Of a DNA stretch of 48,731 nucleotides, positions 1-48,731 are shown one piece after another. Position 1 is the stretch's first letter, and every line of letters starts with the position of its first letter. Origin of the DNA: Candidatus Gastranaerophilales bacterium (GTDB taxonomy: Bacteria > Cyanobacteriota > Vampirovibrionia > Gastranaerophilales > Gastranaerophilaceae); contig CALUQN010000018.1 in assembly GCA_944322945.1 (NCBI GenBank), forward strand, positions 1-48,731, read 5' to 3'. A model generated the notes under the pieces. It worked only from the letters and a program-made list of their open reading frames with translations. It was not told the DNA's origin and did not search any database. Made by a program: the position numbers and the translations under genes.

Positions 1-5
1 TTGCT

Positions 6-27
6 CAACACAATGTATATTGTGTTG
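6..27. promoter_or_regulatory. Perfect inverted repeat before the GT8 gene
   Basis: CAACACAAT at 6-14 is the exact reverse complement of ATTGTGTTG at 19-27, with a 4-nt centre. It ends 22 nt before the chosen ATG at 50. It has no following T-run, so it reads better as an operator or a 5' UTR hairpin than as a terminator. Its partner protein is unknown. Confidence 0.45.
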
Positions 28-49
28 AATTGAAATAATGGAGAGAAGG

Positions 50-937
50 ATGAATTTAAACTGTCACGAAGATGAGATTAATGTAGTTTTAACCTCAAGT
101 GAATACTACGTTCCTTATACTTACGTTTTAATGCAATCAATACTCGAAAATACCGATAGAAAAATCCATTTTTATATTTTAACTTACGATATTAGTTCTA
201 TATCCAAAGAAAATTTTGAAATACTAAAAAATATAAAAGATTTCAAAATAGATTATGTCTATATTGATATAAAACGATATCCAATACCAAAACAAATGCG
301 CGCAAATCCGATAGTATATGCAAAAATGAATTTACCGCAATTTTTACCGGAATTAAAAAAATGTGTAGTTTTGGATTCGGATATTATAGTTTTGACTGAT
401 ATCGGGAAAATTTACGATGTAGATTTAGGTGACAATTATGTAGCTTGGGTAAAAGACCCTCTTGATATCGCGTTAAATAGAAAGTGTTGGGTCGTAAAAT
501 TCGGACTTCCAAAAGAAAAATCCTATATAAACAGCGGTGTTTTAGTTTTAAATCTCGAAGCGTATAAAAAAGATAATATTGAAAAGAAATTATTAGAAAA
601 TTACACTAAATTCCGAAAAAATATACTATTTTTTGATCAGGATTTACTATACATAACATTGAGCGAAAAATGTATTTATTTAGATTACAAATACAACTAC
701 TTGTGCGCACTGCCATACACAGAACCTGGATTGAAAGACGCAATACGTTCAAGAGCAGAAATTATACATTATGGCTCTGATAATAAACCGTGGGTATTGC
801 CTAATTTAGAATTGGCATATCTCTGGTGGCGATATGCAAGAAAAACGCCTTATTACGAAATAATTTTACTAAGGCTGTTTAGTTGGAAAAATTTGCTGAT
901 ATATTTGCTGGGGCCATTTCGCAAAATGAAATTTTAG
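50..937 (+). CDS. Glycosyltransferase family 8 protein (LgtC/WaaJ-like)
   Basis: This is a 295-residue retaining glycosyltransferase of the family that moves a hexose from a UDP-sugar to a lipopolysaccharide or capsule acceptor on the cytoplasmic face of the membrane. The metal-binding DSD motif is at about residues 109-111, followed by the family's NSGVLVLNL block and the C-terminal HYGSDNKPW block, which corresponds to the conserved HxGxxKPW. An upstream in-frame ATG at 38 exists, but GGAG at 40-43 sits 6 nt before the ATG at 50, so 50 is preferred. It has no signal peptide. It is the only plus-strand gene here, convergent with the toroid gene, and the acceptor cannot be told from sequence. 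A 9-bp inverted repeat lies just upstream. Confidence 0.88.
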   Translation: MNLNCHEDEINVVLTSSEYYVPYTYVLMQSILENTDRKIHFYILTYDISSISKENFEILKNIKDFKIDYVYIDIKRYPIPKQMRANPIVYAKMNLPQFLPELKKCVVLDSDIIVLTDIGKIYDVDLGDNYVAWVKDPLDIALNRKCWVVKFGLPKEKSYINSGVLVLNLEAYKKDNIEKKLLENYTKFRKNILFFDQDLLYITLSEKCIYLDYKYNYLCALPYTEPGLKDAIRSRAEIIHYGSDNKPWVLPNLELAYLWWRYARKTPYYEIILLRLFSWKNLLIYLLGPFRKMKF

Positions 938-980
938 ATAACGCAGATGGAAAAGAATTTTGTCTGGTGTGGAAAGCAGT

Positions 981-2159
981 CTATTTAAACAGAGCCTGAA
1001 ATTTGACCCAGACGTTAAAGGCGTGGCAGACAGCTTCTGTTTTTATCATAGATGCACTTTCCGGCACACCGGTTTCCCGCCAGTCACTCGCGTAAGGCAG
1101 ACCGCCCTTCATCCTGCCGGTCTGCATCTGCTGGTGTCTGAGAAAATTCGTCCCTAGATATATCCCCTTCATCAATGGCATTCTCTCATCTACATTTTCT
1201 ATTTCAATACAGTTGAGAGTCGAGATTAACCCCTCTACCATCGGGGCAATTAAAGCCGGGCTTGTCTCATTATTCAATCCGCCGCATAACGGATTGTCAG
1301 AATTTTTAATCTGATTTGCCAAAAATGGTCTCGCCATACTCAGTAAATAATTCTGCAAAAGCTCAATTTCATCAGCGTTTAATCGACCTTTTGTATGGTG
1401 GAAAAGTTTTTCCGCTGCTATCATTGCCCAGTAGTCGTATTGGACTTCTTCTTTATCTTTTTGTGCATAAGCCAGACAAAGAAGTCCTTTGCGTGCTGCT
1501 TTTATGTATTTAGGATTCGGATATTTTTCGTATAATGTCAAAAGTCCGAGTGCAGCCTGCCCCTGATGGTTCATCTCTTCTTTAGTTTGCACGACGGATT
1601 TTGAGTTCAGGTCGTAAACTGAATTAAACCAGCCGCCGGGAAGCTGCATTGAAATGATAAAATCAGCAATTTTAGTCAGTTTGTCAAGGGTAATCTCTTT
1701 TCCGCACAAATCCGTTATCGCTGCAAGCGCCATTCCGGACGCGCCGACACGTGCAAGCCTGCTGCCGCAGCCGTCCTCGTTTGAGCGTGAAACGACTGCA
1801 AATTTCCTCCGCTCAAATTTTTTTATGTATTCTTTTATCAAATATTTTGATGCAAGGATTCTTTTTTCTTTCAAATCATCTATCCCTAGCATTTTCTCTA
1901 GCAGCAGAAGCGAATATATCATGCAGCTCTGCGTAATCGGGCTGTATAATTCGCTGCCGTAAGTTATTCCCTTTTTTATGTTTTTGCAGCAGATAACGCG
2001 CCCGCTGGATAGAAAACAATTGTTCAGGTATTCCATCCCGAAGTCAATAGAGTTGTTAACTTTTCGCTGGTGATTTTTTGTGTGGGTAAAGTTTCTTGCG
2101 TCAATTGCCGTCACTATCGCGAAAATAACTATCAAAAGTATAAATATAGCTATAATCAT
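981..2159 (-). CDS. Membrane-anchored alpha/alpha-toroid-like protein
   Basis: A 392-residue protein with one N-terminal membrane segment (about residues 2-18) and a long helical remainder. Repeating helical pairs with blocks such as MQLPGGWF and NHQGQAALGLL recall (alpha/alpha)6 toroids found in glycan-processing enzymes and terpene cyclase-like folds, but I see no catalytic signature that fixes a reaction. It starts 15 nt after the stop of the MurF-like ligase on the same strand, so the two are probably cotranscribed, which suggests a role in the envelope. The N-terminal anchor would place the body outside the cytoplasm. The ribosome site is weak. The function is unknown; a glycan hydrolase, lyase or epimerase fold is the best guess. 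Confidence 0.55.
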   Translation of the reverse strand: MIIAIFILLIVIFAIVTAIDARNFTHTKNHQRKVNNSIDFGMEYLNNCFLSSGRVICCKNIKKGITYGSELYSPITQSCMIYSLLLLEKMLGIDDLKEKRILASKYLIKEYIKKFERRKFAVVSRSNEDGCGSRLARVGASGMALAAITDLCGKEITLDKLTKIADFIISMQLPGGWFNSVYDLNSKSVVQTKEEMNHQGQAALGLLTLYEKYPNPKYIKAARKGLLCLAYAQKDKEEVQYDYWAMIAAEKLFHHTKGRLNADEIELLQNYLLSMARPFLANQIKNSDNPLCGGLNNETSPALIAPMVEGLISTLNCIEIENVDERMPLMKGIYLGTNFLRHQQMQTGRMKGGLPYASDWRETGVPESASMIKTEAVCHAFNVWVKFQALFK

Positions 2160-2174
2160 TTTTTCACCGGCTTC

Positions 2175-3533
2175 CTATGTGAAATTTTTCATAAAGTTCT
2201 TTATGACGTTAACAGTCTTGTATAACCCGCCGGAGTGAGAAGATTTTACGAACACGCAGTCACCGTCGGCTATCCATTGCAGCAGACTTTTGTTCAGGTC
2301 TGCAACATTACTGAAATATTCGCCTTTAAATTCCGGCTTAATCATATCCCACACTTCTTTCATAGTCTCGCCCGTCAGCAGAATTTTTTCAGGATGAACC
2401 TCGCGGATGACCGGAATTAACTCAAGGTGCTGTTTAAGAGTGTGTTGTCCGCCTTCTGCCATATCACCGAGGATTAGGACTTTATTTTTGTCTTTGTATT
2501 TTTCACCGAAAGCCAACAGGGTCGCTTTCATAGAAAGCGGGTTTGCGTTGTAGGATTCATCAACAAGAGTAATCGTTCTGTTCGGCTGGATTTTGCCTGT
2601 GAAAGTCTCGCCGCGTCCGGTGAGCGATTGAAATTTTGTTAACACTCCGACTGCCGCTTCAACATTTTCGCCAAGGTCATACACAGCTGCCAGTGCAAGC
2701 GCCATATCAATTTTCAGGTGCTGAGGGATAAATTCCGTCCCCAGTGAATACTCTTTATCATAAATTTTTATTGTATTTTCGTAAATTTTAACGTCGCAAT
2801 CATCTGTTAAGCCGACAGTGATAATTTTTAAATTCTTAGCTTTTGCTGCATTTTCAAAAATATCAAAGCACTCTGTTTCTTTGCAAAGGATTGCGGTTTT
2901 TCCCGCTGCCATGGTGTCGAAAGTTTTTGCCTTGGCTCTTGCAATATCAGCTATAGTTTGATTTTTGGCAAGGTGAACAGGCGCAACATTAGTGACTATA
3001 GCAATATCCGGAATTGTCATCGCGCCTCTGCCGATTGAAGATTCTATAACCCAGTATTTGGCGTCAAGCGAAAAGTTTGTCATGTGCCATGCAATACCGT
3101 GTACGGTGTTTTCCTGCGTAAGGTTTGCACAGGCGCCGTATTCATACAAGGCATCATAGAGCATTCTTGTTGTGGTGGATTTGCCTGAACTTCCTGTTAT
3201 TGCAATGATTTTTCCTTTGTAATTGCTTCTGATATATTTTCCTAAGTCTACTATAAATTTATTTGTGTCTTTAACCCCGATAACTGGCAGCCCGTAGGAA
3301 AGATAATTTTCAGGATTAGATGTGACAAATGCAGAGATTTTGGGCAAAATTGCATCAATATTTTTTTTGAACGCGCCGCGTTCCTCACCTTCTTCCCTCA
3401 TAACAAGCATATTACGGTCGAGAAATGATTCATGCCATATCCTTAGCCCCGTTGCTGTCCAATTTTCGGGGAAGTTATATGTGTTCAGCTCTCCTGCTGC
3501 TTCTTTAATTCGTTCTAAATTCCAAAAATCCAT
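2175..3533 (-). CDS. murF: MurF-like Mur ligase
   Basis: A 452-residue ATP-dependent amide ligase, the normal length for MurF, which adds D-Ala-D-Ala to UDP-MurNAc-tripeptide in the cytoplasm. The P-loop is ITGSSGKSTTTRML at about residues 115-128. MurF landmarks follow: TNVAPVHL, TGRGE, the strongly conserved DESYNANPLSMKA, and VLILGDMAEGGQH. The usual EMG block of MurF is replaced by VIESSIGRGAM, so it may be the housekeeping MurF of this lineage or a paralogue acting on another substrate. It is followed by the toroid-like gene. No Shine-Dalgarno is visible, and a TATAAT lies 6 nt before the ATG, so the message may be leaderless. The gene contains a T8/A8 tract at 3361-3368 that is in frame. 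Confidence 0.78.
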   Translation of the reverse strand: MDFWNLERIKEAAGELNTYNFPENWTATGLRIWHESFLDRNMLVMREEGEERGAFKKNIDAILPKISAFVTSNPENYLSYGLPVIGVKDTNKFIVDLGKYIRSNYKGKIIAITGSSGKSTTTRMLYDALYEYGACANLTQENTVHGIAWHMTNFSLDAKYWVIESSIGRGAMTIPDIAIVTNVAPVHLAKNQTIADIARAKAKTFDTMAAGKTAILCKETECFDIFENAAKAKNLKIITVGLTDDCDVKIYENTIKIYDKEYSLGTEFIPQHLKIDMALALAAVYDLGENVEAAVGVLTKFQSLTGRGETFTGKIQPNRTITLVDESYNANPLSMKATLLAFGEKYKDKNKVLILGDMAEGGQHTLKQHLELIPVIREVHPEKILLTGETMKEVWDMIKPEFKGEYFSNVADLNKSLLQWIADGDCVFVKSSHSGGLYKTVNVIKNFMKNFT

Positions 3534-3539
3534 ACAATC

Positions 3540-3567
3540 ATTATATTATAAATTGTGTAAAATACAA
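3540..3567 (-). promoter_or_regulatory. Promoter for the MurF-like gene, leaderless arrangement
   Basis: Reading the minus strand, TTGTAT (3567-3562) and TATAAT (3545-3540) are 16 nt apart. The -10 box ends 6 nt before the ATG at 3533, which would put the transcription start on or next to the start codon. No ribosome site precedes the ATG. Confidence 0.5.
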
Positions 3568-3662
3568 TCGACCAAAGATATGGGCTTATATACCCAAAGA
3601 TATTACAACCCGCACGGTACATTTTCGTAAGAATATAATAGTTTAATCCGGAGTTTTTTAAT

Positions 3663-5267
3663 TCAGCAAGCGATATAAGCAGTTTGTGCAGCACCTTCAA
3701 GCGGCAGTTCAAACCCGAATATGCACCTATTGTCCTCAAAACTTTTTGTAATTATCTTGCCGCCGTGTGCCTGGACTATTTGTTTTGACAGGTAAAGTCC
3801 CAGCCCTGCGCCTACTTTGTTAAATTTTTCTGCGTGAGTTACATATTTATTGAATATTGTTTCTAAAACTTTTTTAGGCATATACGGGCTGTGGTTTTTT
3901 ACGCAAACGCGAAGGCTTCCGTTCAATTTTTCTACTGTTATGGTTAGTTCTGTATCCGGATATGCGTAGGTTAATGAATTGCCTAAAAGATTCATTAAAA
4001 TGCGTTTGACTTGTATTTTGTCGGCGTTCACAATATTCTCTGCGGAATTTGGCTTAAATATAATTGTATGACCTTTTTCTCCGGCAAGCTGCGATATCTC
4101 ATTAAGACAGGACTCTATAAGTTCATTCATATTGAAATAGTCGTAGTTTAATATTAATTCACCGTTTTCGTATTTGTAAGTGCTCAGTAGTGTCGAAACC
4201 ATTTCAAACATATATTTGCACGAATCAAGCGTCAAATTAAGCAGTTCTTCCTGCTCCTTATTTATTTCCCCTAAATCTCTTGAAAGTAAAAGTTCAAGAG
4301 CACGAATTTGTGCAATAGTCGGCGTTTTCAAGTCGTGGCTCAGGGTTGCGACATAAGTTTCACGCTGGCACTGAAGATTTTTTTCATCCTCAATATTTTT
4401 TATAAGTACGGCAATCCCGTTCACATTGTTGTCTTTGTCAAATATAGGCGACTTGTATATTCTGTGCCACAAAAGCGAACCGTCATCCGTTTTTATCTGT
4501 ACTTCATAACTCAATGATTGCTTTTCTCGGATTATTTTATCGTCTTCACGCAAAATACGTTTTCTGTTTTGCAGCCTGTATTTTTGTGTGTAAGAACTTT
4601 CAGGTGCAAAATTTCCGATAATATAATCTGATGAGGTATTTTTCAGATAAGCTACCATAGGAAGTGTGTTTAACAATGTTGTTAACTGTCTGTGTTTATT
4701 GTGAAGAGTTCTTTTCAGGTGCTCGTTCTTAGTTATGTCACGGCTTATTGTCAAAATACCTATGATGTCGCTGTCTTTTATTATCGGAACAGTTGTTACT
4801 TGAAATATAAATTCTTTGTTGTTTACGGGAATTTTTATTTCATAGGTGACAGATTTTTTGGTTGTTATAGCTTCGTTATCTTTTTTGGTAATTATATCGG
4901 CGGTTTCTTTCGGGAATAATTCATAGCAGGTTTTATTTATTATTTCTGATTTATTTTTTTTGCAGATTTTTTCCGACATAACATCGTTTACAAGCTGATA
5001 TTTGAAGTTGTAATCTTTGTATGATATTGAATCCGGACAGCTGCTATATATCTTTTCCAGCAGTTTATTTTGCTCTTCATTTTTCATGGAATACTGTTTT
5101 ATAATAAATCGTTTTTCTATATTGGAATGAATAAAAAATATAAAGAATATGAAAACTAACCCTTGCATCGGGGTGATAACAAAGGAAGGACTCGCAGTCA
5201 AAACTGCCGTCAAAATTACGGCTGCTGCAAGAAGAACTTTTTGTGCGGTTTTGTGTTCAATATACAT
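3663..5267 (-). CDS. PAS-containing sensor histidine kinase
   Basis: A 534-residue membrane sensor kinase. Two membrane segments lie within about residues 8-50, with almost no periplasmic loop. Two PAS-like domains follow, at about 70-180 and 190-290, the second ending in the usual PAC-type pattern. The HisKA phosphoacceptor block LSHDLKTP is near residue 309, and the ATPase domain shows NLLGNSLTYA and GAGLGLYLSKQIVQAHGG. It starts 11 nt after the NarL-type regulator and has a CGGAG ribosome site, so the pair forms one operon. The short loop between membrane segments suggests that the signal is sensed in the membrane or by the PAS domains. A HisKA-type kinase with a NarL-type partner is less common than the HisKA_3 pairing. 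Confidence 0.9.
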   Translation of the reverse strand: MYIEHKTAQKVLLAAAVILTAVLTASPSFVITPMQGLVFIFFIFFIHSNIEKRFIIKQYSMKNEEQNKLLEKIYSSCPDSISYKDYNFKYQLVNDVMSEKICKKNKSEIINKTCYELFPKETADIITKKDNEAITTKKSVTYEIKIPVNNKEFIFQVTTVPIIKDSDIIGILTISRDITKNEHLKRTLHNKHRQLTTLLNTLPMVAYLKNTSSDYIIGNFAPESSYTQKYRLQNRKRILREDDKIIREKQSLSYEVQIKTDDGSLLWHRIYKSPIFDKDNNVNGIAVLIKNIEDEKNLQCQRETYVATLSHDLKTPTIAQIRALELLLSRDLGEINKEQEELLNLTLDSCKYMFEMVSTLLSTYKYENGELILNYDYFNMNELIESCLNEISQLAGEKGHTIIFKPNSAENIVNADKIQVKRILMNLLGNSLTYAYPDTELTITVEKLNGSLRVCVKNHSPYMPKKVLETIFNKYVTHAEKFNKVGAGLGLYLSKQIVQAHGGKIITKSFEDNRCIFGFELPLEGAAQTAYIAC

Positions 5268-5278
5268 TTGTCACTCCG

Positions 5279-5947
5279 TTAATTTTTCATGATGGTAATT
5301 TTAACTGCTTTTACTGCTGCCTGAACTCTGTCGGACACTGCCAGTTTTTCAAGAATATTCCCGACGTGTGCCTTCACGGTGTTATGGCTTATTATCATTT
5401 GTTTTGCGATTTCGGTATTACTTTTGCCGTCGACAATCATTTGGAGAACTTCATTTTCTCTGGAAGTTAGTTTAAAGCTTTCCCCGTACATTTCATCCAT
5501 ATTGAGAGCCTTCAAGCGGCTGAATAAATTTAATGCAATCCGTGCAATCCTCGGATCAAGCCAGAATGCACCTTTGTTCACGGATTCTATCACTGTGGCA
5601 AGCGTTTCGGGTGTTATGTCTTTAAGCGCATAGGCATTGGCACCTGCTGTCAGACTGGCAAGAACTTCGTCATCACTATCGTGAGAAGTCAGGATAATTA
5701 TTTTTATATCAGGATTCATCCGGCGGACAATATGGGTTGCATCAATCCCGTTCATCCCGGGCAGCCCCAAATCCATCAGAACAACATCCGCATTTTCATT
5801 TTTTAGTGCTTCTATACAGCTTTCAGCTGTCTCAAAATCTTTTATTATTTCAAGATTAGGGTTGTATTTTGGCAGCGTGTGGCGGTAAGTTATCCTTGTC
5901 AGCATATAATCTTCCACTATGTAAATTTTAATTTTTTGGTTTTCCAT
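5279..5947 (-). CDS. NarL/LuxR-family response regulator
   Basis: A 222-residue two-domain transcription regulator. The receiver domain (about residues 5-125) has the phosphoacceptor aspartate at residue 59 in VVLMDLGLPGMNG, with the acidic pocket VED near the start and the conserved lysine in ALKDITPE. The LuxR-type helix-turn-helix (about 157-215) carries LTSRENEVLQMI and the recognition-helix region HNTVKAHVGNIL. AGAGGAA precedes the ATG by 7 nt. It is the first gene of the operon with the histidine kinase, its probable phosphodonor. Its target genes cannot be inferred; the divergent GNAT/DUF4145 pair across a 169-bp intergenic region is an obvious candidate. Confidence 0.93.
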   Translation of the reverse strand: MENQKIKIYIVEDYMLTRITYRHTLPKYNPNLEIIKDFETAESCIEALKNENADVVLMDLGLPGMNGIDATHIVRRMNPDIKIIILTSHDSDDEVLASLTAGANAYALKDITPETLATVIESVNKGAFWLDPRIARIALNLFSRLKALNMDEMYGESFKLTSRENEVLQMIVDGKSNTEIAKQMIISHNTVKAHVGNILEKLAVSDRVQAAVKAVKITIMKN

Positions 5948-6066
5948 ACGACTATTCCTCTTCTTTTGTGTGTATCTTGTATGATAGCTTTAAATACTTT
6001 AAAATGATATTACCCGGTTGGAATATTTTTTCGGAAGAATACGGGTGATTAGAGACTTATATAAGG

Positions 6067-6096
6067 TTGACAAATTTATTTGCGTTCAATTATCAT
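6067..6096 (+). promoter_or_regulatory. Sigma70-type promoter for the GNAT gene
   Basis: TTGACA at 6067-6072 is a perfect -35 box and TATCAT at 6091-6096 a near-perfect -10 box, separated by 18 nt. Transcription would start near 6103, leaving a very short leader that holds the AAAAGGAGAG ribosome site at 6101-6110 and the ATG at 6117. Confidence 0.6.
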
Positions 6097-6116
6097 TTGT
6101 AAAAGGAGAGATTTGT

Positions 6117-6722
6117 ATGGTAAAGCTGGAGATAGCAGGGGTCGAAGATTTTCCCCGTATTTATAAAGATATGACGCAGCAATTTCCGGAAAGCGAGCTA
6201 AAATCCCGTGAGGATTTTGTGTCACTTTTACATAACAACTGCTACAAGCTGATACTCGCTTCTGATAACGAAAAAAATATCGGATACATAATAGTATTTC
6301 AGGATAAAACCAGCGGATATTTGTGGCTCGATTACATTGCTGTTTTTGGTGAATACCATTCAAAAGGCTTTGGCGGACAAATGCTCGGTGAATTAAAAAA
6401 TTTATTTTCTGACGCGTGCGGAATCTTTCTTGAGGTTGAAAAGCCGGATGAAAATGTGCCCGCGACTTTAAGACGGATTAAGTTTTATCAAAAACATGGG
6501 GCTGAACTTGTAAACAATAATTACTTATACCCGAATGCAGCCGGCTTTTTGCCTATGGATTTGTATTATATTCCTTATAGCGGCAAATTACCGGAGAAAG
6601 AAGATATATTTAATGTTATACAAAATGTTTTTGATGTCTTACATCAAAATTTAGAACATAAAGATTACGTTTATGATTTAATAGTTAATGAAAGCGGAAG
6701 TACAAATGCCCGGAAATTTTGA
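6117..6722 (+). CDS. GNAT-family N-acetyltransferase
   Basis: A 201-residue GNAT enzyme, which would move acetyl from acetyl-CoA to an unidentified amine. The acetyl-CoA pyrophosphate-binding motif A is visible as YHSKGFGGQML after a strand reading WLDYIAVFGE. The C-terminal motif B region reads RRIKFYQKHGAELV. A longer open frame begins at 6018, but AAAAGGAG lies about 9 nt before the ATG at 6117 and the protein homology begins there. The stop overlaps the DUF4145-like gene by 17 nt, indicating cotranslation of the pair. The C-terminal extension of about 45 residues beyond the GNAT fold is unassigned. Confidence 0.82.
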   Translation: MVKLEIAGVEDFPRIYKDMTQQFPESELKSREDFVSLLHNNCYKLILASDNEKNIGYIIVFQDKTSGYLWLDYIAVFGEYHSKGFGGQMLGELKNLFSDACGIFLEVEKPDENVPATLRRIKFYQKHGAELVNNNYLYPNAAGFLPMDLYYIPYSGKLPEKEDIFNVIQNVFDVLHQNLEHKDYVYDLIVNESGSTNARKF

Positions 6723-7392
6723 TTTTTTAAAAGATATTGACAAAGATTTATTCTCAATAATAACTGACGCAGAAAAACTTTACAGAGATGAATATTTTGA
6801 ACAATGTATGACCCAGACAAGACGCTTTGGGGAGAATGTATGCAAAAATGTTCTCGGCGCATTCAGAACAACGGAAGAAACGTTTGACGATATGCTCTCA
6901 ACACTGAAAGATAAATCCAACGGCACCATTCAGGAAAAAGAATTTGTTGAGGATTTGTATTTTCTAAAAAAAAGCGGGAACCGTTCCGCGCATTCTTCGA
7001 CCGTCAAAAAAGACGGAATGGAAGCTCTTGAATGTCTCCAGCGGGCTTTTGAAGTCGCAATCAGCTATTGTGTTTATAACCGCGGCGCTGATAAGAGAAT
7101 TCTAAACAAACACTATGACATAGAACTACTTGTGACCGGCAAGAAAAATAAATCTCTTGCAGAACGTTATAATCAGGCAAAAGTTAAAACTCAGCAGACA
7201 GAGCGCAGCAAAACTTCCGGCTCAAAGAAAACTAAAACTTCCATTAACAACAAAAAGTCACAAAAGAAGACAAAAAATCTTTCCGGCACCCAAATGAAAA
7301 TTTCTGTATTCTGGGTATTATTCGGAATTTCTGCGGTTATTTCAACATTAATGATAGCTTTTATACTACTGGTAAAATTTTTTGCTTCATAA
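6706..7392 (+). CDS. DUF4145/HEPN-like protein with C-terminal membrane anchor
   Basis: A 228-residue protein whose first ~125 residues look like the DUF4145 family, part of the HEPN helical superfamily: RRFGENVCKNVLG (residues 39-51) and the hallmark KKSGNRSAHSS (88-98). A lysine/serine/threonine-rich linker of about 60 residues is followed by one membrane helix (about 202-226) at the very C-terminus, so the domain would face the cytoplasm. An in-frame ATG lies at 6688, but GGAAG ends 5 nt before the ATG at 6706, which is preferred. The gene overlaps the GNAT gene by 17 nt. HEPN relatives include RNases and abortive-infection proteins, but the strict Rx4-6H motif is not clear, so activity is unproven. 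Confidence 0.62.
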   Translation: MPGNFDFLKDIDKDLFSIITDAEKLYRDEYFEQCMTQTRRFGENVCKNVLGAFRTTEETFDDMLSTLKDKSNGTIQEKEFVEDLYFLKKSGNRSAHSSTVKKDGMEALECLQRAFEVAISYCVYNRGADKRILNKHYDIELLVTGKKNKSLAERYNQAKVKTQQTERSKTSGSKKTKTSINNKKSQKKTKNLSGTQMKISVFWVLFGISAVISTLMIAFILLVKFFAS

Positions 7393-7414
7393 TACTACAG
7401 ATACTATTAAAAGT

Positions 7415-7426
7415 CTGTCATTCTGA
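7415..7426 (+). repeat. Short interspersed motif CTGTCATTCTGA
   Basis: This 12-mer in the gap between two convergent genes matches, at 10 of 12 positions, the motif CTGTCACCCTGA at 47954 and its inverted copy near 48281. The flanking GGGCGTTAGC is richer in GC than its surroundings. It is probably a remnant of a dispersed intergenic repeat. Confidence 0.4.
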
Positions 7427-7471
7427 GGGCGTTAGCTGTTTTGAAAATTCTTTGGTGGAATTTGTCAATCC

Positions 7472-8278
7472 TTATAGATAGCACTTGCGTTCCTGACCTT
7501 CGACGCCGGCGTATAGTTCAACATATTTTTTTGCCGGGCTGACATCAATTTTGGTCAGCAGAACTTCTTCTATCTGAAAAAATCCGACATCCCCTGACAT
7601 TTCAATATCAATTTGGATTGGTTTACGTGTACCGTGGTGGATTCCGATTCTGTTTATAGCGTTTGCGGAATATTTGTGTATATCTCCGACTCTGGGGGTT
7701 TTGTTTATGGAAAGCGGAATTCTTGCTCTGCCTTTGGTCATATCACAGCCGTCTGCAATAAGAATTATGCCTGCCTCTATAGAGTGGATTTTTCTTGAAG
7801 ACATGTGCCCTATGATTGCTTCTGTCGCAAGTGACTTTATTATGACCCGTTTGTGCAAATCATCCGGAAATACGTGCATCAATGCGCGTTCAATAATAGG
7901 CTGTGCAAGCATTGCAGACATATCTTCGTGTCCCTGTCTGCCTATCATCATACCTAAATCGTGCATTATCCCTGCAAGAATAACAGCACACATACTGTCT
8001 TCAAATGTGCCGATTTCTTCTTCTTCCAGAGATGTTTTAACCCCTGCATCCTGCAAAAGATTAAGCATCTTGATGGCGTTTCCAACAACCTGCCTCATGT
8101 GAACAGGTCCGTGGTCATTAAACCCGAGACGTTTTATGGAAACGTTGTTTGCATATTCCTGCATTTCCTGTAATTCTTCATCCGCAAACAGATAGTTTAC
8201 AAGTTTAAGACAGTTTTCGTTTTTCTCTAAACGTTTTAATATTTTTGATTCTATGGAAATTTCTTTAACTGATTTCAT
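7472..8278 (-). CDS. HD-domain phosphohydrolase (MJ1020-like)
   Basis: A 268-residue HD-superfamily protein, expected to be a metal-dependent phosphohydrolase in the cytoplasm. Metal ligands are visible as H in DHGPVHM, the HD pair in AGIMHDLGMMIGRQGHED, and the aspartate of ILIADGCDMTKGRARIP. The arrangement HD, then GRxGHE, then ADGxDM resembles the archaeal MJ1020-like group, which I name from memory and could not verify. The last ~90 residues form a second, predicted mostly beta, domain. AAAGGA lies 8 nt before the ATG. It is convergent with the DUF4145-like gene and alone in its transcription unit. The substrate is unknown; nucleotides or second messengers are usual for the fold. Confidence 0.72.
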   Translation of the reverse strand: MKSVKEISIESKILKRLEKNENCLKLVNYLFADEELQEMQEYANNVSIKRLGFNDHGPVHMRQVVGNAIKMLNLLQDAGVKTSLEEEEIGTFEDSMCAVILAGIMHDLGMMIGRQGHEDMSAMLAQPIIERALMHVFPDDLHKRVIIKSLATEAIIGHMSSRKIHSIEAGIILIADGCDMTKGRARIPLSINKTPRVGDIHKYSANAINRIGIHHGTRKPIQIDIEMSGDVGFFQIEEVLLTKIDVSPAKKYVELYAGVEGQERKCYL

Positions 8279-8338
8279 TTTTTACATCCTTTATTTTATA
8301 TGATACCACATTTTACAGTTTAATGACATACTTAACAT

Positions 8339-8365
8339 TTGCCAAAGCAGAATTTTTTTTATAAT
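8339..8365 (+). promoter_or_regulatory. Promoter of the exported protein, leaderless arrangement
   Basis: TTGCCA at 8339-8344 and a perfect TATAAT at 8360-8365 are separated by 15 nt, slightly short. The -10 box ends 8 nt before the ATG at 8374 and there is no ribosome site, so the transcript would begin 1-2 nt before the start codon. Confidence 0.5.
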
Positions 8366-8373
8366 ATAAAATT

Positions 8374-9048
8374 ATGGGAATAGTTGGGAAAAGAAGATTA
8401 AGCAAATTAATCCTTTTTACGATTGCCGGATTAATGTTTATATTGCAAGCAGGAGCGAAACAAACCGATAATTCGGATGTAGTTGTTTTGGAACACACAA
8501 AATTAGTTACCAACATAACCGCTCACGAAAAAGCCCTGCAGGAAAAAACTGCTAATGCGGAAGCTGAAGCTGTTCAAGTTACACCTCAAAATATCCACGA
8601 ATATCTTCATAGAAATCCGGATGACGTAAAGTTTTTTTCGTTTGAAAAAGAAGAACAGGCTGGAGATTTTTCCTACGGTTTGAAATACGATGCCTCTGTA
8701 AAACCGGAAGAATACAACCAGAAAGGCACAATTTTCACCCGTTATAAAAAAAATAAATTGTCTGTAGATACATCATTAAGTAACGAAAATTTTGCGTCAT
8801 GGCCGCAGCGCGGGCAGGGGACACTTTCCTTCTCGCCGGAATACAAACTCAATGACAGACTTTCCGTGCAAAATATCTATTCAACAAACTTTCTTGAACG
8901 AAACAAAAAAAGTGAATTTGTTTTTAGTATAAAACCTTTTAAAGATGACAGAGTGAACCTCAACTTCGGAGCAAGTCAGGTTATGTATTCAGAATCTGTC
9001 AGACCGCCGCGTTCACAGCTGAATTTTTCAACGATGTTCAAATTGTAA
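8374..9048 (+). CDS. Exported protein, probable small outer-membrane beta protein
   Basis: A 224-residue protein that I cannot assign to a named family. The first ~27 residues form a good Sec signal peptide: a basic start (GKRRLSK), a hydrophobic core and an AGA cleavage region. Residues 28-95 are polar. From about residue 100 the sequence alternates polar and hydrophobic residues in amphipathic strands (FSYGLKYDAS, LSVDTSLSNENF, GTLSFSPEYKL, VNLNFGAS), and it ends LNFSTMFKL. That pattern suggests an outer-membrane beta barrel or partial barrel with about eight strands. The chosen ATG is the only start that keeps the signal peptide basic end; it lacks a Shine-Dalgarno. It precedes the MFS exporter gene by 57 nt, but that gene has its own ribosome site. 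Confidence 0.6.
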   Translation: MGIVGKRRLSKLILFTIAGLMFILQAGAKQTDNSDVVVLEHTKLVTNITAHEKALQEKTANAEAEAVQVTPQNIHEYLHRNPDDVKFFSFEKEEQAGDFSYGLKYDASVKPEEYNQKGTIFTRYKKNKLSVDTSLSNENFASWPQRGQGTLSFSPEYKLNDRLSVQNIYSTNFLERNKKSEFVFSIKPFKDDRVNLNFGASQVMYSESVRPPRSQLNFSTMFKL

Positions 9049-9105
9049 AAAAAATTTTCTTTATGCTAGAGTAAAAATATAAGATTACGCACATAGGGAG
9101 AGAAA

Positions 9106-10671
9106 ATGTCTGAAACAACACAAGCCGCCGAGTGGAGCCCCTCTATTAACCCGTGGTTAATGGTAACACCTGTTATGCTCGCAATATTTATGTTTGTTCT
9201 GGATGAAACAATATCAAATGTTGCTCTGACGTATATTGCCGGTTCCATGTCTGTCAGCTTGAATGAATCCACATGGGTTTTGACAAGTTACCTGATAGCA
9301 AGCGGTATTGCAATTCCGCTGGTAAATTCCGCGTCTAAACTTTTCGGACGTAAAAATTATTTTATGATTTGTTTGATAATTTTTACATTTTCTTCGTTTT
9401 TATGTGCGGTGTCAAATTCAATGGTAATGATTGTACTTGCAAGGTTTATGCAAGGGTTGGGAGGAGGCGGATTGCTGCCTTTAGGACAATCCATAATGCT
9501 TGAAAGTTTCCCTAAAAAAGACCGCCCGAAATCAATGGCAATTTTCGGTATTGCAATTATTTTTGCACCGCTTATCGGGCCGGTGCTCGGCGGATGGATT
9601 ACGGAAAACTGGTCCTGGCCGTGGATTTATCTGATTAATGTTCCGCTTGGGTTTTTGTGCGTTTATCTTGCCAAAAATCTCTTGCAGGAGCCGCCTTATG
9701 CTAAAAAGCAAAAGAACGTTAAATTTGACTTTAAGGGTATGATGTTTTTGTCCGGCTGGCTCATTGCTCTCCAGATTGTACTTGACAAAGGTAATGATGC
9801 GGACTGGTTCGGAGCGGCATGGATTTGCTGGCTGAGCGCGATTTCTCTTATTTTCGCTATTCTATTCTTTGTCTCTCAGGTTAGAAATAAAAAAGACGCC
9901 TTGATTGATTTGAGTGTTTTGAAAGATAAAACCTACTTTTTCGGCACACTTGTGCAGGTAATATTAATGGGAGTATTTCTGTCATCGGCAGCACTTTTGC
10001 CTTCTATGCTCCAGAATCTTCTCGGATACACTGCATATTTGAGCGGTTTGTCAATGGGGTCAAGAGGTATTGGTAGTTTTATCGGGGTTGCACTATATCT
10101 TACGATGTCAAAACACATCGGTGACAGACGCATTGTTATGATAGGTTTAATACTCTTAGGGTTTGGCAGTGTATTTTTCGGGAATATTAATCTGGATATA
10201 AATTTGACGACAATTGCCCTGCCGAACATTCTATACGGCTCCGGCTTGTTCTTGTCATTGACGCCGTTAATCCCGTTGTCATTTTCGACAATAAAAAATG
10301 AGAGTATGACAAACGCAACAGGGCTTCAAAACCTTGTGAAAAACATTGGCGGCGCTATCGGAACATCTATCGGAACAACAATGGTTTCAAGATTTGCGCA
10401 GGTGCACCAGAATATGTTAATAGGACATCTGCACGAAAATAATACGATTTTTGCGGAAAGAGTCAGTGCAATGACAGGAACTTTTATGTCGCTTACGGAT
10501 TCTTTTACGGCAAACCACATGGCGCAGAGCCAAATTTATTCCCAGCTGGTTCAGCAGTCACACCTCTGGGCTTATATTGACACATTCAGATGGTATGCGT
10601 TTGCAACATTCCTCTTAATCCCCATGCTTGTATTTATCAAAAAGCCAAAATCAGTCTACGGCGGGAAATAA
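9106..10671 (+). CDS. MFS drug:proton antiporter, DHA2 family (EmrB/QacA-like)
   Basis: A 521-residue inner-membrane exporter with about 14 membrane helices, the size and layout of the DHA2 family that expels drugs or toxic amphiphiles in exchange for protons. Family motifs are visible: LDETISNVAL in the first helix (the LDxTIVNVAL motif), the loop 2-3 region KLFGRKNYF, ARFMQGLGGGGLLPL in helix 4, and GPVLGGWITENWSW in helix 5 (motif C). GGGAGA precedes the ATG by 4 nt. No EmrA-type periplasmic adaptor or TolC gene is adjacent; the preceding exported beta protein is not of those families. The substrate cannot be predicted. Confidence 0.9.
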   Translation: MSETTQAAEWSPSINPWLMVTPVMLAIFMFVLDETISNVALTYIAGSMSVSLNESTWVLTSYLIASGIAIPLVNSASKLFGRKNYFMICLIIFTFSSFLCAVSNSMVMIVLARFMQGLGGGGLLPLGQSIMLESFPKKDRPKSMAIFGIAIIFAPLIGPVLGGWITENWSWPWIYLINVPLGFLCVYLAKNLLQEPPYAKKQKNVKFDFKGMMFLSGWLIALQIVLDKGNDADWFGAAWICWLSAISLIFAILFFVSQVRNKKDALIDLSVLKDKTYFFGTLVQVILMGVFLSSAALLPSMLQNLLGYTAYLSGLSMGSRGIGSFIGVALYLTMSKHIGDRRIVMIGLILLGFGSVFFGNINLDINLTTIALPNILYGSGLFLSLTPLIPLSFSTIKNESMTNATGLQNLVKNIGGAIGTSIGTTMVSRFAQVHQNMLIGHLHENNTIFAERVSAMTGTFMSLTDSFTANHMAQSQIYSQLVQQSHLWAYIDTFRWYAFATFLLIPMLVFIKKPKSVYGGK

Positions 10672-10707
10672 TATTTGGGAATACGTAAATACCTCTTAAC
10701 AAATATT
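10670..10707. other. 8-bp inverted repeat after the MFS gene
   Basis: AATATTTG (10670-10677) is perfectly complementary to CAAATATT (10700-10707) across a 22-nt loop. There is no T-run directly after it, so it is a poor intrinsic terminator; it may protect the 3' end or be incidental in AT-rich DNA. Confidence 0.25.
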
Positions 10708-10717
10708 CACGTGCTAC

Positions 10718-10746
10718 TTGCATATATATTTTTTTTACTCTAATAT
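10718..10746 (+). promoter_or_regulatory. Sigma70-type promoter of the rplS operon
   Basis: TTGCAT at 10718-10723 and TAATAT at 10741-10746 are separated by 17 nt. Transcription would start near 10753, giving a leader of about 73 nt before rplS. That leader contains a short CCGA...TCGG hairpin and AAAGG ribosome sites. Confidence 0.55.
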
Positions 10747-10825
10747 TGTAATACCGATTAAATGTCGGAGTGTATTTTATTGTTTGAAATATAAGTAGAA
10801 TAAAGAATATAAAGGAAAAAGGAAA

Positions 10826-11179
10826 ATGAACCCTATTATTAATGAATTAGAAAAACCGTTTACTGAAAAAGAACTTCCTCAAGTAAATCCGGGCGATACA
10901 GTAAAAGTCTTTGTCAGAATTATTGAAGGCAACAAAGAAAGAACACAGGCTTTTGAAGGTACTGTTATAAAAATGCACGGTTCAGGCATCAACAAAACTA
11001 TGACTGTCAGAAAAGTATTCCAAGGTGTTGGTGTTGAACGTGTATTCTTGATGTATTCACCGAGAATCGAAAAAATTAACGTACTCAGACGCGGCGATGT
11101 AAGACGTTCTAAACTCTATTACCTGAGAGAACGTTCAGGCAAAGCTACTCGTATTAAGGAAAAAATTGAAAAAAGATAA
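10826..11179 (+). CDS. rplS: 50S ribosomal protein L19
   Basis: At 117 residues this is the normal length for bL19, a large-subunit protein at the 30S-50S interface. Characteristic blocks are [11 protein letters not shown], the basic turn [21 protein letters not shown] and the C-terminal [19 protein letters not shown] precedes the ATG by about 5 nt. It leads an operon with rbgA and rnhB; rbgA starts 14 nt before the rplS stop, which keeps a ribosomal protein and a ribosome assembly GTPase together. The usual trmD-rimM neighbours of rplS are absent. Confidence 0.98.
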
Positions 11180-12017
11180 GCTCCACATACACTGGTATCC
11201 CGGTCATATTGCTAAAGCGGAAAAACAGCTGAAAGAACAGCTTTCGCTTGTAGACGCGGTGATAGAAGTTATGGATGCGAGACTACCTTTATCAAGCAGT
11301 TATGATAATATTGCGCGGCTTTTAAACGAAAAGCCGCGTTTAATTTTGCTCAATAAAGCCGATTTGACCGATAAAAACGAATTGAAAAAATGGATTGCCT
11401 ACATAGAAGAAAAAAGCGGATATCCTGTTTTGGCAACTGATGCCAAAAACTCAAAAGACTTAAACATAATCGTCAAAAAAGTTGTTGAACTGTCCGAACC
11501 GCGTATTCAGGCAATAATGAAAAAAGGACTTTTGCGCCGTCCCGCACGCGTTATGGTCGTTGGCATGCCAAACGTCGGCAAATCAAGTATTATCAATAAA
11601 CTTACAAAATCTTCCAAAACCAAAATAGGCGCAAAAGCAGGGGTCACACGTCAGCAGCAGTGGGTGAGAATTAATCCGCAGCTGGATTTGCTTGATACGC
11701 CAGGCATAATCCCTATGAAACAGCAAGACCAAAACCGCGCACAAAAACTGGCGTTCGTGAATTCGATATCAGAAAACGCCTACTCAAACATCCCTGTCGC
11801 GCATGCGCTTCTTGCACTGCTCTCTCAAAAATACCCTGAGGAGACAAAAAATTATTACAATGTTCACGATGAACTCACTGTTGAAAACATCTCTAAATCA
11901 AGAAATTGGATAAAAACCGGCGGAGAACCGGATATTGAAAGAACTGCTATCTATATATTGAGAGATTTTAGAGACGGAAAAATCGGAAAGTTCATTCTGG
12001 ACGACTTTGAGGAATAA
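11166..12017 (+). CDS. rbgA: Ribosome biogenesis GTPase A (YlqF/RbgA)
   Basis: A 283-residue circularly permuted GTPase needed for late 50S assembly. The permuted order is visible: G4 NKAD near residue 59 comes before G1 GMPNVGKSS near residue 136, and G3 DTPG follows. The N-terminal [14 protein letters not shown] is the family signature. The only start compatible with this N-terminus is TTG at 11166, preceded by AAGGA, and it lies inside rplS. The stop codon is one base before the ATG of rnhB, completing a tightly packed operon. Confidence 0.95.
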
Positions 12018-12018
12018 A

Positions 12019-12660
12019 ATGCCGGCAGATGATTTGTTTAAATTCGATAAAAAACAAGAATGTTTAATAATAGGAACCGATGAAGCCGGCAGAGGCCCGG
12101 CAGCCGGCGGTGTTTTTGCAAGCGCGGTTTACTTTCCGGAGATTAATAAAAAATTAATTGAAGAGCTTGCAATCCTTAATGACAGCAAAAAGCTTACACG
12201 CAAAAAACGTGAAAGTATCTATGAGTTGATAAAAAATGAAACCATAAATGCCACAATATGTATTGAAGTCGAAGAGATAGAAGAGATTAACATCCTAAAC
12301 GCATCTTTAAAAGCAATGAAACTCGCCTGCGAAAAGGTTATAGAATTATCCGGACGAAACGATTTTTTAACACTTGTAGACGGCAACAGGTTAATAAAAA
12401 ACTATCCATACCCGCAAAAATATATCATAAAAGGCGACAGCCAATCAGCATCAATTGCAGCAGCCAGCATTTTAGCTAAAGTTACGCGTGACAGATATAT
12501 GGATGAACTTGACAAAATCTGTCCGGAATACGGCTGGGTAAGTAATGCCGGGTATCTCACAAAAGAACATTTGGACGCCATTGATAAATACGGACTTAGC
12601 AAATACCATCGTCCGTCATTCTTGAAAAAACATTTTGAAAAACAACTATCGCTTTTTTAA
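12019..12660 (+). CDS. rnhB: Ribonuclease HII
   Basis: A 213-residue RNase HII, which nicks the RNA strand of RNA-DNA hybrids and removes misincorporated ribonucleotides. The catalytic residues lie in GTDEAGRGPAAGG (Asp and Glu), in LVDGNR and in GDSQSASIAAASILAKVTRD. An in-frame TTG lies at 12007, but GAGG at 12009-12012 is 6 nt before the ATG at 12019, which is chosen. The start is one base after the rbgA stop. The 3' end overlaps the convergent Sel1-like gene by 4 nt. Confidence 0.95.
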   Translation: MPADDLFKFDKKQECLIIGTDEAGRGPAAGGVFASAVYFPEINKKLIEELAILNDSKKLTRKKRESIYELIKNETINATICIEVEEIEEINILNASLKAMKLACEKVIELSGRNDFLTLVDGNRLIKNYPYPQKYIIKGDSQSASIAAASILAKVTRDRYMDELDKICPEYGWVSNAGYLTKEHLDAIDKYGLSKYHRPSFLKKHFEKQLSLF

Positions 12661-13082
12661 ATTTTTTTGCGAACTTCTTTAATCAGCATTCTGATAGAAA
12701 GAAGATGTTCTTTTTCCGCAGGCTCCGGAGGATTTGCACAATGTGAGGCGGCAATATTATAAGCCATTTCATAACAGTTCAAAGCTTTTGACGGATTCAT
12801 TTGAGTTCCGATGCCTTTTTCGTATAATTCACCAAGCTGCATCAGCAAAGGCTCAGTTTTTTTAATATCTGCGAGATGTTTTGTCCATTTGAATAAATCT
12901 TCCGGAATGTAGCCGTCATCAGAATTATATAACTTGACAACAGCAAACTGCGCCTGCTCATTACCACGTTCAGCACGCTGAACAAGAGACTTATAACTTT
13001 TTTTTACCATATAAGTTTTGCCGTCTTTACCTTGCAGCATTTCCTTATCCGTATTCCAAAATTTTTGCATCAACCTGAACAT
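12657..13082 (-). CDS. Small Sel1/TPR-like repeat protein
   Basis: A protein of about 141 residues with two Sel1-like helical repeats, GNEQAQFAVVKLYNSDDG and LLMQLGELYEKGIGT, the latter with the family's YxxGxGT-type turn. Such repeats make protein-protein contacts. A GTG at 13097 directly abuts the stop of the TPR gene, giving 146 residues. I prefer the ATG at 13082 because GAGG lies 9 nt before it. It is probably translationally coupled to the TPR gene, and the two helical-repeat proteins may act together. No signal peptide or membrane segment is seen. Confidence 0.65.
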   Translation of the reverse strand: MFRLMQKFWNTDKEMLQGKDGKTYMVKKSYKSLVQRAERGNEQAQFAVVKLYNSDDGYIPEDLFKWTKHLADIKKTEPLLMQLGELYEKGIGTQMNPSKALNCYEMAYNIAASHCANPPEPAEKEHLLSIRMLIKEVRKKI

Positions 13083-13097
13083 AAAACTTTGCCTCAC

Positions 13098-14759
13098 TTA
13101 TGCTTCAAACAACTTATGCAGCCGCGCCCTGACGTCATCTTCATCCAAATCGTCAGTAATTTTGTTTAAATCTATAGCCATCTGGTAATAATTAGCCGCA
13201 TCGTTTCTAAAATCCATAGCCTGACTGGCTCTGCCGGCGTTAAAATAGGCAAGAGTATAGCTTGGATTTAATTCAATAGCGGTTTCAAAATATTCCAGCG
13301 CCTCTTCAGCATCACCAAGACCGTCAAGGTAGAGGATGCCGAGATTGTTTTGAGCGAATTCATTTTCAGGGTTAAGTTCCACAGCTTTATGGTAAGAAAC
13401 CAGAGCTTCTTCAAGGTAATCTTTTTCCCAAAGTGCAATCCCTGCTTTCATATACCCGCGGTAGTCATCAGGGTTAAGAGTAATCGCATCGCAGTATGCT
13501 TTGATAGCTTTTTCCAAATCATATTCAGCCATGTGAATATCTCCGAGGGCAAGGTATAAATCATAATTGTTAGGATCAAGTATAATTCCTGCCTGATATG
13601 TTGCGACGGCTGCTTCGACATTGCCTTTGACTTCCGCATAAATGGCGCCCAGAGCCTGACAGACTATAGAAGTCCATTCATTATCAGGATTTATGGCAAT
13701 AGCTTTCTGATAATATTCTATTGCATCGTCATACAATTCCGCTTTCGAAAACGCATACCCGAGCGAATTATTATAGAAAGGATTTTCGCTATCCTGTTCC
13801 AGTGCAAGCTTGAAGGCGCTTATGGAATTAATTTTATCTTCTTTTTTCAAATATAGGTGCCCCAATTCATAATAAATTGGTGATTTATCCTCATGAAGTT
13901 CCAGAAGTTTTTCATAGCAGTCGATGGTGTCATCAATTCTGTCAGGGAAATATGTCTGCAAGACAGTCGCAAGTTTTACAAGGACATCGTGGTTAAGCGG
14001 ATTTGATTCAAGAACTTTGTTATAGCAATCTACAGAAAGCTCAAGTTCTTTATTTTTAAGCGCCAAATCTCCTATTTTATCGTAAAAAATATCACAGTGT
14101 GCGGTTTCCGTGAGCGCTTTACGGTAAATGTTTTCAGCGGCTGGATACATCTTGAACTTTTCAAGAAATTTACCGATAGAATTAAACGTAAAGACAGAAA
14201 AGTCGTCAGACATGTTTTTGTAAAACATTTTGAGAGACGGTCTGTCCCATGCAATCATTAGACTGCCTGAGAGAAAATAGTAAATAAAATTCATATAATC
14301 CGCAGGACATGCGTTATTAGAATTAATTTTTTGCAAAATAGTCTGCGAAAGCACCAGCCTCGGACGAGCAGATTTGAGACGGGAGGACTTGATAGCTTTT
14401 TTAAATTCTTTTTCAGCTTCTTTGTAATCCTCTGCCAACTTCATAAAAAAGCCCGCATAAAGATGAGCATTCATATTGTCAGGCGCGAGCGCGACTGCTG
14501 TCTTGCATTGCTCTATAGCAGTCGAAACGCTTATTTGACCCTGTTCCCACATAAGAGAGGCAAGCCGGTAATAACTCTCCGGAAGGCTCGGATCGTACTT
14601 AACCGCGTCAATGTAATTTGATATAGCGGTTTCCAAATCAGAGTTATTTTTTCTTATTAAATATCTTTCGTGTGCTTCTCTGGCAGTTTCCAAAGATTTT
14701 TTAGCTTTTTCCTTATTTTCGTTAATAGTAACAGGATTAATAATAATTTGATCTGACAT
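13098..14759 (-). CDS. Large tetratricopeptide-repeat protein
   Basis: A 553-residue protein built almost wholly of TPR units, at least a dozen, recognisable by W/Y-x-x-L-G/A-x-x-Y, A-x-x-Y/F and the closing N/D-P (for example YYQKAIAINPDNEW, YHKAVELNPENEFAQNNLG, YFETAIELNPSYTLAYFNAG). There is no signal peptide, so it is likely a cytoplasmic scaffold. A frame extends up to 14801, but GGAG lies 6 nt before the ATG at 14759. Its partner is unknown. The Sel1-like gene follows directly. Confidence 0.85.
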   Translation of the reverse strand: MSDQIIINPVTINENKEKAKKSLETAREAHERYLIRKNNSDLETAISNYIDAVKYDPSLPESYYRLASLMWEQGQISVSTAIEQCKTAVALAPDNMNAHLYAGFFMKLAEDYKEAEKEFKKAIKSSRLKSARPRLVLSQTILQKINSNNACPADYMNFIYYFLSGSLMIAWDRPSLKMFYKNMSDDFSVFTFNSIGKFLEKFKMYPAAENIYRKALTETAHCDIFYDKIGDLALKNKELELSVDCYNKVLESNPLNHDVLVKLATVLQTYFPDRIDDTIDCYEKLLELHEDKSPIYYELGHLYLKKEDKINSISAFKLALEQDSENPFYNNSLGYAFSKAELYDDAIEYYQKAIAINPDNEWTSIVCQALGAIYAEVKGNVEAAVATYQAGIILDPNNYDLYLALGDIHMAEYDLEKAIKAYCDAITLNPDDYRGYMKAGIALWEKDYLEEALVSYHKAVELNPENEFAQNNLGILYLDGLGDAEEALEYFETAIELNPSYTLAYFNAGRASQAMDFRNDAANYYQMAIDLNKITDDLDEDDVRARLHKLFEA

Positions 14760-14855
14760 CGTGAGCTCCAAATAAAAATGTGTCATGAATAATAACGACA
14801 TAAAAATATAATTGATTAATTATTATTACTAAAAATCATACAAATGAATTAGAAC

Positions 14856-14885
14856 ATTGGACACACCAACCCGGCAGGTACCAAT
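14856..14885. other. GC-rich stem-loop upstream of the TPR gene
   Basis: ATTGG at 14856-14860 pairs with CCAAT at 14881-14885, with an inner ACC/GGT pairing around CCGGC. It stands out as a GC-rich island in very AT-rich intergenic DNA about 100 bp before the TPR start and 150 bp before the plus-strand gene at 15036. It has no T-run on its downstream side in the minus direction. The remaining sequence between the two divergent genes shows AT-rich promoter-like stretches only. Confidence 0.3.
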
Positions 14886-15035
14886 AAAAAAGTATAGTCA
14901 TTATGCTTTTGTAATGTATTTTTTACTTATAAATTGTAAAAAAACGTAAAAACTATTAAAGTTTGGCTAAATATAATCCGTTATATATTGATATATTATG
15001 TTAATTTTTAACCTGTATAAAGAAAGGAGCGGTAA

Positions 15036-16062
15036 ATGGTAGATAATATTAACGGTTTTGGAGAAGGCAAAGAGTGGAAAAAAAATTGACACTACTACAA
15101 AGGATGCTGAATACAAGAAAGGTTTGGATGCACAAATCAATTCAATTTTGGACGGTAAAGAAAGTATTTCGGTAGAAGACTTACGAAAAAATTCTTTGTT
15201 TGGAAACTTATCGGAAAAAGCGCTTCAAAGACTGGATTATATTGCAGGTATCGACGGGGATAAGACTTCGTTGACGGCTGATGAGATGCGAGTTTTGATG
15301 TCGCTTACTGATGCAACTTTAAAAGATAATACTTTTGTATTTGACGGCAAATTTCATTTTGACGAAAACAGCGGGCTTGAGCAGGCAACAGATTCGGAAT
15401 TGCAGGCTGTCGTGACAAATTTGGTTGATGCAAATACAAGAAAGCGATTAGAAACTCTGGATACTTCAAAATACGACAGAAGCAAAAATTTTGCAGACAA
15501 AATTACCAGTGATGATGTTGATGAAGCAATGCTTGCTTTGCAAGACAAATTAAACACCGGTTTTGTGGATAAAAGAACCGGTAAAGAGGTTTCTATCACT
15601 CAAGCGGTTATGCAGTTTGAAGATTTTGTAAATGACAGTTACCGCAAAAATTACCAGAATTTTTACGTGGATGTTGCCCGTGATTTTGGCGAACAGACAA
15701 CCATCCCTGTATATGATTTTTCAAGATTAAGATGTATGGGAGACGGCGATTCGTTTGTGATAGGCGATTGGACATACCAGCAGGGCAAACTTACCAACAA
15801 TAAAACAGGTGAAAGTTTGCAGGTTTCTCGCTCAAACTGGTATAATTCCGCGGAAAACACCGTTCCGGCGGCAGACGGCTCGATATGTATAATTCGGGAA
15901 TATAACGACGGCAAAGGCACTGTTGTAAAATATAACTATGACGATAGCGAAAACGCTGCGCCGACCAGTGCTAATATTACGGTTAACGGTAAAGAACAAG
16001 TTGTTAATTATGAGCGTAAAACATCAATAGATCCGGAATTGTATAATTTTATTGAACGCTAG
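15036..16062 (+). CDS. Unknown protein, reading frame broken at an A8 tract
   Basis: AGAAAGGAGC at 15021-15030 is followed by an ATG at 15036, the obvious start. That frame reads MVDNINGFGEGKEWKKN and then hits TGA at 15087, directly after eight A residues at 15078-15085. The long open frame of about 330 codons runs in another phase and could otherwise only begin at a TTG at 15058 with no ribosome site. Losing one A (or adding two) joins the two into a continuous protein reading KEWKKIDTTTKDAEY. The product would be about 341 residues and has an EF-hand-like loop (IAGIDGDKTSLTADEM) but no signal peptide and no family I recognise. It may be a phase-variable gene, a slippage-expressed gene, or an assembly indel. 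Confidence 0.6.
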
Positions 16063-16081
16063 ATTATACTTAAAGTTTCAC

Positions 16082-16114
16082 AAAAAAGCGCGGTGCTGAT
16101 TGCCGCGCCTTTTT
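16082..16114. terminator. Bidirectional intrinsic terminator
   Basis: GCGCGG (16088-16093) pairs with CCGCGC (16103-16108) around a 9-nt loop. It is flanked by six A residues on the left and a T-run (16110-16114) on the right, so it can end both the plus-strand gene before it and the minus-strand ade gene. Confidence 0.85.
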
Positions 16115-16127
16115 GTATCTGATAAAC

Positions 16128-17849
16128 TCAATCCGCAAACAAATTGGTAATTTCAAATTTATTCACATCAATTAAACCTTTGTCGGTTATTTTCAATTCT
16201 GGAATTACAGAGAGTGACAAAAACGCCATACTCATAAAAGGATCCGGAATTTTACAGCCGATTTTGCGTGAAGCAGCCTCCAGTTCAGCAATTTTTTCCA
16301 TAACTTCTTCCGATGTCTTATCAGACATCAAACCGGCAATCGGAAGCGGCAGATGCGCCAATGTTTTACCGTTTTCGACAATAATTTTTCCGCCCTGAGA
16401 TTTTACGAGTTCAACCGCAGCATAGTACATATCTTCGTCATTAGTGCCGATTACAATCATATTATGGCTGTCATGTGCAACAGTTGATGCAATGGCACCG
16501 GATTTCAGTCCGAAGCCTTTTACAAATCCAAGCCCGATATTTCCTGTGGCTCTGTGGCGTTCTATTACGGCTATTTTCAAAATGTCATTTTCAGTATCAG
16601 AAACCGCTAAGCCGTTTTCATTTTTTGGCTGCTCAAGTGTCATTTTTGTTATAAGTTGTTTTGGAATTACATTTATAACTTTAATTTTTTGATTTTCATC
16701 AGGAATTTTTATATGTAAATCTTCTCTGTACAAATATTTTATGTTGACAGAACCTCTTAAAGCCGGCGGCTTCATCTCAGCCAAATCAACAGTTACTTTG
16801 CCGTCTTTTGCAATCATTTTTCCGTTTTTAAACACAAGTACAGGTTCAAATGTTTTTAAATCGCTGAATACAGCAATATCCGCCTTGTACCCCGGCGCTA
16901 TTGCACCGACATTTTGCAGGTTAAAATATTCCGCAGTATTAATGCTTGCCATCTGAATTGCTTTTATCGGGTCTACACCGAGGCGGACAGCTTTTTTAAC
17001 CATTCTTGATATATGACGGATAAGGTGCTTAGGGTGCCTGTCGTCTGTCACAAACATACATTTTCTGGTGTTATATTTTTTTAAAACAGGAATTAACGGC
17101 TCCAAATCTCTCGCGCCTGTAGCTTCCCGAACCATAAGATACATCCCGAGACGCAGCTTTTCAATAGCTTCATCAGGAGTCGTGCATTCATGATCAGAAG
17201 AAACGCCTGATGCGATATAGGCATCCAAATCTTTACCGCAAAGGTGAGGAGCATGCCCGTCTACACGTTTTTGTTTTTCTAGCCCCAGTTTAATTTTGCT
17301 CAAAACGCTGCCGTCGCAATTTACAACACCTGAAAAATTCATCATTTCCGCAATACCGAGAACCCAAGGTGCGTCAATTAAAAGCGCCAAATCATAGCTG
17401 TTTAATTCAACACCCGACGTTTCAAGAGACGTTGCAGGCACGCAGGAAGGCAGCATCATATAAACATCCAGCGGAAGATTTTTTGTAGCTTCACGCATAA
17501 AACTTATCCCCTGCAAACCCATAACATTTGAAATTTCATGCGGGTCTGCAATCACGGTTGTCGTACCGGAAGCCAGAACAAGCTTTGCAAATTCTGACGG
17601 CATAAGCATGGAACTTTCCAGATGCACATGCCCGTCTATAAATGACGGAGTCACATAGGCGCCTTTTACATCAATTTCTGTTTTGCCTTTATAGCCTTTT
17701 GCAACTCCTGCAATTCTGTCATCTATAATTGCTATGTCTGTGTCATAAATTTCTTCTGACAGAACATTAACAAGTTTTGCATTTTTGATTACTAAGTCTG
17801 CTAAGTCTTCACCTTTGCCTACGCGTATAATTTCTTCCACACTGCTCAT
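16128..17849 (-). CDS. ade: Adenine deaminase
   Basis: A 573-residue metal-dependent amidohydrolase of the Ade type, which converts adenine to hypoxanthine and ammonia in purine salvage. The metal-binding GHVHLESSM follows VTPSFIDG, and further landmarks are TTTVIADPHEISNV, DGHAPHLCGKDLDAY, SSDHECTT and VTDDRHP. The C-terminal DSHNMIVIGTND block is typical of bacterial Ade. A TTG at 17864 would add five residues, but AAAGG lies 7 nt before the ATG at 17849. It is monocistronic between terminators. With punA and upp it makes a local set of base salvage enzymes. Confidence 0.96.
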   Translation of the reverse strand: MSSVEEIIRVGKGEDLADLVIKNAKLVNVLSEEIYDTDIAIIDDRIAGVAKGYKGKTEIDVKGAYVTPSFIDGHVHLESSMLMPSEFAKLVLASGTTTVIADPHEISNVMGLQGISFMREATKNLPLDVYMMLPSCVPATSLETSGVELNSYDLALLIDAPWVLGIAEMMNFSGVVNCDGSVLSKIKLGLEKQKRVDGHAPHLCGKDLDAYIASGVSSDHECTTPDEAIEKLRLGMYLMVREATGARDLEPLIPVLKKYNTRKCMFVTDDRHPKHLIRHISRMVKKAVRLGVDPIKAIQMASINTAEYFNLQNVGAIAPGYKADIAVFSDLKTFEPVLVFKNGKMIAKDGKVTVDLAEMKPPALRGSVNIKYLYREDLHIKIPDENQKIKVINVIPKQLITKMTLEQPKNENGLAVSDTENDILKIAVIERHRATGNIGLGFVKGFGLKSGAIASTVAHDSHNMIVIGTNDEDMYYAAVELVKSQGGKIIVENGKTLAHLPLPIAGLMSDKTSEEVMEKIAELEAASRKIGCKIPDPFMSMAFLSLSVIPELKITDKGLIDVNKFEITNLFAD

Positions 17850-17932
17850 ATATCTGCCTTTCAATCGTATTTGTTTTAAACATCATACCACGAAAAATTC
17901 TCTTCTTGTTGATTTATTTTAAATATGACATA

Positions 17933-17986
17933 CAAAAACTTCTGCAAGAAGAGCGATACAAATATTTCACTCGTCTTCTCGCAGAA
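17933..17986 (-). terminator. Intrinsic terminator of the 761-residue protein gene
   Basis: On the minus strand a long stem (17986-17971 with 17956-17940) forms TTCTGC, a G-U pair, AGAAGA, a bulge and CGA. It is followed by GTTTTTGT, encoded by the A-run at 17934-17938. It lies 33 nt after the stop at 18019. Confidence 0.85.
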
Positions 17987-18018
17987 AGTTCTGAATTTTA
18001 CTTACAAACCGCGCGGCA

Positions 18019-20304
18019 CTAACCTCTTATCATTTGTGCAAGAATACTGCTTGTTTGGATTGGTGCGCCTGTCATATTGATATTCGGATTGTTTTTAGGC
18101 TCAACTTTATAAGATTCAATCGGGCGTTTGCCGGTCAATCTTCTCATAAATGTGTAGTAATCTTTTAAGAAGCCTGTCGCTTCATTTTGCGATTTTTCCA
18201 TTGATATTAATTCTTCGCGCGTGTGTTTTCCTGTCGGGATACCAACTGACTTTCTGTTCAACCATTCACTGATAGTTGTATTTGTCAATGTTACCCAGCT
18301 TGCGCCCATCAGCGACTTGTGATATTGTTTGCTGAATGTGCTGTTGAACAGGTCAATCAGTAATGCCTGATAGAACAATCTTGATGTTTCTTGAACCGCA
18401 CGTTCTTTAAACTTAGTTTCAGCACCTTCAATGTTGTTGCCGTTTGATTTCAGCATAACCATATTGTAGTTATCTGTCATCAGGAACCAGAGTGTTGCGG
18501 CGGTGCCTGCGGCTTTTGCAAGGTTTGACAGTTCAGCATTTGAAAGATGTGACATTGAATCTGCGTTGAAGGCTTTCAGTCTGTTATCTTTTACAAATTC
18601 TTTGAATTTTTCAGGATCAAAGTCTTCTCTCAATGCTTTTGGTCCTATGTTGTCAATACTTTTCTGCAAGGCTGCAATATTACCTTTTATCAATCTTGCG
18701 GTAAGTTCTTCGGGAGTTTCTTGTTTAACTGCAACGGGCACGCCTTTTTTGCCTGCAATAATTTTCTTTGTTGCATTTACGGCAAGTTCCGTCATTCTGT
18801 ATGGAAGGGTCACAGCATCCATTGCAAACTTAATAGGAGCTTTGAAAAATTTAACCCAAGGCGCCCATCTTTGATCTTTTGGACCGAGGTTTACATAGTT
18901 TCCGTCAGCACTGATTGCAGGTTTTGCAAACAGCTCATACTCATCCGCGATGTCATTAAATCCGTTTTCACGAAGTACCATAACTATTTTGTCAAATTTT
19001 TCTTTGGGGTACTGATAATTTTCCATTTTGGTAAGTTTATCATAAGCAGCGCTTTTCTTGCCGATGATAAAGTCCATTGTATTATCTATAGGTTTAAACA
19101 AAGCCTTGACTGCGCTGTTGTTTCCGAATTTACCTCTGATAAATTTAATTCCGTAACCGGCAGCAATAATAAGTCCTGAAGCTTTCATCAGGATATCGAA
19201 AGAAAGCAGCGGTTTTTGCATTTTTTCTTTTTCGGATGATTTTGGTTCTGCCTGGAAAGATGCGTCCGGTTTAATTTCAGCTTCAGGCGCGTGGTTACGT
19301 TCATTTTCAGCACGTGCCTCTTCCGGAGTCAGGCGTTTGATGTGTTTGCCGTTGCTCAAACGGGAAACACCTTCCGTTAACACCGTAGTTACTGCTGTGA
19401 TAAGCATAACGCCAAGTGTTGAATTGTTAACATATTTTGACAGTGCGCCGAAGGTAATCAGCTGTAAATAAGCGTTCCAGCCGACTCTGCTGACCTCTTG
19501 TTTAAATCTGGCTTTTTGTTCGTCTTTTGCCGCTTTCGGATCGTCATCCATCAATCTTGAAAGGTTGTACGCGTCGTTTGCAAGGAATATTGCAGGCGGC
19601 ATACCGGATACTATACGTGTCAGTGCTCTTTCGTGTTTTGTATCATAATTCCCGAGGTTCGGGTCAAAGGATTTCATGCCCTGCTGGAATATTATTGCTG
19701 ATTGTTCCTGTGCTGATTTTGCTTCTAAATTTTTGATATTTTCAAATTCAAAAATCCCTCTGAGTGCATTAACTTTAGCATCTGTTTTTGCACGCTGTCT
19801 GATATTTTTAAAGAATTGTTTATTATACAAATCTTTTGAAAAGTTTTGGATAGGTTTAATTTTTGTCATTAAACTGACTACGCCGTTGAGCATTTCACCC
19901 GGGAGTCTCAACGGATATGTCAAATCATTCCATATACGCTGCCCTATACCTTTTTCTCTGATTGTTATTAATTCTTTACCGGTAGCTTCATCGTGAGTAA
20001 ATTTTACCATTCCGCCGGTGTATTTTGAATTTCTGATACTGTTCATAAATTCATCACCCATATCGGAAATGCGATATGCTTTTACCAGTTGGAAATATTT
20101 ATCCATTGAGTAAGTTTTTGCCGGTTTATACCAAAAAGAGAGACCTTTAAAAGATAAATTCTCGGAATTTGTTTTTAAAGGTCTCTCATTATTAAAATTT
20201 TCTTTTGAGTCCATGGGGTGCGAAAGGGGAATGCGTCTGACCGGGATTTTGGTGTTCTGCATTTGCTTCAGTCTGGCAGGTTGTTGCAGTCTTTCATTCA
20301 ACAT
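18019..20304 (-). CDS. Large unknown protein with internal hydrophobic helices
   Basis: A 761-residue protein that I cannot assign. The first ~45 residues are polar and proline-rich, then comes NLSFKGLSFWYKP (49-61), a motif style also seen near the start of the HD-GYP protein in this window. Internal hydrophobic stretches occur near residues 278-315, 370-392 and 610-635, so it may be membrane-associated, although there is no signal peptide. Charged linkers (EAEIKPDASFQAEP) separate the segments. AAAGGAGG lies 11 nt before the ATG, and it has its own promoter-like sequence and terminator, so it is a single-gene unit. Its size and good ribosome site argue that it is expressed. Confidence 0.6.
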   Translation of the reverse strand: MLNERLQQPARLKQMQNTKIPVRRIPLSHPMDSKENFNNERPLKTNSENLSFKGLSFWYKPAKTYSMDKYFQLVKAYRISDMGDEFMNSIRNSKYTGGMVKFTHDEATGKELITIREKGIGQRIWNDLTYPLRLPGEMLNGVVSLMTKIKPIQNFSKDLYNKQFFKNIRQRAKTDAKVNALRGIFEFENIKNLEAKSAQEQSAIIFQQGMKSFDPNLGNYDTKHERALTRIVSGMPPAIFLANDAYNLSRLMDDDPKAAKDEQKARFKQEVSRVGWNAYLQLITFGALSKYVNNSTLGVMLITAVTTVLTEGVSRLSNGKHIKRLTPEEARAENERNHAPEAEIKPDASFQAEPKSSEKEKMQKPLLSFDILMKASGLIIAAGYGIKFIRGKFGNNSAVKALFKPIDNTMDFIIGKKSAAYDKLTKMENYQYPKEKFDKIVMVLRENGFNDIADEYELFAKPAISADGNYVNLGPKDQRWAPWVKFFKAPIKFAMDAVTLPYRMTELAVNATKKIIAGKKGVPVAVKQETPEELTARLIKGNIAALQKSIDNIGPKALREDFDPEKFKEFVKDNRLKAFNADSMSHLSNAELSNLAKAAGTAATLWFLMTDNYNMVMLKSNGNNIEGAETKFKERAVQETSRLFYQALLIDLFNSTFSKQYHKSLMGASWVTLTNTTISEWLNRKSVGIPTGKHTREELISMEKSQNEATGFLKDYYTFMRRLTGKRPIESYKVEPKNNPNINMTGAPIQTSSILAQMIRG

Positions 20305-20325
20305 TTTTCAAACGTCCTCCTTTGC

Positions 20326-20345
20326 ATGATTTTCACTCAAAGTGA
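20326..20345. promoter_or_regulatory. Inverted repeat upstream of the 761-residue protein gene
   Basis: TTTCACT and AGTGAAA form a near-perfect palindrome around CAA, located 20-40 nt before the minus-strand start at 20304. No T-run follows in either direction. It lies just downstream of a TTGTAA-16-TATATA promoter-like pair, a reasonable place for an operator. Confidence 0.3.
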
Positions 20346-20398
20346 AATTTTTGGCAAGAGTTTTTATATACAAAATTAACATGACTTTACAATTAACA

Positions 20399-21199
20399 TT
20401 AAAGTGCTTGAATTATCGAGGAAATCAGCTCTTTGAATTTAGACTTTGATTGGTTTGTTACTTCAATAACTTCTTCATGAGAGAGCGAAGATTCGCTGAC
20501 ACCGCTTGCAGCGTTAGAAATACAGCTGATTCCGAGGACATCCATTTTGCAATAATTCGCAACAATTGCCTCAGGAACAGTGGACATACCGACGGCATCC
20601 GCACCGATAATCCTTGCCATTCTAATTTCTGCCGGTGTTTCGTAGCTTGGTCCGCTGTTTGCCAAGTAAACTCCGTGCTGAAGTTTTATTCCAAGTTTTT
20701 CGGCACACGTTTCTGCCAGTGTGATAAGTTTTTTCTTATAAATTTCACTCATATCCGGAAATCTTTCGCCGAGAGTCTCGTCGTTTGCTCCTAAAAGCGG
20801 GTTTGTTCCCATATTATTAATATGGTCTGTTATCAACATTAAATCAGACGGCTTGTATGTTTCATTGACAGCTCCCGCTGCATTTGTCAGAATGAGCGTT
20901 TTTACCCCCAGTTTTTTCATAACTTTAACAGGATATGTAATTTCCTGCATCGTATGACCTTCATAATAATGGTTGCGCCCCTGCATCATCACCACACGTT
21001 TGCCGTTAATTTCCGCAAATACAAGTCTGCCTTTATGTCCTTTTACTGTGGATTTTATAAAATTTGGAATATCACTGTAAGGAATTGCTATGTCACAGTG
21101 TTCATCCGCAAATTCACCTAACCCTGAACCGAGTATAAGTCCGATTTCCGGTGTGAAGTTTTTTGTTTTTGCCCTCAAAAATTCTATCGTCTCTTCCAT
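20399..21199 (-). CDS. punA: Purine nucleoside phosphorylase (PNP-I type)
   Basis: A 266-residue trimeric-type purine nucleoside phosphorylase, which splits inosine or guanosine with phosphate into base and ribose-1-phosphate. Landmarks are LILGSGLGEFAD (phosphate-binding GSGLG), GRNHYYEGH, LILTNAAGAVN, DHINNMGTNPL, GPSYETPAEI, VGMSTVPEAIVA and the terminal SNAASGVS block; the Asn in the latter marks the guanosine/inosine-specific class. A frame extends to 21226, but GGGGAG lies 5 nt before the ATG at 21199. It is downstream of the omega gene and separated from it by a terminator. With ade and upp nearby it forms part of a base-salvage set. Confidence 0.96.
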   Translation of the reverse strand: MEETIEFLRAKTKNFTPEIGLILGSGLGEFADEHCDIAIPYSDIPNFIKSTVKGHKGRLVFAEINGKRVVMMQGRNHYYEGHTMQEITYPVKVMKKLGVKTLILTNAAGAVNETYKPSDLMLITDHINNMGTNPLLGANDETLGERFPDMSEIYKKKLITLAETCAEKLGIKLQHGVYLANSGPSYETPAEIRMARIIGADAVGMSTVPEAIVANYCKMDVLGISCISNAASGVSESSLSHEEVIEVTNQSKSKFKELISSIIQAL

Positions 21200-21216
21200 A
21201 TTCACTCCCCTTAGAC

Positions 21217-21252
21217 ACAAAAACACAAGAGTCTTTTCAGGCTCTTGTGTTT
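21217..21252 (-). terminator. Intrinsic terminator after the omega subunit gene
   Basis: AAACACAAGAG (21221-21231) pairs exactly with CTCTTGTGTTT (21242-21252) around a 10-nt loop. On the minus strand it is followed by a T-run from the A residues at 21219-21223. It separates the omega gene from punA. Confidence 0.88.
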
Positions 21253-21265
21253 GTAAGTTTTTAGA

Positions 21266-21505
21266 TTAGCCGACAAGTCTGTTGTCGTCAGCTTCTGATG
21301 CTTTTACCATAATAGCGTGTTCTACCGGATTTTCTTTTTTGTATCCGTTTTCAAAATTTTCTTCAAATCCGTATTCATCGCGGGCTTTTTTAGCCTGATT
21401 TTCATCTACCAGTTTTTTTGCGAGTTCTGCGATTTCATAAACTAATTGGTATCTGTTTTCTGTATTTTCATTCAGATCCCACGCTACTTTAATTATTTGC
21501 TCCAT
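21266..21505 (-). CDS. rpoZ: Divergent RNA polymerase omega subunit
   Basis: A 79-residue protein that fits a short, diverged omega subunit, which helps fold and hold the beta-prime subunit. The alignable core is ENRYQLVYEIAELAKKL (residues 15-31), which matches the omega pattern GNR(Y/F)xLVxxAxxRAxxL, followed after a spacer by NPVEHAIMVKASEA (59-72), which matches the later PVxxAlxEI helix. GAGG lies 10 nt before the ATG. It is followed by a terminator and stands alone. The call rests on two short blocks, so another small helical protein remains possible. Confidence 0.68.
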   Translation of the reverse strand: MEQIIKVAWDLNENTENRYQLVYEIAELAKKLVDENQAKKARDEYGFEENFENGYKKENPVEHAIMVKASEADDNRLVG

Positions 21506-21600
21506 TTTTATTAAACCTCATTTCTTGTTTCAGAATTTAGTATCTTAATAATATAATATAAAAAATTTTTTGACAAGTGGTAAAATTTACGTATTCCATG

Positions 21601-21613
21601 TATAATAGGGCGT
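21601..21613 (+). promoter_or_regulatory. -10 box placed directly before the mlaD-like start
   Basis: TATAAT at 21601-21606 is followed by only 7 nt before the ATG at 21614, so the transcript would start at or beside the start codon. There is no clear -35 box at 16-18 nt; a TTGACA at 21570-21575 is 25 nt away. The AGGG at 21607-21610 is too close to be a normal ribosome site. Confidence 0.45.
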
Positions 21614-22246
21614 ATGAATAGTTCAAAGGAAAATATTCGTTTATATCACTGGGTAGAATTTTTAATATGGTTTCTTATTTTATGTGTGGTGATAGTCGGG
21701 TTCCGGTATTCGGCATACAGACATACAAAACAGCTTGCGACATATCAGATTTTTTTGCAGGATGTTGACGGGCTTATTGTCGGTTCGCCTGTAAAATATA
21801 TGGGAGTGCAGGTAGGACATATCCAAAAGATAAAAATCCTGACTAACGATGTTTACATCAAGTTTGTTATTACGGAAAAGGGATTAAGACTTCCGCAAGG
21901 CGTTATCGCAACGGTTGAATTCAGCGGAATGGGCGGTTCAAAGTCTCTTGAGATTTATCCGCCGACACCTGAGAGCAAGAGCAGCAAGAAACTCGTTGCC
22001 GTTAAAGATACTAACCGATTGAACACTACTGTAGTAAGGCTTGATGATATGTTCAACAAAATCGGTTCTATTGCCGTTAAGTTATCCTCTTTTGCAAACG
22101 ACGCAGGGATACTTTCTACATCCGCAGAGCAGATTGATATTAAAAAAATTCAGGATAACCTTGATATTTTTGACGAAAAATTGGAACAATATTATAATGA
22201 ACGACAAACATTTAAAGATAAAATGAAGGAGTTAAAAGATGAATAG
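21614..22246 (+). CDS. MCE-domain lipid-transfer protein (MlaD-like)
   Basis: A 210-residue protein with one N-terminal membrane helix (about 13-33) and an MCE domain (about 40-118) carrying the typical YQIFLQDVDGLIVGSPVKYM and GVQVGHIQKI. MCE proteins form hexameric rings in the periplasm that pass phospholipid between membranes with an ABC permease (MlaE) and ATPase (MlaF). Those partners are not next to it. The C-terminal ~60 residues are helical and could form a coiled coil or barrel extension. The stop overlaps upp by 8 nt, so the two are cotranslated although functionally unrelated. Its presence supports a two-membrane envelope. Confidence 0.88.
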   Translation: MNSSKENIRLYHWVEFLIWFLILCVVIVGFRYSAYRHTKQLATYQIFLQDVDGLIVGSPVKYMGVQVGHIQKIKILTNDVYIKFVITEKGLRLPQGVIATVEFSGMGGSKSLEIYPPTPESKSSKKLVAVKDTNRLNTTVVRLDDMFNKIGSIAVKLSSFANDAGILSTSAEQIDIKKIQDNLDIFDEKLEQYYNERQTFKDKMKELKDE

Positions 22247-22889
22247 CGAAAAAGTAAGAATTATCTCCAACCCTGTGGTGCTTTTGAATTTGTGCACAAT
22301 GCGCGATGCAAAAACCGACAGCCAGGGCGTACGTATTGCGACAAGAAAAATTACAAGATGTCTTTTATATGAAGCTACAAATAATCTTCCGCTTGTGGAA
22401 AAAGAAATTACCACACCTGTTGCGACATTCAAGGCAAAAACTGTTGATCCGGACATTAACTTAATTATCTCCCCGATATTAAGAGCCGGATTAATTTTTA
22501 CCGACGAAGCGATTGATATTCTTCCGCAAGCCTGCATCAGACACATCGGGATGTACAGAGATGAAAAAACTCTTAAACCAATATGGTACTACAATAAAGT
22601 TCCTATGGAAGCCCCAAACCCTGAAAAATTCTATATTTATATAACAGACCCGATGCTGGCAACAGGCAACTCCTTGCTTGAGGCTATAAAATTGTACGCA
22701 GATAAGGGTATTCCTATAGATAATATTAAAGTCATCTGTATCATCGCTGCGCCGGAAGGTATTGAAAATATCCAGAAACATTATCCGGATATCGAAATTA
22801 TTACGGCAGCCGTAGATGAAGGCTTGAATGATAAAGGCTATATTATCCCCGGTATGGGCGATGCCGGCGACAGAATTTTTAATACTTAA
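22239..22889 (+). CDS. upp: Uracil phosphoribosyltransferase
   Basis: A 216-residue enzyme that makes UMP from uracil and PRPP in pyrimidine salvage. The PRPP-binding loop reads ITDPMLATGNSLLEAI, the uracil-binding end reads YIIPGMGDAGDRIF, and the N-terminal half has the family's LRDAKTD-like MRDAKTDSQGVRIATRKI. AAGGAG is 7 nt before the ATG, inside the end of the MCE gene. An intrinsic terminator follows. Length is normal. Confidence 0.96.
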   Translation: MNSEKVRIISNPVVLLNLCTMRDAKTDSQGVRIATRKITRCLLYEATNNLPLVEKEITTPVATFKAKTVDPDINLIISPILRAGLIFTDEAIDILPQACIRHIGMYRDEKTLKPIWYYNKVPMEAPNPEKFYIYITDPMLATGNSLLEAIKLYADKGIPIDNIKVICIIAAPEGIENIQKHYPDIEIITAAVDEGLNDKGYIIPGMGDAGDRIFNT

Positions 22890-22915
22890 CCGGTTGAATG
22901 TAAATTTTAGTTAAC

Positions 22916-22962
22916 AAATAGCGGCATTTTTTAAAGTTTATGAAAAAAGTGCCGTTATTTTT
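22916..22962 (+). terminator. Intrinsic terminator after upp
   Basis: AATAGCGGCA (22917-22926) pairs with TGCCGTTATT (22950-22959), with one G-U pair and an inner T/A-run extension. It is followed by five T residues. Confidence 0.85.
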
Positions 22963-22995
22963 ATGTGTGTAGAAGATTAATTACAGGAGACCGTT

Positions 22996-25404
22996 ATGGT
23001 TTTAAGAGTTGATAACAAAAAATCGACAGCAAAAGTAGATAATAAAAAGAACGGCACAGAAGCGGAAACTCAAGGTTATAAGGTTAAATCCGGCGATACT
23101 ATACAAAAGCTTATGAAAGCGTTTAATTTCAAAAACGAGCAGGAGTTCAGAAAGTATTTCGGATTAAGCGGAACTGCAAAGTTAAAAGCCGGTCAGATTT
23201 TAAAAACACCGACGGCTCCTCTGGAAACGACTTTTGCGGCAATTTCAAGAAAATACAATATGTCGATGGCAGATTTGAAAGCTCTTAACCCGCAGATAGA
23301 AAATTTTGATGTTTTGAAAAAAAACACTCCGATAAACGTACCCATTCGGCCTTTTGTAAAAGATGACACAAAGAAAGATACTCCGGTGCCAAAACCTCAG
23401 GCAAAACCCAAAGCCCGGCAGACTGCTCCAAAGCCGCAGCCTGCACCGGCTGTTGTTAAGGAAGCGCCTGAGGATATTGCAAAAGCATTAAAAAAATCGG
23501 CAAATAAATGGGGGGCCGTAGACAAAGATGCGTTTAAGGAACCTTTTTCAAAAATTAATAAAAATAACGTTATAGATGTAATCAAATCTTATGATGAAAT
23601 TTCCAGAGGAGAGTCGCTTATTGAGATGATTTGTGACGAGGTTACGAACTCAGAAAAAGACAGGAAAGCTGCTGTCACAAAATTATTCAATACGCTGTGC
23701 GAAAAAGTAGGTCCGACTGTTGCTACAGAAGAGATTAAGGAGCAATTTTTTGATGAATTAAATGACGAATTCGATTCGCTTTTCTGGATTTCAACCGGAA
23801 AAATGGATAAAATAATTAATCAAATGATTTCGGCATATAAAGAGCCTAAAAATTATACAAAAGACGCTCCCGGACAGACGTCAGGCGTCGACGAACACGG
23901 ATTTCCGGTATCAAACAATACAACGGAAGTACATTTGCGAAACGGTAAAAGCCGGACAGTTGCAGAACTAAGAAACGGCGCAAATGACACTGCTCAAAAA
24001 ACCGGTGCGACTGTATCAAGACCGGAGCCGGTATTAGATGAAAACGGCAAAATTATTGCAGATGTAAGAGAATTTGAGCCGACACTTGAAGGCAGCCTGA
24101 GCGGAAAGACAATCATTGTCAATGCAGGGCACGGCGGCTATAACCCTAAAAACGGTATTTTTGATATCGGAACTTACGCAGATGACGCTAACGGCAAATT
24201 GATTGAAGAGTGGTACAAAAATAAAAACTTTGTTGATGAGATTATACCGGCATTGCAGGCACAGGGCGCAAAAGTTATTTATATGAACGGCTCTGCCGCA
24301 AATATTATGAAGGCAAAACGAGAATATCGTGATGCTGATTTATTCATCAGTATCCACTGTGACGCAAGCGCTAATAAATCCGCAAACGGTCAGACAATTC
24401 TCTATAAAGGCAGCAGCACGGACGCTAAACGTTTGGCTTCCGTTGTTGAAAATAATCTTGAACAGCACGATTGGATAGCAGCGGATTCTTGCAGGACAAA
24501 AGCTGATGACAGAGGATTAGGCGTGTTGAACGCTGTACCTGAGATGCCGTCTGTATTAATAGAAACAGGTTTTCAATCAAACCCCAAGGATTTGGCAAAT
24601 ATTGATTCCCAAACATACAGGGAAGGGTTCGCAAGACACCTGACGGATGCGGTTGTCGAATATTTTAACCCGGATTCCACCGGTGTTGTCGAAATTACAG
24701 AAGAACAAAGCGAGGCGATTGCTGATGTTGAGTCACTGGGTGACGTTGCAGAGCTTTTGGATGTCAGCGAAGATTTTATAAGAAAACTAAAACGAGTGGA
24801 AGACCACGGCGAATTAGATGAAGATGAATTTCACAATACACGCTACCGTGATAACGCCGGCAATCTTACTATCGGTATAGGACATCTGTGGCGGGAAGGC
24901 GAGCCGACAGAACTTAGTGATGAAGAAGTTTGCCAGCAGCTTGCAGAGGATTTGTCCAAGGCAGAAAAAGAATTGAAAAAACTTTTAGGCGCAGGAAACT
25001 ACGCAAAACTTCCGCAAAGCCTCAAAGAGGCGCTTCTTGATATGACGTTTAACAAAGGCGCCGGAATTATCAAAAATACACCTGGCATGGTCTGGGCACT
25101 TAAAAACGACCGCTATGACGGCGCCGTATGCAAAATGACAAATAATCGTTCAACAGCGACAAAAGAAGAGATGAGCGGGCTTAGCAAACGCAGATTGTTT
25201 GATATGTCACTTGCGTCTGAAATGTATGACGGAAACCCGCCTGATGTTGTTGTCAGAACCGCCCAAAAAGTTTATGACCGCGGGATTGAACTTTTGAAAA
25301 AAGAATGCAAAGAAAAAGGCTGGAACTTTGAAAACCAGCTTGCAGGATACAACCGTGATGTTCAAAGTTACTGGGGTGATAAAATAAAACTCAAAACACA
25401 GTAA
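22996..25404 (+). CDS. LysM-LysM-amidase_3-GH24 lysozyme fusion
   Basis: An 802-residue cell-wall hydrolase with two different cutting domains. Two LysM peptidoglycan-binding repeats are at about 28-73 (YKVKSGDTIQKLM) and 78-117, followed by a Pro/Ala/Lys-rich linker (128-155) and a ~200-residue region I cannot assign. An N-acetylmuramoyl-L-alanine amidase (Amidase_3) spans about 371-555 with zinc-ligand blocks VNAGHGG and SIHCDAS and the glutamate of LIETGF. The C-terminal ~590-740 matches phage T4-type GH24 lysozyme: a Glu in RVEDHG, Asp in YRDNAGN and TIGIGHL. There is no signal peptide, so secretion must be unconventional or lysis-dependent. CAGGAGA precedes the ATG by 5 nt. Confidence 0.85.
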   Translation: MVLRVDNKKSTAKVDNKKNGTEAETQGYKVKSGDTIQKLMKAFNFKNEQEFRKYFGLSGTAKLKAGQILKTPTAPLETTFAAISRKYNMSMADLKALNPQIENFDVLKKNTPINVPIRPFVKDDTKKDTPVPKPQAKPKARQTAPKPQPAPAVVKEAPEDIAKALKKSANKWGAVDKDAFKEPFSKINKNNVIDVIKSYDEISRGESLIEMICDEVTNSEKDRKAAVTKLFNTLCEKVGPTVATEEIKEQFFDELNDEFDSLFWISTGKMDKIINQMISAYKEPKNYTKDAPGQTSGVDEHGFPVSNNTTEVHLRNGKSRTVAELRNGANDTAQKTGATVSRPEPVLDENGKIIADVREFEPTLEGSLSGKTIIVNAGHGGYNPKNGIFDIGTYADDANGKLIEEWYKNKNFVDEIIPALQAQGAKVIYMNGSAANIMKAKREYRDADLFISIHCDASANKSANGQTILYKGSSTDAKRLASVVENNLEQHDWIAADSCRTKADDRGLGVLNAVPEMPSVLIETGFQSNPKDLANIDSQTYREGFARHLTDAVVEYFNPDSTGVVEITEEQSEAIADVESLGDVAELLDVSEDFIRKLKRVEDHGELDEDEFHNTRYRDNAGNLTIGIGHLWREGEPTELSDEEVCQQLAEDLSKAEKELKKLLGAGNYAKLPQSLKEALLDMTFNKGAGIIKNTPGMVWALKNDRYDGAVCKMTNNRSTATKEEMSGLSKRRLFDMSLASEMYDGNPPDVVVRTAQKVYDRGIELLKKECKEKGWNFENQLAGYNRDVQSYWGDKIKLKTQ

Positions 25405-25450
25405 AAAACTTTTTACGGAAAAATCCTAAAAGTACCAAAATACACATTAT

Positions 25451-26251
25451 TTAAGACAGTCTTTGAACGGATATTTCAGCCGTATTGTCCAGCGAATTTG
25501 CATAATCGACAAGGGCCTTAAATATAAACGGATGCAGCTTTCCTTCCGCAACATCTTTGTGAATAATTGTCAAAGCTTCTTCTTTAGTCATCTTTGCTTT
25601 GTATGAGCGAGCCTCCCGCAGGGCGGAATACTTATCAGCAACCGAAACAATCTGCTGGTTTAAGTCTGCAGTAAAATCTTTATCCGCAAAAGGATAACCG
25701 CTTTTTAACTGGTTTTGGTGATGGTAACGGATTAAATTCAAAGTAGCAGTATTTATATCAGTTGTTTTCAGCAATTGATAACCGAGTTCTGAATGCAGGT
25801 GCATTATATTTGTTTCTTTCGGGGAAAGCTTTCCGTCTTTATATAATATTTCTTTTGGTATTAAAACTTTTCCTAAATCGTGAAGATATGCGGCATCCGT
25901 GACAGCCTGCTCGTTTACTCTGTCACGAAGACTAAACGGCAGATTTGTTATAATTCCGGATGCTATATTTTTCGTATCAGTGCCGTGAGTATTCAGAACC
26001 TGTTTTAATCCTGATATATTCACCTCCAGCGGCACTCCTTCTTTTCTGAGGATTTTAACAATATCAGGGTTTGACTTAATCATATTGACAATAGCAGCTT
26101 CTGATGTGTAGCGGTTAATTGTGGTACTTTGAAAAGTATCACCGTCGATATTCTGGCCGAACCTCACATATCCGTTATGAAGATTTGGATTGATTGAATA
26201 ATTTTGGTTTACGCTGCTGACGCCGAGCAGCCTTACAATATCTATTCCCAT
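25451..26251 (-). CDS. HD-GYP-type phosphodiesterase-like protein
   Basis: A 266-residue protein with an HD-GYP domain from about residue 85 to 230. HD-GYP enzymes usually hydrolyse cyclic di-GMP. Visible metal-site residues are H89, HD at 124-125 (YLHDLGKVLIP), H153 (HSELGYQLL), HH at 177-178 and the GYP tripeptide at 185-187; the usual HHE(R/K)xDGxGYP is altered to HHQNQLKSGYP, so activity is uncertain. The first ~45 residues are not a receiver or sensor domain but contain VRFGQNIDGDTF. The ATG has no good ribosome site and is directly preceded by an in-frame TAG. It converges with the wall hydrolase and diverges from the acetylation genes. Confidence 0.82.
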   Translation of the reverse strand: MGIDIVRLLGVSSVNQNYSINPNLHNGYVRFGQNIDGDTFQSTTINRYTSEAAIVNMIKSNPDIVKILRKEGVPLEVNISGLKQVLNTHGTDTKNIASGIITNLPFSLRDRVNEQAVTDAAYLHDLGKVLIPKEILYKDGKLSPKETNIMHLHSELGYQLLKTTDINTATLNLIRYHHQNQLKSGYPFADKDFTADLNQQIVSVADKYSALREARSYKAKMTKEEALTIIHKDVAEGKLHPFIFKALVDYANSLDNTAEISVQRLS

Positions 26252-26452
26252 CTACGCTTTCACACAAAAATTCTGACACTACTACCTTATATTTATAAAG
26301 TAATTTTTTCGGAAAAAGTTGCTATTTTTTGTCCTTTTGTTAACAAACGTAAAATAATATCGAGAAATTTTGATAAAACTCCTGAAACGGTAATAGACAA
26401 CGTTGATTTTTATAATATACTTGACATGTTAAGAATACATTGCGGGGAATAT

Positions 26453-28171
26453 ATGATTAAGAAGAGAGTAATAATTTCAACTGTTTTGACGCTACTTGCG
26501 GTATGGGGGAGCCATAACTATTGGCTGAATGTTAAACCGATTGACCTGTCGTTCAAAATCAATGGCGATAATATTCAACAGGTTGAAGCAAGGCTCTACA
26601 AATACGCAAACGAAAACTCTGAAAAGTTCTATTACCATAGAACTGATGTAAATGTCAAAGAGCACGTGAAATTCTCTTTCAAAAAACCGTATTCTCCTAA
26701 ACGTCTGAAACTATTGATATCACTGAATTCCCTTGAGGGGGGGGGGGATTTATGCGAGTTTAACCTGAAACATAACAAGATTAAGCTCAATGATTTTGAA
26801 AACTTCTCCGCCAAAGGCGCCACTCTCAAGGTTAAAGATAACAAGCTCTATTTCTCGCCGACTGATAAAAATGTCCTAATCTCGTATAACAAAAAATTAA
26901 AACTCAACGCAAGTACCAAATTTGATTTTCTTGTTCTTTTAATCATTGCGATTATTACATATCTTTTTGCTTACAAAATCACTTCCTACCTTGCGGATTT
27001 CAAGATTAACAAAGACAAATCTAGAATTGACATCGTATTTTTAGCGATATTTTTCTTAATTTTATTTATACCGATGATGAGAATTTCCAACGAAAAAACT
27101 TCCAAATCCGAAAACAGAACTCTTGCTGTTTACAAGCCGCTTTTTAAATCAAAAGGCAGTCTCAACTTCAACTACGGCAAAGACTTCGACAACTGGTTCT
27201 CTGACAGGTTTAATCTCAGAGAAAAAATCATCTTTGCACAGCATCAGGCTAATTATAAAGTAAGAAGCAACTTTGTTGAAATGAACAATAAATTTATTTT
27301 CAAAAATAATGGATATATAATAAATAATTATGCCAAAAACTTTATACCGTTTACAGATGAAGAATTAGAACGTTATAGCAGAAATATTTATAAATTTAAC
27401 AAATTCTGTGAGGACAACAATATTAAATTATATGTTGTTATCCCGCCATCACAACTCTCTTATAATCAAAAATATATACTAACATATCGCGACCTACACA
27501 AGGAAGATAGAGTTGTGAAATTTATTGATTATGCAAAGAAAAAATATAATTTGACAAATATAATCTTTCCTGAAAACGAGTTACGCAAAAATGAAAACGG
27601 TGAATTAATCTATTTTAAAACAGACCACCACCTAACTGACTACGGCTCGTATATACTTTACAAACACTTAATCAATACGATGAAAAAAGATTTACCATTA
27701 CTAACAATTACGCAGCAAAAGGATTTTAAAATTTACAAAAGAACACTTACCAGATACGAATATCATCGCAATTTCAATGAAGGCTGTGAATATATAAATG
27801 CAAAGATAAAGGCACCGGAATTACTTAAAACAGAATATATTTATTACGATTACAAATACCCGGAAAAGATTAAAATAACAGGGACGAAAGCGCATAAAAC
27901 TTTTACCAATAATGACGGGCATTACAAGTTATTGATAATGGGCGATTCTTACATGGAAAACCTTCTGTATTTTCTTAATACCAGCTTTTATAAGATTGAA
28001 AAATACAGAAGTAATATTGATCAATTGAAAAATCCAAAAAGAAAATCTGAATTTGAGATAAAAGCTTATGAAAAAATTATCAAAGACTATAAGCCGGACG
28101 CAATAATACTTATCAAACATTCCGGCACATTAGACGCAATAAAAGACATGTACCCGGAGGAGGTTGACTAA
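26453..28171 (+). CDS. AlgJ/AlgX-like polysaccharide O-acetylation protein with G11 tract
   Basis: A 572-residue membrane protein with an N-terminal helix (about 5-22), a ~130-residue extracytoplasmic domain, two more helices (about 155-178 and 190-208) and a C-terminal SGNH/AlgX-type catalytic domain. The DHH-type motif TDHHLTDYG is near residue 390 and the GDS nucleophile block LIMGDSYMEN near 496. Such proteins pass acetyl groups from an MBOAT partner to a surface polysaccharide. GGGGAA lies just before the ATG at 26453; an open frame further upstream lacks one. Eleven consecutive G residues at 26737-26747 fall at codons 95-98, in frame here, and look like a phase-variation tract. The MBOAT gene follows with a TAATG overlap. 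Confidence 0.85.
   Translation: MIKKRVIISTVLTLLAVWGSHNYWLNVKPIDLSFKINGDNIQQVEARLYKYANENSEKFYYHRTDVNVKEHVKFSFKKPYSPKRLKLLISLNSLEGGGDLCEFNLKHNKIKLNDFENFSAKGATLKVKDNKLYFSPTDKNVLISYNKKLKLNASTKFDFLVLLIIAIITYLFAYKITSYLADFKINKDKSRIDIVFLAIFFLILFIPMMRISNEKTSKSENRTLAVYKPLFKSKGSLNFNYGKDFDNWFSDRFNLREKIIFAQHQANYKVRSNFVEMNNKFIFKNNGYIINNYAKNFIPFTDEELERYSRNIYKFNKFCEDNNIKLYVVIPPSQLSYNQKYILTYRDLHKEDRVVKFIDYAKKKYNLTNIIFPENELRKNENGELIYFKTDHHLTDYGSYILYKHLINTMKKDLPLLTITQQKDFKIYKRTLTRYEYHRNFNEGCEYINAKIKAPELLKTEYIYYDYKYPEKIKITGTKAHKTFTNNDGHYKLLIMGDSYMENLLYFLNTSFYKIEKYRSNIDQLKNPKRKSEFEIKAYEKIIKDYKPDAIILIKHSGTLDAIKDMYPEEVD
26737..26747 (+). repeat. Poly-G tract of 11 in the acetylation gene
   Basis: Eleven G residues in a row within AT-rich coding sequence, encoding GluGlyGlyGlyAsp. 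The frame is open at this length; a change of one or two G residues would truncate the protein near residue 100 and probably reduce translation of the coupled MBOAT gene. Confidence 0.95.
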
Positions 28172-29565
28172 TGCTGTTCAGTTCAATGACATTTGTATTT
28201 ATGTTTTTACCGGTAGTTTGCGCGCTGTATCTTTTGAGTAACAAGCGGTTTCATAACCCGATACTGCTTGCGGCAAGCATAATTTTCTACGCGTGGGGCG
28301 AGCCTAAATACCTTGCGATTATGCTCCTCACTATCCTTATAAACTACGCCGGCGCTATTGCCGTAGAAAAATTCAACAGCCATAAAAAATTCTGGCTCAT
28401 CTCTACAATTGTCGTTGATTTGGGGCTTTTGATTTATTTTAAATACTTTAACTTTATTATTGATAACATCAATAACCTTTTCCACGCACACATTAACGCG
28501 CTTGATGTAATTATGCCTATCGGAATTTCTTTCTATACATTCCAGGCGCTGTCTTATGTTATTGACGTATTTAGAGGGGACTGCAAGGCGCAGAAAGATG
28601 TCTACAAACTTGCGCTCTACATCTGCCTCTTCCCGCAGCTGATTGCAGGCCCGATTGTGAAATACCATGATGTCGCAGAACAGATTGAAGATAGAGAAGT
28701 CAATTTTGACAAAGTAAATATAGGAGTCAAAAGATTTATCATAGGGCTTTCTAAAAAAATGCTCATCGCAAACACCCTCGGCGCCATTGCTGATAAAATC
28801 TTCACCCAGCCTGCCGATACTTTCTCTCCGCTTGTTGCGTGGCTTGGAAGTATTTCTTATACATTGCAGTTGTATTATGACTTTTCCGGATATTCTGATA
28901 TGGCAATAGGTCTCGGGCTGATTTTCGGGTTTCAGTTTATGGAAAACTTCAACTACCCGTATATTTCAAAATCCATCACGGAATTTTGGAGAAGATGGCA
29001 CATCTCGCTTTCAACATGGTTTAAGCAGTATCTGTATATTCCGCTCGGCGGCAACAGAATCAACAAAAACAGAACTTATATTAACCTCGGAATTGTATTC
29101 CTCCTGACAGGTGTCTGGCACGGTGCAAGCTGGAACTTTGTGTTCTGGGGCTTATGGAACGGATTTTTCATAATATTAGAAAAAATGACCGGCTGGCACA
29201 ACGATACCGACAAAGTGCCTGTCAAAATTCTAAAACATATTTATACGATATTCGTGTTTGTACTCGGCTGGGTAATGTTCAGAGCGGACAACATGACATA
29301 CGCGTGGACTTACCTCAAAAATATGTTCGGGCTCGTTCCTGTCCACGATATAACTTACACAATGATGTATTATGTCGATAATGTTGAAATTGTAACTCTG
29401 CTTGCCGGAATATTATGCGCAATGCCGATTTTCAAAAACATGATTTATGTTGAAAATAAAGCCGCAAAACTCGCTGTTAATGTATGGCTTATGGTGTTGT
29501 TTATACTGTCATCTGCCGCAATTGCAGCATCTACTTACAATCCGTTCATATATTTCAGATTTTAG
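28171..29565 (+). CDS. MBOAT-family O-acyltransferase (AlgI-like)
   Basis: A 464-residue polytopic membrane protein of the AlgI/DltB-like MBOAT family, which moves acetyl groups across the inner membrane toward surface polysaccharides. The N-terminal LFSSMTFVFMFLPV and LAASIIFYAWGEPKY are typical, the conserved WRRWHISLSTW and YIPLGGNR lie near residues 274-292, and the catalytic histidine is in TGVWHGASWNF near residue 316. It overlaps the AlgJ/AlgX-like gene by one base (TAATG), so it depends on that gene being read through. Together they would acetylate a sugar polymer; the polymer itself is not identifiable here. Confidence 0.93.
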   Translation: MLFSSMTFVFMFLPVVCALYLLSNKRFHNPILLAASIIFYAWGEPKYLAIMLLTILINYAGAIAVEKFNSHKKFWLISTIVVDLGLLIYFKYFNFIIDNINNLFHAHINALDVIMPIGISFYTFQALSYVIDVFRGDCKAQKDVYKLALYICLFPQLIAGPIVKYHDVAEQIEDREVNFDKVNIGVKRFIIGLSKKMLIANTLGAIADKIFTQPADTFSPLVAWLGSISYTLQLYYDFSGYSDMAIGLGLIFGFQFMENFNYPYISKSITEFWRRWHISLSTWFKQYLYIPLGGNRINKNRTYINLGIVFLLTGVWHGASWNFVFWGLWNGFFIILEKMTGWHNDTDKVPVKILKHIYTIFVFVLGWVMFRADNMTYAWTYLKNMFGLVPVHDITYTMMYYVDNVEIVTLLAGILCAMPIFKNMIYVENKAAKLAVNVWLMVLFILSSAAIAASTYNPFIYFRF

Positions 29566-29581
29566 CTGGTTTGCTTAATAG

Positions 29582-30379
29582 TTATTTTGAAATAATCATA
29601 AAAGATTTTAAATTTCTGCCGCCGCCGTCGCTGTTTGATGTTACTTCTATTTTGTCGAGGTAATTCATAGAAGTTGAGCTTCCGCCGTCAAACGCCATTG
29701 CACGGTCAAATCCCATTTTTTTGCATAAAGTTTGAACTTCATACATATTCATCGGATTCTTATCAGTGATTATAAGAATATGCGCGGCACCGTCTTTTAA
29801 ACCGATTACAGTCCTTGCGGTTTTATGCAGAACTGACGCAGATTCCCGAATTACTTCTCCGTCTTTTTTGACAATAAAAAATTCTTCTTCAAGTCTCAAA
29901 TTCGGCACTATCAAAGGCCCGCCCTGCCCTGATGTCAGCAGTTCGCACCCAAACTCAACATCAGCACTGTGCGGAGTGATTTCATATTGCAGTTTGTTTC
30001 CGCACCTTACAACCCGAAATTCCGTACGATTCATCACCATATCAAGACTTTTTCTTGAATATTTTCCGCTCATCCATAAATTTTCGTTAAACAGCGGATC
30101 CGCCGAAATTTGTCCGTCTGTCACTATGTATGAAATTGTTTTTTCATTTTCAGGATCGAAAAATCCTGCGTTTATTGTCAATTTTGCATTGCCTTTTTGG
30201 TGTGCTTCTTTGTTTGTTATAAGATGTTCACTTGCTACAAATTTGATTTTCTTTTTAATTTTTTCACCGTTCAGCGTTATGTGATAAATTCCGTCATTAT
30301 ATTCAATCTCGATAGGCTTTGCCACAGCCGCCGAATTAATTGCAAGTAAAGCACAAAATACCAGTAAAAGTTTTTTCAT
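29582..30379 (-). CDS. Secreted phosphodiester glycosidase-like (NAGPA domain) protein
   Basis: A 265-residue exported protein with a clear signal peptide (KKLLLVFCALLAINSAAVA, cleavage after about residue 20). The rest matches the phosphodiester glycosidase family named after the enzyme that uncovers mannose-6-phosphate: INAGFFDP, SGGP-like TSGQGGPLIV, ARTVIGLKDG, and the terminal AMAFDGGSSTSMNY and GGRNLKSF blocks. Members remove sugars joined through phosphodiesters. It is the last gene of the lptB-lptF/G operon, overlapping the permease stop by one base, so it probably works in the periplasm on an envelope glycan or lipid. The exact substrate is unknown. Confidence 0.88.
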   Translation of the reverse strand: MKKLLLVFCALLAINSAAVAKPIEIEYNDGIYHITLNGEKIKKKIKFVASEHLITNKEAHQKGNAKLTINAGFFDPENEKTISYIVTDGQISADPLFNENLWMSGKYSRKSLDMVMNRTEFRVVRCGNKLQYEITPHSADVEFGCELLTSGQGGPLIVPNLRLEEEFFIVKKDGEVIRESASVLHKTARTVIGLKDGAAHILIITDKNPMNMYEVQTLCKKMGFDRAMAFDGGSSTSMNYLDKIEVTSNSDGGGRNLKSFMIISK

Positions 30380-31494
30380 TATAAATCCTTAGTTTTATAA
30401 AACCCGATTATAGCTGCCAGAAACGCCAGCGGCGGGAATATTGCAGTAATAAACGGGTGCAGTACACCTTTTTCTGCCAGCAAATCAAAAAACGGCAGCG
30501 TTATATAATACAAGAATATACATCCGATTGCTATCGTAAACCCGATTAATCTCTGCTCCCTCGGCTTTGAAAAACCTAACAGCGCACCCATTACCGCAAG
30601 CAATATGCACACAAACGGATGGAAAAATCTCTGCAAATATTTGTTCAGCATATATCTGTATTCTTCTGTCAAACCCTCTTTTTTCAATAACTTGATATAA
30701 TTATGCAAATCATGGTTTGTGATTTCACGCTCTTTTTTTACAGAATATGTCATCAGCGTATAAGCATTTTTAGCCGATTCACCATTCAGTACCGACATTG
30801 CAGGGATTTGTTTTATAGCTTCAAAAATTCCGTCGCTGTTGATTTTATATTGTGTTACGTCATAAAGCGCCCAGTGATCAGAAAAAGTCCGCCCGCTTTT
30901 GGCATGGTATATATTTGCCAGCTGATGAACATCTGAATATCTCTGCTTTGAAAAATCCAGTACAATAATATTAATCATCTTGTCCAGACTGAATCTTGAT
31001 ACAATAACAGCCTCAACAGGTATATTATTCACGTCTTTCTGCGTATAAATATATTGAGTGGTCGTGTATTCGCCTTTTATATCACGTAATTTTTGTGCTG
31101 AAAGCGGAATAAGTTTGTCATAAGTCACAAAACACATCCACGTTACAATAAGGCTTAAAACGATAACCGGAGCAATAATTCTTTTGAAAGATAGTCCGAC
31201 AGCTCTGAATATTGTGAGTTCAGAATCCTTGCTCAATTTATCAAAAGTGAACAGCGACCCCAAAAGCAGCCCGACAGGAAACGCTTTGCCCAGGATTTTA
31301 GGCAATTCATAGAATAAAACAAGTATTGCTGTTTTTATCCCGTAATCACCGGCAAGAGTTTTCTTGATAGTATTCAGGAGCATTTCAGGTGCAATCCACA
31401 CAACCGTAAATAGTAATATCGCCACAAACGTGGTTACCATTACTTGAGTAAAAATATATTTATCGTAAATTTTGATTTTAGGCAAAAATTTCAT
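30379..31494 (-). CDS. lptF: LptF/LptG-family LPS export permease
   Basis: A 371-residue YjgP/YjgQ permease with the family layout of three N-terminal membrane helices, a periplasmic beta-jellyroll domain (about 125-265) and three C-terminal helices. The N-terminal YDKYIFTQVMVT and the following segments fit the family. With LptB it would extract lipopolysaccharide from the inner membrane. Only one LptF/G gene is present, as is usual in cyanobacteria, so it may act as a homodimer or with a distant partner. It overlaps lptB and the downstream glycosidase gene by one base each (TAATG), a fully coupled operon. Confidence 0.92.
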   Translation of the reverse strand: MKFLPKIKIYDKYIFTQVMVTTFVAILLFTVVWIAPEMLLNTIKKTLAGDYGIKTAILVLFYELPKILGKAFPVGLLLGSLFTFDKLSKDSELTIFRAVGLSFKRIIAPVIVLSLIVTWMCFVTYDKLIPLSAQKLRDIKGEYTTTQYIYTQKDVNNIPVEAVIVSRFSLDKMINIIVLDFSKQRYSDVHQLANIYHAKSGRTFSDHWALYDVTQYKINSDGIFEAIKQIPAMSVLNGESAKNAYTLMTYSVKKEREITNHDLHNYIKLLKKEGLTEEYRYMLNKYLQRFFHPFVCILLAVMGALLGFSKPREQRLIGFTIAIGCIFLYYITLPFFDLLAEKGVLHPFITAIFPPLAFLAAIIGFYKTKDL

Positions 31495-32219
31495 TACAAG
31501 CGGAAATCCTTTCCAAGATAAAATTCTTTTGCAACCGGATCAACAGCAACATCTTTGCTTCGTCCCTGAATTTTTATTTTTCCGTCAAAGATTACATACG
31601 CTCTGTCCGTAATAGATAGCGTTGCCTTAGGGTTGTGGTCGGTTATCAAAACCCCAAGCCCCTTATCTTCGGAAATTTTTCTGATGTTATCTTTGATATC
31701 GCCGATAGCAATAGGGTCAATCCCTGCAAAAGGTTCATCCAGCAGCATAAAATCAGGGCTTGCTGCAAGGGCTCTTGCAATTTCAACTCTGCGGCGTTCT
31801 CCGCCGGATAACGATACAGCCGCGTAATGTCTGAGCCGTTTTATACCAAACTCTTCCAAAAGTTCTTCCAGCTTGTATTTTTTCTCTCTGTATGTCAGTT
31901 TATCATTCATCTGCAATACAAGCTTTATATTATCTTCTACACTTAATTTTCTGAAAATTGAAGCTTCCTGCGGAAGATATCCCAAACCGGCTTTTGCTCT
32001 GATATTCATCGGCCAGCTTGTAATATCCTGCCCGTCAAGGAGTATTTGTCCGCTGTTGGGTTTGATAAGCCCTACTACCATATAAAATGTTGTAGTTTTT
32101 CCGGCTCCATTCGGTCCCAAAAGACATACCACTTCTCCCTTGTTCATTTCAAAGGAAATATCGTTTACTACACTTCTGTCCCCGTATATTTTTACTAAAT
32201 TTTTTGCTTCAATCTTCAT
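31494..32219 (-). CDS. lptB: LPS export ABC transporter ATPase LptB
   Basis: A 241-residue ABC ATPase that powers LPS transport. Walker A is GPNGAGKTT, the signature is LSGGERRR, Walker B is FMLLDEPFAGID, the Q-loop is LPQEASIFRKL and the H-loop is LITDHN, all matching the LptB subgroup, with the IRAKAGLGYLPQ stretch and the C-terminal FYLGKDFRL being characteristic. It opens an operon with the LptF/G permease. AGGGGAAA lies 4 nt before the ATG and a promoter is visible about 25-50 nt upstream. Confidence 0.97.
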   Translation of the reverse strand: MKIEAKNLVKIYGDRSVVNDISFEMNKGEVVCLLGPNGAGKTTTFYMVVGLIKPNSGQILLDGQDITSWPMNIRAKAGLGYLPQEASIFRKLSVEDNIKLVLQMNDKLTYREKKYKLEELLEEFGIKRLRHYAAVSLSGGERRRVEIARALAASPDFMLLDEPFAGIDPIAIGDIKDNIRKISEDKGLGVLITDHNPKATLSITDRAYVIFDGKIKIQGRSKDVAVDPVAKEFYLGKDFRL

Positions 32220-32244
32220 ATTTTCCCCTTTTAGTATAAATTTT

Positions 32245-32273
32245 ATTCTAATTTAAACAGGGCGAAAATGCAA
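32245..32273 (-). promoter_or_regulatory. Promoter of the lptB operon
   Basis: Reading the minus strand, TTGCAT (32273-32268) and TAGAAT (32250-32245) are 17 nt apart. The start would be near 32238, about 19 nt before the lptB ATG. Confidence 0.55.
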
Positions 32274-32331
32274 TCATAATCAGTATTTCAATTTTATATT
32301 ATTAAGATATGTAAAATATATTCAAAATATA

Positions 32332-32360
32332 TTGCATTTTTTATAAAAATATGTTATAAT
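32332..32360 (+). promoter_or_regulatory. Strong extended -10 promoter with no gene after it
   Basis: TTGCAT (32332-32337) and a perfect TATAAT (32355-32360) are exactly 17 nt apart, with TG one base before the -10 box. It points into a 200-nt stretch lacking any ORF, away from lptB and antisense in direction to trpS. Confidence 0.65.
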
Positions 32361-32366
32361 TAATAT

Positions 32367-32570
32367 ATAGAGACCATTTTTCTTTTTCTTTATTTTCTCC
32401 TACACACTAACCTTTTACCAAATAGCCGTAAAAACGGCTTTTCATTAAAACAATTGACAATTGAATAAAAGACTTTCTCATCCGCAAGGGTGAAAAAGAA
32501 CAAGCAGGACCGACAAATATCTCTGAAAGCAAAAAATGTAAATCTATTTTTTTTAATCCTGCTTGTTTTT
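32367..32570 (+). ncRNA. Candidate structured small RNA
   Basis: The ~200-nt segment from the predicted start near 32367 to a T-run at 32566-32570 has no ORF and no plus-strand gene after it. It has a C/T-rich 5' end, a hairpin AGCCGT-AAAA-ACGGCT (32424-32439), a long hairpin (32473-32498) closed by a GCAA tetraloop, and a perfect 11-bp terminator stem (32499-32509 with 32557-32567) around a 47-nt loop. I see none of the conserved blocks of SRP RNA, tmRNA or RNase P RNA. A 6S-like or lineage-specific RNA is possible. The remainder of the gap, 32220-32366, holds the lptB promoter and AT-rich sequence. Confidence 0.5.
32499..32570. terminator. Intrinsic terminator shared by the small RNA and trpS
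   Basis: AACAAGCAGGA (32499-32509) and TCCTGCTTGTT (32557-32567) are perfectly complementary, followed by five T residues on the plus strand and, read in the minus direction after trpS, by TTCTTTTTC. It can therefore end both transcripts. Confidence 0.75.
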
Positions 32571-32571
32571 C

Positions 32572-33585
32572 TTACTTTTGATACATCCCGATTAATTCTC
32601 TGACCTGAAGGAGAGTTTTTCGGGCTTGTATACGTGCTTTTTCAGAACCTTCGAGGATTATTTTACGTACTTCTTCGGGATGCGCTTCAAAATATTGGCG
32701 TTTTTCTCTGATTGGTCTTAATTTTTCATTAATTAAAGCGCCTAATTGTCGTTTGCAATCAGCACAGCCTCTTTGACCTTTTTCGCATTCTTCGCGGACT
32801 TGTGCGATTTGCTCATCGCTGCCGAAGATTTTCCAGTACTTAAACACAACTTCACATTCATCCGGATGACCGGGGTCATCTTTTCTGAGTCGGCTTCTGT
32901 CAGTTATTGCCGTCATAATTTTTTTAGAGGTGACTTCTTCAGTATCAGAGATTTTGATATCATTTTGGAAGGACTTGCCCATTTTGTTGCCGTCAAGTCC
33001 GCAGATGAGGGCACAGTCATTGAGAAGAGCGGCAGGTTCTTTAAAGAAATCTGTTTTATAGATGTTATTAAATCTTCTTGCGATATCTCTTGTAATTTCG
33101 ATATGAGCGATTTGGTCACTACCGACAGGTACTGCATCAGCGTTAAACATCAGGATATCAGCCGTCATCAATACCGGATATCCCATAAGACCAAATCCTA
33201 TTTGCGAGTTAAGCCCCTCTTTAGTGCGAAGGATTTTAGCCATATCTTTGAGGGTCGGGTCACGTTCAACCCAGTTTTGAGGGGTAATCATTCCGAGATA
33301 TATGTTTAATTCGGCGATTTCCGGTACCAGAGATTGAACATAAATGGTTGCCTTATCAGGGTCAATACCGGATGCAAGCCAATCAATAACCACGTCATTA
33401 ATGTCTTGTCGGAGAGTTTCGGTTTTGTCATATTTGGTAGTCAGGGCATGCCAGTCTGCAACAAAGAAAAAACTTTCATACTTATTTTGCAGCTCAACTA
33501 AATTTTGAATAACACCGAGGTAATGCCCCAAATGGAGTTTGCCTGTTGATCTCATACCGGTAACAATTCTTTGTGCCATAACCAT
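32572..33585 (-). CDS. trpS: Tryptophanyl-tRNA synthetase
   Basis: A 337-residue class I aminoacyl-tRNA synthetase that charges tRNA-Trp. The HIGH-type motif appears in TGMRSTGKLHLGHYLG, the ATP-binding KMSKS-type motif as GNKMGKSFQN, and the family's VGSDQIAHIEITRDIA and LMGYPVLMTADIL are present. AAAGGA lies 4 nt before the ATG at 33585; a second ATG six bases later is also possible. It is a single-gene unit with the terminator noted above. No T-box or trp leader is seen in its upstream 110 bp. Confidence 0.97.
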   Translation of the reverse strand: MVMAQRIVTGMRSTGKLHLGHYLGVIQNLVELQNKYESFFFVADWHALTTKYDKTETLRQDINDVVIDWLASGIDPDKATIYVQSLVPEIAELNIYLGMITPQNWVERDPTLKDMAKILRTKEGLNSQIGFGLMGYPVLMTADILMFNADAVPVGSDQIAHIEITRDIARRFNNIYKTDFFKEPAALLNDCALICGLDGNKMGKSFQNDIKISDTEEVTSKKIMTAITDRSRLRKDDPGHPDECEVVFKYWKIFGSDEQIAQVREECEKGQRGCADCKRQLGALINEKLRPIREKRQYFEAHPEEVRKIILEGSEKARIQARKTLLQVRELIGMYQK

Positions 33586-33677
33586 TTTGTCCTTTCATTT
33601 ATATTGAAAATTATAGCTAAAAAATCAGTTTATGTAAATCAATATTCCCACTGTAGGCTATAAATTTTTCAGGTTTT

Positions 33678-33695
33678 TATGATAAGCTAATATTT
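33678..33695 (+). promoter_or_regulatory. -10 box close to the binding-protein start
   Basis: TATGAT at 33678-33683 lies 12 nt before the ATG at 33696, which would give a leader of about 5 nt. No Shine-Dalgarno precedes the ATG. Confidence 0.35.
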
Positions 33696-35546
33696 ATGAA
33701 GAGAATAATATTCGGGATAATAATTTTATTCTTAGTTATTTTGGGGTTGAAATCGTGTCTTCATGCAGATATCCCTGAGGTTGAAATCCCCGTGGGAGAG
33801 GCAGTAAATAAAGAGGCAGAGTTCACTCACCCGCCGGGACGAAAAAACATCACGATTGGGGGAGTTGATTATCTGCAGTCACAGGCTCCTATTGGCAGGT
33901 TTGGCGGAACACTTGTTGCTTCGACCATTGGTGAGGGACCTAAAACATTCAACCCGTTTAATTCAAGGGACAATATTTCTTCTTTGATGTCGGATGTAAT
34001 GTATGACGGGCTTTTGACAACAGATGCTTATACAGGCGAAGTTATCCCAAAACTTGCAAAATCTTTTGAGGTTAACGGAACGGAATACTTAATTAAACTC
34101 CGCCGCGGGCTTAAATGGTCTGACGGGAAACCGATTACGGCGGATGACGTTGTATTTTCGTGGCGTGACATTGTTTTTGCAGGTGTCGGCAATACTTCTG
34201 TCAGAGATTCCATAATAATAGACGGTAAGCTGCCGACTGTTGAAAAAATTGATGATTATACAGTCAAATTTACGACCCCGAAACCCTTTGCTCCGTTTTT
34301 GAGAATGCTTGCAAACCCGATTGCGCCAAAACATATTTTTGAACCGGCTGTAAAAAAAGGGAACGCCTATTTTGATACATTTTTATCAACAAATGCAGAC
34401 CCGAAGACCTTTGTCACCAGCGGAGCTTTCAGAATTCAGGAATACATTCCGGCGCAAAGAGTAACGTTTGTACGCAACCCAAATTACTATGTAATCAATA
34501 CTAAAGATGAAAAATTACCATACCTTGACAGGCTAGTTTATTTAATTGTCGGGGATTTGAATAATGAAGTTTTGAAATTTGAAGCCAAAGAACTGGATAT
34601 AATTGGCTTGCAGGGTGCAAATGTTGCCAGATTTAAGACTCTTGAACCGCATTCAGATTTTACTGTTTATAACCTCGGACCAAACACGGGCACAATGTAT
34701 TTGACAATGAATTTGAACAACCGCAAAAACGACAGCGGGGAGTTTTATGTTGACCCGAAAAAGCAGTACTGGTTCAGGAATAGAAATTTTCGAAGAGCTG
34801 TAGATTACGCAGTTGACCGTGAAAATATGGTATTTAATATTGCAAACGGTCTTGGAGAACCTTTATTCACGGCAGAAAGCCTCAATTCAATATTTTTGAA
34901 TACCAGCCTCAAACCTTATCCGAAAGATTTGAATAAATCCAAAGAATTATTAAAAAAAGAAGGGTTTTATTGGGATAAAAAAGGCAGATTGTTCGACAAA
35001 TACAATAACCGCGTGGAATTTGACCTTTACACAAACGCAGGCAACACGGAGCGTGAAGCCATCGGGGTTATGGTGAAACAAGACCTTGAAGATTTGGGGA
35101 TGAAAGTTAACTTTAAACCGATTGAGTTTAATTCGCTTGTAAATAAGTTAGCGAACACACTTGACTGGGATATGGTTATAATGGGATTGACCGGCTCTCC
35201 GCTGGAGCCTAACAGCGGGAAAAACGTATGGCATTCCCGCGGCACGCTGCACATGTTTAATCAAAGGCTTGAAAAAGACAAAGCTGACGACAGGTTTGAC
35301 TGGGAAAAAAGACTTGATGAAATTTATGACGAGGGTGCGCTTGCTATAGATTTTAAAGCCAGAAAAAAATATTACGATGAGTACCAGCAGATTGCCTATG
35401 ATGAAAAACCTTTTATTTACATTTATTCACCGATTGTAATCACTGCAATACGTGATAAATTTAAAAACGTGTTCCCGACAACCCTCGGGGGCGCAACTCA
35501 TAATATTGAAGAAATTTATCTGGATAAGGAGGGCGGCAGAAAGTAA
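33696..35546 (+). CDS. ABC transporter substrate-binding lipoprotein, family 5
   Basis: A 616-residue periplasmic binding protein of the peptide/nickel (DppA/OppA) family. A hydrophobic N-terminus ends at LKSC with cysteine 21, a probable but atypical lipobox because lysine occupies the -2 position. Family landmarks include GPKTFNPFNSRD, YDGLLTTDAYTGEVIPKLAKS, LRRGLKWSDGKPITADDVVFSW and RRAVDYAVDRENMV. It begins an operon with two permeases. The C-terminus beyond residue 500 is standard for the fold. The ligand could be a peptide or another oligomer. The start has no ribosome site and may be read from a leaderless message. Confidence 0.93.
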   Translation: MKRIIFGIIILFLVILGLKSCLHADIPEVEIPVGEAVNKEAEFTHPPGRKNITIGGVDYLQSQAPIGRFGGTLVASTIGEGPKTFNPFNSRDNISSLMSDVMYDGLLTTDAYTGEVIPKLAKSFEVNGTEYLIKLRRGLKWSDGKPITADDVVFSWRDIVFAGVGNTSVRDSIIIDGKLPTVEKIDDYTVKFTTPKPFAPFLRMLANPIAPKHIFEPAVKKGNAYFDTFLSTNADPKTFVTSGAFRIQEYIPAQRVTFVRNPNYYVINTKDEKLPYLDRLVYLIVGDLNNEVLKFEAKELDIIGLQGANVARFKTLEPHSDFTVYNLGPNTGTMYLTMNLNNRKNDSGEFYVDPKKQYWFRNRNFRRAVDYAVDRENMVFNIANGLGEPLFTAESLNSIFLNTSLKPYPKDLNKSKELLKKEGFYWDKKGRLFDKYNNRVEFDLYTNAGNTEREAIGVMVKQDLEDLGMKVNFKPIEFNSLVNKLANTLDWDMVIMGLTGSPLEPNSGKNVWHSRGTLHMFNQRLEKDKADDRFDWEKRLDEIYDEGALAIDFKARKKYYDEYQQIAYDEKPFIYIYSPIVITAIRDKFKNVFPTTLGGATHNIEEIYLDKEGGRK

Positions 35547-36514
35547 TGCAAATTCTCCTCTACATCCTGAAACGGATTTTACAGACCATACCGCTTTTGA
35601 TAATCGTATCAATTGTGAGTTTCTTTATAATCAGATTGTCGCCTGTTGACCCGCTCGCGGAACTCAGGCTTAATCCTTCCGTATCTAAAGAAACACTCCT
35701 GCGGGAAACAGAACGTCTGGGGCTGGATAAACCAATAATAGTGCAATATGGCAAATGGGCAAAGTCTTTTATAAAAGGCGACCTCGGGGTAACTTCCAAC
35801 GGTGAACAGGTCAGCGCTAAATTAAAAGAACGTATTCCAAATACATTGCTTTTGACGGTTATTGTAATATTTTTGACATGGGTTGCCGGAATACCTCTCG
35901 GGGTTGCGGCTGCTTTGAACTGGAAGACGCCGTTTGACAGGATGATGACTGTTCTGACAAGTATCGGAATGGCAATACCGTCGTTTTTCTTTGCGGTTTT
36001 GCTGTTAATCTTTGCGGTCAAAACCGGATGGTTTCCGGTGGGCGGGCTTACCTGCACAAACTTTAACGAGTTGAGTTTCGGCGGAAAAATTCTTGACCTT
36101 GCGCACCATCTGTTTTTGCCGGTAACTGTATTGTTTACTATTTCACTTGCGGGGCTTCAGCGTCAGATGCGAGCAAATCTGCTCGATGTACTTGACAGCG
36201 ATTATGTGAAATTTGCCAGAGCAAAGGGCTTGAGCGAATTCAAGGTAATATACAAGCACGCGCTGCGTAATGCGATAAACCCGATGATAACACTTTTGGG
36301 GTTTGAATTTGCCGGACTTTTGAGCGGTGCTGCTCTCACTGAATATGTTTTTCAATATCCGGGGTTGGGCAGGCTGATTTTGGAAGCCGTCTTAAAATCC
36401 GATATAAATCTCGTAATGGCGTCATTGATGATGGGCGCAATTATGCTCGTTTTAGGTAATTTGATTGCTGATATTCTGTTGATTATCACCGATCCGAGAA
36501 TCAGGGACAAATAA
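35546..36514 (+). CDS. dppB: ABC transporter permease, DppB type
   Basis: A 322-residue inner-membrane permease with six predicted helices. The N-terminal YILKRILQTIPLLIIVS and VDPLAELRL are typical of DppB/OppB, and the coupling-helix motif appears as YVKFARAKGLSEFKVIYKHALRNA. The last segments LEAVLKSDINLVMASLMMG and LLIITDPRIR match the family. It overlaps the binding-protein gene by one base (TAATG). It would pair with the following permease; the energising ATPases are not encoded nearby. Confidence 0.95.
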   Translation: MQILLYILKRILQTIPLLIIVSIVSFFIIRLSPVDPLAELRLNPSVSKETLLRETERLGLDKPIIVQYGKWAKSFIKGDLGVTSNGEQVSAKLKERIPNTLLLTVIVIFLTWVAGIPLGVAAALNWKTPFDRMMTVLTSIGMAIPSFFFAVLLLIFAVKTGWFPVGGLTCTNFNELSFGGKILDLAHHLFLPVTVLFTISLAGLQRQMRANLLDVLDSDYVKFARAKGLSEFKVIYKHALRNAINPMITLLGFEFAGLLSGAALTEYVFQYPGLGRLILEAVLKSDINLVMASLMMGAIMLVLGNLIADILLIITDPRIRDK

Positions 36515-36516
36515 CT

Positions 36517-37584
36517 ATGTGGAAAGATGTTCTTAAACAATTAATAAAAGATAAATTTGCACTCGCGGCGCTAATTTTGCTCGGGATAATTTATTTTATG
36601 CTCCTGTTTGCGGATTTTATAGCACCATATACTAAAGATTTTTCCGATAGAACAATGGCTTATGTACCTCCTTCTAAGGTCTTTATAATCGACGAAAACG
36701 GGCGTTTGTCACGACCTTATACATATAACTACAAAAGAGAATTTGACCCCGTTAATCTGCGTATAAAATACTCATTTGACAGAAGCCAAAAACACTATAT
36801 CAAATTCTTTGCCAAAGGCGAGCCGTACAAGTTCTGGGGAATAATCCCGATGAAGCTGCATCTTGTAACAACTGACAAAGACGGACGATTATTTTTGCTC
36901 GGCACGGATATAAACGGACGCGATGTATTTTCACGATTGCTCTTTGGCGGGCGGATTTCCATGACAATAGGATTTCTGGCTTTGTTTGTGCTGTTCCCGA
37001 TAGGGCTTTTGTACGGAGGAATCGCAGGATATTTCGGCGGCAAAACAGATATGCTGATGATGAGGTTTGCAGAAGCCATTATGTGCATTCCGAGTTTTTA
37101 TCTGCTGATAATTCTTGCATCAATTTTACCCTCCGGCATGACAAGCATCCAGAGGTTTATGCTGATTGTCATAATCCTTGCCCTGATAGGCTGGGCAGGG
37201 TTTGCGCGTGTAGTGAGGGGGATGGTGCTTTCTATTAAAAATCAGGAATATGTACAGGCTGCGCGCTCAATCGGGGCTTCCCGGCTGGGGATTATTGTAA
37301 AACACATTCTGCCTCAGACAACAAGCTATGTGATAGTTGCAATGACTCTTTCTGTTCCCGGGTATATTCTCTCGGAATCAGGCTTGAGTTTTCTCGGGCT
37401 TGGAATTCAGCAGCCTGATGCCAGCTGGGGAAATATGCTAAAAGAAGCTCAGGAATACACTAATATTCTCTATAGACCGTGGCTTTTAACGCCGGGATTT
37501 TTAATTTTTGTTGCGGTGCTGGCTTTTAACCTTATTGGTGATACAATAAGAGATGTATTAGACCCGAAAAGTAAGGCAAGATGA
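36517..37584 (+). CDS. dppC: ABC transporter permease, DppC type
   Basis: A 355-residue permease, longer than typical DppC (about 280-300) because of a ~70-residue insertion after the first helix, between residues 30 and 125, holding a periplasmic segment that mentions no known domain. The family blocks are LGTDINGRDVFSRLLFGGRIS, the coupling helix YVQAARSIGASRLGIIVKHILP, GLSFLGLGIQQPDASWG and NLIGDTIRDVLDPK. AGGGA is 9 nt before the ATG. The gene overlaps MgtC-like by 4 nt (ATGA). Confidence 0.94.
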   Translation: MWKDVLKQLIKDKFALAALILLGIIYFMLLFADFIAPYTKDFSDRTMAYVPPSKVFIIDENGRLSRPYTYNYKREFDPVNLRIKYSFDRSQKHYIKFFAKGEPYKFWGIIPMKLHLVTTDKDGRLFLLGTDINGRDVFSRLLFGGRISMTIGFLALFVLFPIGLLYGGIAGYFGGKTDMLMMRFAEAIMCIPSFYLLIILASILPSGMTSIQRFMLIVIILALIGWAGFARVVRGMVLSIKNQEYVQAARSIGASRLGIIVKHILPQTTSYVIVAMTLSVPGYILSESGLSFLGLGIQQPDASWGNMLKEAQEYTNILYRPWLLTPGFLIFVAVLAFNLIGDTIRDVLDPKSKAR

Positions 37585-38297
37585 TGGAAGTTTTAACGGA
37601 TTTTTTTAACTGGAGCGTAATTTTACGTATAGTATCAGCGGTTGTGCTGGGGTTTGCTGTCGGACTTGAAAGAGAGATGACAAATAAATATGCAGGACTC
37701 AGAACGAATATCCTTGTATGTTTGGGCGCGTGTGTATTTACACTTATATCAATTTACGGTTTCCCGATGGTTTCTGTCACTGGTGATGAATACGGAACCC
37801 GCGATACAGCACGTGTGGCGGCTCAGGTTGTTACCGGTATCGGTTTTATCGGCGGCGGTACGGTTTTGAGACACGGCGCAACTGTTTTCGGGCTTACAAC
37901 AGCGGCAACGCTATGGATGTCGGCAAGTATCGGTATGGCTTGCGGTGCAGGGTTATACGGCATTGCTGTTATGTCAACGGTTATTGCAATTCTTATCCTT
38001 GTGTCTGTCAGATTTTTTGAAAAAAATGTTCTTGTATCAAGCACTAAAAACCAAAAACGCCTCAAAGTTAATATCGCTTGCATCAATGACAAGTCTAATG
38101 AAATTTATGATTATATGGTTGAACATTATCCCCATCTGCGCGAAATCTCCAAAAAACTAAGCAAAAACGATGAAAACATCTCTAAAATTTCTGCAATTAT
38201 TGATGTAAATGCAAGAAAACCTATTCAGGATATGTACAAAAAACTCCAAAAACTTGAAGGCATTGATTCTATTTCCATACAGGAAGCTATAGAATAA
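37581..38297 (+). CDS. MgtC/SapB-family membrane protein
   Basis: A 238-residue inner-membrane protein. The N-terminal ~150 residues carry the MgtC fold with four or five helices and the signatures GFAVGLEREMTNKYAGLRTN and VTGIGFIGGGTVLRHG; the C-terminal ~85 residues look like the ACT-like cytoplasmic domain of longer members. MgtC proteins affect magnesium homeostasis and ATP synthase activity in some pathogens; the general role is unsettled. It starts inside the end of the DppC-type gene (ATGA), with AAGG just before, so it belongs to the transporter operon. Confidence 0.9.
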   Translation: MMEVLTDFFNWSVILRIVSAVVLGFAVGLEREMTNKYAGLRTNILVCLGACVFTLISIYGFPMVSVTGDEYGTRDTARVAAQVVTGIGFIGGGTVLRHGATVFGLTTAATLWMSASIGMACGAGLYGIAVMSTVIAILILVSVRFFEKNVLVSSTKNQKRLKVNIACINDKSNEIYDYMVEHYPHLREISKKLSKNDENISKISAIIDVNARKPIQDMYKKLQKLEGIDSISIQEAIE

Positions 38298-38313
38298 ACC
38301 GGGCTGATGTCTT

Positions 38314-38970
38314 ATGCTTATGAAAAACTTCTTAATCGGTTTACTGGATTGGATTTATAAAAAGAAATGCTATTTTTGTAAAAGTTCAACCGAGTGCGTA
38401 AAAATGTGCTCAAAATGTTACAGTGCACTGGAACACCTTAATCCGGCGGTCAATAGAATTGTTTCAGCCAAAAATGTTTACTGTGCCGGTGTTTATTCAC
38501 AAAATCTGCAAAAGCTTATACGCGGGCTGAAATATCATAATCAGTCAGACCTCGCTTATTACCTCGCAAAATTCATGTATGAATACTGGCAGCAATTGAC
38601 TGACGCAGAGGATTATCAGATTGTTCCAGTTCCGATTTATCCGACAAGGCTTAAAAAACGCAAATACAATCACATGGAACTCGTTGCACAAGAATTTTCC
38701 AAACTCTCTGGCTGCCCGGTGAACAGTGAACTTATCTCAAGAATTAAAGACACAAAACCGCAATATAAACTCAAACGTGCAGACAGATTAATTAATCTTA
38801 AAAATGCTTTTAAAGTTAATCCGGCAAAACTCGACCGCCGCCGCAGAATACTGATTATTGACGACATCTGCACTACAGGTTCAACTTTTGAAGAAATGAT
38901 AAGAGAGTTTGAGAAAAATGATATTCATGATATAACTTGTTTTACAGCTACTACCCCGTTTGAGGAATAA
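38314..38970 (+). CDS. comF: ComF-family phosphoribosyltransferase-like protein
   Basis: A 218-residue ComF/GntX-type protein linked to DNA uptake in naturally competent bacteria. Four N-terminal cysteines in CYFCKSS and CSKCYSA form a likely zinc site, and the phosphoribosyltransferase loop is ILIIDDICTTGSTFEEM, with PVPIYPTRLKKRKYNHMEL and PQYKLKRADRLINLKNAF as family blocks. The start at 38314 or an ATG six bases later cannot be separated; ribosome sites are weak. The type IV pilus genes at 40-43 kb add to a possible DNA-uptake capacity. Confidence 0.92.
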   Translation: MLMKNFLIGLLDWIYKKKCYFCKSSTECVKMCSKCYSALEHLNPAVNRIVSAKNVYCAGVYSQNLQKLIRGLKYHNQSDLAYYLAKFMYEYWQQLTDAEDYQIVPVPIYPTRLKKRKYNHMELVAQEFSKLSGCPVNSELISRIKDTKPQYKLKRADRLINLKNAFKVNPAKLDRRRRILIIDDICTTGSTFEEMIREFEKNDIHDITCFTATTPFEE

Positions 38971-38971
38971 C

Positions 38972-39289
38972 ATGATACTGGCAGAATTTTCAAAATACTT
39001 ACAGTCAAGAAAAGACGAAATTATAAACGGAAAAACTTCAGCAGCAAAAATTCTCTGTGACTGGATACGGCTGGTAATATATAAAAATCCTAAAAATCAT
39101 ATAGATAAAATCATCCACCGTGAACTTATGCTAGCGGAAAACGAGTGCGGAGATTTTTTGATTGTCGGAAAATCCGACAGCGGAAGAGTCCTCGCTAAAG
39201 CTCTTTTTAATTACTCTCAAAGTTATGAGCATTATATTATGAGCCGCTGGCTTGATGACAAAACGCCTGACGATTTTACCGAAAAGTAA
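38972..39289 (+). CDS. Small unknown protein downstream of comF
   Basis: A 105-residue protein that I do not recognise. It is mixed charged and hydrophobic, with no signal peptide or membrane helix, and two cysteines (ILCDWIRL and NECGDF). An in-frame TTG lies at 38960, but GAGGAA sits 4 nt before the ATG at 38972, and that ATG is one base after the comF stop, so translation is coupled. The fold is probably helical in the first 60 residues. Confidence 0.65.
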   Translation: MILAEFSKYLQSRKDEIINGKTSAAKILCDWIRLVIYKNPKNHIDKIIHRELMLAENECGDFLIVGKSDSGRVLAKALFNYSQSYEHYIMSRWLDDKTPDDFTEK

Positions 39290-39377
39290 TTGCCGTGTTG
39301 TCGGATTTTTTATACGAATTCTCCTTGTAAAATAAATTTGAAATTCAATAAATATTTCTGCAAAAGGAGAGTTGATT

Positions 39378-40250
39378 ATGACGACTAGTACTATTTGGCA
39401 AGCCCCGGTCTGCGAACTCGATGAACTTAACAACCTTTTCATCGAATTGACTGCAAAAAACTGCAATAACCGCTGCAAACATTGCTACATTGATTTCCCT
39501 ATTACAAAACACGTAAAAGATTTTATTCCGATTGAAACTATCAAAGATGAATTAGCTTCCGCGCCGTTGAATAAACTTCAGTGTATTTATCTGACCGGCG
39601 CGGAACCAATGACCCACCCTGACTTTAACGCCATTTTAAGGCTGGGTCTGAAATATTCTAATGTCTGCATCTGCACAAACGGCAGTTTTATAAACGAGAA
39701 AAAAGCCCGATTTCTCAAACGCGTTCAGTCGGAAAGTAATTATGAAATAATCTTTCAATTAAGTATTGATCACTACAATGAAGTCAAATGCGATGACATC
39801 CGCGGACGCGGCGCATACAGACTGGCTGTTTTAGCTATCAAAAACCTTGTTAAATACGATTTTAATCCTATTATATCAATAACCGACTACTACAATGAAG
39901 GCCGGGAAGTTCTGATTAATGAATTTATGAATATTGCGAATAAAATCGGATTTCCGGCAGAACTAAGCAACTTTAAAATTAACAAGTATTATGACAAAAA
40001 TAACAAAGATATCCGGACGGATTTTGAGCATATTTTAACAGACAAGCTAGACTGCCAAAACGGCAGAATTTTAACGGCTAAAGGTGTTTATACCTGCCCT
40101 TTTCTGGCTAACGACCACAGAGGACGATGCGGAGGAGACTTAACCGACTTTTCTAAAAAAAACATTCTGGAAACAGACTTTTGTGCAACTTGTATCCAAA
40201 ACAAAAATAAAATTTTCGCAATAGATTTTTCGCAGTTTGTTTCAGATTAA
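39378..40250 (+). CDS. Radical SAM protein with C-terminal cysteine-rich end
   Basis: A 290-residue radical S-adenosylmethionine enzyme. The [4Fe-4S] motif is CNNRCKHCY (CX3CX2C) after FIELTAKN, and the SAM-binding GGEP motif is present as TGAEPMTHPDF. The last ~60 residues contain five cysteines (DCQNG, YTCPF, GRCGG, DFCATC), a pattern like a twitch or shortened SPASM domain with an auxiliary cluster. Such proteins often modify peptides or cofactors. No small precursor-peptide ORF is visible in the 88 nt before it. AAAGGAG lies 7-8 nt before the ATG; a TTG two codons earlier was not chosen. An intrinsic terminator follows. Confidence 0.88.
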   Translation: MTTSTIWQAPVCELDELNNLFIELTAKNCNNRCKHCYIDFPITKHVKDFIPIETIKDELASAPLNKLQCIYLTGAEPMTHPDFNAILRLGLKYSNVCICTNGSFINEKKARFLKRVQSESNYEIIFQLSIDHYNEVKCDDIRGRGAYRLAVLAIKNLVKYDFNPIISITDYYNEGREVLINEFMNIANKIGFPAELSNFKINKYYDKNNKDIRTDFEHILTDKLDCQNGRILTAKGVYTCPFLANDHRGRCGGDLTDFSKKNILETDFCATCIQNKNKIFAIDFSQFVSD

Positions 40251-40254
40251 TACT

Positions 40255-40284
40255 AAAAAGCAGCCTTTAGAGGCTGCTTTTTTA
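40255..40284. terminator. Bidirectional intrinsic terminator
   Basis: AAAGCAGCCT, a TTAG loop and AGGCTGCTTT (stem 40259-40278) with an A-run before and six T residues after. It ends the radical SAM gene and overlaps the stop of the convergent PilO-like gene. Confidence 0.9.
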
Positions 40285-40872
40285 TTTCTGTGCATAAAGC
40301 TTTAATTTCATATTTATCAACAATATTTTTTTATTTTTTTCATACGGCAGAATTTCAATATTTTCCATATCAAGAAAATGCTCGTGTTTATACAAATCCT
40401 GCATAAATCGTTCAAAAGATTTGTAATCTGATATGAGTTCAAGGGTCAACCTGCAAACGTGATATTTATCACCGGCATTTGCGACAAAGGCATCGTCTGC
40501 CGGGTCATATTCGTAATCAATTGAGCGGGCTTTAATCATATTTGCTCTTAATATTGTAATTACATCCTGCAGCTGGTCGGTAATGATTGTTTCTGTATCA
40601 GCACCGGAAATTATCGGTTTATAGAATTTTTTGGCAACCGGATCATTTTTTTGTTCTTTGCTTTTTTTAGCAGCCTGCTGCTTGAGTGTTTCAAGGGTGC
40701 GCTGCTTTTCCTCATAGCTTTCAACCTGTGTTTTGTAGGTTTTATTGTCACGGAAAATTGCCTGCACAGACGGCATCAGTTTTGAGAGCAAAAACACAAA
40801 TAAGACTATGCCGAATATAAACAACAGTATAGCGTTTTTAAATTTTTCAAAATATATTTTGTACTCATCCAT
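40282..40872 (-). CDS. PilO-like type IV pilus assembly protein
   Basis: A 196-residue protein with one N-terminal membrane helix (about 13-33), a coiled-coil stretch rich in Lys/Glu/Gln (about 45-75), and a C-terminal ferredoxin-like domain of about 90 residues. This is the PilO/GspM-type layout, the periplasmic alignment complex of type IV pili. It is the last gene of the unit after the PilM-PilN fusion. GGGAGA lies 10 nt before the ATG. Sequence identity to named PilO proteins is not evident by eye, so the call rests on layout and context. Confidence 0.75.
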   Translation of the reverse strand: MDEYKIYFEKFKNAILLFIFGIVLFVFLLSKLMPSVQAIFRDNKTYKTQVESYEEKQRTLETLKQQAAKKSKEQKNDPVAKKFYKPIISGADTETIITDQLQDVITILRANMIKARSIDYEYDPADDAFVANAGDKYHVCRLTLELISDYKSFERFMQDLYKHEHFLDMENIEILPYEKNKKILLINMKLKLYAQK

Positions 40873-40875
40873 AAA

Positions 40876-41103
40876 TTAACTGTCTCCCTGTGCAGCACCG
40901 CTGCTGTCTTGTTCCGGCAGCGGACCGACGACTTCCGGGGCATACCCTTGAGGCGTAAGTTTATTTCCCTGCGAGGAATCAAATTGTACACGTGTATATG
41001 TTGATCTTACAAAAGTGGTAAGTTCTGTTTTACAAATCATGCCTGCCATTACCAGCAGAATTATAGCAATTATAGTTACCGTTAAAGTTTTTGTATTCTT
41101 CAT
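40876..41103 (-). CDS. Small membrane protein between PilMN and PilO
   Basis: A 75-residue protein with one hydrophobic helix (about 7-24) and a ~50-residue exterior part rich in Gly, Ser, Gln and Pro (LPEQDSSGAAQGDS at the end). It lies 18 nt after PilMN and 3 nt before the PilO-like gene, so it is part of the pilus operon. The family is unknown; a lineage-specific pilus accessory is the simplest idea. A CTG two codons upstream would fit the AGGAGA ribosome site better than the ATG. Confidence 0.62.
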   Translation of the reverse strand: MKNTKTLTVTIIAIILLVMAGMICKTELTTFVRSTYTRVQFDSSQGNKLTPQGYAPEVVGPLPEQDSSGAAQGDS

Positions 41104-41121
41104 AATCAGCTAATTAATCTC

Positions 41122-42867
41122 CTATTTGCCGGTTACTTCTTTAGCGTAGCTGCCTCCGCGGCGTGACGACTTTTGTTTCGGAAGATCCTTTGGCGGTTTT
41201 GATTTGCCGGAAACTTTTTTTGCTTTTTTGTTACCGGCATTACCTTGTTCAGCTTCTTCTCCGGAAGAATCTCCGTAAATAAGATTCAATTCTTCTTCTG
41301 AAAGGTTTGTTATTTCGAATTCATACCCTTCTGTGTAAATGCTGCTTTCTACAAGGTCGTCAACATTGCCTGACACAAGTTCAAGTTTATGGAGTCTTAA
41401 ATTTGTATTCAAAAGCGAATCCTTCATATTTCTGAAAAATGCGTAAACGTCTTCCACGCTTTCCGCCTGCCCTTTAATATCTATTTGCCCGTTGTTTTGA
41501 GCGGAAAAATAGGTTATCCAGAGAGTTTTCGGAACAGAAGCCCCGAGAGCGGAATAGCTCATTAGTTTTATTTTATTATTTTCCAGAGTATCTTTTATGC
41601 TTTGCTTTTCGTTAAATTTATTATTTTTACCGGCATCTGAGAATTTTTTAATTTCAGTATCAATAGTTTCAATTTTTTTATTTATTTCTTTAACTCTTGC
41701 TGATGCGCTTTGTGCAGTTTTAGGAAGAATAAGCATAAGCAGCAGAACCGGCACAACTAATATTGCACATGCAATACCGGAAATTTTCATTGCGGTTGTC
41801 GGAGATATTTCAAATTCATTTTCGCCGATAGATATTCTTACCGGTTCATCACTATCGCCGCTGGAGACTGCCTGCTTTTGAATAAAGTCAAATTTTACAG
41901 GGTAATTCATTGTTCTCGGTGCTGCAACCCCGATAATATTAGCAGAAATTTTCAGCACATAATCAGGCAGAACTGACAAACTTGCCGGAACTAATTCCTG
42001 TTTTTTAAACTGGTTGTTATCCAAAAAGTCAACAGTACTTTCAGTATTAATTTTTTTAGCAATGAGCTCGGCACTCACAAGGTTAGTTTCTGAAACGATG
42101 TAAAGATAATTTGCCGGATAACTCATAAGGGTAATATTTGCAGAAGAGCAAATAGCATTATACAATTCTTCACCCTCAAAAGTTTTGATAGCCAGAGGCT
42201 CTTCATAATAATCGACAATATTTTTGCCGACCATTGAGATAATATAATATCCGCTTGAACCGATTAGCATAAGATTCCAGGTAATACCGTCTTTCATCTG
42301 GTTTTCGGTAGCACCGGAATAATCCAGAGCTTTTAAAAGAGAGGTCAAAGACATCTCAACACCCTGAAGCGTTGCGCCTATTTCTGCCAGAGCCGCCGAC
42401 AAGTTATCTACAACAGACTTTTGAATTGCTGTATAGAGAATTTTTCTCATATCATTGGATAAACTTGAATTAGAATCTGTCCAGGCGACTATAGGTTCAT
42501 GACGCTTGAAAACATAAGACTGCTCGACATCGGACACCAAAGATTCTTTAACCGCATCATCACTAAGAATCAGAGGTCTTTCAGCAATACCGAAAGTTAC
42601 CATCGGCATATTAAGTATAACATTGCTTTTTGCGGCAACGTGCAGTTCATCAAACAGCTCCTGAGCTGCTGTTTTAAACTGCTCATAATCAGCAGGCTCG
42701 CGTAAGGTTTCGTTATAATCTAAAGGTCTGCACGCGTATGCGGCTACTGTTTTTGTAGTATTATCCAGCTGTATCATCTCCAGCCCTACGCCGGGCGTTA
42801 TGGACATATACACTGTACCTTTGGTTTTTACTCCCAGTTGTGATAGAATATTACTTTGCGCAACCAT
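41122..42867 (-). CDS. PilM-PilN fusion, type IV pilus assembly
   Basis: A 581-residue protein that appears to join two neighbouring pilus proteins. The first ~340 residues have the actin-like PilM pattern (cytoplasmic), followed by a single membrane helix near 360-383 and a PilN-like part with a coiled coil (about 385-420) and a ferredoxin-like periplasmic domain (about 440-520, including DIKGQAESVEDVYAFFRNM). The last ~60 residues are a charged tail rich in Lys, Gly and Ser. In other bacteria PilM binds the N-terminal tail of PilN, so fusion would make that link permanent. The ribosome site is weak; a TATAAT lies about 40 nt upstream of the ATG. Confidence 0.78.
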   Translation of the reverse strand: MVAQSNILSQLGVKTKGTVYMSITPGVGLEMIQLDNTTKTVAAYACRPLDYNETLREPADYEQFKTAAQELFDELHVAAKSNVILNMPMVTFGIAERPLILSDDAVKESLVSDVEQSYVFKRHEPIVAWTDSNSSLSNDMRKILYTAIQKSVVDNLSAALAEIGATLQGVEMSLTSLLKALDYSGATENQMKDGITWNLMLIGSSGYYIISMVGKNIVDYYEEPLAIKTFEGEELYNAICSSANITLMSYPANYLYIVSETNLVSAELIAKKINTESTVDFLDNNQFKKQELVPASLSVLPDYVLKISANIIGVAAPRTMNYPVKFDFIQKQAVSSGDSDEPVRISIGENEFEISPTTAMKISGIACAILVVPVLLLMLILPKTAQSASARVKEINKKIETIDTEIKKFSDAGKNNKFNEKQSIKDTLENNKIKLMSYSALGASVPKTLWITYFSAQNNGQIDIKGQAESVEDVYAFFRNMKDSLLNTNLRLHKLELVSGNVDDLVESSIYTEGYEFEITNLSEEELNLIYGDSSGEEAEQGNAGNKKAKKVSGKSKPPKDLPKQKSSRRGGSYAKEVTGK

Positions 42868-42921
42868 AATAAATTTTTAGTTTTCCTATACTATTTCCTA
42901 TTTTTATTATACAATATATAC

Positions 42922-42943
42922 TGTTAAGTTCTTCAATTTAACA
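42922..42943. promoter_or_regulatory. Inverted repeat between pilMN and nadA
   Basis: TGTTAAGTT (42922-42930) and AATTTAACA (42935-42943) are complementary except for one G-T position, around CTTC. It lies in the 110-bp divergent promoter region and might be an operator for either gene. Confidence 0.35.
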
Positions 42944-42977
42944 TAAATTTACACTAAACGGAGGATAATCAACCTGA

Positions 42978-43886
42978 ATGGCTGAAATCACTGAGAAGAT
43001 AAAGAGGCTTAAAAAAGAAAAAAATGCCGTAATACTTGCGCATTGCTATCAAAATCCGGAAATCGACGAGGTCGCCGATTTTGTCGGTGATTCTTTGTAC
43101 CTCAGCCGGATGGCTGCACAAACCGATGCAGATATAATTGTATTTGCCGGCGTATATTTTATGGCGCAAACTGCCAAAATTTTGTCGCCGGACAAAAAAG
43201 TATTGCTGCCCAGAAAAGAGGCCGGATGTGCCATGGCTGACATGATTAACCTTGAACAGCTGCGCAATTTCAAAGCTCAATATCCGGGCATCCCGACAGT
43301 ATGTTACATAAATTCCACTGCGGAAGTTAAATCAGAATGCGACATTTGCTGCACAAGCTCTAACGCTCTGCAAATAGTTAAAAGCCTTAATTCTGACAAA
43401 GTACTCTTCCTGCCGGATCAATACCTTGGCAAATGGGTTGAAGCAAAACTCAAAAATATTGAAGTCATTACCTATGACGGCTGCTGCCCTGTTCATAGAA
43501 ATGTACTGCCTGATGATGTTTTGAAAGTTAAAAACCTGAATCCGGATGCTAAAATTCTCACACATCCTGAATGCAGAAAAGAAGTTGCGGCATTATCAGA
43601 CTACGTCGGCAGCACAACAGGGATTATGAAATACGCAAAAGAAAGCAGCGCCGAAGCTTTTATTATTGCGACAGAAAAAGGAGTTCTGGACAGACTGAAA
43701 AGAGACTGCCCGAATAAAAAATTTATCCCCGTAAAAGATAACCTGCTGTGCGAAAGTATGAAATGTACACGGCTTGAAGATATTTATGACGCACTTAACA
43801 ATGAACAGTATGAAATTACCGTAGAAAAAACTCTTTCTGCAAAAGCGCTATCCTGTATAGACAAAATGCTTGAGGTTTCAAAGTAA
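42978..43886 (+). CDS. nadA: Quinolinate synthase
   Basis: A 302-residue NadA, which condenses iminoaspartate with dihydroxyacetone phosphate to quinolinate in NAD biosynthesis. Landmarks are ILAHCYQNPEIDEVADFVGDSL, KEAGCAMADM, EVKSECDICCTSSNA, FLPDQYLGKW, LTHPECRKEV, GSTTGI and the terminal CESMKC region; the [4Fe-4S] cysteines appear among these. nadB and nadC are not in the window. GGAGG at 42960-42964 is 13 nt from the ATG, unusually far, and a TGA lies in frame directly before it. The stop overlaps rlmB by one base (TAATG). Confidence 0.97.
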   Translation: MAEITEKIKRLKKEKNAVILAHCYQNPEIDEVADFVGDSLYLSRMAAQTDADIIVFAGVYFMAQTAKILSPDKKVLLPRKEAGCAMADMINLEQLRNFKAQYPGIPTVCYINSTAEVKSECDICCTSSNALQIVKSLNSDKVLFLPDQYLGKWVEAKLKNIEVITYDGCCPVHRNVLPDDVLKVKNLNPDAKILTHPECRKEVAALSDYVGSTTGIMKYAKESSAEAFIIATEKGVLDRLKRDCPNKKFIPVKDNLLCESMKCTRLEDIYDALNNEQYEITVEKTLSAKALSCIDKMLEVSK

Positions 43887-44635
43887 TGGATGACATAATT
43901 TTCGGTAAAAATTCGGTTCTTGAAGCGTTAATCTCCGGCGAACGCGAAATCAACAAAATTTTGATAGCAAAAAATATTCACAGCGACGGCAAACTTAACA
44001 AAATAAAAGAATTGGCACAGGCAAACGGGATTGTTTTTCAGTTTGTAGCAAAAGAAAAATTCCAGCCTTACGCCGAATATAATCATCAAGGAATTGTCGC
44101 CCAAATCTCTCCGATAAAATACTATGATCTGGATGAATTTTTGGAAACACCGCACCGGAATAGTTCCGTCGTCATACTGGACGGTGTGGAAGATTCTCAC
44201 AACCTGGGAGCAATAATAAGAACCTGCGTCTGCGCAGGTGTTGAAGCTGTAATTATTCCTTCCAGACGGAATGTTCAAGTTAATTCCATCGTTGAAAAAA
44301 CAAGCGCAGGTGCTGTAAACCACATTAAAATTATCAAAGTCAATAGCCCGGTCAACGCTGTCCAAAAATTAAAAAATAGCGACTGGTGGATAATTGCCGC
44401 TGATGCATCAGCAGTTGATAATTATTTTGATGTAAATTACAATGATATGAATTTTGCGATTGTAATGGGCGCTGAACACGCAGGAGTATCTAAGTCAATT
44501 ATGAAACTTGCTGACTTTACTGTCAAAATTCCGATGATGAATAACTTCAATTCTTTGAATGTGTCAACCGCGTTCAGTGCAATAATATTTGAAACTGTGC
44601 GCCAGCGCATCTGCAATAACAAAAAAGTTAAGTAA
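43886..44635 (+). CDS. rlmB: 23S rRNA guanosine-2'-O-methyltransferase (RlmB/TrmH family)
   Basis: A 249-residue SPOUT-class RNA methyltransferase. The N-terminal substrate-binding domain begins IIFGKNSVLEAL, and the knotted SAM-binding domain shows VILDGVEDSHNLGAIIRTC, IVMGAEHAGVSKSIMKLAD and IPMMNNFNSLNVSTAFSAI, the three TrmH-family motifs. RlmB modifies a conserved guanosine of 23S rRNA; a tRNA target is possible for this family. It is translationally coupled to nadA by a TAATG junction. Confidence 0.95.
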   Translation: MDDIIFGKNSVLEALISGEREINKILIAKNIHSDGKLNKIKELAQANGIVFQFVAKEKFQPYAEYNHQGIVAQISPIKYYDLDEFLETPHRNSSVVILDGVEDSHNLGAIIRTCVCAGVEAVIIPSRRNVQVNSIVEKTSAGAVNHIKIIKVNSPVNAVQKLKNSDWWIIAADASAVDNYFDVNYNDMNFAIVMGAEHAGVSKSIMKLADFTVKIPMMNNFNSLNVSTAFSAIIFETVRQRICNNKKVK

Positions 44636-44703
44636 CGTAAAAAATAAGATTTGCATCCAAATTTAATTTATAATAAAAAACAGAAGAGACGGAGATTTTA
44701 AAA

Positions 44704-45711
44704 ATGAGAAAAGCATTTGAAGAATTAGGTTTATTAGACACTGAAATTTCTGATGAAAATGTAGATTTTCATAAACTTGAGTACGATGAAGAAATTGCAG
44801 AAGTACTCGAATCCGTATCTGACCCGAAAGTACAGGAAACTCTTCAATCAATAACCAGTGATGACAGCGTCCGCCTGTACATGCAGCAGATAGGCAAAAT
44901 CCCGATGCTAACACAGGAAGAAGAACATTCGATAGCTAAAAGAATTCACGAAAAAAAAGACGAAATTGCAAAAAACATTCTTGTGAACGCAAACCTCAGA
45001 CTTGTTGTAAGCATTGCCAAAAGATACGTCGGGCGAGGGCTGACCTTTTTAGATTTGATACAGGAGGGAAATCTTGGCTTGATGAAGGCAGTAAATCGTT
45101 ATGACTACACTAAAGGCTACAGATTTTCCACCTACGCAACGTGGTGGATATCACAGTCTATTACCAGAGCGATTGCTGACAAAGCAAGGATTATCCGCCT
45201 GCCGGTCCACCTGATTGAATATATGAGCAAAATCCGCCACGCAACGATAGATTTAACAACAGAATTAGGGCATCCGCCTTCAAAACAGGAAATTGCCTAC
45301 CGGCTCGGAGTTCCGGTGAGCAAAATAACAGAAATTATAAAATCCGCCCAGCTGACAATCAGCATGGAAACCCCTGCTATCGTTGACAGTGAAGAAGCTT
45401 GCAAACTTGTAGATTTTATCGTAGACGATGTTACAATCCCGCCGGAAAACCGCGTCACCATAGAAAGTTTGTCCGAAGATGTCACCAAAATGCTGTCAAG
45501 ATTAACCCAAAAAGAGCGGGACGTCTTGATTCTCCGGTACGGGCTTGACACTGACGGTACCAGAAAAACTCTTGAAGAAATCGGGGTCCAATTTGGTATT
45601 TCACGAGAACGGGTTCGGCAAATTGAGCACAAAGCCATTGCTAAACTTAAAAGAATGTGCCGAAATAATAATGAAGTTGCTCTCAGTCTAAAAACTTATT
45701 TCAAGGAATAA
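44704..45711 (+). CDS. rpoD: Primary-type RNA polymerase sigma factor
   Basis: A 335-residue sigma70 factor of group 1 or 2. Regions are clear: 1.2 [21 protein letters not shown], 2.1-2.4 [30 protein letters not shown] through [18 protein letters not shown], 3.0, and 4.2 [20 protein letters not shown]. Region 1.1 is short. GGAG lies 9 nt before the ATG. The 69 nt between rlmB and this gene hold a TATAAT at 44669-44674. Whether it is the only primary sigma factor cannot be judged from one window. Confidence 0.95.
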
Positions 45712-45731
45712 AAATTTTTTTGAATTATATA

Positions 45732-45773
45732 CAAAAAAACGGGGCGGCTGAAACACCGCGCCCGTCTTTTTTA
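45732..45773. terminator. Bidirectional intrinsic terminator
   Basis: ACGGGGCGG (45739-45747) pairs with CCGCGCCCGT (45756-45765) with one bulged G, with an A-run before and six T residues after. It separates the convergent sigma factor and rpsA genes. Confidence 0.9.
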
Positions 45774-45791
45774 TGTGTTTTTTAACAGACT

Positions 45792-46862
45792 CTAAGCGTC
45801 TTTGTTAATATCTTTTATGCTGAGCGCAATTCTGTGTTCTTGCGGAGTGAATTTTTTGATAAGAACTTCAACGCTGTCGCCGACTTTGAACAGATTGAAC
45901 GGGTTAACGTTTTCTTCTGCCATTTCAGACACCGGAAGCAAAGCTTCTACGCCGGGGAATATATTGATGAATGCACCAAACCCTGTTACTTTATTTACTG
46001 TTCCTGTAATAATCTGACCTTCTTCAAATTGTCCTTCAATCTGGTGCCAAGGATCTTCACCCATTCTTTTCAATGAAAGCGAAATTCTCTTTAATTCTGT
46101 ATCAATTTTGATGATTTTAACTTCAATAGTTTCACCAAGTGAAATAACATCTGACGGATGTTTAATTCTCTGCCAGGAAATTTCTGAGATAGGAAGAAGT
46201 CCGTCAATTCCGTTAATATCAACAAAAGCTCCGAAATCAGCGATTCTTACAACTTCACCTTTAACAACCATATCTTCTTTAAGATCTGCCAGAATATTAT
46301 CAACAACTTGATCTCTTTGTTCTGCAACAGCCAATCTTTGAGAGAGAATGAGCTTATTTTTCTTAGGATCAGCTTCAAGAACTTTAACTTCAACTTTTTG
46401 ATCAATCAAACCTTCAAACGGTGTGCCGGTTCTCAACTGAGATGACGGGATAAAGCCTTTGAGATCAGCAACGTCAACAAGAACGCCGCCTTTAACGATA
46501 GAAACAACTTTTGCAAGAATTGTATCACCTTGAAGTTTTGCATCGTTGAGCTGTGCCCAGGCTTGAGCAAATGCAAGTCTTTTTAATGATAAAAGCATAC
46601 CGTCTTCATCGTTTTCTTCTTTAAGAACGTAAAATTCTCTTACATCACCGATGTCGAGAGTTTCTTCACCTGCCGGAAGTTCTTTATTAGGAAGAAAAGC
46701 TTCTGTTTTAGCGCCTCTTACACTGATGAGATAGCCATCTTGTTCTTTTTTAATTACTGTACCTTCTACTACATCTGCCACGGAATAGCTTTTTGAAAAA
46801 GATTCTTCAAGTAATTTTTCAAATTCATCCATAGCCGGTTTTTCTAATAATGTTGCTGTCAT
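45792..46862 (-). CDS. rpsA: Ribosomal protein S1 homologue with four S1 domains
   Basis: A 356-residue RNA-binding protein with four S1 OB-fold repeats at about 21-90, 103-172, 192-260 and 277-347. Repeats 3 and 4 have the strongest signatures (GEVVRIADFGAFVDI with LLPISEIS, and GTVNKVTGFGAFINI with LLPVSEM). Full proteobacterial S1 has six domains; a four-domain form fits cyanobacterial-type or Gram-positive-type S1. AAAGGAGA lies 9 nt before the ATG. It follows ispH by 5 nt on the same strand. Confidence 0.93.
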   Translation of the reverse strand: MTATLLEKPAMDEFEKLLEESFSKSYSVADVVEGTVIKKEQDGYLISVRGAKTEAFLPNKELPAGEETLDIGDVREFYVLKEENDEDGMLLSLKRLAFAQAWAQLNDAKLQGDTILAKVVSIVKGGVLVDVADLKGFIPSSQLRTGTPFEGLIDQKVEVKVLEADPKKNKLILSQRLAVAEQRDQVVDNILADLKEDMVVKGEVVRIADFGAFVDINGIDGLLPISEISWQRIKHPSDVISLGETIEVKIIKIDTELKRISLSLKRMGEDPWHQIEGQFEEGQIITGTVNKVTGFGAFINIFPGVEALLPVSEMAEENVNPFNLFKVGDSVEVLIKKFTPQEHRIALSIKDINKDA

Positions 46863-46867
46863 TTTAT

Positions 46868-47737
46868 TTATTCTCCTTTTTTTAATTTAGTGATGACATT
46901 GTCAATAATAATTTGCGGGGTGGAAGCACCTGCCGTGACTGCAATTTTTTCTGATTTATTGATAATATCAGAATAATATTCCAGCTCCGCATCAGTTTCT
47001 ATATGAATAGTTTTTGTAATCCCTTTTAAAATTTCCGCAAGATGCGTTGTATTGGCACTTTTTTTAGAACCGACAACAATCATCAAATCGTTTACTGCGG
47101 CAAGCTCGCGGGCTTCTTTCTGCCTCATGGAAGTGCTTGCACAAATCGTATTGGCAACATGAAGCTCTTTTGATATTGAAGTAAGATATTCAACAATTTT
47201 ATTAAGTGTCTCAAGTCTTTGAGTTGTTTGCACAACAACACCGACCTTTTTATGGGCTTTTATCTTGTCAGCAAGCGGAATAAGCTGTTCAACAGTACTT
47301 GCTACCGTAACATTATCTGTCCATAGTGCAGCGTTTGCACGAATGGCAATAACTTCAGGATGCTCTGACTTGCCTACTATTACGACGAAATAGTCTTCTT
47401 TTGCTAGTTCCACCGCCTTTTGCTGAACTTTTTTTACATCAGGACACGTCAAATCAACCGGAGTAAAGCCTGCTTGTTTAATTTTTTCTATAACTTCCGG
47501 ACTTTCGCCATGACTTCTGATAACACAAATACCTGAACCGTTTTCGGGCAATTCGGTCAAAGTCCTGATACCAAGGCTTTCAAGTTCTTTAATAACTTCA
47601 GCGTTATGAATAAGCTCCCCCAGCACCGATACAGGTGTGTCGGAATTTTCTGCTTTTAATCTTTTAGCGGTTTCGACTGCTCGCTTGACACCGTAGCAAA
47701 AACCCGCATATTTAGCCAGTGTAATTTCTTTAGGCAA
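46868..47737 (-). CDS. ispH: 4-hydroxy-3-methylbut-2-enyl diphosphate reductase
   Basis: A 289-residue IspH, the last enzyme of the MEP isoprenoid pathway, which makes IPP and DMAPP with a [4Fe-4S] cluster held by three cysteines. These appear in GFCYGVKRAV, LTCPDVKKV and NTICASTSMRQ. Other blocks are GELIHNAEVIKEL, VIRSHGESP, GKSEHPEV, VVQTTQRLE and TAGASTP. The start is TTG at 47737: an in-frame TAG lies two codons upstream and the homology begins here. The ribosome site is weak. ispH-rpsA is a known neighbour pair in other bacteria. Confidence 0.96.
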   Translation of the reverse strand: MPKEITLAKYAGFCYGVKRAVETAKRLKAENSDTPVSVLGELIHNAEVIKELESLGIRTLTELPENGSGICVIRSHGESPEVIEKIKQAGFTPVDLTCPDVKKVQQKAVELAKEDYFVVIVGKSEHPEVIAIRANAALWTDNVTVASTVEQLIPLADKIKAHKKVGVVVQTTQRLETLNKIVEYLTSISKELHVANTICASTSMRQKEARELAAVNDLMIVVGSKKSANTTHLAEILKGITKTIHIETDAELEYYSDIINKSEKIAVTAGASTPQIIIDNVITKLKKGE

Positions 47738-47953
47738 TTTCTAATTGTCTTCTTTCTTTCAGAACTCGCATAATAAAATTATGCTGTACAATTATTAGAA
47801 TACAAACAAAACCGAAAATCAACATAATTTTATAGGGACTTATGTAGCAAATTCTGCTAATAATAGCCCAAATTGTCACCCTGGGCGACAGTGAAGAAGC
47901 TTTTTTTTGAGTGAATAGTGAGTAGTGACTAGTGAATAGAGGTTTACAGTAAT

Positions 47954-48281
47954 CTGTCACCCTGAACTTGGTTAAACCTCCTTCCCCGGCTTGGGGAAGC
48001 GAATTTGCACTCTGCCGAACAAAACCTGACTAAATGTCTGGTTTTGTGAGAGGGGACGACACGCAGTTAGTCCGGTTAGCGAGGAAATTGAGCGAAGTTG
48101 AACCGCAGGTTCAATAGCGAAACTTTCCGAGCGTGAAGCAAATTCAAGACAGGCTGGGATGGGGAGCAACAGGTCCAGCCATCGTAAAGTCCTGCGTTGG
48201 CTTTCCGCACGGCAAGATCCTGAACAGCTTGAAAATCACGTTTTTCAAAAAAACGGATTTTCTACGCTTTCAGGATGACAG
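47954..48281. mobile_element. Possible MITE-like element with 13-bp terminal inverted repeats
   Basis: CTGTCACCCTGAA at 47954-47966 and TTCAGGATGACAG at 48269-48281 are inverted copies with 12 of 13 positions matching, bounding 328 bp of hairpin-rich, gene-free sequence. A further inner pair GAATTTGC (48001-48008) / GCAAATTC (48138-48145) would close a ~145-nt folded unit. No target-site duplication is evident, so mobility is conjecture. Confidence 0.4.
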
Positions 48282-48453
48282 CAACCATTATGTCCGTCCC
48301 CTCACCCGGCACTACGTGCCACCCTCTCCAAATCGGGAGAGGGTAAAACCGTCATATCGTCTTTAGAGTTACTGTAGGTCAGGCATTGCCTGACAGTAAG
48401 ACCTCACCCCTGCCCCTGTCCTACTAAGATTGAAAAACTCTTACGGGCGTACT

Positions 48454-48512
48454 AAAAGCCGCCTGTTAAAAGTATTTCAAAATCTCTTGAGCATTTTCAA
48501 AAGGCGACTTTT
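48454..48512 (-). other. Long hairpin, possibly a minus-strand terminator
   Basis: AAAAGCCGCCT (48454-48464) and AGGCGACTTTT (48502-48512) pair over 11 positions; the single mismatch is a G-U pair on the minus strand, where the stem ends in UUUU. No minus-strand gene is seen upstream in the window. Confidence 0.35.
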
Positions 48513-48537
48513 TAAAAGTTGAATAGTCCTATTGATA

Positions 48538-48568
48538 CAAACGTTACGTTTGCCAAACATAATATTTG
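48538..48568. promoter_or_regulatory. Two tandem 15-bp palindromes
   Basis: CAAACGTTACGTTTG (48538-48552, perfect 7-bp arms) and CAAACATAATATTTG (48554-48568, one mismatch in the arms) follow each other with one base between. The shared CAAAC...TTTG shape and 16-bp spacing look like a double operator, about 160 bp before the gene start at 48726. Confidence 0.45.
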
Positions 48569-48725
48569 TTCCCCACCCTTGCCCTCACCGACCTGGGGAG
48601 GGTACAAAGTGCATTGTTGGGCGAAAGAGTTATAGGTATGTCGGTTGGGCATACTTGAAATGTCCCCCTAAAAACGTAATCGGTCAGTAGGCAAGTTTTC
48701 GAATATAATAAAAAAAGGAGGAAGA

Positions 48726-48731
48726 ATGAGA
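48726..48731 (+). CDS. First two codons of a gene cut by the window end
   Basis: AAAGGAGG at 48715-48722 is an excellent ribosome site 3 nt before ATG at 48726, and a TATAAT-like box lies a few bases further upstream. Only Met-Arg is visible, so nothing can be said about the product. Confidence 0.55.

Follow-up and report, generated by a model that had tools for sequence, protein, structure and literature searches.

Poly-G phase variation is known chiefly from mucosal pathogens. Strains of Campylobacter jejuni each carry 18–39 phase-variable genes, with tract lengths peaking at 9–10 (PhasomeIt survey, PMC6321876), and poly-G also occurs in chlamydial pmp genes. In Bifidobacterium breve, a pilin gene is split by a G11/G12 tract into its secretion signal and the remainder (PMC9187656), and a mixture of tract lengths at this pilus locus has been demonstrated by deep sequencing (PMC9187656). 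Here we consider a run of eleven G within a gene for a membrane-anchored SGNH acyltransferase of a Candidatus Gastranaerophilales bacterium (Table 1). We believe that this run is very likely a slipped-strand phase-variation (contingency) switch, with the caveat that slippage in living populations is inferred from comparative evidence only.

The run is read directly from the sequence of the window, by which we mean the whole 48,731-base stretch of DNA analysed (38.5% GC); apart from this run, G runs there reach at most 6 and C runs at most 5. The original prediction had reported this G11 at the position listed in Table 1, which is confirmed, and had claimed that no other G or C run exceeds about five, which nearly holds, the second-longest G run being 6. 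Under a first-order model trained on the window, the 2,117,873-base host genome should contain 1.5 G/C runs of at least 9, 0.29 of at least 10 and 0.056 of at least 11; the numbers counted are 15, 10 and 7. This genome-wide figure relies on the composition of the window, and because the fitted window contains the G11 tract itself, any error should be towards expecting too many runs. The tract is far above chance and satisfies the criterion of a homopolymer of at least 8 within an open reading frame. As to a copy of another length in the same species, a scan of viral contigs with the left flank plus G6 gave no match, and a search of genome contigs for a second sequence of this species returned only congeneric species.

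In the present assembly the tract is in frame (ON). When the reading frame was computed for tract lengths of 8–14, lengths 8, 11 and 14 kept the frame and gave products of 571–573 residues, and lengths 9, 10, 12 and 13 led to a stop at 102–105 residues, before the second transmembrane helix and the entire catalytic domain. A change of one unit in length thus brings an early stop, as a phase-variation tract is required to do.

The full-length product shows the order of a transmembrane helix, a beta-sandwich (residues ~25–150), two more transmembrane helices and an SGNH domain (~275–570) in an AlphaFold model (mean pLDDT 74.9), in which the residues encoded by the tract form the loop between beta strands 84–91 and 98–105. 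It matches Pfam ALGX (PF16822) at 1.7e-06, with 28.4 bits against a cut-off of 26.5. Among solved structures, the closest sequence match is PatB1; a profile of 11 homologs finds Bacillus cereus PatB1 at 1e-24, AlgJ at 5e-06 and AlgX at 0.005. Structural comparison of the modelled SGNH domain gives Z scores of 21.4 for a DHHW protein, 20.9 for PatB1 (an alignment spanning 258–259 residues), 17.6 for AlgJ and 14.1 for AlgX. The columns of D391, H393 and S499 are unchanged in the alignment of the 11 homologs. The profile match, the SGNH fold, and the Ser in GDS together with D-x-H place the protein in the PatB/AlgJ/AlgX family. PatB1 is a peptidoglycan O-acetyltransferase. Transfer of acetyl, or another acyl group, to an envelope glycan is the likely function here, the activity, the acyl group and the substrate all being inferred; a surface polysaccharide and peptidoglycan are each possible substrates. 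The beta-sandwich resembles carbohydrate-binding modules only weakly (Z < 8), and we draw no inference from this. As for the start codon, the TTG at 26204, where a mechanical open reading frame begins, was rejected as the true start: orthologs begin at an ATG matching 26453, and in the congener G002 the equivalent ATG carries a Shine-Dalgarno sequence. The sigma-70-like site upstream of the gene is weak, with many chance matches in that region.

The next gene encodes an MBOAT acyltransferase (Pfam MBOAT, 8.7e-36) whose nearest solved structures are those of DltB (2e-24, with the WHG motif aligned). The profile, the conserved WHG histidine and the adjacency to the SGNH gene establish it as the MBOAT partner, making the pair one of the PatA-PatB or AlgI-AlgJ kind, with acetyl transfer inferred, and an MBOAT-like N-terminus is present at 34 of 38 homolog loci. 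The two genes overlap by one base (TAATG; stop at 28169–28171, ATG at 28171), as had been predicted. The further claim that both genes switch together is not secured; the overlap hints at coupling, but the MBOAT gene probably has a strong ribosome-binding site of its own, GGAGGAGG, 7 bases ahead of its ATG.

Table 1. Coordinates of the features considered. Upper rows refer to the window, lower rows to homologs and to other genomic loci (locus or contig identifier:position).
Feature	Position	Strand	Details
Sigma-70-like site	26394..26421	+	TAGACA-16-TATACT, 10/12, 5' of SGNH gene
SGNH acyltransferase gene	26453..28171	+	Membrane-anchored, PatB/AlgJ/AlgX type, 572 aa
G11 tract	26737..26747	+	Codons 95–99, GAG GGG GGG GGG GAT = E-G-G-G-D
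Asp391 and His393 codons	27623..27631	+	DxH motif (KTDHHLTDYG), catalytic by homology
Ser499 codon	27947..27949	+	GDSY motif, nucleophile by homology
GGAGGAGG	28156..28163	+	Probable own ribosome-binding site of MBOAT gene, 7 bases 5' of ATG
MBOAT acyltransferase gene	28171..29565	+	DltB/AlgI/PatA type, 464 aa
Loop tracts, ON	Codons 91–100		G000 G11, G002 G11, G204 C11, G237 C10, G175 G12
Loop tracts, OFF	Codons 91–100		G001 G12, G036 C10, G057 G11, G293 G8, G172 G11, G231 G12, G199 G13
Tracts elsewhere in homologs	Codons 117, 128, 52		G017, G049 and G238, respectively
Tracts elsewhere in homologs	~Codon 37		G224 and G049c
Dispersed G-rich repeat	L060:703, L061:4000, L065:3905, L066:4215, L072:131		
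G017 contig-end tracts	C3:4, C5:44, C10:5, C21:42, C26:90, C50:24, C56:68, C58:10		

The comparison with relatives carries most of our argument. The congeners of the host genome (G000) are G001 and G002, both Candidatus Gastranaerophilales. The G002 ortholog, at 67% identity, has G11 at the same codon and is ON. The G001 ortholog has G12 and is OFF, residues 1–99 and 94–570 lying in different frames of an otherwise unbroken gene. After the tract, pN is 0.175 against a pS of 0.76 between the host gene and this OFF copy, and 0.185 against 0.698 in the ON-ON pair. Synonymous sites are close to saturation in this comparison; still, the ratio is equally low in both pairs, so the OFF copy does not behave like a decaying pseudogene. 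A third ortholog, in G003, is truncated by a contig end.

In a family-wide search, homologs were present in 83 of 288 genomes. The loop at codons 91–100 bears poly-G or poly-C of 8–13 in 12 genomes from six genera, 5 ON and 7 OFF, a count that covers only homologs read in detail. States were called by scripts from reading frames and start codons, with two contig-end cases excluded; the homolog of G273 (L181), with a G17 run close to a contig end, remained unclassified, and runs of 8–9 C near codons 135–140 in four homologs were left out of the switch count. The presence of poly-C in some genomes and poly-G in others at one loop indicates repeated, independent gain. Length and phase thus differ among relatives whose gene is otherwise intact, which is what phase variation demands. 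Homologs without a tract exist as well (7 intact in one set and 10 of 24 in another), and the gene is intact without a tract in G042, G043, G045, G033, G065, G070 and others. The finding of a relative lacking the tract with its gene intact had been named beforehand as a refutation of the switch, and it occurs in several genomes. We take these intact, tract-free relatives to show no more than turnover of the tract among genera, by gain and by loss, and its absence from many homologs to mean that the gene can do without switching.

The tract is not alone in its genome. In the 2.12-Mb host genome, 8 of the 10 runs of at least 10, and 9 of the 15 of at least 9, lie inside genes, and it is precisely at the tract that the frame is either joined or broken. 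Six affect large secreted proteins, mostly longer than 1,000 residues (C2, C5, C8, C17:422, C21 and C26:30117; L062, L063, L064, L067, L069 and L071), and fall in the region of the signal peptide; five are out of frame, and three of the six proteins contain Chlamydia-PMP repeats (PF02415). A G13 tract puts an acyltransferase-3 gene out of frame (L070:4129, C26:20628), and another G13, also out of frame, sits in the leader of a prepilin gene (L073:3382, C31:3382) with the N-methylation motif PF07963 (1.6e-06). Of the nine host tract genes, just two are in frame in this assembly, those for the SGNH acyltransferase and the C21 protein. The remaining 6 of the 15 runs are intergenic or unclear, several of them inside a dispersed intergenic G-rich repeat (CCTCCCC...GGGGAGG) that contains shorter runs of 9–10 G; a similar repeat is also seen within some PMP-like reading frames. 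In G001 and G002 we observed runs in or just 5' of enzyme-type genes (L091, L092, L126, L130 and L135), including glycosyltransferase-like genes, a short-chain dehydrogenase and another enzyme-like gene, the targets varying by species.

Across 60 Gastranaerophilaceae genomes there are 1,225 runs of at least 10 (0–124 each, median 7); the 22 genomes counted from sister families have 17 in total, and 17 genomes from further afield in the class have 53. A rank test gives p = 3e-7, although kin genomes are not independent. A wider draw of genomes raised the maximum to 176 (G145). Most photosynthetic cyanobacteria in this draw have 0–15 such runs, although two have 33 and 40. As a control, the interrupted pattern G5-H-G6 matched 14 times across all 99 genomes; base composition makes it about eight times rarer in expectation than the pure run, and a large excess remains.

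Genes carrying the N-methylation motif number 69–104 in four tract-rich genomes, as compared with 7–30 in ten tract-poor ones. At 28 of 34 sites in the tract-rich G025, the tract precedes an FTLAEV-type prepilin motif and is in most cases some nine codons past the ATG; 4 are ON and 23 OFF. A leader followed by an FTLAEV-type N-methylation motif identifies these as type IV prepilin-like sister loci. Run lengths in this genome are bimodal, lengths of 7–8 G being absent while 26 runs are of exactly 10 and 6 of 11, as counted in 384 kb picked around listed tracts and not in a random sample. We observed dozens of such prepilin-like genes (FTLAEVLITLG) in this genome (L106–L125), each with poly-G or poly-C (for example L106:6631, L109:5146 and L110:2910), mostly G10 out of frame and a few G11 in frame. 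At L111:6232, L112:183 and L118:6108, the stretch from the poly-G to the prepilin motif is enlarged by long insertions that resemble translated dispersed repeats, which gives unusually long leaders.

Genomes differ in their modal tract length, which is 10 in G025 and G017 and 12–14 in G012 (L097–L178), possibly as though the equilibrium of slippage varied by species. Closely related copies one G apart were found (L164 G11 and L167 G10; L151 G12 and L093 G11; L158 G13 OFF and L155/L170 G12 ON). Where the state of a sampled tract gene could be assigned, it was ON in 22 and OFF in 52, approximately the one-third ON that free drift among the phases predicts. In G017, many tracts are no more than 100 bases from the end of a contig (Table 1); tracts or repeated genes thus seem to break assemblies, and real counts may exceed those given here.

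Other explanations need to be weighed. Programmed transcriptional or ribosomal slippage would work with a fixed tract length, yielding a mix of full-length and truncated protein from unchanged DNA. Homopolymers can induce transcript slippage, and the G025 prepilin tracts are mostly of one length (G10) in one out-of-frame phase, as this explanation would have it. However, lengths at the acyltransferase loop range from 8 to 13 and occupy both phases, opposite corrections would be needed in different genomes (+1 for G10 in G025, –1 for G13 in G012), some members are in frame, and related copies can be a single G apart. We therefore regard programmed slippage as unlikely.

Less likely still are two further readings. 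The runs might be neutral, mutational homopolymers or assembly artefacts without any switching role, and indeed 6 of the 15 host runs of at least 9 are not within clear genes (several belong to G-rich repeats between genes), and some G017 tracts sit at contig ends. Against this, the runs are 10 to 100 times more numerous than modelled and recur at particular genic sites, lengths in G025 are bimodal, interrupted G-rich patterns are rare, and the frame carries on through the tract in independent assemblies; we consider this reading very improbable. Alternatively, selection for a glycine-rich loop might maintain the run, with DNA switching merely incidental. The run does encode Gly-Gly-Gly in a beta-hairpin loop, but homologs have Pro (from poly-C) or no run at all in this position, only GGG codons are used with no synonymous changes, and out-of-frame copies are common, leaving this possibility with very little support as well.

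We thus return to the phase-variation switch and consider how it would operate. Replication slippage would gain or lose a single G. At a length of 8, 11 or 14 the cell would make the full acyltransferase of ~572 residues; at the remaining lengths it would make a product of 102–105 residues and lose the acylation step. The glycines of in-frame variants would sit in the beta-sandwich loop, where one residue more or less should be tolerated. The acyltransferase and its MBOAT partner probably move acetyl or other acyl groups onto an envelope glycan. The locus would then be one of many poly-G switches spread through the genome in surface genes, a set characteristic of the Gastranaerophilaceae. Loss of mismatch repair was considered as a simple cause of long tracts and set aside as far as MutL, though not MutS, is concerned: MutL is present above cut-off in the host genome and in most tract-rich relatives, so hypermutability through its loss is neither needed nor seen. 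The core of the original prediction, reversible poly-G frame switching of a glycan-acylation gene, is strongly supported by the comparative evidence, in the absence of length data from within a population. Its assumption of a surface substrate is inference only, and its description of the organism as a gut bacterium is unverified for this genome.

A bolder reading, which we lean towards only slightly and only as one joint claim, is that the poly-G phasome of the Gastranaerophilaceae is among the largest known, with at most ~176 switches per ~2-Mb genome; that it consists mainly of a leader-switched, prepilin-like multigene family together with PMP-repeat secreted proteins and glycan-modifying enzymes; and that every cell shows a random mix of surface proteins and glycan acylation. 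As a family-wide trait in uncultured gut-type, non-photosynthetic relatives of cyanobacteria, switching would mean that a single consensus genome misrepresents the expressed surface, because most switch genes look broken and pass for ‘pseudogenes’. Any benefit is inferred; switching could be one way in which these organisms persist in the face of phages and immunity, an idea open to testing. For annotation, we would warn that prepilin-like and PMP-like genes in Gastranaerophilaceae have probably been split or overlooked. Existing metagenome reads suffice for an immediate test of switching.

The open-access literature that we searched holds no report of phase variation in Gastranaerophilales or Vampirovibrionia, and for phase variation together with Melainabacteria only a flagellin survey; such absence is no proof of novelty. 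The mechanism itself is known from Campylobacter, Neisseria and Bifidobacterium, while its occurrence in this lineage, on a PatB-like target and at such a scale appears unreported. The enzyme pair is like PatA/PatB of peptidoglycan and AlgI/AlgJ/AlgX of alginate in combining an MBOAT protein with an SGNH partner, in its D-x-H and Ser, and in the matching folds; unlike them, it has an extra N-terminal transmembrane helix and a tract-bearing beta-sandwich, with three predicted transmembrane helices. The host genome also has secreted proteins with PMP repeats (PF02415) whose frame is set by poly-G, and poly-G is found in the genes of chlamydial Pmp proteins too, although the match is limited to the short repeat. 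B. breve is a gut commensal with sortase pili at one or two loci per genome, whereas the Gastranaerophilaceae, for which there are no population data, have prepilin-like genes by the dozen and the acyltransferase besides. Finally, the system is like that of C. jejuni in its intragenic poly-G, its surface-modification genes, its AT-rich genome and its switching of frames, and unlike it in belonging to another phylum, in reaching up to 176 runs of at least 10 per genome (G145), in the dominance of prepilin-like leaders in the tract-rich G025, in keeping MutL and in a modal length that varies by genome.
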